Of a stretch of DNA of 64,000 nt, positions 1-64,000 are shown piece after piece. Each line of letters begins with the position of its first letter. Position 1 is the first letter of the stretch. This DNA is from Diphasiastrum complanatum (Eukaryota; Streptophyta; Lycopodiopsida; Lycopodiales; Lycopodiaceae). Location of the stretch: positions 43,611,546 through 43,675,545 of the forward strand of contig CM055101.1 of the NCBI GenBank assembly GCA_029204225.1, written 5' to 3'. The notes beneath the pieces were generated by a model that did no database searches, was not told where the DNA came from, and saw only the letters and a program-made list of their open reading frames with translations. Made by a program: the position numbers and the translations under genes.

Positions 1-1
1 C

Positions 2-357
2 AATGGTCCCAATGCAACTATTAGGAAAGATGAAAGTGGTCATTTCACCATTGACTCTACCAAGCTTTGGATGGATCAAAGTGATACATTTGTTTTTCCT
101 CAACAATATGAGCAGGTATATTTCTTTTATGTCTTCAAGATGTCTATGCTCCTTTGATTCAATATACTGCAAAAAAAAAGATTGTGTGTACCCAAGCAAT
201 TGTAACATAGATATAGATACTAATTAAGAGTCAGTGTTTATGGCATGGTAACATCGAATAATTATAGGTGGTCTTTCACCTCGACCGTTCAGATCCCAGT
301 GTTGGATTTCAATGCTCAGACTCAAATCCTTTTGTTAATGAGCATCATGAAAGTTGA
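2..357 (+). CDS. CACTA transposase C-terminal exons (DUF4216 region), cut by window edge
   Basis: The first 115 bases read open as a stretch starting NGPNATIRKDESGHF and ending DTFVFPQQYEQ, followed by a GTATAT donor. This lines up with the DUF4216 part of the CACTA gene further on in this window (11746-11886), which has GPNAIIKSDPSG..., SFDTLVLPRHCEQ and then an intron at the same codon. A second exon probably begins at 268 after TATAG, reads VVFHLDRSDPSVGF and stops near 357. DUF4216 is a domain of unknown function found at the C-terminus of plant En/Spm (CACTA) transposases. The rest of the gene lies left of the window. Seen: both open segments and the shared intron position. Inferred: the second exon. 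Confidence 0.6.
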
Positions 358-1055
358 AAACAAAAGGCTCTAGTTTTTTCAGAAGATCGAAAAATCCAGT
401 ATTGGATTTTTCCGACCCAATGTCAAGTCTAACAAACAGAGATTTTCGGACCCTGGACCAGGTCGAATCGGGTCTGATTTTTACGACCCTAGAAAATCCG
501 ACCCTATGTAAATTTTTTGACCCAATGTAAAATTTTGATTTTCTGTATAAATTTCGATACTTTGTAAAATTCGATACTGTCGGTCTAAAATTTGACCCAA
601 CGACTTCGTGTTGATAGTCCTCCTACATTGTACATACAGTTATAGTTATGAGGCGGTTGTAAGAAGAAGTAGTTGTAGATATTTTGTAGTATATCACACT
701 TACAATCTTCATCAGAAATCTTCTTATGATATTTTGAATCTGATAATTCATTAATCTATATCAGCGTAATCACGCAACAAGCTAAAGTTATAATTTCATG
801 CACTTGTACTCGTTGTTGATAATAATCAGAGTGCGATTTTTCATTTGATTTATTCAAACTTTCATCGCGTTCTCTGAAGGAAAATTCTCAGTGTTTTTCC
901 TACATAGTTTAACTATGTACTTGAGTGTACATTTACAAATATTTGATGTACAACAACATCTGGACAACCACTTAGGGTTTAACATTATCGGAAGCATGAT
1001 AACGTGGCATTATCATAACCGTGTACTGATTATAGCCATTATTGTACAAAAGAAC
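358..1055. other. Intergenic, no gene seen
   Basis: A/T-rich stretch without a convincing reading frame. Between about 400 and 610 the phrase TCCGACCC or TTTGACCC recurs several times with AATGTAAAATTT spacers, so part of it may be a decayed short repeat. It may be the 3' flank of the CACTA element ending at the left edge. Confidence 0.4.
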
Positions 1056-1059
1056 ACAT

Positions 1060-1560
1060 GTAGCAATATCCACGCAAATATCCACGCACAATACAAAGGA
1101 GGACGCGCGGGCAAAATAAATTTTGCATGAATATAGCCGTGGATTGGCGTGGATATACGCGTGGATATGGGCGCGTGGATTATCCACGCATGGATGCTCC
1201 ACTCAAGTGTCATTTCCAGCAGAAGATCAGCTGGATGTCGTGAAATTCAAACTACGTGGATTATCCACGCCAACTCCGACAACCGGCAACCGAGCAAACC
1301 TCTGACACCCGGAGCCGGAAATGAGAATTTTAATTTCGTGTGGATAATCCACACCATAGTAAGATTTTTTTAAAAAGGCTCGGCTTTCACGTGGATAGTG
1401 CGTGGCAAATTATCCACGTGTGGATAAGCCATGCGAAAATTTTTTATCCACGCGAAATCCAAAGAGCTGGGGCCGTGTCTACCGTGTGGATAATTTTTTT
1501 TTTTAATATCCACGCGATTAAGTCTCTGGACTTTGCGTGGATAATCCACGCAAATTTTTT
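1060..1560. repeat. Left cluster of GCGTGGAT / ATCCACGC motifs
   Basis: About fifteen copies of GCGTGGAT or its complement ATCCACGC (or one-base variants such as GTGTGGAT) occur in 500 bases, in both orientations. Several pairs meet head to head to form the 17-base palindrome GCGTGGATWATCCACGC: perfect at 1173-1189 and 1535-1551, nearly so at 1255-1270, and as a GTGTGGATAATCCACAC variant near 1339. Open frames across this block (peptides with repeated VWIIHA) are by-products of the repeat and not genes. Confidence 0.85.
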
Positions 1561-2339
1561 TGACCAAAAAAAAACATTTGGCACGAACCAAAATGTGGTT
1601 CGCTCCTAAACTAGAGGTCGACTTCCTTTTTCTCTGTTGTGTGAGAGAGAGAAAAAGAGAGTATAGATGGGAGTGAGGATGAGATGGGGATGAATGTGAG
1701 TGAGAAGATTGATAGTGTTTAGGGCTTTTAGTTCATTGATGGATGTTAATAGTATGTGTTTTGTGATCATAAGTTTGAAGATCTTTTTTTGTTTGTGATG
1801 TAGGCTTGGATATGAAAAATGAAAAAAGAGCTTTCATTGCAAAGGATTGAAAGATCAAGTGCACGCAAAAGGAAAAACAAAGATTGCAAAACAATGGAGA
1901 TACAATAGTAAATGTGAATTCACATTTATTTTGATTCATTTGATATTTAGTTGATAACTTAATGTGTTATCTATTGATGCATTCTATTGTGGTTTCCATT
2001 ACTTTCCATTGTGCTTTCCATTACTTTTATTTGTGCATTCTAGCATGCAAATCATGTGCTAAAATAGGTACATTGCATTGAATTCATAAATAGATACATT
2101 TGCATTCCATAGATGTGCATTAAATAAACTATACATTGCATTGAATACATACATTTGCATTCAATAGACTATACATTTGCATTCATGAATTGAAAATATA
2201 TGCATTCAAAATTTTTGCAAGAATGATGTGGTGCCAAAACATTATATTGATTGATTTAGAAAAAAGTACATTGAGAATAAATTCTCCCTTCCTACATTGC
2301 CTTCTACAAGGCCTTACATTTAATTTAAAAACTCTACTC

Positions 2340-3484
2340 ATCATCACTTCCTCCCTCCTCGCCTCCTTCATCTTGTAGGTGTATGTTGGTGTCCACATCT
2401 TCAAACTCCCCTTCGCTCTCATTCACGTTTTCTTCCACATTTTGCTCCTCAAAATTTTTCGCATGTTCTTCCACATCACAAACACTTGAAGTTGTAGAGC
2501 CTTTCTACAAAATAGAATCAAAGATTCAATTAAATTGAGATTAAAGTTACTTGTAAACCACAAAGTAAACAATCACAAGACAATAAAGATTAAGAGTTTA
2601 CGATTGGAAACAATCCATGGGATTCCATAAAAGCCTTAAGGCCGGCATATCCATGATCGTAACCTTGTTTGTACTCTGCGACGGTCATGTGTCTTCCAAA
2701 ATGACTAAGATACATTCAACAAAAAAACATAGTTTAGCAATACAATATAGTTTAGCAATAAAAAACATTAACAATCTCACTACAAAAATAGAATCATAGT
2801 AAAAAATATTGCACTTACAAATTGGGCCTCTAGATTGCCCCTTCCTCCCGATCCCAAGTGACTTTGGCCATGTTTTAAGAGCTTCTCGGTGGCGGCCCTA
2901 CGTTGTTGTTCATACTTTTGGGGATTGTTTTGCAACAATTCTCCTTTCACCTTTCTCCAATCCCTTTTGGAGCACCATCCAGGCTTCCTGGGATTCTTGG
3001 GATTCCTCACAACTCTTCTCATCAATTGCCTTTTGTTTTGAATCCAAAGGCACATTGAATTCAAGGCCCAAGTCCTACTAAAAGCATTGGATTGAGGGAC
3101 TTCATAATATAAAGTCTCTATTATTTTATTTTTGTCTTCAAGCGATTGGGAGGACCAATCGATCATGTAATCTTTACCAAAATATAAAACAACTAAATCA
3201 CGCAAACGGGCATGAACTACATTGCCACGCGTATTTTTTATAACTCCACCACGTGGATTAAGATCATAATACACACTACACAATTCCTGGGAAGGGACAT
3301 CTTTGGAAGCTCTTCTCTCGGATGATTCACCCGAAGAAGATAACACAAGATTTTTGATTCTATCTCTTTGTTGAGGAGATAGATTCTCAAACCACTCTTG
3401 ATTATATTCTTCAGGCTCCTCACAAGCTCTTCTCCTAGATGGTCTCCCACTTGACATTTCACTTGACCTACCACTTGAAGACAT
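2340..3484 (-). CDS. Plant Ptta/En/Spm-like protein, three exons
   Basis: Exon 1 (3484 to about 2819) encodes roughly 222 residues: a Ser/Arg-rich start, a central part with SPQQRDRIKNLVLSSSGESS and LRDLVVLYFGKDYMIDW, and a basic end WCSKRDWRKVKGELL...KLLKHGQSHLGSGGRG. The HLGSGG tail after a Lys/Arg-rich helix is typical of the plant Ptta/En/Spm transposase family. The donor is GTAAGT at 2818-2813. Exon 2 (about 2704-2605) reads HFGRHMTVAEYKQGYDHGYAGLKAF; exon 3 (about 2515-2340) is very acidic (VEENVNESEGEFEDVDTN...GGEEGGSDDE) and ends in a stop. With the obvious splice sites, exon 1 joins exon 2 out of phase, so either another site is used or the gene has a small frameshift. It may be a TnpA-like DNA-binding protein for the flanking palindromes; this is inference. 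Confidence 0.5.
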
Positions 3485-3489
3485 TGTAT

Positions 3490-3790
3490 CAAAGAAAAAC
3501 TTTAAAAGTTAGAAAGTAGTAGAGAATGAGAGTGAAAGAGTAGTGAAGACTTTTAGATTAGAAAAGTAAGCAATGACAAGAAAGCAATAGATTAATAGTA
3601 AGCAAGAACAAGCAAGATCAATACCAAGCAAGATCAATAGAGCACTCAATAGCAAGAGTAAGATCACTAGCAATGAAGAGCAACCAAAAGCAAGCAAGCA
3701 AGCAAGCAAGATCTATAGAGCTTGGATAGCAAGCAAGAGCACTAAACACTAGATTAGAAAAACCTATAAAACTTGAAAGCAAAAGAAGAG
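3490..3790. other. Upstream region with AGCAAG-type low complexity
   Basis: Between the start codon of the minus-strand gene and the right palindrome cluster lies a stretch dominated by AGCAAG, ATCAAT and GAGCAA words, with AAGCAAGCAAGCAAGC at about 3690-3710. It probably holds the promoter and leader of the minus-strand gene; I see no certain TATA box. Confidence 0.35.
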
Positions 3791-3834
3791 GAGCAAGAAT
3801 GCTCGCGAAAATGTTGTCTTATTGGCATTCAAGT

Positions 3835-3900
3835 TTCGCGTGGATTATCCACGCAGAAGTTATCCACGCGATATCCACACATGGATGTTCCACGCAGTTT
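3835..3900. repeat. Right cluster of the same palindrome
   Basis: The perfect palindrome GCGTGGATTATCCACGC at 3838-3854 is followed by TTATCCACGCG, ATATCCACAC and GTTCCACGCAG. The order palindrome, ATGGATG, TCCAC also occurs in the left cluster near 1173-1203. The cluster sits about 350 bases upstream of the start codon of the minus-strand gene, so it could serve as a protein binding block both for transposition and for transcription. Confidence 0.8.
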
Positions 3901-3989
3901 TTTTTCCCTCTCTTCACACGTGAGAGGGTCCCTTACATGGGCTTGCATGCTTTAAATGTCATTCAATATTCTTATAATCTTTTCTAGAT

Positions 3990-5330
3990 TTTATAAGAAT
4001 ATTTTATCGTAGGATTTTACATAAAATATATTTTTTAATATGATGGAACATAAAAAAATCAATTCAAAGATCGTTATTGTAGTATTTAATTGTTAAAACT
4101 AGTTCTATATCGTTATATATTTTATTTTTCTTGAGATTTGACATACAAGGCAAAATCATGAGATAAGAAATAGTACATATTATTATTCAACATGCAATTT
4201 GACAAGTTTTTTAAGATTTTATGACATAATATTATGTCAAATTGGTGATGTCATAAAACATAGTTTATTAATAATCTAGGTGTCATAGATTTGATATAAT
4301 TTGATGACATAATTATATGGCCAAATAGAAAAATTTTGCTTTTGTTATGTGGCCTCTTAAATGGTTGCATGAGGTCATTTAGTTTTAGGATCAAAAGCAT
4401 TTATGTTATATTGAGGACCTTAGTGATATGTGACCTATATGATATATCTTTTTAATTGTTGGTGTGTGACCTATATAACCTTATATGAAATCATAGTAAT
4501 TAGTTGAAATATCATTTAGCATTGTAATAAAGATGTTGATCAATGGTGTGCTATCTAGTATATGATTGCTTGACATTGTCCAATTGCTCGTCTTTTCTTT
4601 TCGATTCAAGGAACATCATCTTGCATACAAAGCAACCATAGATAGAAAGGGCAAATGCATATTGCTCGTCATGAGATACCATGGCACACTAGGCCAATCC
4701 AAAGAGATTTATCCCTGACTAACACGAGCCAAGTATTAATTAATCAAATGAGTGATTGAATGGGCAATGAATCAATTGAGTATATGACTGATTGTTTGAT
4801 TTTGATTATTCCATCTTGAAAGAACGATTAAGTGAGATCATCACTCATCTTGGACAAGAGTTCAAACTGAAAGCTTCGAACATTGACTGCCATGTGGTCT
4901 TTAAATTAGTTGAGATAGGCCTACGCACACTGTCTACTGATGTCTAACATTTGTCAATATGAATCTCATTTTGATTGCTCGTCATGTGTTGCCCCACCCA
5001 AGCAATTTTCTTGATAGCAATGTTACTAGAATATTAGATTTACATTAAGCATAACTAGAATATACATGGATTAGATGTTGGCATGTCTTTAACAAATTTT
5101 ACTATATGTGTTCAGTACATATGGTCTCATAATGACTACTTATGATGGGGTATAGAGTATCTGGCTATAGTGTATATGACATCGACGATGTCATCATCAT
5201 CAGATAGTGATTCATCTCATGATTGCAGCAGTAGGTATATATTGTTATTGATATTGACATCAATTGCACTTTATTTGTTATTTGAATATGAGTGTATAAT
5301 TTTTCTTGCAAATTTATTCTTACAATGATA
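3990..5330. other. A/T-rich intergenic stretch with an 18-bp palindrome
   Basis: No gene is visible. At 4222-4239 there is a perfect palindrome, TGACATAATATTATGTCA, and related words (GATGTCATAAAACAT, GATGACATAATTATATGG) recur up to about 4320, suggesting a small fold-back repeat or decayed MITE. At 4798-4945 a plus-strand frame stays open for about 48 codons but matches nothing I recognise. Confidence 0.4.
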
Positions 5331-5331
5331 T

Positions 5332-5910
5332 TTGATTGGAATTATGAATTCTAGGAAAATTATTGTACCTCCACGTGATTTAGAGAAAGAAAAAAGAATT
5401 GAGCTCTATTATAGAAAAAAGGAGCAAGCAAGACTAAAGTACAATGAACAACTATTGACTGGTTCATCTTCAAGCTCTTCCATCAGGCGACGTAGACCTC
5501 CTATTGATCCATCACATGTATGTATATTGATTTATGTCACGATTTTTTTATTTGTAATAGTGATGTACTCCGATTTGGTTGAGAATTGTGACATAGTATA
5601 TTGCTCTTTGGAAAGCCAAGACACCACTCCATCACAAATGAAGGTTGCAAATATACTAAATGTACAAAGACTATTTTGTCAATTTTTGTCACATGTTAAA
5701 ATTTGTCAATTTTCACTTGAATGACACTGAAAGAATTTGTGCAATTTGCAATTGGATTATTGGACTAGTTTCAACCAGAATATGATGAGAGGATACCATG
5801 TACATGCACATAATGCAAAGGCCTTAGGATTTGGACAAGGAGGATTGTCAATGATCATATTTGGGCCAATGGAGTGCACACAGAGAATCCAAGAGTACGA
5901 GAGGTAAACT
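5332..5910 (+). pseudogene. CACTA transposase N-terminal part with decayed transposase-associated domain
   Basis: A first open block (5344-5516) is charged and Ser/Arg-rich (IIVPPRDLEKEKRIELYYRK...GSSSSSSIRRRRPP) and ends at a GTATGT donor. A second block at 5775-5905 reads EYDERIPCTCT, a stop, CKGLRIWTRRIVNDHIWANG. The Cys-x-Cys...Cys-Lys-Gly spacing followed by the His-x-x-x-x-Gly stretch fits the transposase-associated domain found at the N-terminus of plant CACTA transposases. The in-frame TAA shows decay. It probably belongs to the same gene as the Tnp2 region starting near 8.4 kb, now spread by (GA)n tracts and other insertions. The join to the first block is inference. Confidence 0.5.
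5560..5660 (-). pseudogene. Copia RNase H relic (about 30 codons)
   Basis: Read on the minus strand this segment gives FATFICDGVVSWLSKEQYT followed by MSQFSTKSEYITI. That is the WLSKKQxxxSLSSxEAEY region of copia RNase H, and the DNA is clearly similar to the copia at 55560-55640 (AGAAGCCAAGATATCACTCC versus GAAAGCCAAGACACCACTCC). It is a tiny isolated relic lying in a non-coding part of the CACTA gene. Confidence 0.6.
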
Positions 5911-6065
5911 CTTTATAGTGTTTTTTGGAAATGCTTTAATCTTTGACCCTTATGACACTTCAAGTATAGTTTGGCCAATAAATATTGATCGATAGGATGA
6001 GTGCCACGATACTTTGAAGTTAATCTCTCACTTGCTTCCAATCACCCATAATAGACTCATTTACA

Positions 6066-7375
<1,310 letters not shown>

Positions 7376-7405
7376 TGATACATCTAATATTTTCAACTTT
7401 TGTAG

Positions 7406-8000
7406 AAGAAGGAACATAAGTTGGTTTTAAGAAAAAGAGTCGCAAGAGAGATCGAGAATATTATTAATAGGATAAAACATATGAATATTGATTTTGGATC
7501 ATCATTGGCCTTAGACGATGCTCTTGTTGATGATGACCCCTTGCATGATATAATTAGTTCATCAATGCCTTGTGATTCAATCCATGTCTCCAAATCTCTA
7601 GAACGTTGACCACAATTGGGGTGATTGGCATGCTTTGTGTTGTCACCCATGGAGGATGCAAGTATATGGCTTGAATTCAAATGCTTGTTCTTTAGAGGAG
7701 CAACGCATGCAAGGAGGCAACATCTCAAAGGCAAATCATACATACATTGATGGACGTCCAGATGTGCATGGAAACATTGCTACATATATAAATAGTTCCA
7801 TTGGCTACCCTCTATTGACGAATTGTGATTTTGAAGAACGCACCAATGGAAAAGAAGAGTATTTTACTAGGAATGTAAAGGGCACTTATGTAATGGTCTG
7901 TTCCACTAGATCTATCAGGTTTGGGGAGGAATTGTTCATCAAGTATAGTTTCAATCGTCCTCTACCCAAATATTTGCAAAAGACAATAATTCAAATGTGA
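7406..8000 (+). pseudogene. SET-domain-like segment within the CACTA gene
   Basis: After TTGTAG a frame opens as KKEHKLVLRKRVAREIEN and runs to a stop at 7607; a second frame at 7635-8000 reads YIDGRPDVHGNIATYINSSI, TNCDFEE and VCSTRSIRFGEELFIKYSF. The order GNIAxYINSS, NC, then GEELFIKYSF matches the C-terminal half of a SET domain (GNxARFINHS, NC, GEELxxDY), the catalytic fold of protein lysine methyltransferases. The canonical INHS is INSS here and the final DY is KYSF, so catalysis is doubtful. Part of the end (GATCTATCA...TCAAGCATTG) is repeated at 8288-8335. A frame change near 7600 suggests a pseudogene or unrecognised intron. Whether it belongs to the transposon or to a captured host gene is unresolved. 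Confidence 0.55.
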
Positions 8001-8409
8001 AGATTTGAATTTTGTTGATATGCAGAGATGTATAATCCATGCATCTTGATTGTATTTGGTTTGTGTCATTAAATATGTCAAATGTTAGGAGCATTATTCG
8101 TCATTTGCCTAGATGTTTAGATAAGATAATAAGTGAGAGCTAATGAATGTGAAATTCATTAATATGTAAATATGTAGAAGCATGCAATTCTTTGAGTTCA
8201 TTGAATATTAAGAAGTTGAAAAGAAAAATGCTCCAATAGATACATCGGTATGTTCATACTTTTATATATTCATATGCAACATTTAGATCTATCAAGTATT
8301 GGGAGGAAATGTTTATCAAGCATTGTTTCAAACTACTTCTTGTTATTTTGGTATATAGAATTCTTCATCCTCATTTAGCGTTGGAGACAATAATCCTCAT
8401 AATGGTCGA

Positions 8410-11122
8410 CGTAGACGATGAATGCAATACAACGGTCCTCATATAAAGCAATTACCTCGTCATCTATGTCAAGCCTTAAAAGAGATGATGGAAATAGTTG
8501 AGCACATTAATCAAGAGACTAATGCATCTGAATCTAGATCATCTAGATCTACTTCTTCGCAAACAAGTTCCAACGATGAAAATGAGCTTCCAATGAGTGA
8601 TGAATTTGAAGTCATGGGAGACATGTTGGATGATATGTACGAGAACAATAGTGCAGCTAGACACAATGACCAAGATGAGGAGGCACTTTTGTCTAAAGAA
8701 GAAATGAAATCAAAGACCGCATTGTATCCTGGAGCAAAGACATCTCGTTTGGCGACTTCTCTACTTCTATTAAATCTTCAAGCCAAATATAGATGGAGTG
8801 ACCAAAGCCTCACATCATTATTTGAGTAATTTTTTTTTCATTTACTTGTCATGTTTGCTTTGAAACAAAACTTACAATTTGGACATCTAGTGAGAATTTT
8901 TTTACAATGACTTCTTTTGTCATGTACAGACTATTGAAAAACAAAATTCTCTTAGAAGAGAATGTCATGTCTGAGACAAGAGATGAGGCACGAAAGATGT
9001 TGTCTAACATCGGGATGGACTACAAGCAATATCATGCATGTCCAAAAGATTGTATTTTATATCGAGGAAGGTACGAATCACTCAAGAAATGTCCCATTTG
9101 TGATACTCCTCGACATAGAGATGATTTGCAAGGGGCAACCATTCCATGCAAAGTTTTATGACATTTTTCAGTAATTCCATAATTGTAGCGTTTATTTTGT
9201 TGTAAACCTCTTGCACAAGTTATGGACTGGCATGCACATCATACCTCTACGGATGGGATGATGAAGGTACCTTTAGATTCACCTGCATGGAAACACATCA
9301 ACAAAGAGTATCCAGGCTTTGCCAATGAGTCAAGAAATGTGAGATTTGGTCTTGCAACATATGGTGTGAACCCCTTTGGTGTACGAGCAACTATGTGGTC
9401 CATTTGGCCTGTTTGCTTGGTAAATCATAATATTCCTCCTTGGTTGAGTAAAAAAAAAGGGACACATTATGATGGGACTTCTAATTCCTAGCCAACGCAA
9501 GGTTAAGAACATGGATGTGAATCTTGAGCCGCTTATTGATGAGTTGGAAAATTTGTGGAAGGGGATAAAAGCATATGACATTTCGCACCCCTTACATGAG
9601 AGGGAATTTACACTACATGCCATTGTAATGTGGACAATGCATGACTATCCAGGATTAGGTGATTGCTCAGGTAATCATTCAAACAATGTCTATCTTGTGT
9701 ACATAGGAGTTTGTTTACAGTTACATACAACTAGTAACTCCTGACATCTATATGATATACTACAATGGCTATAATTATTCCTTGACATATACTTTTCTAA
9801 TAGTGATTGATAGTATCCATTTGTTGGGCAGACTTTCAAACGACTGAAAAAATGTTTGTTTTTTTGTGCGGGCCAAATCTTGTGGAAACATACTCTTATA
9901 GTCTCAAAAAAGTGGTTTATGAAAATAATTGTAAATACTTGCATGAAGGCCATCCATTTAGAGACACTCATAGAAGAGGTTTTGGAGGAAGAGTTGAGAG
10001 AGAGATGCCTCCAAAGAGGATGTCTGGGAGAAATCTCAAGCAAAGCCAATCGATGAAATGAAAAGATTATCTATATTTCATCATTTGGAATATTGGAATA
10101 ATCTTTTGATTAATCACCTACTTGATCCCATGCACATATTTAAAAATGTGGGTGAATCTATTTGGAAACACTTGATTGGTGAAAAAGATACCATTGTTGC
10201 AAGGCACGATCTAAAAGAATCAAACATCAAAAAAGAATATTGGATAAAGGATGGTGAAGATCATGCTCCAAAAGTACCTTGGACATTCACTAAGAAGGAG
10301 CTTAACCATGTGTGCTCCATTATTCATGACATTAGAACACCAACTAGTTTTGCCCATTCTCTACGGTCATCATTCACGGTGGATGGAAAGTTGCAAGGTC
10401 TCAAATCTCATGATTGGCTAAAGATGATTCAATTCATCTATCCATTGTCAATTCGTGGGTGCTCGTCAAAAGATATTTGTGAGACCATATACAAACTATC
10501 AATCATTGTCAGGTATTTACAAGTACTGGTGCATTTTTTTATTTAGTATTTATTGACTGGAAATTCAAATAGACATAAAATGGATTGAATATGTTGCAGA
10601 TGGATGTGTTCAAAAGAAATCCACAAGCTGGATCTTCGCAAGAGACATGAGCATATGGTGGAGATTGTGTACATGTTTGAGAGATATTTTCCAACTTCCA
10701 TCATGGACTCAAAAGTGCATTTATTGGTGCACTTGGTTGAAGAAGTTTCTATTGCTGGTTCAGTGCACACTAGGTATAAATGCATAAATTTTCTTTTGCA
10801 TGTGTATTTAAACTAAATCAATTGATACATGAACTCATTAAATAAAACACTTATTTTTAACCATTTGTGACTTTTTAGGTGGATGTTCTTTATGGAAAGA
10901 TACATGAAAATCTTAAAAGATTTTGTGCGTCAAAAGGCAAGGCCTAAAGGTAGCATGTCAAAGGGATGGTTAGTACATGAATCTCTCTTTTATGTTATTG
11001 AAATTTTGCACCAACTACATCCATCTGCTCCACTATTGTGGCGTGATGGGGAAGCCGAAGAGGTAACGAGTGAAAAACCTCAAGGGATGGGTAAGGTCCA
11101 TAGGTTGTCACCCTTCCAATGA
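8410..11122 (+). pseudogene. CACTA (En/Spm) transposase, Tnp2 and DUF4218 regions, degraded
   Basis: Blocks in order: 8422-8829, acidic linker ending LYPGAKTSRLATSLLLLNLQ; 8907-9491, YHACPKDCILYRGRYESLKKCPICDTPRH, then MDWHAHHTSTDGMMKVPLDS and YGVNPFG...WPVCLVNHNIPPWL, the core of the Tnp2 (Transposase_21) family; 9469-9680, VKNMDVNLEPLIDELENLWKG and HDYPGLGDCSG; 9955-10510, LLDPMHIFKNVGESIWKHL; 10600-10780 and 10880-11122, the DUF4218 region (MVEIVYMFERYFPTSIMDSKVHLLVHLVEE, then FMERYMKILKDFVR). Introns separate several blocks. At least three in-frame stops between 9161 and 9200 and a frame change near 9470 show that it is dead. This is the DDE-type transposase that cuts at CACTA ends in autonomous relatives. 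Confidence 0.85.
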
Positions 11123-11151
11123 AAAAAAATTTCTACATTCATGCTTTATTA

Positions 11152-12259
11152 TTGTGGAGTTATAGATAAATGGTTAGACCTATATGAAGAAGAAAAAAAA
11201 GAGAGGGACTTGTCTAGAAAGCGCCACTATAGAATAGAGGTAGACACATGGCCACAAGTTCACATGATCTTAAGCCATTGCCCAAGCAATGCACTATAGA
11301 GTGGATGCATGACACACTACAAAAAACAACAAAAAGAGGGACAAAAAATATCAAACGCAGAATGGGACTTTGCAAGAGGATGCGAATGGAAGGTATTATT
11401 CTTTAGATACTTTATTATTAGAACATTCTTGTCTATAACAATATTTGTTTAATCATTTTGAAACACCATGTTCATTCACAGTGATTATTTATAAGATTCA
11501 TGTTTGTCACGTGGCAGTGCAAAATGTATAATGCTATATGGGCTTTTGGTTTTCACTTTTGTGCTGAAAGGATTGATAACAAGAGACGCACACACGATTG
11601 TGGCGTAATAGCATCTTTCCAACAAGAAAGTCAAAGCAATGCATGAGATCGGAATCCCATCTCAGGAGACATAGAATACATAGGAACTATACGAAATATT
11701 TATGATCTGTCATTTGGTGAAAGTGGACACTATTTTTTATTTGATGTGAAATTGTTCAAGGTAGTTTGTAGAGGGCCAAATGCAATCATAAAATCGGATC
11801 CAAGTGGAGTTTTTGTGATTGATTCATCAAAAACATTGAGCATGGAGTCCTTTGACACGTTGGTGTTGCCTCGTCACTGTGAGCAGGTGCACATGCTATG
11901 CTATCATGTTTTTCATTTTATTGCAAGTGACTTCAGTATTTGAGTTTTCGATATTTTCTAAAATAGTGATTTTTGCAGCTGTTTTTTCAACCAGATCGAC
12001 TAAACAAGATATGGTGGTTTGTAGCTCAAGTTGAACCATGTTCACGACGAGTATTTGAGGGTGCAAATGTTGAGAATGAAATGGAAACTTTCATTCTAAC
12101 TATGAGATTGAGCTACCTAGAGATGTAGTAAATCGTCAAACCATACTTGAAGCACCCACATCCATAGATGTTGAGAATAGAAATTCTAATAGTCATCAAG
12201 ATGACGAAATAATTTTTGAAAGTGAGAGTGATGATGAAAATCATCTAAGAGGAGACTAA
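11152..12259 (+). pseudogene. CACTA transposase C-terminal part with DUF4216 and acidic tail
   Basis: The gene continues with an exon reading DKWLDLYEEEKKERDLSRKRHYRIE...ISNAEWDFARGC (about 11160-11392). The DUF4216 exon (about 11519-11886) reads FGFHFCAERIDNKRRTHDCGV...SFDTLVLPRHCEQ, and an intron at 11887-11978 leads to LFFQPDRLNKIWWFVAQVEPCSRRVFEG. A one-base shift near 12085 then leads to a Glu/Asp-rich tail (DDEIIFESESDDENH) and a stop near 12259. Stops near 11277 and 11643 confirm decay. The exon-intron junction after CEQ is shared with the fragment at the left edge of the window, so the two copies belong to related families. Confidence 0.75.
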
Positions 12260-12544
12260 TTGCAAGATGCTGTCGCTGATGAAATTGATTCTTGTAATTC
12301 CGAATAAAAATTGATTATTGCAATTTTGAATGAAATTGATTCTTGCAATGCTTTCAAATGATTGTTATTTAGCCAAAATCTCATTTATGGTCAAGTAAGT
12401 GAAAAAGAATAGACATCGTTTGACTTCAATCCCATTTTTTTTGGAAATAATGTCGGTGAAGATAGATGTACGACTTTATGTTCCAAGAAAATTCTCATTT
12501 TTTAACAAATGTTGCAAAGGTAGTAAATCACTTAAAGCATGTGA

Positions 12545-12860
12545 GTTAATGAAATCACCACCACAAACTATGACAAAATCAAGTGTTTCATCATAGTCAA
12601 TCCCCTTGAATTGAGCATATCCATTGGCAACTAGTCTTGTTTTATAATTGTTCACACTACCATCTTGATTAAGCTTGATCTTAAAGACCCATTTGCAAAC
12701 AATAACATTCTATATCTCTGATGGAGGATTAATAATTTTACAAGTATCTCAAACAATGCATCGTATACTCACTTTTCATTGCATCAAATCACTCTTTTGT
12801 TGCTACAGTTTCATTCACACTTGAAGGAACATCATCAAACTTAAGGTAGTAATAAGGGCA
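12545..12860 (-). pseudogene. Copia reverse transcriptase N-terminal relic
   Basis: Minus-strand reading gives FDDVPSSVNETVATKEWFDAM, MKSEYTMHC, then ECYCLQMGL or, one frame over, [20 protein letters not shown] and [21 protein letters not shown]. This is the start of the copia reverse transcriptase (CKWVFKxKxxxDGSxxxYKARLVAKGYxQxxGxDY). After DYDET the expected FAPVxK is missing and an unrelated frame ([20 protein letters not shown]) follows, so the element is broken there. Several stops are present. Confidence 0.7.
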
Positions 12861-12932
12861 ATAAAAATTTAACAATCATCAACTTGTAATTGCTTCTCTC
12901 TTCCTTGTATTTGAGCCTTGATGGTTTGATTT

Positions 12933-12945
12933 TGGCTCTGATACC
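12933..12945 (-). promoter_or_regulatory. Copia-type primer binding site (TGGTATCAGAGCC)
   Basis: The minus strand reads TGGTATCAGAGCC, the tRNA-iMet primer binding site typical of plant copia elements, directly after a candidate LTR end (GATTTTATCA on the minus strand; TGATAAAATC from 12946 on the plus strand). It sits between a gag relic and an RT relic, so the locus is a mosaic. Confidence 0.65.
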
Positions 12946-13139
12946 ATGATAAAATCAAAGGTTATGAACCTCATTTGGATACTAAAACATTGAAAAAGCA
13001 TCAAAGGTTTCACTTATATCTAATAGATAGAAAACTAGCACACAATTCAACCTAAGTTTGCATCTAATTGGCAAGAGCTTTTGAACACCAAAATAAAACT
13101 AAAAATAATTGATCTTCACATACTGTCACACACGTGGAA

Positions 13140-13265
13140 AGTATAGTACTTTGTTGCAATTCTGGTTCTTTTGTGAAATATTGTAGCTTCATTAGGTGTA
13201 GCAGGTTCTTCTTCAGCTCCACTCACAATGTCCATTACATCCTGTAGAATCAACAATGATTCCAT
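13140..13265 (-). pseudogene. Copia gag N-terminal relic
   Basis: The minus strand from 13265 reads MESLLILQDVMDIVSGAEEEP followed by ATPNEATIFHKRTRIA. It matches the gag start of the copia at 32346 in this window (MESLLVVHDLFDIVLGVEEEP), so both are the same family. Only the first 40 or so codons are left. Confidence 0.65.
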
Positions 13266-13520
13266 TCTAATCTTTCACATTGCATAATTGGAAGATGTTA
13301 ATATCTCACTATGCTCCAAGAAATGTGAATCAGATGAAGACATTTTCTCTATGAGAAATTCTAGTATTGACAAAGATGGAGTTGAAAAATGTTGCTTGAT
13401 ATCTCAACCTAGGATCTAACACTGATGATGTTAATCCAACCTATGAAATCTAGCAACAAATGTGAGAACAAATTTCCAACACAGAAAATCAATCTATCTT
13501 GAATTTGGATCTTGCTTCAG

Positions 13521-14337
13521 TGTTGGGGGTATTCCCAACAAAGTGTAAATAAATAAAATCATCTAATAAAATGTGTTGCGAGGGCATGGCATCCTGCATG
13601 TATAAGCCCATGGCCCAATGAGCACGCAAATAAAGTTGTAATAAAATAAACATGACTTGGGCCTTGGAATTGAAATAAAACAATGTCATTTTTAAACCTA
13701 GAGATTACTTTTTAGAGTTGGGTCCAAATTGGGACTCACATGAATCTTGTGATTTCTAATGTACTTTTGGTGGACCCTTGGATCAAGTTGGGTCCAAGAT
13801 GAATGGATAGGATCATTGTGAATATTAGCCAATAGGATTGAGGGGCAAGGGCCTTCCCCATTTTATGAAAAGGCACCATTTTTACACTATTTTCATGCTT
13901 AATGAGAAGGAAGAAACTCTACCAATTTTGGAAGAGAAGCATCCATTTGCAATTCAATGCTTGCTATTGCTCTTGTTGTTTTCAATTGCTTTCAAGTTCA
14001 TGCTTTTTGGTTTCAATAGTTTATGTTTATCCTTTAGCAAGTAAAATGTGCATTTGAGCTAACATCCACCCTCACTCTCTATCTCTCTCTCTCTCTCTCT
14101 TTCTCTCATCTCTTCTCAATCTCTTCTTTTCTATCCCTTCCCTTCACCCAAATCATGATGAATGTTAGTGTAGAGGAGTAGAGTTAAAGGAGAATAGTGC
14201 TAGTGGTGAGTAGAGTTAAGGGAGGAAGTAGAAAACTACCTAAAAGTAGCATCTATGCATAGTTAGGTACCTATCTAGTGATCTAACTCTTGTTGACAGG
14301 CGGAAGGGCTATACTACGTGAGATCTTCGACCCTACA
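13521..14337 (+). repeat. LTR of plus-strand gypsy-type element
   Basis: The unit starts TGTTGGGGGTATTCCCAACA, itself a small inverted repeat, and ends CCCTACA directly before a primer binding site, giving 817 bases with TG...CA ends. A TATA-like TTTTATGAAAAGG lies near 13860, preceded by CCAATAGGATTGAGGGGCAAGG, which is close to the LTR near 62.3 kb (CCAATAGGATTCAAAGGCCAGG). A (CT)n tract lies at 14080-14105. No second copy of this LTR is in the window. Confidence 0.7.
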
Positions 14338-14358
14338 GTGGCGCCGTTGCCGGGGATA
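14338..14358 (+). promoter_or_regulatory. Gypsy-type primer binding site
   Basis: The sequence TGGCGCCGTTGCCGGGGAT directly follows the LTR end CCTACA. This site is well known in plant Ty3/gypsy elements such as the Athila/Tat group and primes minus-strand DNA synthesis with a host tRNA. Confidence 0.8.
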
Positions 14359-14489
14359 GGTTCCCACTAACTAGTTTAGTTGCATTTTAGATATTTTCTT
14401 GCTTTTTAGAGTAGTTTAGGTAGATTTTTGGGAGTTTCGAGTTAAAAAATTCAAAAAAACCCTTGAAAAAATCCAAAAGAATTCAAATC

Positions 14490-15120
14490 TTCATAAGAAC
14501 TCTCCCAAAGCCCTCTGAAGTTCCATCTCAGTGGAACCAGGACATAGAGAAACTTGCAAGAGTTAGTTTGATATCTAAGTACCTGTGCGAGAGTTCCCAG
14601 TGAAAAAAAAAACGGGAAAGTACCAATGAAATTTTTAGTTCCAATGGTCAAGAACTCTTGCAGAGGATTCTGAAGTTCCATCTCAGTGAGACCAGGACAC
14701 AGAAGAGCTTGCGAGAGTTAGTTTGATTCCAGTGAGCAGAAAATTGATTTAAGTGCAAAAAAATCACTAAAAAGTGAAGATCCAAAAAATCCTTCCAGTA
14801 AGAACTCTTGCAGACCCTCTCAATCGATTCAGAATGTCAATTTACATCAGTGATGAAGCTTGTGAGAGTTAGTGTGAAGATCTGGTGAAGATCATGGCAA
14901 AAAAGTGGTTTTGGACCCTTGCAGACAGTGAAATTTTCACTTCTTGCGAGAGTTAACTCTCGTAGAGAATTCTATAGTGAGATCTGACCCAGATCCAGCT
15001 ACTTTGAAACTTGCAAGAGTTACTTCCCAGAGATCTGAAAGATATCAAGTTTTTTACCTACAAAAATAGCTGAAGAACCCTCGCATAGCCAACCCTCGCA
15101 CAAGATAACCCTTGCAGACC
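14490..15120 (+). repeat. Gypsy leader with repeated CTTGCRAGAGTTAGT / AACTCTTGCAGA motifs
   Basis: Between the primer binding site and gag, the words CTTGCRAGAGTTAGTTTGAT and AACTCTTGCAGA (near inverse of each other) occur about ten times, for example near 14550, 14650, 14710, 14807, 14860, 14945 and 15010, ending in ACCCTCGCATAGCC, ACCCTCGCACAAG and ACCCTTGCAGACC. The phrase AAGTTCCATCTCAGTG is also repeated (14518, 14670). The leader has no long frame. Confidence 0.65.
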
Positions 15121-15253
15121 AGATCAGTGGAAAGATCTGCATCAGATCCAGCTACTGTCAAAATCTCAGATCAGAGATCGATCAGATCCTTGAAGATCCA
15201 GACTGCATCCTATTGTATAAGCAAGATCCAATCACTTTGGAACGCACCATCGG

Positions 15254-16045
15254 ATGAATCTGAGATTGGGACGATCAATAGCACGAAGGATAGCAAATCA
15301 AGAACCACACCTTCCCAGATTAGCAGTTGTGCAACAAGAGACAGAATCGAAACCAGCACCAATGGATCCAATGGGCCAACCCGTACCTGTCACTCCCTTG
15401 CAAGCAGTCCGAAGAGCACCACAGATGGAAATAGCAAAATACGACGGATCATCAGATCCCATCCGATTCCTCCAAATCTACGAACAAGCTTGTGTAATCT
15501 ACGGCGAACGGACACCTACAGAGAAGCTGATGCTATTTCCTATGTCCTTACTGGCAGTGGCTCAGGATTGGTTTTTTAACCTGTCAGAGGAAGAAAAATC
15601 CACCTGGGAAGCAGTTAAAGCGGCTCTCAGTACACGCTTTAAACCAATAAAGTTCCTGGAAGACCCATTTATCCTGCTGAGCAAAGTCAAGATGGGAAAA
15701 CGAGAAAGGGTCCGGGATTATATTGAACATGTCAAACATCTACAATCCGAGTGCAGTGCAGCCCTAACTCCCGATCATGCGATGATCATGTGGTTCCTAG
15801 CCGGATTACCACAAAGCATCAGAAGAGAACTGAAACGACGGGAGCAATACGCTACTCTGCAAGAGGCTATGAAAGATGCCATCAAGGAAGAGGATGAGGG
15901 ATCTGATGACAAATATCCTTTCACCGACACTCCTACTCCCTCGATCACATCATCATCATCAAACGCATCCGCTCTATCCACAGAATTGTTGTTGGAGCAA
16001 ATGATAAAATTACACAAACAACAGATGGAGCAATTTACGACGTAG
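15254..16045 (+). CDS. Gypsy gag polyprotein (retrotransposon gag domain)
   Basis: The frame of about 263 residues begins MNLRLGRSIARR and contains EIAKYDGSSDPIRFLQIYEQ, LLAVAQDWFFNLSEEEKSTW, AALSTRFKPIKFLED and IRRELKRREQYATLQEAM. This is the Retrotrans_gag domain that forms the particle shell. After the stop at 16043-16045 the same strand still shows two zinc-knuckle-like boxes, CSVCTQNHTTNEC (C-x2-C-x3-H-x4-C) and CHLCNAISHNTTFC (C-x2-C-x4-H-x4-C), near 16130-16265. The nucleocapsid part has therefore been cut off by the stop and by later ones. No protease, RT or integrase follows: the minus-strand gag of another element begins at once. Confidence 0.8.
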   Translation: MNLRLGRSIARRIANQEPHLPRLAVVQQETESKPAPMDPMGQPVPVTPLQAVRRAPQMEIAKYDGSSDPIRFLQIYEQACVIYGERTPTEKLMLFPMSLLAVAQDWFFNLSEEEKSTWEAVKAALSTRFKPIKFLEDPFILLSKVKMGKRERVRDYIEHVKHLQSECSAALTPDHAMIMWFLAGLPQSIRRELKRREQYATLQEAMKDAIKEEDEGSDDKYPFTDTPTPSITSSSSNASALSTELLLEQMIKLHKQQMEQFTT

Positions 16046-16300
16046 TTTGGCCAAAAACTGAAAGCCTTACATGGAACTATAGTAGTAACTCCACATCAAC
16101 CGGAACCAAACCAGCTGCAGTATCCCTGACGGGAGAATGTATGGTGTTCAGTATGCACGCAAAACCATACAACAAACGAGTGTCCAGTCTTAAAGCAAAA
16201 TCTGAGACTAGCACATAGATTCTGCCATCTGTGCAATGCAATATCACACAATACGACATTTTGCCCATTTAACCCCCGGATTGTCCAACAGAAGAGGAAC
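16046..16300 (+). pseudogene. Zinc-knuckle tail of the gypsy gag, broken by stops
   Basis: Plus-strand reading continues FGQKLKALHGTIVVTPHQPE and then a block with CSVCTQNHTTNECPVLKQ and FCHLCNAISHNTTFCPF, interrupted by stop codons. The two CCHC boxes show that it was the RNA-binding end of gag. Confidence 0.55.
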
Positions 16301-16369
16301 CAAATGATCCACTAGCAAGACCAGTGGTAGCAAATTTTGGATGGCTCCTTATCTTTTCATTTATAGGCT

Positions 16370-17569
16370 CTAGTCTGGATGAATACAGACATCGTAGATG
16401 CCTTGGGCTCTCCTACCATACTCATCAAATGCAGAGGGGCATATACCTCTCCTTGTTTCTCCTTTCTCATTAGACACGTGAGATATGGGTGTCCGGTACT
16501 CGCAATCTCGGCATAGTGCTACAAAGTTGCCTTGTGGCTTGTTAGGGCACTCGACAATTCTATGGTTCTCTCCGCATCCGTAGCACTTGATGGGAGCTCT
16601 AAATTCAGTACCTTTAAGCTGATTGGCATAGATTGGCACTAAGTCACCGTTCTCTTTGTCTACGAAATGTACTGGAGTAGAATCCTATGCTTTTTCTGGT
16701 GGTAGGGTTCTTCAGTCACCTCGACCACGTTCTCAACTGCTGAGAAGCTGGCTGTGAATTTCGTACTACTAAATCTTGGGTTCTAAGGGGAATGGGAGGT
16801 AATTCCAATCTAGGTAGTGGTTGGGATAAGGCACCTTGACGTTGCACCAATAGAACGAGATTCTGTAATGGTCGATGAGCTGCTTGGTTTCTTAGGTTAT
16901 ATTGAAATTCGTTGGTATCGTGATTGCTCATATTGCAAATATGGCAATAGCAGGCAGGTCGCTCTAACCTATCTCAACTGCGAGCACTCATTTTCTGTAT
17001 GGTTATTAGAGCAGTGTGGCCACCAGGTGGATTCTCTCCTTAGATAAGCGCGGGTAGGTCTTGGTTGCATGCCTTTCAGCTTCTGATTAATAGCCATGGT
17101 AAGGTCGGTAGCGAGCTTTCTAATTTGCTCGTTGCTCTGCGTGTACAACCTCTCTAAGACAGATATGATGGTATCGGCACTATTGGATGTAGAGGTTAAA
17201 GCATCATCGTGAAGCTTATCCTTACATTTGGATCGTGTGATGACCTCAGCCTGTAAGATGTTCCAATCATCTCTTTCATTCTGCTCAAGATTGAAGTACC
17301 AATCTTTTGCACTGTCGATTAAGCACAGATTGAAATATCTTAATAGCTCTTGAGGGCTGTCATCTCCATAGGCTCTACATGCCATCAAACCTCGGAAGGT
17401 CGATCTTGGAGAAATTTCGGACTGCGTGGGGTACGAATGGCCTAGTATTGTCCATCTGTGGTGGATCTAGGTCAACGGGTTCAAGTAATATTTTGATCAG
17501 TACGCTGATAAATTCCTTGAGTTTAGGGAGATCTAGGGTAGATAATCTCTTGCCAAATCTCAGATGCAT
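16370..17569 (-). pseudogene. Gypsy gag of a second element, opposite strand
   Basis: Minus-strand blocks in order: 17569-17375 (LPRFDGM preceded by PFVPHAVRNFSKID), 17388-16969 (SPQELLRYFNLCLIDSAKDWYFNL, EQNERDDWNILQAEVITRSK), 16931-16716 (QYNLRNQAAHRPLQNL) and 16639-16370 with CYGCGENHRIVEC, a CCHC-like box (C-x2-C-x3-H-x4-C). DWYFNLEQNERDDW is the counterpart of DWFFNLSEEEKSTW in the plus-strand gag, so the two are distant relatives. Frame changes join the blocks, so it is decayed. It lies tail to tail with the plus-strand gag, with only about 100 bases between them. Confidence 0.7.
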
Positions 17570-17579
17570 ACAATAGAAC

Positions 17580-18560
17580 GAGAAATGGGACTTTTTTTTG
17601 GTATTTTTGCTTTTTGGTTGTTTTTTTTTTATCTTTTTCTTGTTTTTATCGTTTAGATATTTTTGTAGATCTTTTCTGTATTTTGTCGATCAGATCATGG
17701 ATTTGGATAAAGATTGAACCAAAACGATAATGATCTCAGATCAAGATCGGATTGGGATCAAAAAATAAAAGTCAGATGGATGGTCGACGATGTAAATGAA
17801 AATCCAAAAGACAAGCGGGGAAAATAAAAATAACAAAAAAATATATATGGTCAAAAGATATGGAAAATACTAGATTTTCTCTGATGGTGAGTTATAGCTA
17901 GGCGAGTAATAGTAGGCACAAGAATAGAATTATAACTCTTCGAGTTGTCTACAGGTTCCTATTGATGTTCAGAACACTCTGAAAAAGTGGCGAGTAATGT
18001 GGAGCTGATGGCGAATAATGAAATTATAACTTGTCGGTCTGACAAAAGATAGATCAGTATGTGTAGAGGCCTCACCTTTGGTGGCGAGTAAAGACAATGA
18101 ACAATTAAAGAGAAACTCTAATTGTGAGTTATAAATCCTTGTCAGCGAGTTATAACTAGCGAGTAATAAAAATGATGGGAACTACAATTTTGAGCTGGAA
18201 AATTCAAATGACGAGTAATAGCCTTATAGCTCGTCGGTCATCAGAATGATAGTTTTGAGATTGTTGATTATCCTGCTCTGATGGCAATTAAATATGGCTT
18301 AAAAAAAGTGCAAAAAAGTGACTTGGCGAGTAATAGGTTGCTGAGCGAGTAATGGTACCGATGACGAATTATAACTTATAACTTGCCAAGCTCATAGAAC
18401 AGAGCTTGGACCCTACCTAGCTCTTTGGAGAAGTAGCGAGTAAAGAGGGTAACAAAAAGGTAAGAAAAAGCCTGTAGGCAAGTAATAAATCTGTCAAAAA
18501 TACAATAAAATTTCAAGCAAAAAGCAAACTAAAAATCCATCTAATCAGTGGCTTAGCACC
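17580..18560 (-). repeat. Leader of the minus-strand gypsy with GCGAGTAATA repeats
   Basis: Between gag and the primer binding site, GGCGAGTAATA (minus strand TATTACTCGCC) and close variants such as GCGAGTTATAAC, GACGAATTATAAC and GCGAGTAAAG occur about a dozen times between 17900 and 18490, mostly in one orientation, with inverse words such as ATAGCTCGTCGG between them. The first 300 bases (17580-17880) are simply T- and A-rich. Confidence 0.65.
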
Positions 18561-18582
18561 GTCTCCTCGACAACGACACCAA
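18560..18582 (-). promoter_or_regulatory. Primer binding site of the minus-strand gypsy
   Basis: The minus strand reads TTTGGTGTCGTTGTCGAGGA right after the LTR end GGGTCCAACA, equivalent to the TTGGYGCCGTTGYCGGGGA site of plant gypsy elements but with two or three substitutions. Confidence 0.65.
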
Positions 18583-18587
18583 AAAAA

Positions 18588-19335
18588 TGTTGGACCCTTT
18601 ACGTGCCTCCCTAAACGTCACGATCAAGGGCAAAGTCGGGGTTTGGATCTCCAACTATTGGATCTTCAGCATCCACACCGGCTATGGCTCCAACTAGCAT
18701 GACTATGGCAGTCGCCCAACTAGTTTACGCTATGGCTTCTCCAACTAGTTTGGATATGGATGCAAGAAAGACAGTCATGAGCATGGTGGTGAGTATTCTG
18801 ATGGGTAAGATCCACTCTTCTCTCTTTTTTCTCCTTAGTTTCTAACAAATGACGGGTTAACCTAAAAGATAAAACCCTAAACTAATTCTCATCCTCTAAG
18901 GCTTACCCTACTAGAGAATGGAGAGCCTAGATTAACTTAACCTGTTGCCAGATGAATAATATACAATACAAAATGTGAAGTAACACAGTACATGAAACCA
19001 CACAAGGGAGAACACTGAGAGAGAAAGATTGGCTTGTATTACAAATGACGTTCTTCTCAAAAATGGACTCTTCCACTCCTATTTATACTTGGAGTGGTGG
19101 TCACTTACAAAAATGCACTGTGGGACAAGTAAGCCACATAGACTAACTTAACTTTGAATCACATTGGTGCCATGGGACAAACCCCCAATAGGCCTTTGTG
19201 ATTAACTTTTACATAACTTGAAATTATATATCTATGTGCAGTGCCCATGGCAATTTAAACTTAGAACTAAATAACTTAAGCCAGTATAGATACCGTAAAA
19301 GCCTAAACTTGTTGGGCAAGTTCTACGCTTAAATC
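18588..19335 (-). repeat. LTR of the minus-strand gypsy (outer end approximate)
   Basis: On the plus strand it begins TGTTGGACCC next to the primer binding site. On the minus strand a good TATA box, GTATAAATAGGAG, lies at about 19080, placing U3 to the right. The outer end is uncertain; a TGATAGGATTTAAGCG start on the minus strand at about 19338 would give about 750 bases. Confidence 0.5.
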
Positions 19336-19339
19336 CTAT

Positions 19340-20530
19340 CATGCTTGTATTTTTTAAGATGTTCCGTAGAATGGCTAGAATATTCCTTGGAATATCAGTC
19401 TACACCAACCGGGTGAGTATCGATGTAGTAGCGGAATTCGATCCAATGGGGAGGGGGTTAAACTACGGATCTAGATGGAATCTAAGCCTACCAAGGTTGT
19501 CAATCTTGGCTTTGGATCTAAAAATGGAATGGCTTAGATGAGGGATGGATTGCTTGACATTCTTCTTGGTTCTTTTTGGGTTTTGGTGTGAAGATCCTTT
19601 TCTTGGATCTTGGCTTTCTTGGTAAACTAGGCTTTTTGAGCTCTAGATCTTCTCCTCTTGAGGCTTATCTTCTGGGAGGGGAGCAATGGAAATAGAACCT
19701 ACCTATGGATCTTAATGATCTCTCTTAAAGTGCTCTCTAACACCTATTTTACCATTGTGTGATTTTGTGGATTAATGGATGAAAGCTTGAGCTAATGGTC
19801 TTCTTTAGTGGGATAGCATGATTAGGAAATAACAATCAAGCATTCATACATCCACAATCAATCACACAAATGCAAAAAAGGAGGGCTTCACAAAGTAAGA
19901 TAAATGGAGGAGGCTTCTCTTCTCTCTCTCTCAATCTCTATTCTTACATATGTAAAGTGATTACAAAATGGTGTCACATCCCTACTTATAGACAAAGCTA
20001 GGGTTAGGGTTTTTGGTTCACCCAAAAACCATGTGCCATAACAGCTTGACTATCTTAAAAATTTATGAACCAAAAAGCATTTAAAAACTACTTGGGTCCT
20101 TTCTTATTTTTGGTCCATTGGAGTTTAGATCTGGGCAGACTTAAAGGGCGGCAGCCAGATAGGCCGGCACCTGGGATGCGTGTCGGGAGCTGAAGAGGGT
20201 CGGGGCCAAACCCCGACGTGCTAATAACATACGAGGTTGGTCAACCACATTATCTGGCACATGTATGATGTAGGTTGCTGAAAAGATCAATATGCGCCGC
20301 AGAACTTAGCGGGCTATGGACTTCACCAGAATTGATTGCTTCTGGACAGACATCTGGAGGTGAGTTAGGATGCAATGATGGTACATTTCAGACAGCTAGG
20401 CAAGGTGAGTGGTCACATAAATGTCTATGAACCAGTGAGTAGCGTTAATCCTCAATGGATTCAATCACACGGGATAGAATCGTGTAGCAATAATTAGATG
20501 AATGGCCGCAGTGCTCGGGAATCCTCTTGC
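19340..20530. other. Unassigned, probably LTR-derived
   Basis: No gene is seen. A minus-strand TATA-like TCTATAAGTAGGG near 19990, an intergenic CT tract at 19917-19930 and GC-richer sequence at 20140-20230 (GGCGGCAGCCAGATAGGCCGG) suggest another decayed LTR or leader. No primer binding site was found. Confidence 0.3.
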
Positions 20531-23070
20531 CACTTACCCTAACAAAATCTGGTATAAACTTGGAGTTCTCGGAATCATATTTTTTTTACCTTCAAAATCC
20601 TTAGCTTCAAAAAAGATGACCTCCTTTTCTTGCACAATTTTTTTTTGAAAGTCTAAGATCCTACAACTTTCCTTTTGAAAACTTAAATTTCCTACATACA
20701 TTTTTTTGTGTCTTCCTTTATAAATTTTGTTGTTTAGGATTTTGAATCCTTTAAGTTTCCATTTACACACTCATATTTCTTGTATATATGTATAGTTTAC
20801 ACACTCATTGAGAGCAAACCACACAACTATGCTCTCATATTACCCTAAATTGAAACATACAAAAACTCTCATATTTGCTTAAGCCTTATGTAGCATTGAC
20901 TGCAAATTTGCAAAAATGTACAAATTTTGTGAAGTGCAATTTGAAAGTGAATGCATTGATAAAATCATACGAGGTAAAATTAACCAACATCTAACCACAC
21001 CAACACATTATGCAACACATAAAATATTAAACACTATAAAGAAATGATTCCATCAAATTCATAAATCCAGTAGGATTTACATTTGACGTTGATTCATGGC
21101 AAAGCAGTACATAATAGGCATCTTCAAAATCATAGTATTGCTCAAAGTCACCAAAGTCACAAAACTGTCTATTCAATATTGTCATTGATCAAAAATTGAA
21201 CAATATGGTTCTAGATTTACTTCACACACAGGCAAGAGTGAACTCTTGTATGATTACATGGTTTAGGAAGCACCATCCTTTGAGACTTGATAGAAAATTG
21301 GCACTCCCATGAGTTGCCTTTTTAAAGCTTACAAAATTATGCTAGTGTACGAGTAACTACTCCAAAAGCTTCATCAAAACTTCTTAACAAAATAGCAAAC
21401 ATAACAAAACAGTATCATATATATTGGTGCCATATACTCGACCATCATGTACAATAGATGGTTTCCACTCTGCTTTACATATATAATCAACATCATGTGA
21501 TTCTAAATCATCAGTCCTCTTGCCTTCCCGTTAGGTTCGTTGAAATATTCACTTCACAATTTGGAGACAAAACCGCTGAAATACACTTTACAATCTGGAG
21601 ACAAAACCACAATTTAGTATCCTTCTTTGAAGCATTTACATCATAACAAATTTAACTGAAAAAAAAAAGTAATGGCAAAGCATTCTCAAGCAACTTCAAT
21701 AAACTCACCCAATAAGCTTCTGACCCTCATAAAAAAAGGGCTAACTGTCAAAAACAACATTTGAAATATAGTGATTCTTTAAAGCATCAAATACATGGCA
21801 TATAAGCAGAGAAAGCCAACAAGTGAAATTATTCTTTTTCACCAAAAGAATTCAAACTACATTTGCAATATCTACATACTAGCATGTGTCACTGGCAACC
21901 TAGTATTATACAACTTAGATATGCTAGTTGCCTTCTAGAAGACCTACAACGGCCAAAAATTGAAATCACTACTTTTCAAGCTGATTTTGAATCTGATTTT
22001 AACATCACTGAAATAGCAAGATGAGAGCATAGTTCACAATTACTAACCAAATAATAGTATACATATATATATTCAAAATTGTAATACTAAATTTGTCCTC
22101 CTGCCTTTTCATCAATTGAGTTTTTTGCCTTCTCATCAATAAAGTGATTCACATCTAAACCGAAAAAATCAGCATTCATGATTATGTTCTTTTTCCTGCT
22201 GATCCCATAACAAATTGATTCGCAAAGAAAAAAATTAGAAAAGCACTCAAAAGTAGCAGATTCATATAACATGATTAGGCTTTTTAGGCTTCTGAAGTTC
22301 TTAGCAATAGCCCAGGCCCCATACATAAGTATTAGACGGGTTTATTGAACATAGCTCTTCGCACGTTCCAAAGTTTAGTCATGACTAACTACATAGTATG
22401 TAGTACATATTACAATTATAATCTATAGTGACCATAAACTTCAAGTTTTTCAACATTAGAAAAAACAACCAACTATCAATCACATTTGGAAGATAGAATT
22501 TGAGTTTTCAATACTTAAATTACATGTCTCAAGCCAAACAAGCTAAAAAAACTAGCATTTTATTATTCTCCTGAATTTTTATGGAACTAACACAAAATCA
22601 ACAATCGTAGTATAGGTAGGCTATAGCCAAAACATGACCTAAAATGCATGCTATAATTATCAATATGCTATGACTTTCTTGAGAGTTAGAATTGGCATGT
22701 TCTCGTTCATGCACACTCACAAAAGTCAACTTTTTTAGCTCGATACTTCTTTGTACTTCTGAATGCCTCAATGTTAGTCTTGCAAACCTATGACATTTGC
22801 GACAACTTCAATATCTCAAAATAAACACATGCTACAAGGTTTTTGAAATATATCATGATACAGATAACAAGTAGCAATTTGAAACAACAAAATCCGAATA
22901 AAAGCTTAAAGAGCTGAAACAATCAAATGCTAATATTATTAAGAAACTATAACAAATAGATAACCATTAATGTTGAAAAATATGAAAATTTGCATTTACA
23001 CTATTGCAAAATGAAAGTTGAGATGAAACGTACAAGTTTATAAAAAGATCGCTATAGCACTTTTTCGCTA
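20531..23070. other. A/T-rich stretch without recognised genes
   Basis: Only short chance frames occur. CTTCACAATTTGGAGACAAAACC and TTTACAATCTGGAGACAAAACC (about 21550-21610) form a small tandem pair. The last part may be the 3' flank of the hAT element that begins at 23.1 kb. Confidence 0.35.
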
Positions 23071-23076
23071 GTGTTA

Positions 23077-25342
23077 TAAAAAATATGTCTATATTCGGCT
23101 GATGTAGCCCATGATCAAATAGCAGCATCAAAATCAATTGATTCCACATCAGCACTCCTCTCAATGGAGATGCGCATCAAAGCATCCATTGCTTCCAAAC
23201 TATTTCTTTTTCGGTCCTTGATAAGATTCATCCTGCTGAAGCCTCTCTCACAAGCAGCTGAGTTAGCACATTACACGAGAGCAATGCATGCTAACATATG
23301 CAAACCCTTATACTTTTCTCTTTATTGTTCGTTGGACCCAATTATTGACCAAGTATCTCGAAAGGATCTCCCAGCCCAATCAGTCATTGCTTGAATTTTG
23401 AGCGTCTTGTATTCTGCCTTTACATCTTGTAAATCAATTATCGGAGGAATTGAAGTTCCGACATTGTCGACTTTAGCTGTTGCATAAAATTCACCAAGTT
23501 TATTGATGTCGCTATAACCAAAGTCCTTCATTTCTCGCATGCACTTCGGAATGTTGATAGGGGATAGTACTTTGAAAGAGCCTAGATGGCCCTTGTCTTT
23601 GAATTATTGTGACAAACCTTCTACTACAGCATGAGCAAAACTCTTTTGAAAAGCTATTGCCTCATCTAAATCAGCTCCTAAAATACATCTTTTGATCTCA
23701 ATATCATCATATATATTACCGCGAAGGCAAGCTTGCAACCTTCTCAAATATCCCTTTTCAGGACCGTATTTTGAAAGAAGAGGATAGTCTTTGCTATCGC
23801 ATGTTCCAGCGTTTAAGTTGGTGAGTGGTTCTTCAATGTACTCTAGTTGAATTGTGGCAATGTCGCTTGATACAATCCCCGATATCGCTCCCACCTCAAT
23901 GTAATCTCTTTGAAATATTAGGCTCAATATCGACAATCTTCCAAGAATGTCAACTAGAAAATGCAAGCTGTACAGATTCTTGAAATCACATAAATTTTCT
24001 AAGACCTTTTTCGCGGCAACAACTTCAATTGCTTTTTTTGACTTGCTAGTAGACGATAGGGCAGCTTCAAAGGCATCCTCATCAACATCAAGGATTTCAT
24101 CATATCGAAATGAATTTCTTTGATTTTTTTTTTCTTTTTCTTGATAGCTTGTTAAATTCATCTTTTATTGCATGTATGACAGGTTGGAGAACGTCACACA
24201 ATCTTTTAAGGGAACCATATCGACTTAGCCATCTAGTACTAATCACTCTTGTCAATTTCAAAACATCATTGGCCAATTCTATTTCTAATGATCGTAGAAG
24301 TGCTAGTCGTTTGCAAGTAATGGCAAAAAATGCTACAGTTGAGTTAACAAGTGCATCAAGGAATTTAGCATAGGGCAGTTTAGAAGTTGGACCAGAACAA
24401 GCAAGGTTACATCTATGGGCGACACAATGTATACTTGATAAAAAAGGACAAACTGCTTTCAATCTAGTTGCAACTCCAGATTTTGAACCTACCATGACTC
24501 CAGCTCCGTCAGAACCAAAACCAACAAACTTTCGAATGTCAAGATTAGAAGTACTAATGATACCAATTATGGCATCATATAAGGCTTCAACATTTTCATT
24601 TGGAAGTGAGACATAAGTAAGAGGTCATAGGACTACAATTATCAAGGCAAGTTATGTACACTACTAATGACTTGATATCAGATATATCAGTAGATTCATC
24701 TACCATAAGTTCAAAAACTGGACTTTCCTTCACTTTTTCCAATAAGTTTTCTCAGAGCGAGTCATCGATATATTTTACAAACTCTGCACTTGCTTTATCA
24801 TGCTGATAAAGGCTTTTGGTCATTATTTTTACCCCGCATATTCTAAATAATTGCAGCAAAGACTGAAATTTAGTATATGCAAGATTTTCTTTCGCGATAT
24901 AATATGCAACTCTGAAAAGAGTCCAAAGTGTTTCTTCTTTTTGGCCACATATGGTCATATTGGCCACACGAAGTGCATTTCTTTTAGCCTCCATCTGATC
25001 TTTATAAATGTCTTTGTGCTGCTTAGACCTTCCATGGTCTAGCCATGTGCTAGCACAGATATTTGTGCTCCCTACAAAGCCAAAAACATTTTTTAGCCTA
25101 TTTGGTTGCTGCTTACACACTTTGCAGAATCCTTTTCGCAAGTCGCGACTGAATTCCAGCCAAGGATAATCGATAAGCCAACGATCTTGCCATAGATTGC
25201 ATGCTTCTTTGATTCTGGCAAATTCAAGACTTTCTTTGTCATTGGAAGGCTTGATTTGTTCGTTCACAATGCTAGTCTCACCTACATCATTGCATCCATC
25301 ACAGCCATGTGTGGTATGCCTTCTCCTTTGAAAGCTAGACAT
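23077..25342 (-). pseudogene. hAT-superfamily transposase (ZNF862/KIAA1586-like), frameshifted
   Basis: The minus-strand blocks run almost gap-free. 25342-24752: BED/TTF-type zinc finger with GFCKVCKQQP...STWLDHGRSKQHKD (two Cys, then two His), then a helical part. 24640-24110: IRKFVGFGSDGAGVMVGSKSG, SSIHCVAHRCNLAC and STRWLSRYGSL, the catalytic-fold region with the SDGA and CxxH boxes. 24161-23604: YGPEKGYLRRLQACLRGN. Last, ANSAACERGFSRMNLIKDRK and LMRISIEG (23290-23165), the hAT C-terminal dimerisation domain. The total of about 740 residues is normal for the family. Frameshifts near 24615 and 24130 (a poly-A run) and 23320, and stops near 23608 and 23270, make it a pseudogene. Terminal repeats were not identified. 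Confidence 0.85.
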
Positions 25343-26780
25343 ACTGAAAATATTGGACTGTTTTCGTTTAGAGCATTTTACTATATTCTCATTTATGCTC
25401 TCTTAGAAGCATCGAGTAGATTTTGATTCATGCTCTCTTTAGAGGCATTTTGTGACATGATTTCCAAATGTGTTAGCCACAAAGATTGATTTTCAAGCAC
25501 AAAATTATGCCAAGGTGTGATTCACATATGCTATCTTTTAGTTGCGTGGAGTGTGATTATAGCACATTTGCGATATGTCGCAGCTGCACATGAAAAAGTT
25601 ATTTGTCAATTATTTTGTTATGAAGTTATCACACAATCTTTCAAGTCACTACTAACACAGTACAATTATGTTCATAATACTTTGTATTATGTAGTTCAAG
25701 ACGAATATCAAACAATAGGTACATTTTATATTTGTTAGAGATTCTCTCACCAATTTACAACTGATGTCTAGGATCTCTCACCCAGATTACAAATGCACAA
25801 CACCAGAGTAGAACTTCACAAAACAGGAAACAAGCAGTCATTAACAAAGTGGCTATGATTTTCAAGAAAGTAAAAGGTGTAAGAACCATCAAAACATTGC
25901 TATTTCAAGAAACAAATATGATCAATAGGATGAAAACAGCTTTGAGCTCTCTAATCAAAAAGTTTGAATTATAAGCTTGGCTAAGTTTTCCAAGATCATA
26001 AAAAAACATACGCTAAACGAGAGACTTAGCTGATATGGATAGAGGCCCAACCGATAAATAATCTTAAAGAAGTTAATAGCTGTACCTGACAGAGATGTTG
26101 CACATACAGAGATGGCTTGCAATGCAACCTTATTCGTTAGATGCTGCTCTCATGTCTCGTTATGGCTTTCTTCTCATGCCCCAGTCGTTGCTCATGCCTC
26201 AGCCGCTCATTTCTCAGCCCTCACTGCTTCAAGCTTCAAGAAATAGAAGAAAGCTCACGATTTATCATCCCTATTCGTGATTCCCTAACTCTGCACATGC
26301 AATGAAACAAGACATCCCTACTCAAGGTTGAATTTGATTGAACTGAACTATCTTTTAACATTTGTGCATGCCAAAACACAGAAGCAGTCCTCATCCGGGA
26401 CAATAGGAAGTGCATTTAAAAGGTTTGGCAACTGTGACATCAAAATGGAGGATTGCAATTGCCAATTTGCCCTCAACAACTGACCCCAGAAGAGCTAAGC
26501 TGCCAAAATATAATTTCAACTTTCAACAAAACTAAAACAAATAGCTAAATACAACTGGTTAAGATCAATATGCATTTCTTGTATTTAAAACTTTTAAGTA
26601 AGGCCATTAATAAATGGCAAAACCAAACTTTGAGAGAGCTACATATGCATGATTATCATATTTATCAACAATAAGTTTAAAGATTAAAACCTCTGATGGG
26701 CATGCAAGCATATCAATCTTAATCATTGCTTCTACTTTATTGAGAAGTGGCGGTGGCTGTAAAGACTTGAACCAGATCAT
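25343..26780. other. Intergenic between hAT element and NAC gene
   Basis: No gene is recognised. The first 400 bases are probably the 5' end of the hAT element. The remainder should include the promoter of the NAC gene; no certain TATA box stands out. Confidence 0.35.
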
Positions 26781-28309
26781 ATGTTTCACAGCAATATGGA
26801 TGCCATATCAGCTATGATGAACTTGCATGAAAAAGTGGAGCCTTGGCTACCCCCATGCTTCAGATTTCATCCCACAGATAGAGAGCTTGTAAACGACTAC
26901 CTGACAACAAAAATCTTGGACAATAACTTTACAGCTTGGGCTATTGCAGAGGTAGATCTCAACAACTGCGAACCATGGGACTTGAAAGGCTCAAAATGTG
27001 TGTGTCTGTGTGTGCGCGCGCGTGTGTGTGAGAGCGAGCGAGAGAGCTGATTTCGTCATAGTCTTGTACAGAAAGGGCGAAAATGGGAGAAAGGGAGCTA
27101 TATTTCTTTACTCTCCGTGATCGAAAATATCTGACGAGCTTGCGAACAAATCGAGCCACAGAAGCCGGATACTGGAAAGCTACCGACAAGGATCGCGATG
27201 TAATATGCTCTAAATCAGGCTCTCTGGTGGGCATGAAGAAAACGCTTGTCTTCTACAGAGGAAGAGCTCCCAAAGGAGAGAAAACTAGCTGGATCATGCA
27301 TGAATACCGACTGGATGATGAGATAGGCCACATTCAGGGCTCAAAATTGCCCAAGGTAAAGAGGGCCTTAGAGCGAATATAAGATGGAGTGTCTGAAAAT
27401 CTTAAACGTAACAAAGTACAGATGCATCCAAAATAAATCTTTCCAGACATTCACAGATACTTATTCCTTGCTTCTTAACAGTAATCTTACAAATATCGCC
27501 GATTCCAAAGTGGCGACTATGATGGCAAAGAAGCTCTGTGTTTGTATATAATCTCTGCTTTACTAGGTGCTTTGGCTTAAAAGATCTAAATGCGAATTTG
27601 CTTCCACTACAACTTAGTTAATCTCATTTCCATACAGCAGATTTTGATCAGTACAAGATTACTGCGGTCTGCTATTCTCTAGAACGATGCTGTTCTGGTT
27701 GGTGGTGATCATTGCAGTACATGTATGACAATATATTTCGTGCTTCTTGGCATTAACAAATATGCTTGTTGAAACTGACAGGAAGCTGAATGGGTTGCGT
27801 CCCGCATCTTCCAAAAGTTGCCTGGCGGGAAAAAAGCTCTTTTCAAAGACACACTCAAGGCAAACTTCCATAACGTCTTACTAGAATCGAAGTCCTCACT
27901 TTCTGCTTTGCTCGAATCTCCCATTCCAACCACGCCAACTGACGATCCTGGAATTGACAGTGACTCAGATTTTCATGTCGGTCATTTTTCCTGCATTACC
28001 AAAGGAACTGACGGATTATTTTCTAATGCCAGAAGTGAATTCGCAAGCTGGAATCACTCAAGAGGATCAAACAAAATGACATCCCTGGAAGTTCCACAAA
28101 TAGCTGCTGCATTTTGTAATACCTTTGACATTGGAAAGAGCATGATGAAGTGTCCATCTTACTTTGATATTTACAACCTCCGGCGCATCCATGTCCTCAG
28201 TCAATGTATCGAAGTTACGACAAAACCTCATCATACAAAAATCTCTTGGATCGAATTCGAGTGCGATTTCCTGGAAGGAATCAGATCAGTATCCAAAGGT
28301 TTTGGCTGA
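26781..28309 (+). CDS. NAC-domain transcription factor (NAM/CUC type), three exons
   Basis: Exon 1 (26781 to about 26998; the Met at 26796 is an alternative start) reads [20 protein letters not shown] and [15 protein letters not shown]. Exon 2 (about 27070-27355) reads [38 protein letters not shown] and [20 protein letters not shown], then [10 protein letters not shown]. Exon 3 (27783-28309) starts [18 protein letters not shown]. These are NAC subdomains A to E with introns at the usual NAM/CUC places; such proteins bind DNA as dimers and control organ boundaries, meristems or stress responses. Oddities: the near-invariant LPPGF is LPPCF, the E in TDEEL is R, and WKATGKD is WKATDKD. Exon 1/2 splice sites are ambiguous because the donor lies in a GT repeat. 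Coding-like frames continue past the stop (see 28164-28505). It may be a functional divergent gene or a young pseudogene. Confidence 0.75.
26997..27046. repeat. GT/GC/GA microsatellite at the NAC intron 1 donor
   Basis: A TGTGTGTCTGTGTGTGCGCG run followed by TGTGTGTGAGAGCGAGCGAGAGAG covers the 5' end of intron 1 and makes the splice donor ambiguous. Confidence 0.85.
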
Positions 28310-28505
28310 GCAATATCCCAACATACTGCAACGTGGGAATTTAAGGCAATGCAAGGTAGAGCCATACGTAGAACCTGTGAACGAAGGTGTTCAACTTTTC
28401 ACAAAAGTCTTGATCACAATGAATGGATAGGAAAAAACTTGGTTCACGAAGCGCCTCATTTGCTGCACTCAAGCCTATCTTCGTACAATTCGGTGACTGA
28501 GGTCT
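28164..28505 (+). pseudogene. Possible out-of-frame C-terminal part of the NAC gene
   Basis: A second frame overlapping the end of exon 3 stays open with a Ser-rich, C-terminal-like composition ([44 protein letters not shown]) up to 28430. A third frame (KSLDHNEWIGKNLVHEAPHL...SSYNSVTEV) continues to about 28505. NAC proteins usually have such a variable acidic and Ser-rich activation tail, so one or two small indels may have split the original end. I cannot prove this without transcripts. Confidence 0.35.
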
Positions 28506-28509
28506 AGGA

Positions 28510-29640
28510 GATGCCTGCAACACTCTATGAAAGCGCTGTCTCAGGAGGAATATTAGAAGTGGACTGTCTCTGGGGTTGTTTATCATTTCGAACATGGTTT
28601 TCATTCATGGTGCAGAAGTATTTCTTAAGGATGAGGTTGATTTTGATATATAGCTTGAGGGCAATGACTTTTCTTGCATATTCAAAAGCCAAGGTTCCTT
28701 TGATTATGCTATATTGGAGTTTCTTTCTGTTCTGATCCCTCCTACGAGTAAAGATTTTCTTCTACTGGTTTCTTCTTCACGTTTTCTACAGACTTGGATT
28801 CTCTCAGACTCATGATGACACTCTGATGCTGGGAAAAAAAATCGTTGCAAACAGTTGTGTTCATAGATGTATAGGGAGGTTAATACTAGAGGAGTAATTC
28901 ACGGACCAGCTTTGCCTGAGACATATACTTGTGTTGATTTTTAAGCACAAATTCTAAATATACAAGCTGATATTCTGTGTTTGATGTGGACATGCGAACT
29001 GTAGATAAAAATTCCACTATTTCTAATATCAAGTCTTTGGCTTGCTAATCATCGGCGATCAGCAAGCCAAAGACTTGATGTAGGTGCCGAAGTAATCTAT
29101 GGAGCCTCTTCTTCTCACACTCTTTGATCAAGAAGCCTCATCACCGTTGTTGCATACAACACTCACTCATCTGACCTTTTTAGTTTACGGATTTGCAACA
29201 GAATCATGAGCCTCTGATCGCTTATAGTAGCTTATTCGAATGCTACAATGGTTGCCAAAATAGAAGATTTAATTATCTGGCTGATTTGAACAGATGGAAA
29301 AAACTTTGAGAGACGGGTAAGTACTATTGCGTCAATATTGCCCTTTCAAAAAAATTTCTCTTAATTAAAGTGTCATGCATTTAATAGCACATTAGTCGCT
29401 TATAGAGAACATATGTTCCATGTAATAAGTGGTCACTTAATTTAGAACACCTGCTCAGCTATAAAAGCACTAGTTTATTTCATGCTCATGCATAGAACTT
29501 AGAAGCTTTATCCTCTAGAGTGTCCACAATGCACACAATGTTTGAGCAAACATATTACAAAGGACATATTTGATTCAATGATAACAAACGATTCTCATCC
29601 CAGAAATCAAACAAGTTCAAAATAAAGTTCATTTTTGAAG
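28510..29640. other. Intergenic 3' of the NAC gene
   Basis: No gene seen, apart from the perfect hairpin at 29028-29079 listed separately. Confidence 0.4.
29028..29079. repeat. Perfect 19-bp inverted repeat (hairpin)
   Basis: ATCAAGTCTTTGGCTTGCT (29028-29046) is followed after a 14-base spacer (AATCATCGGCGATC) by its exact reverse complement AGCAAGCCAAAGACTTGAT (29061-29079). The ATC/GAT next to the loop could extend the stem by a few pairs past a one- or two-base mismatch. A transcript would fold into a very stable hairpin, but it is shorter than most plant microRNA precursors. Confidence 0.9.
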
Positions 29641-29644
29641 TTTT

Positions 29645-29945
29645 TCACACAAAAATATGTACAGAAAAATCCTCAAACCACCTGTGTATCACTTGTATTG
29701 TGGCTCTCTGTCTTTCAAACAATCCCTTGTCTAAGGGTTTTGTGAATATATCAGCAACCATCTGTTTGGTCAGAATGAACATAGTTTTTAGTTTGTCTTT
29801 CTCAACCATGTCTCTGATCAAGTGATACTTGATTGCAATGTGCTTCGTTCGTGAATGAAACACAGAGTCCTTTGTCAGGTGTATGGCAGAGGTGTTTTCC
29901 ATGTAGAGGATCAACGACTCATTGGTGCTTTCTCCCAATCTGTCA
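29645..29945 (-). pseudogene. Copia RNase H C-terminal fragment
   Basis: The minus strand reads ESLILYMENTSAIHLTKDSV, FHSRTKHIAIKYHLIRDMVE and QMVADIFTKPLDKGLFERQR, the end of copia RNase H (DNxSAIxL, HxRTKHIxIxYHxIR, ADxFTKPL). It is very similar to the end of the plus-strand copia at 40150-40380. The usual DNTSA acid is ENTSA here. The frame runs straight on, upstream, into the 140-bp module at 29949-30090. Confidence 0.85.
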
Positions 29946-29948
29946 AGT

Positions 29949-30090
29949 GTGAAGTTTCTAGCATGTGTGAACTTCACCACACACCTTACAGGATCTTTAT
30001 GAGGTGTTGTGATTGCACAAGGTTGATCAATGAACAGATTACTTGAAAAATCTATGGCAAGAGCACAATGGCATACATCAGACTGAAAAA
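29949..30090 (-). repeat. 140-bp module shared with 55947-56087
   Basis: The minus strand is open and reads VCHCALAIDFSSNLFIDQPC followed by AITTPHKDPVRCVVKFTHAR, then NFT, and joins copia RNase H in frame. A copy at 55947-56087 reads VCHCALALDFSSILFFDQSC and so on, and is joined to another part of a different copia. The left end holds an 8-base inverted repeat, GTGAAGTT ... AACTTCAC. I do not recognise the peptide. Confidence 0.75.
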
Positions 30091-30099
30091 ACTAACTCC

Positions 30100-30655
30100 T
30101 TTCTATGAGAAATGGATATCAGAAAATATTCTAAGTGCTCACTATGAAAAAAATAGCCTGCTCTTGGGTAGAGAGAGAGAATGAGCCAAAATCATCAAAA
30201 TCTCAATATTCACAATATGGCAAAACAAGCCAAAGTTTCTCTACATCAAAGAGGCTCAAATTCCTACAGTGGAGTTGCATGGAAAGTCCACTTCACTTAG
30301 TTAACTCAACTACCAAGGATCCACATGTGAAACTGCATGCATGGATATTGCATGTACTGCAACTCTCAAAATTATCTAGACATGTGTAGATCATGAAAAC
30401 TACTTTGCATGTTGCATGCACTGATTGCATGTTGCATGCATGCACTCTGAATGACTATGCATGTTATCTAAACTTTTGCATGACATCATAAATGAATCTA
30501 TCTAGCTCAAACTCGACCTATTCTAAGAAGGTTATGTGCTCAATTCACATACCTCTATGTACAATAAAATATACAAAGAAAATAAGGTGAGCATAGTTCC
30601 CAAAATCAAGATAGGAAGATATTTTTTACCATTCTTCACACTCCTCCTTAAAATA
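30100..30655. other. Intergenic, possible LTR remnant
   Basis: No gene. Direct repeats of the word GCATGTTGCATGCA occur at 30409-30440 (TTTGCATGTTGCATGCACTG and ATTGCATGTTGCATGCATGC). Confidence 0.35.
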
Positions 30656-30658
30656 TAT

Positions 30659-32346
30659 CTACCTATTCAACATAGACTTTGAGATTAAGCCAAGATTGGA
30701 CCTCATCTTGACAAATACATTCTTGAGAAATGGCTTGGTGAGAAGATCTGCAACACAATTTGAAGATCCAACACCAATAACTTTTTCTCTTACAAAATGA
30801 TGTGCTACCTCGATGTGTTTGCTCCTTGCATGGAACACAGGATTGTTTGCAAGAGCCTGAGACAAGATGTTATCATTCTTGGTAATTGGAAGGTCTTCAT
30901 CTCCATAACACTTTAGCTCCAAGAGTAGCCTTTAAAGTATGTACATCCAAATGGATAAGATCTAAAGGTGAGGTAGATCTTGTTAAAGATCCTTGCAGGA
31001 AGTCTTGTGTGACTTTGCAAGGCCACATGCCTCACACACTTTGTCACACTTCTTGAAAGCTTTTGGTAGGCCAAGAGCTAGCTCCTTTGATGCCATGGAT
31101 TCCATTGATTGAAGATTAGGATGGCCCAATCTTTTGTGCCAAAGCTCCACTTGAGTCAACTCCTAACCATATTCACACTTTCAATAGCCACATTAGCATC
31201 CAACTTAAAGAGCCTTCCTTAATACCACTAGCTATGCACTTATCATTTTTCAAGATGGAACACACTCCATTCTTGAAATGTACATCTAGTCCATTGTCCA
31301 TTAATTGACCAACACTAAGCAAGTTTTTTTGTAATGGATGGAACATACAAAATATTATCAAGATCTATCCTCTTAGATGATCCTAAGCATAATATAATAG
31401 ATCTATGCCATCTATCTTGCATTCTTGATCACTAGCAGTGTAGATTAATTTCTTAGAATCATTACAAGAAAGTAGATAAGAAAAATAATGCTTGTGGAAT
31501 GACATGTGGGAACTAGCCCCACTATCAATCCACCATGTCTTTTGGCTTGATGTTGGTGTAGATGCTACCATCAAGGATGTGTTGAAGCCATCATCTTCCT
31601 CCTCCCCTTGTGAAGATTGCCTTGATCTTCACTCCCTTGTGCATTCTTCTTCTTATAGCATTTGGAAGCAAAGTGTCCTTTCTTCCCACAAAAGAAACAC
31701 TTTAACTTTGCTTTGTTCTTTTGATTCCCTTTGGAGGTAGATCCTCCATCCTTTGCCTCGCCCTCCTTGCCTTGGATCTTCTTGAAAGGATGAGTCTTCT
31801 TTTTGCCTTTAGATGTGAAGTTTGCTTTCTCATCACAATTATGTAGTGATAAGGACCCCATTCTTGTTTTGAGGTGTAGAAGCCTACTCTCCTCAGCCAC
31901 AAGAACATTATGCAATTTTTCAATTGATGGAAGTTGGTCTTGAAGAGCAAAAGATTGAAGTAGATTAGAAAACTCATCTCCTAATCCATAATTACTTGTA
32001 CTGGTTCATTGTCTTGGATCTTCTCTCCTATAGATCCCAATTCTTTGTTCAAAGATTTTATCCTTAGGACATACTCTTGTCCATTTTCTCCACTTACCCT
32101 CATGATTTTCAAGATCAAGTTTCTTAGCATAAGCACTCTTGAAGTGTTATTGGATTCATAAATGTTCTTTAGTGAATCCCAAGCCTCTTTTGATGTGGTA
32201 CAAGAAGCCACCTCCTTCAACTTCAAGCAATGTAGGGCTAATCTAACCCTCTTCTTGTATTTTAGTTGTTCTTGGGGAGCTTGTGGCTCTTCCTCAACTC
32301 CTAAGACAATATCAAAGAGATCATGAACCACTAGTAGTGATTCCAT
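30659..32346 (-). pseudogene. Copia element: gag, protease and GAG-pre-integrase joined to RNase H end
   Basis: On the minus strand: gag (32346-31981, MESLLVVHDLFDIVLGVEEE, KLKEVASCTTSKEAWDSLKN; UBN2-type), zinc knuckle KCFFCGKKGHFASKCYKKK (about 31710-31650), protease WWIDSGASSHMS (about 31540), LLSVGQLMDNGLDVHFKNG, the pre-integrase box WHKRLGHPNLQSM and CEACGLAKSHK (31140-31000). After DLIHLDVHTL, where integrase should begin, the sequence jumps near 30930 to the end of RNase H (NPVFHARSKHIEVAHHFVRE, CVADLLTKPF). Integrase and reverse transcriptase are therefore deleted. A few frame changes also occur. It cannot move on its own. Confidence 0.85.
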
Positions 32347-32473
32347 TCTTACTTTCCAAATGAATAGTTTGTGGAAGTTAGTTTCTCACTAGATTCTAAC
32401 ATATATCCGCCCATGGATGTCATTGTGAATGAAAGCCTATGAGATACACAAAAATCTCTTGATAAGGTATGAT

Positions 32474-33028
32474 CTAAGATAGACTTCTATCTTTCAAAAA
32501 TCTTCTAATCTCGGCCCAATCAATCCTAGTTCAACTTGGATGATGGTATAATAGATCAACTACAAATATCCTAGCAATTCACTCCTCCAAAATATTGATT
32601 CTAGTATTCCTGCAAGACAGGCAGGAATACTTACCACTATACTACAACAAAAACATTTAATAGAGATTCGGTTCTGAATCTCTTACTCAGAGAGGTCCTC
32701 ATGACATAGTACCTCAACCATACCTGCATCTCAAGCTATATCTCAACCATACCTGCATCTAAGATAGATTTCTAGCTTTCAAAAAGCTTCTAATCTTGGC
32801 CCAATCAATCCTAGTTCAACTTGGATGATGGTATAATAGATCAACTACAAATATCCTAGCAATTCACTCCTCCAAAATATTGATTCTAGTAATCTTGCGT
32901 GACAGGCAGGAATACTTACCATTATATTACAACGAAAACATTTGATAGAGATTCGGTTCTGAATCTCTTACTCAGAGAGGTCCTCAGGACATAGTACCTC
33001 AACCATACCTGCATCTCAAGCTATATCT
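32474..33028. repeat. Tandem duplication, unit about 285 bp
   Basis: The sequence from CTAAGATAGACTTCTATC (32474) to CTCAAGCTATATCT (about 32743) is repeated from 32759 to about 33028 with few differences, including the words GACAGGCAGGAATACTTACC and GAGATTCGGTTCTGAATCTC. It lies in the leader side of the copia above. GATTCGGTTCTGAATC is itself a near-palindrome. Confidence 0.9.
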
Positions 33029-33539
33029 TACAACATCTGCTATCAATGATGGTAGATTTAGTGTCATCCACCCTACCTTGTTTTGACAAGAGCATGTCAG
33101 AGTAAGTCACATTACTCTACAAAACAAAAGGAATATTGCAATTGTCAAGGTAAATTATCAATGTTGATGAATGCAAGTTTTGTTCGACAAGTGCTATATA
33201 GTTCTCACTCTCTGTAACGTTTGTTTATTTCCTTGTTTCTCTTCACCTATTTTGTGTGATTGATTTTTGCATGAGAAATAGCGACTACACGAGAGTCTTC
33301 TGTAGAGCATCTCACGAACACATTTTCATTCATCTATCCATCTTCAGATTCCCTTGTACAGAAGTTTAGGATTCTTGAAACATATGCAAAATCCATGTCA
33401 AATTAGAGTTGATTTCTGCATCTCATTACCATATTTATCTTTGCATCAACTACAGCAAGATCGAAACAAATTTAGTTAAAATTTGTTCTATCTTTAGACC
33501 AATCACATGTTCAACGTGTTTTCAACTATGTGTTCCACA

Positions 33540-34690
33540 TGCTGATCCAATCCTGAGCATGAATAGTTACCAGCAACAACATCCCCACCAACAGATTTTG
33601 AGGGAGAGAGAGTGGATCTGCTTGGATCCAATGGAGCAATTACGCTGCCAATAACAACATCAACAAGATCGACAGCCAAGGTCACAAGTCAAATATGAAA
33701 AAGACAAGGCTAAAGAAGGCAGATGGGTAATCCGAAGAGACTCAATCAGAATAAGTATTCCAGTCATGACGAGGATCCTTCAGAAAGGGAAACACAAGCA
33801 TTGGAAAATCAGTCTCCTTCTTCAACCAACCTCTTGCCATACTTTTGTGCCCATTCTCATGTCTATCGTCCACACCATCTACCGTTGTCACCACCACCCT
33901 TCCTTCCGTCTGTTTGTTTATCATCAGTTTACTACTCTTCTGGGAAATTCCCAGTTTTTGATAGTCTTACCGAAGTAGCTGATAGATCATTGCAAGTGTC
34001 TTGCGGAGACCAACTATATTGGTTGTTCAGCCGAAAAAGACCTACAAAAGCAGGCAAGGCAGCTAGAAGAAATAAAGAGAAAGATCCAAGAAGCTGAGGA
34101 GGAAAGGACAAAACTTAAGCAACAGATGAGTCAGATCAACCTTGATCAAAAGAAACTCTCTGGAGCAATGATAGCTGAATCCCCTCGTATGAAGCCCAAA
34201 GAGATCCAAAAGTAATGGATCAAAAGAAAGAGTTGTAGAAAAAAAAGAAAGATGAAGACAATCGTGAACCTGCAAAATAAAGCAAGCTCCTCACCCAGCA
34301 AGTGGTGGTCAAAGCTCAACATTGCAAGGGTCCAAGGCTGCAACTGTAGAACTATCAGTTCCTTCACCCTGTCACCAAGCCTTCATCATGTCTCCTTACC
34401 GTTACCAGACCGTCCATCCAAAACTGTTCCTACCACCAATTTTTGATGAGTCCATCCCCTTGAGACTGATAATCAAAGGTTGTGCAACCTGTAGATCAAA
34501 GATTTTCCTTGAGACTGAAACTTCAATTGAGAGAAGAACTGCAAAAACACCCAGAAGCAAATGGAGGATACAGACATCCCAAAAGATAGAATCTGCCAAG
34601 AAACCAAAGATGAAACCGTCAATGGTAGATACAAGTGACAAAACAAAGAGACACATGGAAAGCACTCGAGCATGCAAGTTGTGAAGCTGC
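33540..34690 (+). pseudogene. Unrecognised degraded coding region
   Basis: The plus strand shows a chain of coding-like pieces in changing frames: 33560-33720 (QQQHPHQQILREREWICLDP), 33723-34097 (DEDPSERETQALENQSPSST), 34080-34215 with a coiled-coil-like stretch (IQEAEEERTKLKQQMSQINL), and 34322-34684 (VELSVPSPCHQAFIMSPYRY, EKRTAKT-like basic tail). Gln, Pro, Ser and Lys are common. I do not recognise a family; it may be a retrogene or captured host exon that has decayed, or chance frames. Confidence 0.3.
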
Positions 34691-34844
34691 TGAGAGCACT
34701 CCAATTTTGAGAATGTCAACCAATTGCAGCAATAAAACATTCTGGTTAAACTGCGGCAATTCGTGAAAAACGGTTTTTGTGATATAGACTAGCGACAATA
34801 AGCACTTGGTTTTATGTAAGCGAACGAGGATCTATGCTTTTCCA

Positions 34845-35000
34845 GGTGACGATTGAAGATGCCAATGTAAAGTGGAGCGACATCGTCCAATATGAGTTGC
34901 AGTGGGTCCTGCAACACATTAGGGGTGGGATGATGTTGGCTGATTCTGACGAATCCCCAAGATACTCAGACATAGCAACTCAAGAGCACCTCTCTCCTTA
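34845..35000 (+). other. Short open segment after a CAG acceptor-like site
   Basis: From CAG at 34845 the plus strand is open for 51 codons (VTIEDANVKWSDIVQYELQW, VLQHIRGGMMLADSDESPRY) to a TAG. It could be a last exon of the degraded gene before it. No family recognised. Confidence 0.25.
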
Positions 35001-35059
35001 GACCGAGGAGGTCTCTGAGAAGACAAGACAAACGAATACTGAGAGCCGAGTATGAGAGC

Positions 35060-36480
35060 CGAGAAATGCTAGTTAGGAATGGCAAGCAAGAATTGTGTAA
35101 GCCTCGTGGTGAATCCCGAAAGATGGAATGACCATGTAGGAACTAGTATTTCTAGGCAAATGTATTAAATGCAAATAGATCCTTCTTAAAGAAAGTAGAG
35201 TGAGCCACCTTTTGATGGTGACCTCTAGTGGAGAGCATTATTCCACTTGTAATTTGTGAAATGTGGAAATTCCACTAGGATGCCACCTAAGGAGCTCTCT
35301 TGCTTATTTAAGAGACTCCCTCTTTGTAAAGAGGAGCTTTTTTGTGAATTGTATCAACTCCATGCTGAAATGAGAAGAGCCTTCACGAGTTTGGTGCATC
35401 CATTGAGCTCCTTGATCATTCTTGTTTCTTGAGTGATGCATTTATGATCTTGCCCTTCCCTCCTTTTGTGTGTGGCTTAGATTTGCTGCTTTCCTAGAGT
35501 GGATTAGTTTCTTTTCTTGTTTGTGTAATAATGTAGGAACCAGCATTCAGGTAAACTAAATAGGCTGGATCTATGGTGTAAATCTTGCATATTCTCTAAC
35601 ATTCCAGTTCTTGATGTTCTTGGGGTGTCCAAGAATCAAAAGGCTGGTTGGTTTCTTGATTCTTGGACTCCAAAAAAAAAATGTTGTAGATTAGTTCTTG
35701 TTTCTTGTTTTGTCAATTTATGCAAGTGTAGCTCAGTGTTAGTAAAATGCAGACTCTGATTCAGTTCATTTTAGAGTAGGTAGCTGTAGAATCCATTGAA
35801 CGTTCATTTGGGCTGCACTCTGATCTGTGAATGAGCGTTCTTGACTTGCATCTATGTATGAATGTAAGTGCGTTCAAGAGAGTTCGACCCTAAGCAGTCC
35901 TCTGACAGGAAGGACAAATCTATACTACAATGACCAATCCGTCCCTTCTGCCTAATCTGGGCCTTTAAATAGGAACGATAATCTCAAGAAGTGCCCACAG
36001 CCTTTGCTGACAGGCAGAATACCAGCCGTGAAGTTGTAAGCAGAAGAAAAAGGTAACCAACAGATCCTCTGGAGGAGGGGATCTATCAACAATTTTGTTT
36101 GATATTTCACACACACTTAAGATCTGAACAAATCAGCCTTAAAGATCTGATCTAATGCTTCAAAATGAATTGCTTCAATGACTCAAATCACTATTTGATC
36201 ATTAGCATTCAATAGATTGAACCTAGATCTAGACAATGCACTAAAAAGCTTGAATTTTGGACTAGTATGCACTTTTTTGGATCAAGAACACTAATGGAAG
36301 TTAATTTGAAGGTTGTTGTACGGTTTCACACGTGTGGACAGTACTTCAACAGCCCACAAATCGATCTTGACCAAAAACAATGATGCTACTTCTCTCCTTG
36401 AACTCGCCCTCTCAATTAGAACTCAAAAACAACAAATTGTCAATGATTTTACAAGTACTATTAATCATTTAGATCACTCT
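35060..36480. other. Non-coding, LTR-like but unassigned
   Basis: A TATA-like TTGCTTATTTAAGAGACTCC at about 35310 and T-rich downstream sequence look like an LTR promoter, and TGTAGGAACYAG occurs at 35133 and 35532. No matching second LTR was found. The last 350 bases lie just inside a minus-strand copia primer binding site and so may be an old copia leader. Confidence 0.3.
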
Positions 36481-36485
36481 TAGAC

Positions 36486-36602
36486 TTGGCTCTGATACCA
36501 TGTCAATTCTCAGAGAAAAAGGACAAATATGATTGTACTATCAATCATTAAGAGTTATTGGTTGCTAAATCCAAAAATTTATCAAGTTATGAGGAAACAA
36601 AG
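36486..36602 (-). repeat. Old minus-strand copia: primer binding site and LTR start, split by insertion
   Basis: TTGGCTCTGATACCA at 36486-36500 is TGGTATCAGAGCCAA on the minus strand, the tRNA-iMet site. An LTR should therefore run to the right from TGTCAATTCTC at 36501. About 100 bases later the plus-strand copia begins; the rest of the LTR probably continues at 41395. Confidence 0.5.
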
Positions 36603-37610
36603 TGTCTCTGAATACAAAGCCTTGCTAGCTTACGGCCCCTCGCTTGACAAACATGTTCGCGAACTCGAACATCTGAATACACGAAACACGAAGAGTTTTG
36701 CGAATACAAAAGTCAACGAAGACAAAGACCAACTGTTCACGAACACGAATGATCCACGAACGAGATTCCCTTGCGGTCCTATACGAGAGAAAGACGGACG
36801 AGATAAATGAAACCAACGGTGGAAATGAAATCCGTTCTGTTCTCACGCCCCAAGAAGTACCACCAGAGATCACGCAAGTACTAGAAGTACAGACATCTGA
36901 CCTGATGGCATGATGTCAGCAGATACTCCCTAGGTCGTGGCTAAACTGCCATGCTTGTAATTCTCTGGTTAGTTGTAGATGGTTAATCACTCTAATCTTA
37001 GATTTGCATAGAGAGACTGTACTTACTGAATAATACTTGACATATATCAATAGGATACACAATGTGTAACCAAGTAAGAAGAACAAGAAGTAGTCTGATG
37101 CAAGTAAGCAATCAAGACAAACACAAACAGAAGCTCCGTCTGTGTGCGAGAAGATAATTCTGTCTAGGATCAGAAGATCCAATTGTCTGCTAGTGAAGTG
37201 AGACTACTACTCGTGAGAGAGCCATGCTTCTCTCACGCCAACGCATTGCGTGGATTCGCATGTAGTGCCCTGAAGAAATCAGAGAAAATCAATATAGATT
37301 ATTTTTCTGGCTGTGGCTGATCTTTGATGTCGAATGCTTATGCTGTTTATTTTAATATGTCTGAGTTTTCTTGTTCCCTTTGAATTCTGCACCTTGGTTG
37401 AAATGAAGTCAAATGCTATATTAATTTTATGAACGTAGATCAGTAGTACCTGACTACCCTCTGGAGGATTGTAGGAGTGTTTCAGCTGGCAGTGCCCAGT
37501 GAACGCATCTAAACTCCATCCGAATCTCGAAAGAGAGTCGTGAATGTTTTGCAAATTTTTCTTCTCACGATTCTCAACAGTCGTATCCAAGCACTGCTCG
37601 ACTCACAACA
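36603..37610 (+). repeat. 5' LTR of the plus-strand copia
   Basis: It begins TGTCTCTGAATAC and ends ACTCACAACA, followed by the primer binding site. It differs from the 3' LTR at scattered bases and small indels only (for example, 37545-37560 has extra TTTGCAAATTT). Confidence 0.9.
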
Positions 37611-37626
37611 GTGCTATCAGAGCCAC
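37611..37626 (+). promoter_or_regulatory. Copia primer binding site (GTGCTATCAGAGCCAC)
   Basis: The expected TGGTATCAGAGC has one change (G to C) and follows the LTR end directly. Confidence 0.75.
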
Positions 37627-37723
37627 CCTATCATAATCTGACATAGCCGAGAAGCTAGCAAATCCAGGAGGCCAAGCATTCAGACAATCAACCAAACGAC
37701 AAGAAAAATAGACTTCAAGAAGC

Positions 37724-38930
37724 AATGGCTTCAATCAGCAGCATGCAGAACAAGATCTGCACTATACTTAATTCTTCAAGATCTAACTTTCTAGCCTGGA
37801 AAGTTAAGACATATTTGATACTCAAGGGCGAAGGACTCTTCCCCTAGGTGGATGGCACAGAAGAAATGCCTACGACAACAGGCAAGGAGCTACGCGAATG
37901 GAGGGAGAAAAACAACAAGGCAGTAACCTTGCTATCATCTTCCATCGAAGATAGCCTTATACTTGACCTGGCTATACTCTCCAAAGCTAAGGAGATGTGG
38001 GATACACTGCTCACAAGATTTCAGACGAAATCAAGATGTTAGATTATGATGCTGGAAGATCAACTGACGAATCTGCAGTGGGATGGAAAAGACCTCACCT
38101 CTTTTGTGAGAAAGATGAAGGATCTGTTTCTATCACTACACAACTCAGGAGCAGAGAATGCAGTATCAACTGAGAAGCAACTCACATATCTGTTGAGAGC
38201 CTTACCCAGATCTTTCCAGATGACATGAACCCTACTCACGAAAGATCCTACCGTGAACCTCGAAAAGGTGATTGTCGAGATTCGATAGGAAGTCGAGGTC
38301 GGGGAGCATCTTGATCACAAAGATGGTTCTGACCAAGCACTCTACGGCAACAGAGAAAAATCAAAGAAACAATTCAAGCCTAAGAGGGAGTCAAATTAGA
38401 GGCAGGATCGTGACCAACAAGCAGAGGGGACCAACAAAAGCAACTGGAAGACCAAAGGGAGGTCAAAATGACAAGATGCCGACAAGAAAACCTGCACGAG
38501 ATGTAGAAGAGATGGGCATACAGTAGATACCTGCTGGCTCAATCCCAAGATTGAGTGTATCCATTGTCATAAGAAGGGTCATGCAGCCATGGATTGCTGC
38601 CAGAACACAAGAAATAGATCAGCACAGAACAGACATGAGAATGATAATAGTTCTTCCTATGTTGAGGGCTCAAAGATGGGCAAAGAAAGAACGAACAAAA
38701 ATTGTTCGACCGCCTACATCTGTGAAGATGTGTGTGCAGCATCAACGTTTGACACACACGAGGTGATCCTGGATTTGGGAGCCACCTCACACTTCGTGAC
38801 ATCAAGACGAATCATGTCTGATTTCAGAAGTGCAGATTCCTCAAGATTCATAGTTCTTGGAGATGGATCCAGACATCACGTGAAAGGTTTTGGTTCACTC
38901 TGGCTCAACACCAATGGTAGAGACAGACGG
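37724..38930 (+). pseudogene. Copia gag and protease start
   Basis: From MASISSMQNKICTIL (37724) the frame reads FLAWKVKTYLILKGEGLF, a TAG, KELREWREKNNKAVTLLSSS, EMWDTLLTRFQTKSR, a TAG, EDQLTNLQWDGKDLTSFVRK and LLRALPRSFQM (38228), a UBN2-type copia gag. Two zinc knuckles follow near 38490-38600: CTRCRRDGHTVDTC and CIHCHKKGHAAMDC. The protease region reads ILDLGATSHFVTS, where the catalytic DSG has become DLG, so it should be inactive. At about 38930 the sequence jumps straight to reverse transcriptase. Confidence 0.85.
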
Positions 38931-38939
38931 CCATTACCT

Positions 38940-40407
38940 CATAAGCCCAAGACTGTCAAATGCAAATGGGTTTTCAAACTCAAATATGGACCAGACGAGA
39001 GTGTGACGAAGTACAAGGCAAGACTGTAGCAAAGGGTTTCTCTCAAAGATACAATATTGACTATTCTAAAACCTTTTCTCCTGTCGTCAAACATTTGTCC
39101 CTACGTGTGTTGTTTGCATATGCAGCAGCTTATGACCTCAAGATCCACATTGTGGACAAGAAAACAGCCTTCTTGCATGGCGAATTAGACGAAGAGCTCT
39201 ACATGGATCAACCCCCAGTATTTGTCTCGAATTCACTTCCTGACTATGTATGCAGAATGCATAGAAGCATCTACGGTCTGAAGCAATCAGCCCAACAATG
39301 GTACAAGAAGAAGGATCAGGCCCTGAAATCATTGGGATTCAAGCCCCTGTTGGCTGACTCCAATGTGTATGTCAGAGTTACAGATGGGCAGATAATCGTA
39401 GTGGCTGTATATGTGGATGACACTCTGATACTTTGCAGGAGTGAGCAGTTAATTGCTGAAGTAAAGACAAACATCTTGAAGCATTTCGACATAGTGGATC
39501 TGGGAGAAGCCAGGTGTTACCTATGCTTACAAATTGAAAGGGACTATGAGGGAGACAAGTTATACCTTCACCAGTTCAGATACACCTAGAAGATCCTAGA
39601 GGACTTTGGGATGCTGAACTGCAAAGGAGCAAACACTCCAATGCTCGCAGGAACGGTGCTAACAAATGACGACTGTCTAAAGACTGAGGAAGAAAGAGAA
39701 GAGATGCAACTCACTCCCTACAGAAGGCTGATAGGTTCACTGATGTACCTTGCAGACAACACACGTCCTGATATTGCTTATGCAGTATTCAGGATGAGCC
39801 AATTCAGCACGAATCCAGGCTCAACACATTGGAAGATTACGAAACGAATTTTGCAATATCTTCAATTAACGAGGGATTATGGCTTGTGTTATTGTCCTGG
39901 TGCAGGTCTCAGGAAACTTTCCTATAGTGACGCTGGCTAGGCATCTCTCAGGGACAACTGTAAAAGCTCAAGAGGATGCACCATCACATCAGGAGCAGCA
40001 GTTCTCTGGGTCAGCAAGAAGTAGACCATTGTAGCCCAGTCGTCTTGCGAAGCAGAGTACGTAGCAGCAACAAAGATGGCCAACAAAATACTTTGGTTAA
40101 GGCAGTTCCTGGACGAATTGGACGAAACAAGAAACGAGCCACTGGTCTTGCAGATGGACAACACCTCTGCAATACACCTCATGAAGGATCCCGTGTTCCA
40201 TTCCAGGACGAAGCACATTGCGATCAAGTATCACTTGATCAGGGATCTGATTGAGAAGAAGATGATGCAGACCACCTTCATTGGAACAAAAGATATGGTT
40301 GCTGACATCTCCACAAAGGCTCTGTACAAAGGACTCTTTGAGAGGCAAAGGATTAGTCTCGGGATCACAAAGCTACCAGAGGGAGCTGAAGAAACAAAGT
40401 GTTTCTG
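38940..40407 (+). pseudogene. Copia reverse transcriptase and RNase H
   Basis: Order: VKCKWVFKLKYGPDESVTKY (38958), a one-base shift near 39025, AKGFSQRYNIDYSKTFSPVV, AFLHGELDEELYMDQP, SIYGLKQSAQQWYKK, the catalytic VYVDDTLILC, YRRLIGSLMYLADNTRPDIA, then RNase H (SSCEAEYVAATKMANKILWL, QMDNTSAIHLMKD, ADISTKALYKGLFERQ). In-frame stops lie near 39588, 39938 and 40022. The fused junction with protease shows that GAG-pre-integrase and integrase are gone. Confidence 0.9.
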
Positions 40408-41394
40408 AATACAAAGCCTTGCTAGCTTACGGCCCCTCGCCTGACGAACATGTTCGCGAACTCGAACATCTGAAGAACGAAACACGAAGAGTTTCGTGAA
40501 CATGAAAGTCAACGAAGATGAAGACCAACGGTTCGCAAACACGAACGATCCACAAATGAGATTCCCTTGCGGTCCTATACGAGAGAAAGGCGGACGAGGT
40601 TAACAAAACCAACGATGAAAACGAACCCGTTCTGTCCTCACGCCCCAAGGAGTACCACCAGAGATCACACAAGTACCAAAAGTACAGAGATCTGACCTGA
40701 TGGCATGACGTCAGCAGATACTCCCTAGGTCGTGGCTAGACTACCACGCTTGTAATTCTCTGGTTAGTTGTAAATGGTTAATCACTCTAATCTTAGATTT
40801 GCATAGAGAGACTGTACTTACTGAATAATACTTGACATATATCAATAGGATACACAGTGTGTAACCAAGTAAGAAGAACAAGAAGTAGTCTGATGCAAGT
40901 AAGCAATCAAGACGAACACAGATAGAAGCTCCGCCTGCGTGCGAGAAGATAATTCTGTCTAGGATCAGAAGATCCAATTGTCTGCTAGTGAAGTGAGACT
41001 ACTACTCGTAAGAGAGCCGTGCTTCTCTCACGCCAACGCACTGCGTAGATTTGCATGCAGTGCCCTGAAGAAATCAGAAAAAATCAATATAGATTATTTT
41101 TCTGGTTGTGTCTGATCTTGGATGTCGAATGCTTATGCTGTTTATTTTAATATGTCTGAGTTTTCTTGTTCCCTTTGAATTCCACACCTTGGTTGAAATG
41201 AAGTCGAATGCTATATTAATTTTATGAACGTAGATCAGTAGTACCTGACTACCCTCTGGAGGATTGTAGGAGTGTTTCAGCTGGAAGTGCCCAGTTAATG
41301 CGTCTGAACTCCATCCGAATCTCGAAAGAGAGTCACGAATGTTTCTTCTCACGATTCTCAACAGTCATATCGGAGTACCGCTCGACTCACAACA
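40400..41394 (+). repeat. 3' LTR of the plus-strand copia
   Basis: It begins TGTTTCTGAATACAAAG after the purine-rich AGAGGGAGCTGAAGAAACAAAG (polypurine tract) and ends CTCACAACA. Confidence 0.9.
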
Positions 41395-42195
41395 AGTTCT
41401 AGGTGTTAGATCTTGATCTAGATGCTTTACACTATGATTTAAGCAAGAGCAATGGATCAAATGATCAAAAACATGGATGGGCAGCCTCACACGTGTGGAG
41501 GATAGTACCAGTATGGCCTGTTTACAGAGAGTAAAGTACATTATCTTACAAATGCATTTCAATCATAAAAACTCAAGACAGGTGTGGAAATCACAACAAA
41601 ACTAGAATTTGCCAATGTCACATCAACTTGTTATTGATTTGGTTGATCCCTTTATAGATCAAGTACATCCACGAGTTGAAACTGTCCAACAAGCCTGCAC
41701 ACGTGTGAAGAGTGCCTAGTCATCCAGATCCACCAATGGGAGCCATATGTGCTCATTTCCCAAAGTTGACTATTCGCTTTGGCTAGAAAACAAAAAGCTA
41801 GTCTTCCACATTTATAGGAATATTCTCTATAAAATAGAATCTAATGGAATATTCCTATCTTATCTTCTAGAAGCATATCCACACATGTGAATGGTATCTT
41901 GACATGTGTGAGTAATAACTCATTCCCATGGAAGTCCAATCTATTTACACAAAGTTTGACCAATTTGACCATTTTCAAGATTCTACTCAAAGGTCAATTT
42001 CACACTAGTGTAGGTAAAGGTAAAATCAATCTATCTTTATAAAAGTGACTTACGTACATTTTTTCACACGTGGGAAGAGACTCCACACGTGTGAGATCCT
42101 ATCAAGATCAAATAAATTGAGATCTACAAAGTACATCAAGCTGGAAGTGATTTTTTTAACACTTCCACCATACTTAGTTGGTGTGTATTTGGAAT
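41395..42195 (-). repeat. Rest of the old split LTR, rich in CACACGTGTG palindromes
   Basis: No gene. The palindrome CACACGTGTG or close forms (CACACATGTG, GACATGTGTG, CACACGTGGG) occur at about 41490, 41698, 41880, 41908, 42065 and 42083; one more lies at about 36328 beyond the inserted element. On the minus strand GATCTATAAAGGGATC near 41650 is a good TATA box. This fits the LTR whose primer binding site is at 36486-36500, now split by the 4.8-kb insertion. Confidence 0.45.
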
Positions 42196-42210
42196 ACCAG
42201 ATTTGCATAT

Positions 42211-44152
42211 TCAGTTTTGCAAGTAGTTGGCTGTAGCTACTGCTTCAGCCCATAAGAAGATTTTTGTTGCTTTGGAATAGGCCATCATGGATCTTGCAAC
42301 TTCCATTAGTGTGTAGTTCCTTCTCTCAGCCACACCATTGTGTTGCGGTGTGTAATCTGCGGTCTTCATGTGCAAGATTTTGTGCTCGCTGTAGAACTCG
42401 ACAAAATAGTTGGAGATGTATTCCCTGCCTATGTCGGTTTTTAGTTGCTTCACCTTCTTCTCGGTCCATTTCTCGGCCTATTTTACAAACTCTGTAGACT
42501 TGTCAATTGCCTCTGATTTGTTTTGAATGAAGTATACGACAACAAACTTGCTAAAGTCGTCAATGAAAGTGATGTAGTACTTCGACCCTCCAAGTGAGAT
42601 TACGTCGAAAGGTCCGCAGATGTCAAAATTTATCATCTCCAAGAGCTCTGTTGTCTTGAACGAGTCTCTTGTGAAGAGTGTTCTTGACATCTTGCCTTTG
42701 TTACATGCTTCACATGATTTTAGACTGTTTGTACTTTTTATGCTTGCGCCGATAAATACTCTGTTTTGACTAGCCTTGTATAGAGCCATCGTATTCATAT
42801 GGCATAGCCTTCTGTGCCATAAGATGTCAGTGGACTCGTGAATCTGGTGTGCTTGTTCAGTTGAAACTCATATTTTAAATGGTACAGGTTGTCTCTGCGC
42901 TTTGCTTGTGTGATGATGTTTCAGTCAGTTCACATAAGTCATCTGCAAAGGTAACGTTCATGCTTGCATCAACCAACTTTGCGATAGATAATAGATCCTT
43001 TTGGAGTGTCGGGACGTATAGCATGTCATCAAGCTTTCTACCTTTGCCATTGGCATACCGCCACAGTCGGCCTGTTCCACTTACTTGGTGTCTTGATCCA
43101 TTTCCCAGAATAATGTATCTAGAGGAATCCGTCTCACATTAATCACCCATCATGTGCTTGGTGGTCACGAAATGTGCATAAACTAGAGTCAAGAATCACT
43201 TTTTCTATATCTGTTTGAGATGTAGTGCACATTTCGGTGTATAGATAGGCGGGTGGATTGTTTGTCGCTCGCTCCTTAGCCATCTTCAAGGACTCTGGCT
43301 CCTCTACATACGAGCTATTGGAGGGATCCTTCATGCTCTGTGTCTTCTTGCTTTTTGGGTTCTGAAAGCAGTCTACTATTGCATGACCTTTCTTATGATA
43401 GTGTACACATTGAAATTTTGTATTTAACCAACATGAATCAATGGTATAGCCGTCGCGTCTGCATCTAACGTAGAACTTCTTGCCACCACCTTACAATTTA
43501 TGCTTGGTAGGTGCTTTGGATCTTTCTTCTTTGTCTGCATCCTTTGTTGATTACGGTCGGATCTTTGAGATGACTCCCTCTTAGCATTAGGCTTCTTCTT
43601 GCGTTGAACCTTGTTGCCATACAAAGCTTGATCAAACTCTTGTCTGTTACTGTGGTGCTCTCTGGTTTCTAGTTCCTTTGTGATCTCGGCTACTGCCTTC
43701 TCAAAAGTCATAGGAGGAACCTTAGCTAATAGAGTGCGTGTTGTTTGGAATGATCTAGGTAGCACGCACAATAGATACATCAATTGCTTCTCATGTGAGA
43801 CTGCATGCTCCATGCCAGCATTGTGTGCAAAGAAAGAAATAGATTCTTCATCTTCCTAATGAATGTCGTGAGATCTTTACCATCCCAGCGTAGGTATGTG
43901 AATTGATCTTCCAAATGCATGATTTGGTTGCGTGATTTGGTTTCAAACCTTGCTATCAATGCAGCTTTTCTCGTTCCATTCATGAAGCTCCTTGCCGGTG
44001 TTTACTGACTTTTCTTCAACCCTGTCCACCCAAAGCCAAAGTGCTTCTCCTCTTAGGATAAGTGAAGTCTTTACCTTCCAGGCTAGGTAGTTTGACGCAT
44101 CTGCTTGAAGTACTATGCAAATCTTTGATTGAATGCTGCTTATCGATGCCAT
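42211..44152 (-). pseudogene. Minus-strand copia gag-protease-integrase, same family as 36.6-41.4 kb
   Basis: Order on the minus strand: gag from MASISSIQSKICIVLQ (44152), EDQFTYLRWDGKDLTTFIRK, LLCVLPRSFQTTRTLLAKVP; a zinc knuckle with a changed second Cys (CVHYHKKGHAIVDC, about 43410-43370); a decayed protease (VILDSSLCT); GDGSRHQ-like and VPTLQKDLLSIAKLVDASMN (43140-42880); integrase with CEACNKGKMSRTLF, DICGPFDV, TFIDDFSKFVVVYF (42798-42478) and YTPQHNGVAERRN (42453-42211). It ends at ATANYLQN, where the copia is cut off by the old LTR. The gag start is nearly the same as in the plus-strand copy (MASISSMQNKICTIL), so together the two copies show most of the ancestral pol. Confidence 0.85.
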
Positions 44153-44247
44153 TGTCGCTTGTAATGTTTCAGCTTGAATGAAACTTCTTTTGTTCAGAAT
44201 GACCTTGGTCTGATAAAACCTTAGTGCTCTAATACTCTGATCGAGTA

Positions 44248-44261
44248 GGCTTTGATACCAC
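44248..44261 (-). promoter_or_regulatory. Primer binding site of the minus-strand copia
   Basis: GGCTTTGATACCAC is GTGGTATCAAAGCC on the minus strand, next to the LTR end ATTCCAACA. Confidence 0.75.
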
Positions 44262-45317
44262 TGTTGGAATGCGACACTGACAGAGATGATTCTTAGTAAG
44301 GCGCTTTGTGCATGTTAGATCTGATAATGTGCTCTCTAATCTGATTTCTATGATTAAGCTTAGATAGAGTCAAACTTCTCGCATCAACTACAACTGTGAA
44401 CGAAGATCTATCCTCTGCCCTAGATGGACACTGCCTATCTAGTACTGATTTTATGAGCATTCAACCAACGAGCCTATGTGCGAAAAAACTTAATGACCAA
44501 TAAACAATGAACGAGCATAAAGGCATTCAAGATTATACACAAGGGGCAAGATGTGCAAATAGCATATATATTCTCAAATGATTTTGTGAGCGTTGCTCGG
44601 CATACCGCACAAAGCGTTGACGCAAGAGAATCTCTATCTCTTACGAATTCTAACTTATTAACTGGTCTCGCTTATTAGCAAACTCTGACATCAATTCATC
44701 TACCAATGCTTTGCAACCCTCACAACCTTCTTTCTTGCATTCATCCTGTTTATATAGGAACAAAGAGAATGAGCTTAAGCTAATCATCAGATTACAAGCA
44801 CTGGTAACAACTTCTAGTTTGTTGTCTCTTTCGTCCATGGAGTTCGTTGTGCATCTGGTACTTCGCTTGATCTTCCCTATACTTGGGTCATGAAGATATG
44901 CCGTTTTTGCAACCGTCTGTGATACCCATCTGTGACCACAATCGTTGCTTTGCGGTCTTTCGTGGTCGTGAGCCGTATCACATACTATCGCATACTGGCC
45001 GCAATTGTTCCATTTGCGATGGCCTTCGGTCAGCTGCTTCGTGAATTGGTTTCTTTTGGTCTTTGCTTGCAGACCGCAATCTTTGACATTGAGGTGGCCT
45101 TCGGCTCCTAGCGGTGCCTTGAGGTGCGGATGGTTTCTTCGGTCTTCTCTTGTGAAACTGCAAGTGTTGACTTGCAATTTCCTTCGGTTTGCCTTGTTTT
45201 TGTAATGAACCGTATGCATTGTGGTTGCGGTTGTTTATGGTTTTTGCCTGTTGACAATTCTCGTGTATTTCTGTAGGTACTGGATCATAAGCTATAAATG
45301 CTTTGTAGGTAGAAACA
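44262..45317 (-). repeat. 5' LTR of the minus-strand copia
   Basis: It runs from TGTTGGAATGCG (plus strand, inner end) to AGAAACA at 45317. Read on the minus strand it starts TGTTTCTACCTACAAAGC, like the TGTTTCTGAATACAAAGC start of the other family member, and is about the same length (1056 against 1008 bp). Frames inside it are chance. Confidence 0.75.
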
Positions 45318-45369
45318 TCATGTTTCTTTAACAATGGCCCCTGACATTGACTCCACCTCGATATTGAGA

Positions 45370-46575
45370 TTTTAGCCACTTGATTTGTTGTCCCTTGTGA
45401 AGGCACCCTTTAGGCATCGCATTTGTCCTGTCGAAGTTCGAAATGAGGCTATTGCCTTCTTCACAATGGTCTCTTCTCTCCTCGAGAAGATCCATGGAGC
45501 CTTTGGGAGGACAATTGAATTCCCCACCGTTTGTGGTCATAAATCGGCCATCTTTTCCACTTCTTTTAAGTAATCTCATGTGTCTTTTTTATCTTTCGCA
45601 CCAGTCAAGTGCTCCCAAATTATGCTCTCGACATTCTTGAATATGTGCATCGGGTCCAAAAGATGGTTTATAAACAATTTTCCCCAATATGGAAGTTCAT
45701 GAAATATTGATAACCTCTTCATGCCAGGAGGGAGTCGCACTAGATCTTGATTGGATCTCCAAATTTGAAGCCAATCACTTGTCTACAATATTATTAGCAA
45801 ACAAGCACACACATTTAATTGAGATTATCATTAGAAGAGATATAAAGAGAGTAACTATTTAAAAAATAAATGATATTAATTGGCCCAAATATGTATTGTA
45901 CCTTCATGGAGTGGGGACGTTGACCAACAAGCCCATCACGCATAGGGTGATCGGGTGGAAGGTATCGAGTGTGGCCCTCATAAACCATCTTTCTTAGATG
46001 TTGTGAGTGATGTGCTTGCAAATACTCGCCACAAACGGGGCATGCATTGTAGCCACTACTTTGGAGCCCTGCATTGAAACAAAACAACCGAGTTCATTAT
46101 GAGTGTAATGTTTGAATTGAAATTTTTTTTGTGAACAGTAGACTTAATACCATGAATCTAACCAATAACAACAATATCTCACCGGAACATTTCCCATATC
46201 CAGGAAAGTCGTGCATCAAGATCCCCTTTACGACAAAATCTCTTTGTGTGCGTGGTCTTGATATATCGGTCACTTGAACTCCTTGCCATAGAATCTTTAG
46301 CTCATCTACCAAGGGAGCCATATACACGTCCATATTTTTGGCCTTGTATTTTTTCGGGATAAGAACGGTAAGCATTAGGTGCCTCTTCTTAATACTTAGC
46401 CAAGTAGCATCCACATGCTTCCACGCTGGACAATCGGTAGGGATCCTCATAGTATAGTCCGATGAAACGATTGCTCGAATGCCATGTCATAAGCTCCACT
46501 ATGGACTTGCACTTAAACATATGGCATATCCTAGGTATGATGGGAAAATGTCTTACTACTTTGGCGGGTATGGTG
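45370..46575 (-). pseudogene. CACTA Tnp2 transposase fragment
   Basis: On the minus strand from 46563: VVRHFPIIPRICHMFKCKSI, ELMTWHSSN, MRIPTDCPAWKHVDATW, then, after a deletion of the DGxNPFG block, LSIKKRHLMLTVLIPKKYKA, KNMDVYMAPLVDELKILWQG, MHDFPGYGKCSG (46450-46190), YNACPVCGEYLQAHHSQHLR, MVYEGHTRYLPPDHPMRDG (46050-45900) and RLPPGMKRLSIFHELPYWGK with LLDPMHIFKNV (45740-45640). It is the same domain as at 9-10.5 kb but more divergent. It is bounded by the copia LTR on one side and by the LTR at 46576 on the other, so it was probably the target of both. Confidence 0.85.
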
Positions 46576-47716
46576 TGTGGTACGTTTGGTGTGTTGCTTA
46601 ATAGTGTTCATAACACTATAGCGGGGTTTTGGTATGATTATGAAGCCAGTCATAGGGTTTCTAGTTCGGATATTGCCATATATTATACTAGAAGGTAACT
46701 TAAGTTTGAACCCATTCACCTCATAAGTAATCCATCTCAAATATTCTTTTCAAAGATATAAATGTTTTTCATTTACTAATTCTTGTATTGTCTCCAATCA
46801 AGCAAACTTAATTTTATTCAATCTTTGATGCAATTGCCATGATTTATCTACGACTTGACCATCTTTTTCAATGGTTTTATCATGACAATGTATGTACTTT
46901 TGAAAATATATAATATATATATGGCTCTAATGGTGTTTTTTAACCACTTTGAGCGGTAGCTTTTCCATGTTTTTCAATGGTTTAGCAATATGGGATTTAT
47001 TATACTTGTAAATTGCCATTATGTTTGTTAAGCATAGAGCATATTCGGTAAACCAAAACATAAATTGAAATATATTTTATGCTGATTGTTTCTTACTTCA
47101 GACAGTAGCTTAGTGAATTATTACTGACTGTAAAACTATGTTTCTTACTGCAAAAGGTAAATCCATTAGTCATTTTTTACTGCATTAAACATTTAGTATA
47201 AATAGACTAATCAGAGTCCATTCTTTAATTCCATTCATAACCATTGAAATAATACACTGAATAACATTTACTCATCTTCTATATGTATTATGAAGTAAAT
47301 GAAGACATGAGTCAAAACAGAGATGAGCAATGAAAATTACCTCAGTCGTTTTACTCTGACTTAAGTTTCAAGAGACTGTCCATAGGCTAAGGTCTTTTCT
47401 TCAACATGCATCCGATTCTTTAATATCTTTATTTTTGTGGCTCATTCACTTTATTTCCAGACTGCCGGTTCCCATCTTAAATCTTTGCCGGGTGATCTCT
47501 TTCACTAAAAGAGATTTTTGAAACAAGAAGAAAGGAGGGAGGCTGAGTGCTGGAGCGCGACAGTGAGGGAAGAAGGACCTCAGGTGAGGGAGAGAGAGGG
47601 AGCGCGATAGCAGAGAGGGATCGCAGGAGGAATGGAGAGCGCAAGCAAGGGAGGGATAGATTTTGAAGAGGAAGGGGTGGACAGAACGCAGATGGAAAGC
47701 GCAGTTCTAGAGAGTA
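46576..47716 (-). repeat. 3' LTR of the gag-only element
   Basis: It matches 50617-51762 base for base apart from scattered substitutions and short indels (for example, TTTATCTACGACTTGACC here, TTTATCTACGAAAGCTTGACC there). A TATA-like GTATAAATAGAC lies near 47198 on the plus strand, which is opposite to the gag direction. Confidence 0.85.
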
Positions 47717-48190
47717 GGTGAGGAGAGAATAGGAGAGGTATCGCTGGAGGAAGGGAGGAAGCAACTCAACGATGGAGATATCATATTATATACATCTACA
47801 TCATCATAATTATATCAATTTATTTGGATATTTCTTATGGTAATTATCATGCAGCATCTCATATGTATGATGACTTAATATCATATTGTACCAATTATTA
47901 CAAATAATCTTGTAACATTTGAAACCATTGTTTTTTTTGGACTTTCTTTGATATTCACCATTTTTTTCATAGATTTTATTTTGAATATCTTTAGCTCTTT
48001 TGTAGTTATAATCACTTCTCCACCTCTTATCATGCTTTCTTAGTATTTCGTCAGTTAGAGATTTTAATGCTCATATGTAGTTATATTTTTCTGAGTTCAT
48101 AAAATTTTGATAGAGTATTATAATTATAAATGATAACATAATACTATATTGATATGGTAATACATCCAAAGATTCATTTACCATATATTA
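47717..48190. other. Internal region 3' of gag, A/T-rich
   Basis: Between the gag end and the 3' LTR the sequence is A/T-rich with no frame. Next to the LTR it is purine-rich on the plus strand (GGTGAGGAGAGAATAGGAGA), which is not where a polypurine tract is expected for a minus-strand element. Confidence 0.4.
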
Positions 48191-49783
48191 TTAAAAATAT
48201 TTTCATTCAGTTCCTTTTTAGTAGATATGTCATTGATCAATTTATCATGTATAACATTTTGATCCACAAGTGTAAACACTAATTTATCATCGATTGATAT
48301 TTCAATATCTGTACCATATAATGAATTAACATGGTCATTATTTCAATGGCTAAACTCTTGAAGAACATTTTCATTTGTATTCTTGGTACAAATCTCATTA
48401 TCGTATATTGAATTTATTTTTTTAGAATCTTCCATTTCTCTTTCATTCTGGTTTTTCACATTAGTTTCTTCATATAGCTCATTACTAATCAGCTTCAAAG
48501 ATTAGTGATCCAACTTGGATAATTCTAATTCTAACTCTTCATCATATTCATGAAAAACTTGTAACTCATCCATCTTAGATGATAAATCCTTTTGATCTTT
48601 CTTTGAATCAGATGAGCTATCATTTTTTTCCTTGGGAATAATGAAATTTATCTCTTGACCTTGCAACCTTTCATCGATGTCACTCGTATTGGAAGTAATG
48701 ATTTTCTTTATAAATTCTTCTACTCCAACAAAACTATCTTCAATTTCTTGATAATATTTGACTTTCAGGCTGTGATATCCATATGTCATTTGGTATCATT
48801 TCTTCCTTCAAAAGACATTGACTTTGGAACAAGTTAGAATCAACCAAATTTGATTGGCCTTCTTGTTCTACTTCCTCAAGAGCATATTTATCAATTATAA
48901 CATCATATATATTTTCCAGTTTTTCATTATCATTATATAAAGACTCCATCAGTTCCGGGTAGACATCAATGGAATGCACCACATCTTGAGTATCTTCACA
49001 ACAATTGTTTTCTTCAATCACAGCAGTAATTTCATTTGATTGATCAATCTTATAGTCATATTCAATATTTTTACTACATCCTTCTTGCACCATAATATTT
49101 TCTTTGATTTTAAAAAGCTGATTTGTTTGAATAGGATCATCTGTATAACAAAATTCATTTTCTGTAAGAATTTTAAGAATAGATGATACTGTAGCATAGT
49201 AGGAAGGGATTTCTACATCAAATTCATCCAAGGATCTATCTATCCAACTCTTCATATCAAGTTCTTCTATTTCAGTCATCATCTTATCAGCATGTTCTAT
49301 AGCAACTGCCCTAGAGATAGCTTCCTCAAAAATCTTAGGAACTTTTGAGAGAATACCATATGAAATGTCATCAGACAAACTTGATATAAACCAAGATAAG
49401 AAAAACTCTTTTCCTGGTCTTTCACTTAATCTTTTAGCCAAACAATTGATTCTATCAAAAAAGTTTTTGATAGGTTCATTTTGTTTCAATTTAATTTCAT
49501 TTAGTAATTTGATAATATCAGAAGAGTAATTCCATCTTCTAAACCTATCCAAAAAGCTTGTTTTAAGTTTTGTCCAATTGCAAATTTTCTTTTGATTCAA
49601 TATAGAATACCATTCAAGAGCAAGATTATACAATGTTACTGGAAATAATCTAAACATATCATCATCTTCTTCTTCATAATTTTGTCTACACACATTCATG
49701 AATCTTTGAATATGTAGATCTGCATCTTCATCTTCATTTCCATTAAAACTGAGTAGACTAGCACTTTCTTCATCCATTGACAT
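48190..49783 (-). CDS. Long acidic gag protein of the gag-only element
   Basis: From MSMDEESASLLSFNGNEDED (49783) the frame is open for 347 codons. The first 170 residues are a Retrotrans_gag domain (LHIQRFMNVCRQNYEEEDDD, LALEWYSILN, SFLDRFRRWNYSS, FFLSWFISSLSDDI). The rest is an acidic, Glu/Asp/Asn/Ile-rich tail (YPELMESLYNDNEKLENIYD). At about 48770 a one-base shift leads into a second acidic frame (KKDQKDLSSKMDELQVFHEY, 48789-48502), and further open pieces (EREMEDSKKINSIYDNEICT) reach about 48190 across stop codons. No zinc knuckle is visible, which is unusual for a plant gypsy gag. The first frame may still be translatable. Confidence 0.7.
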
Positions 49784-50591
49784 TGTTTTTTTTTTTGTTT
49801 TTTGTTTTTTTGTTTTATTTATTTATTTATTTTTTAAATGTTCTATTGGATTGTTGTGAAATGATCGTATAAATGATTTTTTTTTTTTCAATTATAGCTT
49901 TGGTGATAATGATTGATTTCAATTATGAATTGGACTTAGTTTGTAATACTTATAGCTTCTTTAGCTAGTTCTCTTCATCTTTCATTTCTAAGTGTTTTCT
50001 TCTTCTTCTTTTTCACAATTTTTTTTTTCTTCTTTTTGTTTATCAAGTATGAATAACACTCATTCAAGACATGCAATTTCGATGCGGTCCTCTTGAGTGA
50101 CTTTCCTTGTCTACTTCAAGATGGCACCCACTAGGCTAGGATGGTGGGGCTAGGCTTCACACCTACACCTCTTTGTCCAACACTATACCTTACTTTTTCT
50201 ACAAATCTTGAAATTGTTGTACTACTCAATCATGAAAACATTCAATCTTGCTCACACATCTCACAAATATCACCAAGTCCAAACAACAATTTTTATCACA
50301 CAATACCATCATGATCAAAAGTTACAATCATTCATTTTTCATCTATACAATCATTAAATAATGATTGTCCATTCAAAATCAAAACACATATAAAGGATTT
50401 CACGAGGTCAATTCCATGTGGAATATTCAATTTTTTCTTCTTCTTCTTTTTCATCAAGATGTATGTTTCCCTTTCGTATTTGTCCAATTTCTTTCATATT
50501 CGGAGCATTGATATCACTTCTAAACCTTCTAAATCCTCTATTGCAGTATGAACTAGGATACCACTAGAGTATCTGGCTTTCATGGATCTAA
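49784..50591. other. Leader of the gag-only element
   Basis: Poly-T and TTTATTTATTTATT runs at 49785-49840 and CTTCTTCTTCTTTTT runs (49995-50035, 50430-50450). No gene. Confidence 0.5.
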
Positions 50592-50609
50592 ATCCCATTG
50601 TGGTCGCCA
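50592..50609 (-). promoter_or_regulatory. Primer binding site of the gag-only element
   Basis: The minus strand reads TGGCGACCACAATGGGAT, similar to TGGCGAC-type primer binding sites of some plant gypsy elements, seven bases from the LTR. Confidence 0.55.
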
Positions 50610-50616
50610 TAAAACA

Positions 50617-51762
50617 TGTGGTACGTTTGGTGTGTTGCTTAATAGTGTTCATAACACTATAGCGGGGTTTTGGTATGATTATAAAGCCAGTCATAGGGTT
50701 TCTAGTTCGGATATTGCCATATATTATACTAGAAGGTAACTTAAGTTTGAATCCATTCACCTCATAAGTAATCCATCTCAAATATTCTTTTCAAAGATAT
50801 AAATGTTTTTCATTTACTAATTCTTGTATTGTCTCCAATCAAGCAAACTTAATTTTATTCAATCTTTGATGCAATTGCCATGATTTATCTACGAAAGCTT
50901 GACCATCTTTTTCAATGGTTTTATCATGATAATGTATGTGGTTTTGGAAATATATAATATATATATAGCTCTAATGATGTTTTTCAACCACTTTGAGCGG
51001 TAGCTTTTCCATGTTTTTCAATGGATTAGCAATATGGGATTTATTATGCTTGTAAATTGCCATTATGTTTGTTAAACATAGAGCATATTCGATAAATCAA
51101 AATAGAAACTGAAATCTATTTTATATTGACTGTTTTTTTACCTCAGACAGTAACTCAGTGAATTATTACTGACTGTAAAACTATATTTCTTACTGCAGAA
51201 GGTAAATCCATTAGTCATCTTTTACTGCATTACACATTTAGTATAAATAGACTAATCAGATTCCATTCTTTAATTCCATTCATAACCATTGAAATAATAC
51301 ACTGAATAACATTTACTCATCTTCTATATGTATTATGAAGTGAATTAAGACATGAGTCAAAACAGAGATGAGCAATGAAAATTACCTCAGTCTTTTTACT
51401 CTGACTTAAGTTTCAAGAGACTGTCCATAGGCTAAGGTCTTTTCTTCAACATGCATCCGGTTCTTTAATATCTTCATTTTTGTGGCTCATTCACTTTATT
51501 TCCAGACTGCCGGTTCCCATCTTAAATCTTTGCCGGGTGATCTCTTTCACTAAAAGAGATTTTGGAACAAGAAGAAAGGAGGGAGGCTGAGTGCTGGAGT
51601 GCGACAATGAGGGAAGAAGGATCTCAGGTGAGGGAGAGAGAGAGAGAGCGCGACAGCAGAGAGGGATCGCAGGAGGAATGGAGAGCGCAGACAGGGGAGA
51701 GATAGATTTTGAAGAGGAGGGGGTGGACAGAACGCAGATGGAAAGCGCAGTTCTAGAGAGCA
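50617..51762 (-). repeat. 5' LTR of the gag-only element
   Basis: Plus-strand start TGTGGTACGTTTGGTG, end CTAGAGAGCA. It contains the same TATA-like GTATAAATAGAC (near 51240, plus strand). The U3 end is purine-rich with an AGAGAGAGAGAG run near 51637. Confidence 0.85.
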
Positions 51763-52235
51763 GGTTTGGTTCTACATCTGCTCATCTGATGCCTGCAGGA
51801 ATCACAAACTTAGACAACCAATTTATTTGAAGAACGTCTACAATGGGCTTCCAGTCGATTCCAGCAAAGGGTAACCAATCCTGTCATAATTTCAAAGTTT
51901 AGATGCTAAGTTTAATAACTTGAAGTCATTGAAGACTTGGCCATCTTCAAGGACTTCCACAAAACTTGCATTTAGAACAAGTTTGCAGATATACATTACC
52001 TTTTCAATAGTCTGCAGAAATACACTATGTTTTCAATAGCTTCGGTGTCAAGGATCTTACTAGTAGTATACTTAGCTAGTTTGCAAGCAATCTAACATCA
52101 CTCAAATAAGCAGTAAAGAGAAATCACACACCAACCCAAGAGAACACTTCTAAACTATATTAACAAAAGAGACTGAAAGGTACATATACATAGTCTAATT
52201 TTTGTGGGGTATCACTACATGGCAGTTTGGTCCCC
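51763..52235. other. Unassigned gap
   Basis: No gene or clear element. It contains two copies of TCTGCAGAAATACA / TTGCAGATATACA near 51985-52025. Confidence 0.35.
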
Positions 52236-52239
52236 ATCC

Positions 52240-53713
52240 TTCGTGCGTGCATAAAGTATAGGATTTTTAGCTAGTTGTATAGCGCTCTGGCTGTCATATC
52301 TGATCATAGTAGGCTTTTTTTGTGGAATTCCAATGTCTTCTAACATTTTTCTTAGCCAAACTGCTTCCTGTGTAGCTGAACATAGTGCTTTGTATTCTAC
52401 TTATGTAGTAGAAAGAACAACTGTGTCTTGTTTACACATTGCACTTCATAACAACAGCATTTAACTTGTACAAACCACAAGTTTTATCCCTAAAGCCATC
52501 AGCAATCACCTTGAAATCCCATTTCACATCCTTGATCTGGCATTTCTTGTTGTTGAACTCCACCTTCAACTTATGATCTGTCATTGTACCAACAGATAAG
52601 AGACTCTTCTGAAGACCATAAACATACAACACATTCTCAATTACCTTCACATGTCCATCAAGAAATTGAATAGGCACTGCACCAACTCCATGAATTTGGC
52701 ACTCGTCGTCATTCGCTTGTGCAACTCTATCTCCATCATCAATAATCTCTAGATTTTTAAACCATGATTTGTTGCCAGTCATGTGTCTTGTTGCTCCTGA
52801 GTCCACGTACCAATGTGTATGATCAATGGAATGTTGTGATGCTAATGTTGTCGCAAATGTTGTGCCTTGATCTTTGTTATCGTTATCATTCTCTTCTTTG
52901 ACAAAATTGGTCAACTACTTCACTTTGCCCCTCTTAATATCCACCTTCTTCTTGCAAAAATCTCTTGCCCAATTTCCAGGCTTTTGGCAATAGGAACAAT
53001 TGTCTTTCTTCTTCTTGCCTGATGTGGATCCTTGATTGTCATCCTCCACATTCAACTTCTTGGATTGTTTCTTGTATCTATGCTTCCCTTTGGCTAGCAT
53101 TGCTTGATCTTCCAATGGGGGAAGTCGAGTTTTTACTACTTCACATCTTTTTTCCTCCTGTAGGATGATGCCATGAAGATTTTCAAATGTTGGTAGCCTC
53201 TCCCTTGAAGCAATGCCACTTGCAAACATTTGGAAATTTTCAGATAGGCCATTCATAGTTGTGTGAACTAGCTCAACATCTCTTATTGGCTCTCCAATGG
53301 CTGTCAATTGGTCTCATAACTCCTTTATTCATGTGAAATAGGACCCTCCGCCCTCATTCTCCTCCATGCGAACACTTATGAGTTAGGTCCTCAAAAACAT
53401 CATTCAAGAGGGGTTCACCATCTGAAACTGTGTTTTGAGTGCATCCCAAGCGCCTTTGCTGATACAGCTTCACTACTGTGGGCAATGACATGATCCTTCA
53501 TTGACAAATTTATCAAGGATAAGGCCTTATGTGCCCTTTTGTCAAATGCACCAATACTGGAGTTGTAGTTGGCCGTTGTTCCACCCCAGTGACAATGTCC
53601 CATAGCTCCTTTTCCATGAAAATACTTTTCATTTTGAATTTCCAAATGCTATAATTGGATACCCCTTCCAATCTACTAGCTTCTCCAAACACGGATTCCC
53701 CCAATCCTGCCAT
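52240..53713 (-). pseudogene. Copia element: gag and protease joined to RNase H
   Basis: On the minus strand: MAGLGESVFGEASRLEGVSN and YSIWKFKMKSIFMEKELWDI (53713-53515), decayed middle of gag, RDVELVHTTMNGLSENFQMF (53290-53230), a zinc knuckle with His to Asn (CSYCQKPGNWARDFC, about 52985), protease YVDSGATRHMTGN (about 52800), and LLSVGTMTDHKLKVEFNNKK (52620-52550). At about 52440 it passes directly into RNase H (QDTVVLSTT, a stop, EYKALCSATQEAVWLRKM, DSQSAIQLAKNPI), ending near 52240. GAG-pre-integrase, integrase and RT are missing. It is a different copia family from the one at 36.6-45.3 kb. Confidence 0.85.
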
Positions 53714-55400
53714 TTTGCCAAAAAATTGCTCCTATAGCGCTTTAATGAGGCCCAATGACTAGCTTATAGAGCAATTTAGACTTCTAAAAGTCAACTTTAA
53801 GGTCTGACCAAAAATGTTTCAGGACCTCCCGCCGCTTTTCTGCCAAATCAGAAGCAAAATCGGTGTTGTCCTCCGAAATGCCCTTCGTCACCAACTCCTA
53901 ACTACTTGTCCACTGGAATGGTGAAAAGACTTTGGCGCGGTCCGAACACTTTCTCCGCGACAATCTCAGGTATCGTACTTGTAGGGTACAATCCTTTCTT
54001 GCCCTTAATTTGGAGGATTTTGGCTTTTGGATGGCCCTAAACGAAGAAATGAGCTAAAAGATATGTGCCCTTATAGAAAATGCATTGTTTCTTCACAATG
54101 AAACAACTTCAAACTTCATAAAATTTGGGGACCCAACTGCAATTTACATTCAAGATTTTTAAAGAACTTGAAGTGTAAAAGACCCTTTAATTTCTTAAGG
54201 CCTTCTTTAGGGCACCCTTCAAGTCAATCTTCACCGTTAGACGAGATCCTACAGCCCACGATGCTCCTTGAGAAGTCAATCTCAACTAGGGGTGCACGGA
54301 TCAGTGCCCAAATTGCTTGCAGACCATCAAATCAAAGGTTTAGAAAATAGTAGGTCCTTTCATACACAATATGTTCCTTTCCACTGGGCGCGCGTGACCT
54401 CTCCATCGCGACCCTCTCCATTGCTCTTTTCCTTGGTTTTCAAGCTATGGTGAACAACCAGAAGAGCCTCACTATAAATCGAGCCTGCATCTGCTCTCTT
54501 CCGCGAAATGCATATAGAAATACAATGTTGCATTTTTCGCCTGTGGAAATTCACGAATAAAAATATAGACTGTAGCGACAACACGAGTAAAAATGCAGAC
54601 TTGTTTTGCCAACAGTTCTACAGAATGAACAGATCCTCATTATCAATTGAATTTTAGAGAAATTTCAGCAAGCAACACTTTCACTCGACTTGGCGTGCCA
54701 AGTCAGATGCTACCATTTTTTCTGCTTTTTAAGATGCTAGATGCCAGACACGACTTCCTACGACACAGGGCAAATCTTAGAAGGACGAATATCTACTTGG
54801 ATGATGACCTCACCCATTCTCAATGACAACAACATAGAGAGGTCATTCAACAAGCACAACAAAGAGGTCAGAGAGTTGTGTGTTCAGTAGGGGTGCCACC
54901 CTTCTTTGCCTCTCACGAATAGGGACTCGAGGACATTGGGGCTGGGAGCACCTTGATTTTTCCTACTCTGCTCTCCATCGCATCCATCGCACTTTGGAAC
55001 TGCAACGACTTGCATTCTTCTTCCATGCAGCAAGGCTCTCTTCTTTCTTATCCTCGAAATGGATTCGTTGCTTCATAGAGACTCATGAGTCACTTATTCA
55101 TCCTCTACTGCGCTAGCATGGCCATACCTAGGTTTCAACTCTTCGTCCAGCTTTACGGGACTCCACTCACAGAGGCTCAGAAGGGGTCGCATGTTCTTTT
55201 CCTTCTGCTTGAGTGCCTTTCATCCATCTAGAGCAGCAGGATGACCAGAGTTTGCTTCTCTGGATACATATCTCTTGTGCTCTCCTCCACCTCGACAGGG
55301 ACCTCTTTTTGGTAGTCTATTACTTCCCTCTAGACACCTCCCCATTCGCCAGACCAGGAGATGATCCTTTCGACCTTCTTTCTGTACATGTTGTAGCCTT
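53714..55400. other. Unassigned region
   Basis: No convincing gene. The plus-strand frames at 54880-55116 and 55213-55410 are open for 60 to 78 codons (for example GTRGHWGWEHLDFSYSALHR) but match nothing I know. It probably contains decayed LTR and leader sequence of the copia elements on either side. Confidence 0.3.
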
Positions 55401-55403
55401 TTC

Positions 55404-55945
55404 TCAGTAGGGATACATCCTTTTAGCAGGGACTTTAATGCCCGTGCAAGGGATCTCCTCGGCCTTTAGCACTTGTAGTTCCACCAAAAGTCTTCTTAGC
55501 CATAGGAGCTCTTTTGTTGTTGAAGTCAATGCCTTGTACTCGGCTTCACAAGAGGAAAGTGAGATTGTGTCTTGCTTTTTAAGAAGCCAAGATATCACTC
55601 CTCCACAAAGGAAAGTGGCAAATGCACTTATAGATCTCCTATCCATCTTGTCTCCTCCAAAATCTGAATCCAAATATGCCTGCAAGTACAAGTTAGATCC
55701 TTGATAGAGAATGCCAAGAAATCTAGTAGAAGAGATATATCTAAGTACCCTCTTGGCACTTTTTCGATGATGCATCAATGGACCTTGCATATATTGACTT
55801 AACTTGCTTACACTATACCTCAAATCTGGTCTAGTGATTGTTAAATAGATCAAGGAGCTAATAAGCTTTCTAAAGAGTTTGATGTCCTCAAATGATGCTT
55901 CATCACCTTCATTAGAAATTTAACAACTTGCTCCATAGGGGTGTC
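55404..55945 (-). pseudogene. Copia RT end (duplicated segment) and RNase H
   Basis: After the module, DTPMEQVVKFLMK and a frame-shifted copy of the SLIxSLIYLTITR segment lead into ITRPDLRYSVSKLSQYMQGP, then RNase H: LQAYLDSDFGGDKMDRRSIS, SWLLKKQDTISLSSCEAEYK, ELLWLRRLLVELQVLKAEEI. The frame ends at 55404 before the final DNxSAI and HxRTKHIE blocks. Confidence 0.85.
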
Positions 55946-55946
55946 T

Positions 55947-56087
55947 GTGAAGTTTTTAGCACATGTGAACTTCACCACACATACTATAGGATCTTACTGA
56001 GGTGTTGTGATTGCACAAGATTGATCAAAGAACAATATGCTTGAAAAATCTAAGGCAAGAGCACAATGGCATACATTTGATGAAAAA
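55947..56087 (-). repeat. 140-bp module, second copy, inserted in copia RT
   Basis: On the minus strand VCHCALALDFSSILFFDQSC, then AITTPQ, a TAA, DPIVCVVKFTCAKNFT. It matches 29949-30090 along its whole length. It sits exactly where the RT reads TMTR and should continue PDLRYS, and it is followed by a second copy of the previous RT segment (DTPMEQVVKFLMK against DTPMEHTVKVPIK). Confidence 0.75.
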
Positions 56088-57141
56088 ATCTAGTCATTGT
56101 TAACCAAATAAGTGAGCCAATAAGACTCCTATAAAGAGTGATGTCCTCAAAGGATTTTTCATCATCTTTAATAGGAACTTTTACAGTGTGCTCCATAGGT
56201 GTATCTATGCCTTTACAGTTCTCCATATGAAATTTCCTGAGCATGGGAAGTGCATATCTACTTTGGCTTATAAATGCATGACCTTTCCAAAAATCTATTT
56301 CAAGGCCAAGAATATAGTGAAGAATTCCTAAGTCCTGCATCGTAAACTCAGTACCAAGTGCATGCTTAGTTTCTTCAACTAACTTCTCACTATTTCCACA
56401 AAAAATGATATCATCTACATAGATGAGAAGAATAATTACAAAGTTATCTACAAACTTATGATACAGAGAAGGGTCATATTCAATTAGACAAAATCCGAGT
56501 GATATGAGATAAGAATTGAGCCTTGCATAACAAGACCTTGGTGCCTGTTTCAGTCCATACAGAATGTTGAACAAAAGACAAACTTTTGATTCATCACCAT
56601 CCTTCACAAAACCTGGAGGTTGCTCCATATAATTTCCTCCTCAAGGTAACCATTGAGAAATGCATTAGAAACATCAAACTGGAACATACTCCATTTGTGA
56701 AAACATGCAAGAGAGATAAGTATTTGAATTGTTACCATCTTTGCAACTGGTGCAAAGGTATCTTCATAATCAAGACCTTTAATATGAGAGTAGCCTTTAG
56801 CACAAAGTCTTGCTTTATACTTATTGATAGATCCATCATGATTATACTTGATTATGAATATCCACTTACATCCGATCACGTGCATGTTGTTTGGTGGCTC
56901 CACAAGCTCCCATGTGTTATTTGACATCAAGGCTTCAAATTCTTGGGTCATTGCTTCATTGAAAAGCTTCTTGAACATCCTTAGGCTCTTCATCTAATAT
57001 AAAAAGTGTATGATAGGAAGTTTCACCTTCTACTTGCCTTCCTTCTTCATCATATGTGAGCCTCCTTGGCTCAGATCTTGCTCGTGTAGATCTTCTTGGT
57101 GTGATAGCTTGAATCTGCTCCTCCTCAAGCCTCGGCCTCAC
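56088..57141 (-). pseudogene. Copia linker and reverse transcriptase
   Basis: The linker (57141-56956) reads RRSTRARSEPRRLTYDEEGR. RT follows: FNEAMTQEFEALMSNNTWEL, GCKWIFIIKYNHDGSINKYK, RLCAKGYSHIKGLDYEDTFA, FQFDVSNAFLNGYLEEEI (56993-56604), and, one frame over, MEQPPGFVKDGDESKVCLLF, ILYGLKQAPRSCYARL, the catalytic LIYVDDIIFCGNS, GIDTPMEHTVKVPIKDDEKS and YRSLIGSLIWLTMTR (56628-56090). There the RT is cut by the 140-bp module instead of continuing with PDLRYSVS. Confidence 0.9.
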
Positions 57142-57740
57142 CTCTTCTTGAACATCTGAACATCATCCAAATTAAATTTCTGATCTTCATGGAAGACCAC
57201 GTCTCTACTAACAACATTTTTGTCAGTATAGGGCAAATAAATCTTGTATGCTTTTTTAGTAGATGCATAACCTACAAAAATTCCTTTCACTGCACTAGGA
57301 TCTTCCTTCTTCCTAGTTTCTATAGGTACTTGCACAAAGCATACACAACCAAAAATCCTAAGATGATCTACCTTAGGCTTTTTGTTAAACAACATCTCAA
57401 ATGGTGTCTTTCCTCCTATTGCAAGATTTGGAAGCCTATTACAAAGATAGTTTGCACATGCAACTACCTCTCCCCAAAATTCTTTAGGCAGAAAAGCTTC
57501 CAGCCTAATGGCTTTTGCACATTCACACAAAGTTCTATTTTTTCTCTCAACAACTCCATTTTGTTGAGGAGTATATGAACAAGAAAACTCTCTTTGAATA
57601 CCCTCTCTCTCACAAAAGTCTTTAAACTTATTGGAAGTGTATTCCCCTCCATTATCACTTCTTAAAGCTTTTATCTTGAAAGGAAATTGCTTCTCTACAT
57701 AAGCTTTAAAAGTAAGAAAAACATCATAAATCATGCCCAC
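57138..57740 (-). pseudogene. Copia integrase core, C-terminal part
   Basis: The minus strand reads LRSDNGGEYTSNKFKDFCER (second catalytic Asp), YTPQQNGVVERKNRTLCECA (catalytic Glu), EFWGEVVACANYLCNRLP, HLRIFGCVCFVQVP and KGIFVGYASTKKAYKIYLP. It is open without stops over this stretch. The first catalytic Asp is absent because of the insert upstream. Confidence 0.9.
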
Positions 57741-58200
57741 CAAAAGGTTTATATTGTTTGGTAGTTCATACGACAGACCAAGAAAACTTTCCTGTTTAAG
57801 TAGCTTATCAATAATAAAACAAAGTCTGCTCCTTAAAAAATTGTTTTTTTGAAAGGCATCAATAAGTGTCAGTACCTCATTAAGAAAGGTAAGTTGTTTG
57901 TTACAATAGTACATGGCAGCAATTACTTGGAAAATGATAACATTGTACGAGTTAAGAATAGGTCTATTAGAAGAAAGATGTATTGTATACTTGAAAGGGT
58001 AGGTCCCTCCTTTTATCATATTTGGAAAGGTGCGTTATTTCGTAGTTGGATCAAAAGTAGTAGTAATGTTAAGGAAGTGTATGATATTCTTTTTTATGGT
58101 GATGTTATCAATCTCAAGATAATTCAATGGGCACATCCAAAATGGATTATTAGCTGATCTTTCTTGAAATTTATCCAAAAAATGATCGATAAAAGAGTTA
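57740..58200. mobile_element. Foreign insert in the copia integrase
   Basis: The integrase reading breaks off after the pre-integrase box at about 58205 and resumes at about 57735 with VFLTFKAYVEKQFPFKIKAL. Between them lies sequence unrelated to copia. It is open on the minus strand in frame with integrase (NNINLLVGMI and so on, giving a 293-residue fused frame) and on the plus strand over 102 codons (RSWIKSSSNVKEVYDILFYG, IIQWAHPKWII). It replaces or follows the N-terminal HHCC part and the first catalytic Asp of integrase. I do not recognise it. Confidence 0.55.
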
Positions 58201-58208
58201 TTTATAAA

Positions 58209-59095
58209 TCATATATTATCACGTGATCTAGGAAAAGGCCTTCTGTGTGACTTTGCCAGCACACAAGCTTCACAAGGTAGAAGCTCCTTTGACAATGTCT
58301 TTGGTAGACCAACAACTTTTCCTTCTTTGACCGTAGATTGCATGGCTTTGAAATTGGGATGACCCAACCTCTTATGCCACAGATCCTCCTGTAGAACCTT
58401 GGTCTCATAAGCAATATCTGAAATGTTAGCACTCTCCCTAGAATCTAGTTTGTACAACTTACCAATTCTAGATCCTCTAGCAATAACTTCATTTTCTCTT
58501 GAGATTATACACTTGTCAACTTGAAACTTGACATCCAATCCATTATCAAACAACTGTCCTACACTAATGAGATTCTTAGTCAATTTAGGTACATACAGTA
58601 CATCATGTAAGCAAAAAGATTTTGATGATGATGCATGTAATGGAATACTACCTATTCCTTCAATTCTACACTCTACGTCATAAGTAGTATAGATTGACCT
58701 TTTTGCACCTAAATATGGCATGAGATTAGTGAAAGAGTTCCTAGAACTAGACATGTGGGAACTAGCCCCACTATCTATCCACCAGACTTCTTCATTCTTA
58801 AAAAGATGAAAAAGTAGACATCATTAAGGAATCCTCTCTTTCACTCTCTACACCCTCACACTCATCCTCATTAGCAAGGTTAGCTTGCTTAGATTGGTTC
58901 TTCTTCTTGAAACAGTTTGATGCATAATGTCCTTTCTTTCCACAGAAAAAACACTTGATCTTTGACAGCTTCTTCTTGCCACTGGATGTTGCACCTTGTG
59001 AGGACTGATCCTCACCACCTTCTTTGGCTTTGTCCTTCTTGAAGTGTTGTTGTCCTTTGCCCTTGCCTCTTGACTTGTCTCTTTAGGAGTGACAT
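58209..59095 (-). pseudogene. Copia gag end, protease and GAG-pre-integrase
   Basis: The minus strand reads IKCFFCGKKGHYASNCFKKK (a CCHC zinc knuckle, about 58960-58900), then EVWWIDSGASSHMSSS (58795-58740; intact DSG aspartic protease active site), VLYVPKLTKNLISVGQLFDN, WHKRLGHPNFKAMQSTVKEG and CEACVLAKSHRRPFPRS (58754-58209). A frame change near 58810 separates the zinc knuckle and the protease. Confidence 0.85.
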
Positions 59096-59258
59096 TTCTG
59101 AAAAAAGCCTACGCCATCTCTATCTTCAGGGTCAAAAACAAATGTTTAGCGCCATCTCTATCTCCAGTGGAGTCGTTAGTGCCATTTCCAGCTTTGTTAT
59201 TGTCATTGTGTTGTTTGTTACTATACTAATGTACTGATGACAAAGCTTTATCATCTTC

Positions 59259-60575
59259 ATGTGGATCTGTCACCAGAATGTTCCGCTCAGGACGAGAAAT
59301 TCAAAGCAGCCCAAATTTTCAACTTCTGATATAGTCCGATACAGGGACGAAAAGCTAAAGCATGTAGATTTATGGTCATCAGGAACATTGTATCCTATTG
59401 ATCCATGTTCATTGCAACATCCAGATTTTCATTCGGTGAGTCAGTTAATAATCTATATGTGTCATGGTAAAAATGACCTTTTGGGTTACTGTGAGAATTT
59501 GATGCTCTATGGAATGCACATTCAATGCAAAGAATACATTATTTGGAAGAGGAATCAAGGAAAATATCAAAGGAGTGCGAAGAAAAATCTACAAAGATTA
59601 AAAAATTGTTTGGATGAAAATGAGATGCTCAAGGAGGAGATCCAAAGGTAAAAAATCTTCTTTGTATCATTATACAACTAATAATGATGAGATAAAAATT
59701 GCATTTCAATCCATGCGTATCTCATATCCGTCTCTTGTAAAAGATATGAATGTGCTCAACAGAAAGGTTCGAAGCAACAAGAGAAAAAGACTGGTAAACA
59801 AGGATATATGTGATCTATCATCCAGAGGAGGTCATAGAAAAAGACGAATCCGTGCATTCAAGTAAGTTATAGCTTATTTGGTATTGAATATTGCTTGAAC
59901 TTTTTGATTCATTCATAATTATTGGAGGATCTAAAGCTTGAAGATTTTTATCAAATTATTCTGGCAAACAATCTAAGGTTCAATACACGGTTTGGAAAGA
60001 AATTATTGCAGCAACTCAAGGTTTTGAAAAAGAAGGTTCTACTCGTATACACAAAGTAGGAGTTTGGAAAAAGTTAGACAACATGGTGAAATACTTAAGA
60101 AAAGATAAATTTTCAAATACTGATGTACAAATGATACAGAAAACAACCAATGAATTTGTGGATGCAGTTTAAAGTGCATGGGGTGTTGATCATATAACAC
60201 ATTATATGGTAAGATTTTGATTTTACACTACGATAGACAAATATGTGCAATTAAATTAGATACTTTTGGTACTGATTTAGATTATGTTTTTATGACATGC
60301 AGCACATATTACGACATCATTCGACATTCTTTACAAGAAATAGTGGAAGTCTTAGCATATGGTCATCGTAAGGAATGGAAAAATATCATTGGCAAACAAG
60401 AGCGGCATTTCATAAAAGTACACAACATGGTGGGACTAGCACGAAAAACAGCTATATACTACAACTTTTTCAATGGTTTTACAGAAGAATCCAAATTCGT
60501 CATAATACAAAATCGACGGATTATAAAAAATTTCAAAAAGCATACAAATTTATACAAGCTAGTAGGCTATAGACA
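59259..60575 (+). CDS. Unnamed, probably transposon-borne gene with GMEKxH...TQHGG motif
   Basis: Exon 1 (59259-59861) reads FSTSDIVRYRDEKLKHVDLW, RSAKKNLQRLKNCLDENEML, then, after one frame change near 59650, DEIKIAFQSMRISYPSLVKD and RSNKRKRLVNKDIC, ending at a GTAAGT donor (59862). Exon 2 (about 59940-60209) reads SNYSGKQSKVQYTVWKEIIA, HKVGVWKKLDNMVKYLRKDK and AWGVDHITHYM, with one in-frame TAA. Exon 3 (60302 to about 60575) reads HILRHHSTFFTRNSGSLSIW, then GMEKYHWQTRAAFHKSTQHG and LQLFQWFYRRIQIRHN. The block HITHYM-HIL, SLSIWSxxGMEKxHxxxR and TxHGG seems to me a motif conserved in an uncharacterised protein family of plants and other eukaryotes, but I cannot name it. Several lesions suggest decay. 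Confidence 0.5.
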
Positions 60576-60773
60576 CATAATAAAATTTTGTATATTGAAT
60601 AAAAATATTTACAACGTACAATTCAGCAGTATCTAATCTGCTTCCGATATTTTCTCCAATGAAAGTTGCAACTTAGAATCATACAACAAGTTTCTTCTTT
60701 CGTATGGATCCAATAGCTCATAGGTTTCATGCTTACTCAGATCAACGTAAGCAACATACAATGCAAAATGAGA

Positions 60774-61600
60774 TTATCTGAGCATGGAATTCACTGGTCC
60801 ATATCCTAAAATTTTAACCGCAATAGTTTTCTTTACAAAAATTATTTTATGCACCTTATTGAAATTATGTCCTCCAAGAAAATGAGACAGTGCCTTGATT
60901 GCCATAATCATAGTTTTACCATGTTGATGAAACTTTGAATGGGCAACACTTATCTCATTATTCTTGAAGGACTTTAGATAGTGCCCCAGTGCATGATCTC
61001 TTGAAAATTCTCCAGCATTGTTTCCTGAAATGTTAAAAAACAAAGTAAGCTCCAGTATATAATCTGACATAACAAATCTACTAGTACTTGATAAGATACA
61101 AAAACTTACGCATTCGGCTTTGTCTTCCCTGATTACTGTCTCTCCATCAATACTATGTCCACCTTTTGATGTCAATATTGTTGGTGAATAGACACTTGGC
61201 TGTGGAAAACCAAGTTGACTTTGAGTTCTAAGAAACTCCTCCTCAGAAGGTAGATCATCTTCTTTGTTGCGCATTTCCTCCACAGCCATTTTCAAACAAT
61301 CTTTCCATGAATAAAACTTATCATTATGTACATCGTCAACACCAGGGAGAAGATTATCAGCATCAAAATCAATTATATCCGAAAATTCATCAAGCTCTTT
61401 GTTCAGAATGCAAAGAGTCTCAACTTCAGTGAAGTAAAAAAAATTCGATATATCCGATATTGTCAAAAAAGAATTATTATCTATATTATAAGTAGGCAAA
61501 GTGATCAAAGATTTATCAGAAGGAGAAAGAGTAGTGGGTGTTCTAGGGCCTATAAACGTAGCCCTATTTCGAGCATGATCAAAATCAGAACAATCCTCTT
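60774..61600 (-). CDS. Unrecognised acidic protein gene, possibly two exons
   Basis: The minus-strand frame from about 61600 reads DCSDFDHARNRATFIGPRTP, ITLPTYNIDNNSFLTISDIS, ELDEFSDIIDFDADNLLPGV, YSWKDCLKMAVEEMRNKEDD and TSKGGHSIDGETVIREDKAE. A GTAAGT donor at 61108 and a TTTTTTAACATTTCAG acceptor ending at 61026 suggest an intron; in the frame that is open through it, the end reads HALGHYLKSFKNNEISVAHS, FHQHGKTMIMAIKALSHFLG. It lies next to and pointing toward the unnamed plus-strand gene. The two may be the two genes of one DNA transposon. No family recognised. Confidence 0.35.
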
Positions 61601-62205
61601 GATGATGGATGCATCAAAACCCAAGAGTTTTTTAAATATTTTCTTGGCACCCATAATCCATTATCATCTGTCTTGTTGAATAGATGTATAGAGTCGATTG
61701 AAGAGCACGGCTTCCTTGATGGTGCCATTCGTAATTTGCATGCAAAAATTTGAAACAATGAACTATGAATCTGAAAATTTGCATAGACAAAAAGCCATGA
61801 ATCTGAGAAAAAGTGTTGGCAAAAATTTGAAACACTGATCTATTTGGCGCCACAAATTAACTTTGGTTAACCCTGTTAACCATGATTTGACAATGCATAT
61901 ACATTAATGGTACATCGATTTTCTCATCTCAACCATCTGTCATATACATTTTCAATATTTTTGGGTCTCTTCGAGCAGTGATGAGCTGGAAGGGCAGGCC
62001 TAATCAACCAATAGCATTTCCACATGCTGCCCGACGAAACAACAATATATTTAAAAAGTTTTTATTTTATTTATATTTGGAAAATTCTATGTTACGTAAA
62101 ACCCCGAAGCTAAGGTTTCAATTGGTCCACATGGCAACAAAAATAAGAAAAAAAATCAAAAAAACATATTTTTTAAAGGCCCTCGTCGGGTTCTAAGTTT
62201 CTCTA
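61600..62205. other. Unassigned, 5' flank of the last element
   Basis: A/T-rich, no gene. The phrase GCCAAAAATTTGAAACA / GCAAAAATTTGAAACAATGA recurs near 61742 and 61820 together with CATGAATCTGA. Confidence 0.35.
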
Positions 62206-62544
62206 ATGTGTCGCAGGGCCTAAATGTCAAGTTAGTGAATAAAGTTGGGTTTCCCTCCAATTTGGATGGTTCTCACACTTTTTTAAATTTGAATAATTAG
62301 GGAGGTAGAAATGGACCAATAGGATTCAAAGGCCAGGGTCCTCCTCTCTATTATAAAAAGGGACCAACTCGAGTTCCTACACATGTTCATTTCCTCATTT
62401 CAATAAAGCAGATTGGTTCTCCTCAGAAAGGGATTGATGAATGTCCTTGCTCTCTATCACTTTTTCTCCATCTCTCATGCTTTCTTTGGTTTTTGCTTAT
62501 TGTTGTCTTGGATTCAAGCTAGGCGAGGAAAGAAACCCACTACA
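62206..62544 (+). repeat. 5' LTR, truncated
   Basis: Contains GTGTCGCAGGGCCTAAATGT, TATTATAAAAAGGGACCAAC (TATA box near 62350) and the end CCCACTACA. The left part that the second LTR has (63359-63516) is missing here. Confidence 0.7.
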
Positions 62545-62546
62545 AT

Positions 62547-62567
62547 TTTGGTGCCGTTGCTGGGGAG
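62547..62567 (+). promoter_or_regulatory. Primer binding site (TTTTGGTGCCGTTGCTGGGG)
   Basis: Follows the LTR end CTACA by two bases. Same type as the gypsy site at 14338 (TGGCGCCGTTGCCGGGGAT). Confidence 0.75.
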
Positions 62568-63358
62568 CTACGCCAATTTTTCAGTTTGCAGCATGTTTGT
62601 TGGATGGTTAGCTTGCATTTAGGCATCTTGGTCTTGGCATGCTAGGGTTAGCTTTGCATTATGGATGTGATTTGTGAGAGTTATGTCCAAAAACGTTCAA
62701 AAAATGAGTGGTGAATGTATTTTTTGTTTTTTAATTTTTTGCTTCTTTTTTATTCAATTTTTTTTCCTATTTTCTGTTCCTTATAATTCAATCTGAATAG
62801 GTAGGATTGTAGAGCATTGAAAGGGCTTTCTTTCCGTTTAATTGATTTTGAATTCCGTTTAATATTGAGCAAGTTACATTTTTTTGAAATTGGCAACAAA
62901 ATTTTATAAACTTGTCAAAAACCAGAAACTTCCAGATTTTTGTATTTCTTTTTTTGCCCTATTTGATTCATTTTTCGCCCTACCTTTTATTCTCTGTAAT
63001 TCCATCTGAATAACTAAAGTTGTAGCATTGAAAGTGCTTTTTGGAGATATAATTTTTATTACATTTCATTAAGTAATGAGGAAGTTACAAATTTTTTAAA
63101 ATATAAAAAAAAAAAAAAAATTATGTGACCTTGTCATTAGCTTCAACAATGTCATTGCTAGCAGGTGCACCTATCTACAAGTATCAACATCAACAAACAT
63201 TATCTTGGAATCTTTTTTTGGATGGTGTCGACTACCCATTTGGCAATGAACAAGGTTATCATGAATGGCCACCGGACCCATATGGCTATTATTGAAAATT
63301 TGCATTTAAGCTTCGAGGAAGGTGTCGTGGGACTGCCACCAGTTTTGGTGGGGGATAC
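62568..63358 (+). other. Internal region of the short LTR element
   Basis: A/T-rich with a poly-A run at 63104-63120. An open frame at 63165-63410 (FGWMVSTTHLAMNKVIMNG-like, then LPPVLVGDTVGGFADP) crosses into the LTR and is not recognised. A pair of related phrases, CTTATAATTCAATCTGAATAGGTAGG / CTGTAATTCCATCTGAATAAC, occurs near 62781 and 62995. The G-rich TTGGTGGGGGA before 63359 may be the polypurine tract. Confidence 0.45.
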
Positions 63359-64000
63359 TGTTGGAGGGTTTGCGGATCCCAAGGCAACCCTAACCCTAGT
63401 TAATAAGTGAGAGGGATTTGGCACCCTGCGTATGTAAGTCCAGCCCGATGATTACATAGTTATTTGATTAGTTACAAGTCAATAAAAGGACTTTAGGCCT
63501 TTTTGCGGGACTTTTAATGTTGCGGGGCCTAAATGTCAAGTTAGTAAATAAAGTTGGGTTTCCCTCCAATTTGGATGGTTCCCACACTTTTTTAAATTTG
63601 AATTATTAGGGAGATAGAAATGGACCAATAAGATTCAGAGGCCAGGGTCCTCCTCTCTATTATAAAAAGGGACCAACTCGAGTTCCTACACATGTTCATT
63701 TCCTCATTTTAATGAAGCAGATTGGTTCTCCTCAGAAATGGATTGATGAATGTCCTTGCTCTCTATCACTTTTTCTCCATCTCTCATGCTTTCTTTGGTT
63801 TTTGCTTATTGTTGGATCTGAATGTTATTGGGATTGTATGTTATTATATTTTTTATGAGAGAGAAAGGGAGAGAGAGAAAGAGTAAGCTATTTCTATTGT
63901 GGATTGTAGTGTTAATGGATCGTAGTGTTAATAGATGTGTAGTGTTAATGTTTAGGGTTAATGGATGTTAGTGTTAGATTTGGATCCTCCATTCATGTTG
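63359..64000 (+). repeat. 3' LTR, running off the window
   Basis: Starts TGTTGGAGGGTTTGC. The part 63517-63814 matches the 5' LTR; beyond that it changes to (GAGAGAGAAAG)-type and TAGTGTTAATGG repeats. Confidence 0.6.
63889..63985 (+). repeat. Minisatellite of TAGTGTTAATGGATnG units
   Basis: The word GTGTTAATGG or GTGTTAATAG, with a TAG before it, occurs about five times (TTGTAGTGTTAATGGATCG, TAGTGTTAATAGATG, TAGTGTTAATG, AGGGTTAATGGATG, TTAGTGTTAG). Confidence 0.7.

Follow-up and report, generated by a model that had tools for sequence, protein, structure and literature searches.

Plant CACTA transposons provide the closest described parallel to the locus considered here. As reported for these elements, TNPA recognises subterminal repeats required for excision, the role of transposase falls to TNPD/Tnp2, and the repeat motifs, which comprise a GC-rich and an AT-rich part, differ widely (PMC2613891). 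Soybean Tgmt* is described as having four repeats on one side, able to form 2 palindromes, and 24 on the opposite side, able to form 12 (PMC2613891). The subterminal repeats of a second soybean element, TgmR*, are said to be able to form stem-loops and to be less methylated in a mutable line (PMC4219821). Autonomous CACTA elements are reported to carry both genes, and most CACTA elements neither (PMC8195511). A demethylating effect has been reported for Spm TnpA, similar to that of the Arabidopsis VANDAL protein VANC, which is described as binding short motifs that cluster in non-coding DNA, frequently as tandem repeats (PMC5735166).

In the window (the whole 64-kb stretch of DNA that was analysed), two arrays of one short site flank a single gene, arranged like CACTA subterminal repeats, as had been predicted. 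We propose, with a probability of about one half, that these arrays are cis sites bound by the protein whose gene lies between them and that the whole corresponds to the subterminal repeats of CACTA elements together with a regulator like TnpA. The locus has in common with Tgmt* and TgmR* a short motif with GC-rich and AT-rich parts that occurs in both orientations, inverted motifs that form palindromes, a link to CpG and methylation, and nearby Tnp2 sequence. Its arrays are also unequal, with 20 and 5 sites as compared with 24 and 4 in Tgmt* (PMC2613891). Whereas these features are shared, the unit here is a perfect palindrome of 17 bp centred on a single base pair, and CACTA ends, a 3-bp duplication, a Tnp2 gene between the arrays and a Transposase_24 match were not found. 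With its exact palindrome of 17 bp and a layout that holds only a regulator, we regard the locus as a variant of the CACTA-like arrangement; on the features tested, the locus does not class as a CACTA element.

The original prediction had held the palindromic nature of the repeat to be unlike CACTA elements. This was too strong: soybean CACTA elements are already described as having subterminal repeats that form palindromes (Tgmt*, PMC2613891) or stem-loops (TgmR*, PMC4219821), so a palindromic repeat is not in itself a novelty. In the literature searched, the 13-base palindrome core had no occurrence in either of two forms. Among the matches listed for GCGTGGAT in the transposon literature, none was a plant CACTA paper by title, and the same was true of the literature match for CACTA combined with subterminal, palindromic motif and transposase.

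Paired arrays of a 17-bp palindrome

The half-site GCGTGGAT occurs exactly 15 times in the 64-kb window, compared with a mean of 0.41 in 100 dinucleotide shuffles (shuffle maximum 4); 11 copies lie in 1068-1551, three in 3838-3869 and one at 37248. When one mismatch is allowed the number rises to 55. These comprise 20 in the left array (1068-1551, both strands; 11 exact and nine one-mismatch), five in the right array (3838-3895; three exact and two one-mismatch), four near but outside the arrays (1804, 2977, 3251 and 3720) and 26 scattered sites, which never exceed three per kilobase. The sites at 2977 and 3251 are one-mismatch copies within coding exons, which hold no exact half-site. About fifteen half-sites had been anticipated on one side and four or five on the other; the dense left array is there, with a count of either 11 or 20 according to the mismatch allowed, and the estimate for the right side agrees with the five found. 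The most frequent 8-mers of the left array reach 11 copies, as compared with a maximum of three in 100 Markov-1 shuffles. All 25 array half-sites, a set chosen at no more than one mismatch, share an invariant TGGA.

Perfect 17-bp palindromes start at each of the three places predicted, 1173 and 1535 in the left array and 3838 (3838-3854) in the right, with 0.02 expected. The left array also contains degenerate palindromes at 1254 (one mismatch), 1338 (two) and 1418 (three), so that successive starts are 81, 84, 80 and 117 bp apart. Half-sites fall in both orientations, again as predicted, and five plus/minus pairs stand at the palindrome offset of 9 bp. None of 20,000 random placements reached five such pairs, a loose control in that array repeats may share descent. 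Three further facing pairs occur at 23, 28 and 24 bp, and some adjacent half-sites lie in direct orientation, 10-15 bp apart. That facing dyads recur five times at an offset of exactly 9 bp favours recognition by one dimeric protein, whichever one that may be.

The near-regular spacing of the left-array palindromes (81, 84 and 80 bp) is what a decayed tandem repeat would give, and it lends something to the view that a small palindromic satellite or array overlaps an unrelated gene by chance. Tandem Repeats Finder, however, reports no unit of about 80 bp, the sequence between the palindromes is unrelated by eye, and a separate array of the same palindrome stands across the gene. We rejected an ~80-bp satellite on these grounds and consider a chance overlap the least probable of the explanations weighed here. 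An inverted repeat, CGAACCA/TGGTTCG, adjoins the left array at 1584-1602 (by eye).

The gene between the arrays

The gene between the arrays occupies 2334-3484 on the minus strand, and its model, predicted from sequence, has exons at 3484-2819, 2673-2602 and 2504-2334. The predicted protein of 302 aa has a serine-rich start and an acidic end. Exon 1 contributes 222 codons inside a stop-free frame of 242 codons; in 300 base-shuffles of a 3-kb stretch, such frames reached at most 154. Splicing from the donor at 2818 to an exon start at 2704 breaks the frame, and 27 splice choices between exons 1 and 2 keep it, including the one used. We chose the donor at 2818 with an exon from 2673, which ranks sixth on a crude score, because this model retains all of exon 1 and its GTAAGT donor. 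Exon 3 was placed by eye. The need for an acceptor before 2673 to keep the frame open, with 26 other frame-keeping choices available, counts against the proposal that this protein is the binder of the arrays.

Searches with the gene and its protein likewise weigh against that proposal. Pfam returned no family for exon 1 or for exons 2 and 3 (E up to 1), nor for two joined gene models and a sub-stretch (E up to 10), Transposase_24 (PF03004) included, and the label "En/Spm-like" given to the gene in the original prediction is not borne out. TnpA sequences reportedly differ greatly from one species to another (PMC8195511), so the Transposase_24 negative is weak evidence. NCBIfam gave one row, at E 0.1 and far below its cut-off, and PDB gave two, the better of which (E 0.21) is an oxygenase; we take all of these as chance. 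The protein may resemble TnpA in residue spacing. A relative or second copy was also sought in other collections: in IMG/VR the pattern scan gave no match and the protein scan confirmed none of one pattern match, and in GTDB the protein scan confirmed none of 67. These empty results say little because the collections are viral or prokaryotic.

Between the arrays, no stop-free frame other than that of the gene exceeds 120 aa, the length of the largest one overlapping 1060-3905. No Tnp2 (PF02992) was seen there in the Pfam searches, which covered the gene's exons. The predicted absence of Tnp2 holds only for the interval between the arrays; outside it, Tnp2 sequence lies on both sides.

It is also conceivable that the gene belongs to the host, or has been domesticated, with a homotypic cluster of host-factor sites in its flanks. 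The right array lies at promoter distance, ~350 bp 5' of the gene's ATG, no transposase domain was found in the gene, and the core TATCCAC resembles what we take to be a MYB-related box. The larger array, however, is at the opposite end of the gene, 0.8-1.3 kb beyond its stop codon, and the surroundings consist of Tnp2 sequence and frames that appear by eye to be retroelement-like. The precise 9-bp dyad offset also speaks for one dimeric protein, without saying which. We give a host gene very little weight.

CpG content and proposed action of the arrays

Each intact half-site contains one CpG. The ratio of observed to expected CpG is 1.35 in the left array and 1.49 in the right, compared with 1.1 in 357-1060, 0.54 in the gene and 0.46 in the whole window. 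Six of the 11 one-mismatch half-sites within the arrays, the set to which this count was restricted, differ by a CpG transition (C-to-T or G-to-A), an outcome with a probability of 1e-4 under equal substitution types. This excess fits methylation decay, which would be expected of sites that carry methylation in the silent state. It is also compatible with a protein that tolerates those bases, or with copies of shared descent.

One type of site flanks one gene, and the window holds no further array of it, which suggests that the gene's product binds the arrays. We propose that the protein would bind GCGTGGAT-W-ATCCACGC as a dimer, with one subunit per half-site, and that single or spaced half-sites would be bound more weakly. 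Occupancy of both arrays could then hold them together for a Tnp2 transposase supplied in trans. The same protein may also regulate the promoter of its own gene and oppose methylation, since the short array lies ~350 bp 5' of the ATG and the intact half-sites hold CpG.

The last of these roles brings to mind an anti-silencing module like VANC, in which the protein binds a motif in non-coding DNA and removes methylation. VANC is encoded by its element and is reported to bind short clustered non-coding motifs of that same element. The VANDAL transposase is of the MULE type, and a VANDAL-type element need not have long terminal inverted repeats. The clusters here are non-coding, as VANC motif clusters are reported to be (PMC5735166), and they are CpG-rich and lack detectable ends. 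Against this, VANC is a different protein whose motifs differ (YAGTATTAY; AGTTGTCC and AGTTGTAC), with no match to them seen here, the gene has no Pfam match and is accompanied by no other frame of more than 120 aa, and the neighbours are Tnp2. We therefore consider a VANC-like module improbable, and it is hard to separate from the CACTA-like reading because Spm TnpA is reported to be similarly demethylating.

Regulators and sites are said to have diverged strongly from one CACTA element to another and among species (PMC2613891, PMC8195511). With an exact, easily recognised palindrome and a compact candidate binder of 302 aa, this locus would make it directly testable how regulator and site co-evolve and what part CpG methylation plays in this.

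Tnp2 sequence on either side and the search for ends

Two Tnp2-type sequences border the arrays. Copy A, a C-terminal piece of a Tnp2-type CACTA transposase at 2-115 (plus strand), lies 5' of the left array. In a tblastn search inside the window it is 55% alike to copy B over 38 aa (E 2e-9), and its DUF4216 match is below cut-off (E 0.036). Copy B, a broken Tnp2-type gene at 5176-12125 (plus strand; start codon and end approximate, by eye), points away from the arrays. It matches PF02992 (Transposase_21) at 9189-9491 and 9448-9741 and PF13960 (DUF4218) at 10589-10813 and 10871-11119, and an in-frame stop codon was noted by eye at 5811. With the end of copy A on one side and the start of copy B on the other, the arrays and their gene lie between two Tnp2 genes. 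These genes, together with frames judged by eye, suggest that the DNA is probably from a plant. Long (GA)n microsatellites occupy 6050-6330 and 7180-7410 within the region of the broken gene.

This setting raises the alternative that the gene and arrays are the regulatory half of a larger CACTA element, paired with copy B (divergent) or copy A (convergent), and that the opposite end of this element has been lost or falls beyond the window. In that case the unit would differ and the mechanism would be unchanged. Such an element would account for Tnp2 sequence ~1 kb to the left of the arrays and 1.3 kb to the right, and autonomous CACTA elements are reported to carry both genes, although most CACTA elements carry neither (PMC8195511). 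No second GCGTGGAT array, however, was found past copy B up to 64 kb, and copy A seems to have a different, if weak, direct-repeat array of its own. An array placed between two genes would also be unusual. On balance we think a larger element unlikely, while granting it a real chance of being correct.

The array next to copy A is of a GACCC type (about TCCGACCCAATGTAAA, period ~19 bp), runs over 411-600 on the plus strand, 3' of copy A, and is weaker than the palindrome arrays. Seven of the window's 49 copies of GACCC, a word picked after the sequence had been seen, fall within these 190 bp. Tandem Repeats Finder reports a period of 19 at 500-578 and a repeat search three copies; an unbiased 8-mer test of 357-1060 showed no excess (three copies, compared with a shuffle maximum of four). 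Perhaps these are candidate subterminal repeats of the element of copy A. The occurrence of a different array after copy A suggests that copy A would have relied on a separate motif, the palindromic arrays being part of something else. CACTG-type sequence at 893 is a candidate end for copy A, and CACTA/CACTG sequences at 4687 and 4928 are candidate starts for copy B; we set these candidates aside.

The original prediction looked to an outer boundary with a CACTA-, hAT- or MULE-type duplication, and none was detectable around the arrays above control regions. No CACT[AG] occurs in 601-1068, and 3' of the right array the first [CT]AGTG has its last base at 4425. Thirteen CACTA-like pairs start below position 14,000; two have a 3-bp duplication, and none of the 13 starts left of the left array or brackets both arrays. 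An ungapped inverted-repeat scan of the two flanks scored 9, compared with a shuffle mean of 9.02. When terminal inverted repeats and duplications of 2-11 bp were scanned together (starts 881-1070, ends 3890-4119), the best score outside the arrays was 10, equalled by 16 of 40 control region pairs; within the same scan, hAT/MULE-type terminal inverted repeats with an 8-9 bp duplication did not rise above control. The lack of a terminal inverted repeat or duplication in these scans counts against the proposed CACTA-like arrangement.

Two inverted matches to the left flank of 12/13 bases, 1030/9774 and 1017/15639, were judged to be chance, as about two are expected by our own estimate. Helitrons end in a terminal hairpin followed by CTRR; a hairpin at 3906-3928 has no CTRR after it (by eye), and a Helitron was rejected.

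A bolder form of the CACTA-like reading would make the locus a mobile unit of ~2.9 kb that carries a regulator and nothing else: a gene whose product, a dimeric DNA-binding protein outside the known families, has its palindromic site arrayed on both sides of the gene, with no CACTA ends. Such a unit would be moved by the Tnp2 of other elements and would spread by controlling access to the borrowed transposase. We hold this to be doubtful. If ends are found, the locus would reveal whether a regulator can move independently of the transposase.

Farther along the window, a third, fragmentary Tnp2 remnant (Transposase_21 by Pfam) lies at 45815-46486 on the minus strand. Two direct copies follow at 46576-47719 and 50617-51765, with pieces 92-99% alike and ~4.04 kb apart, and these are perhaps the LTRs of a single retroelement.
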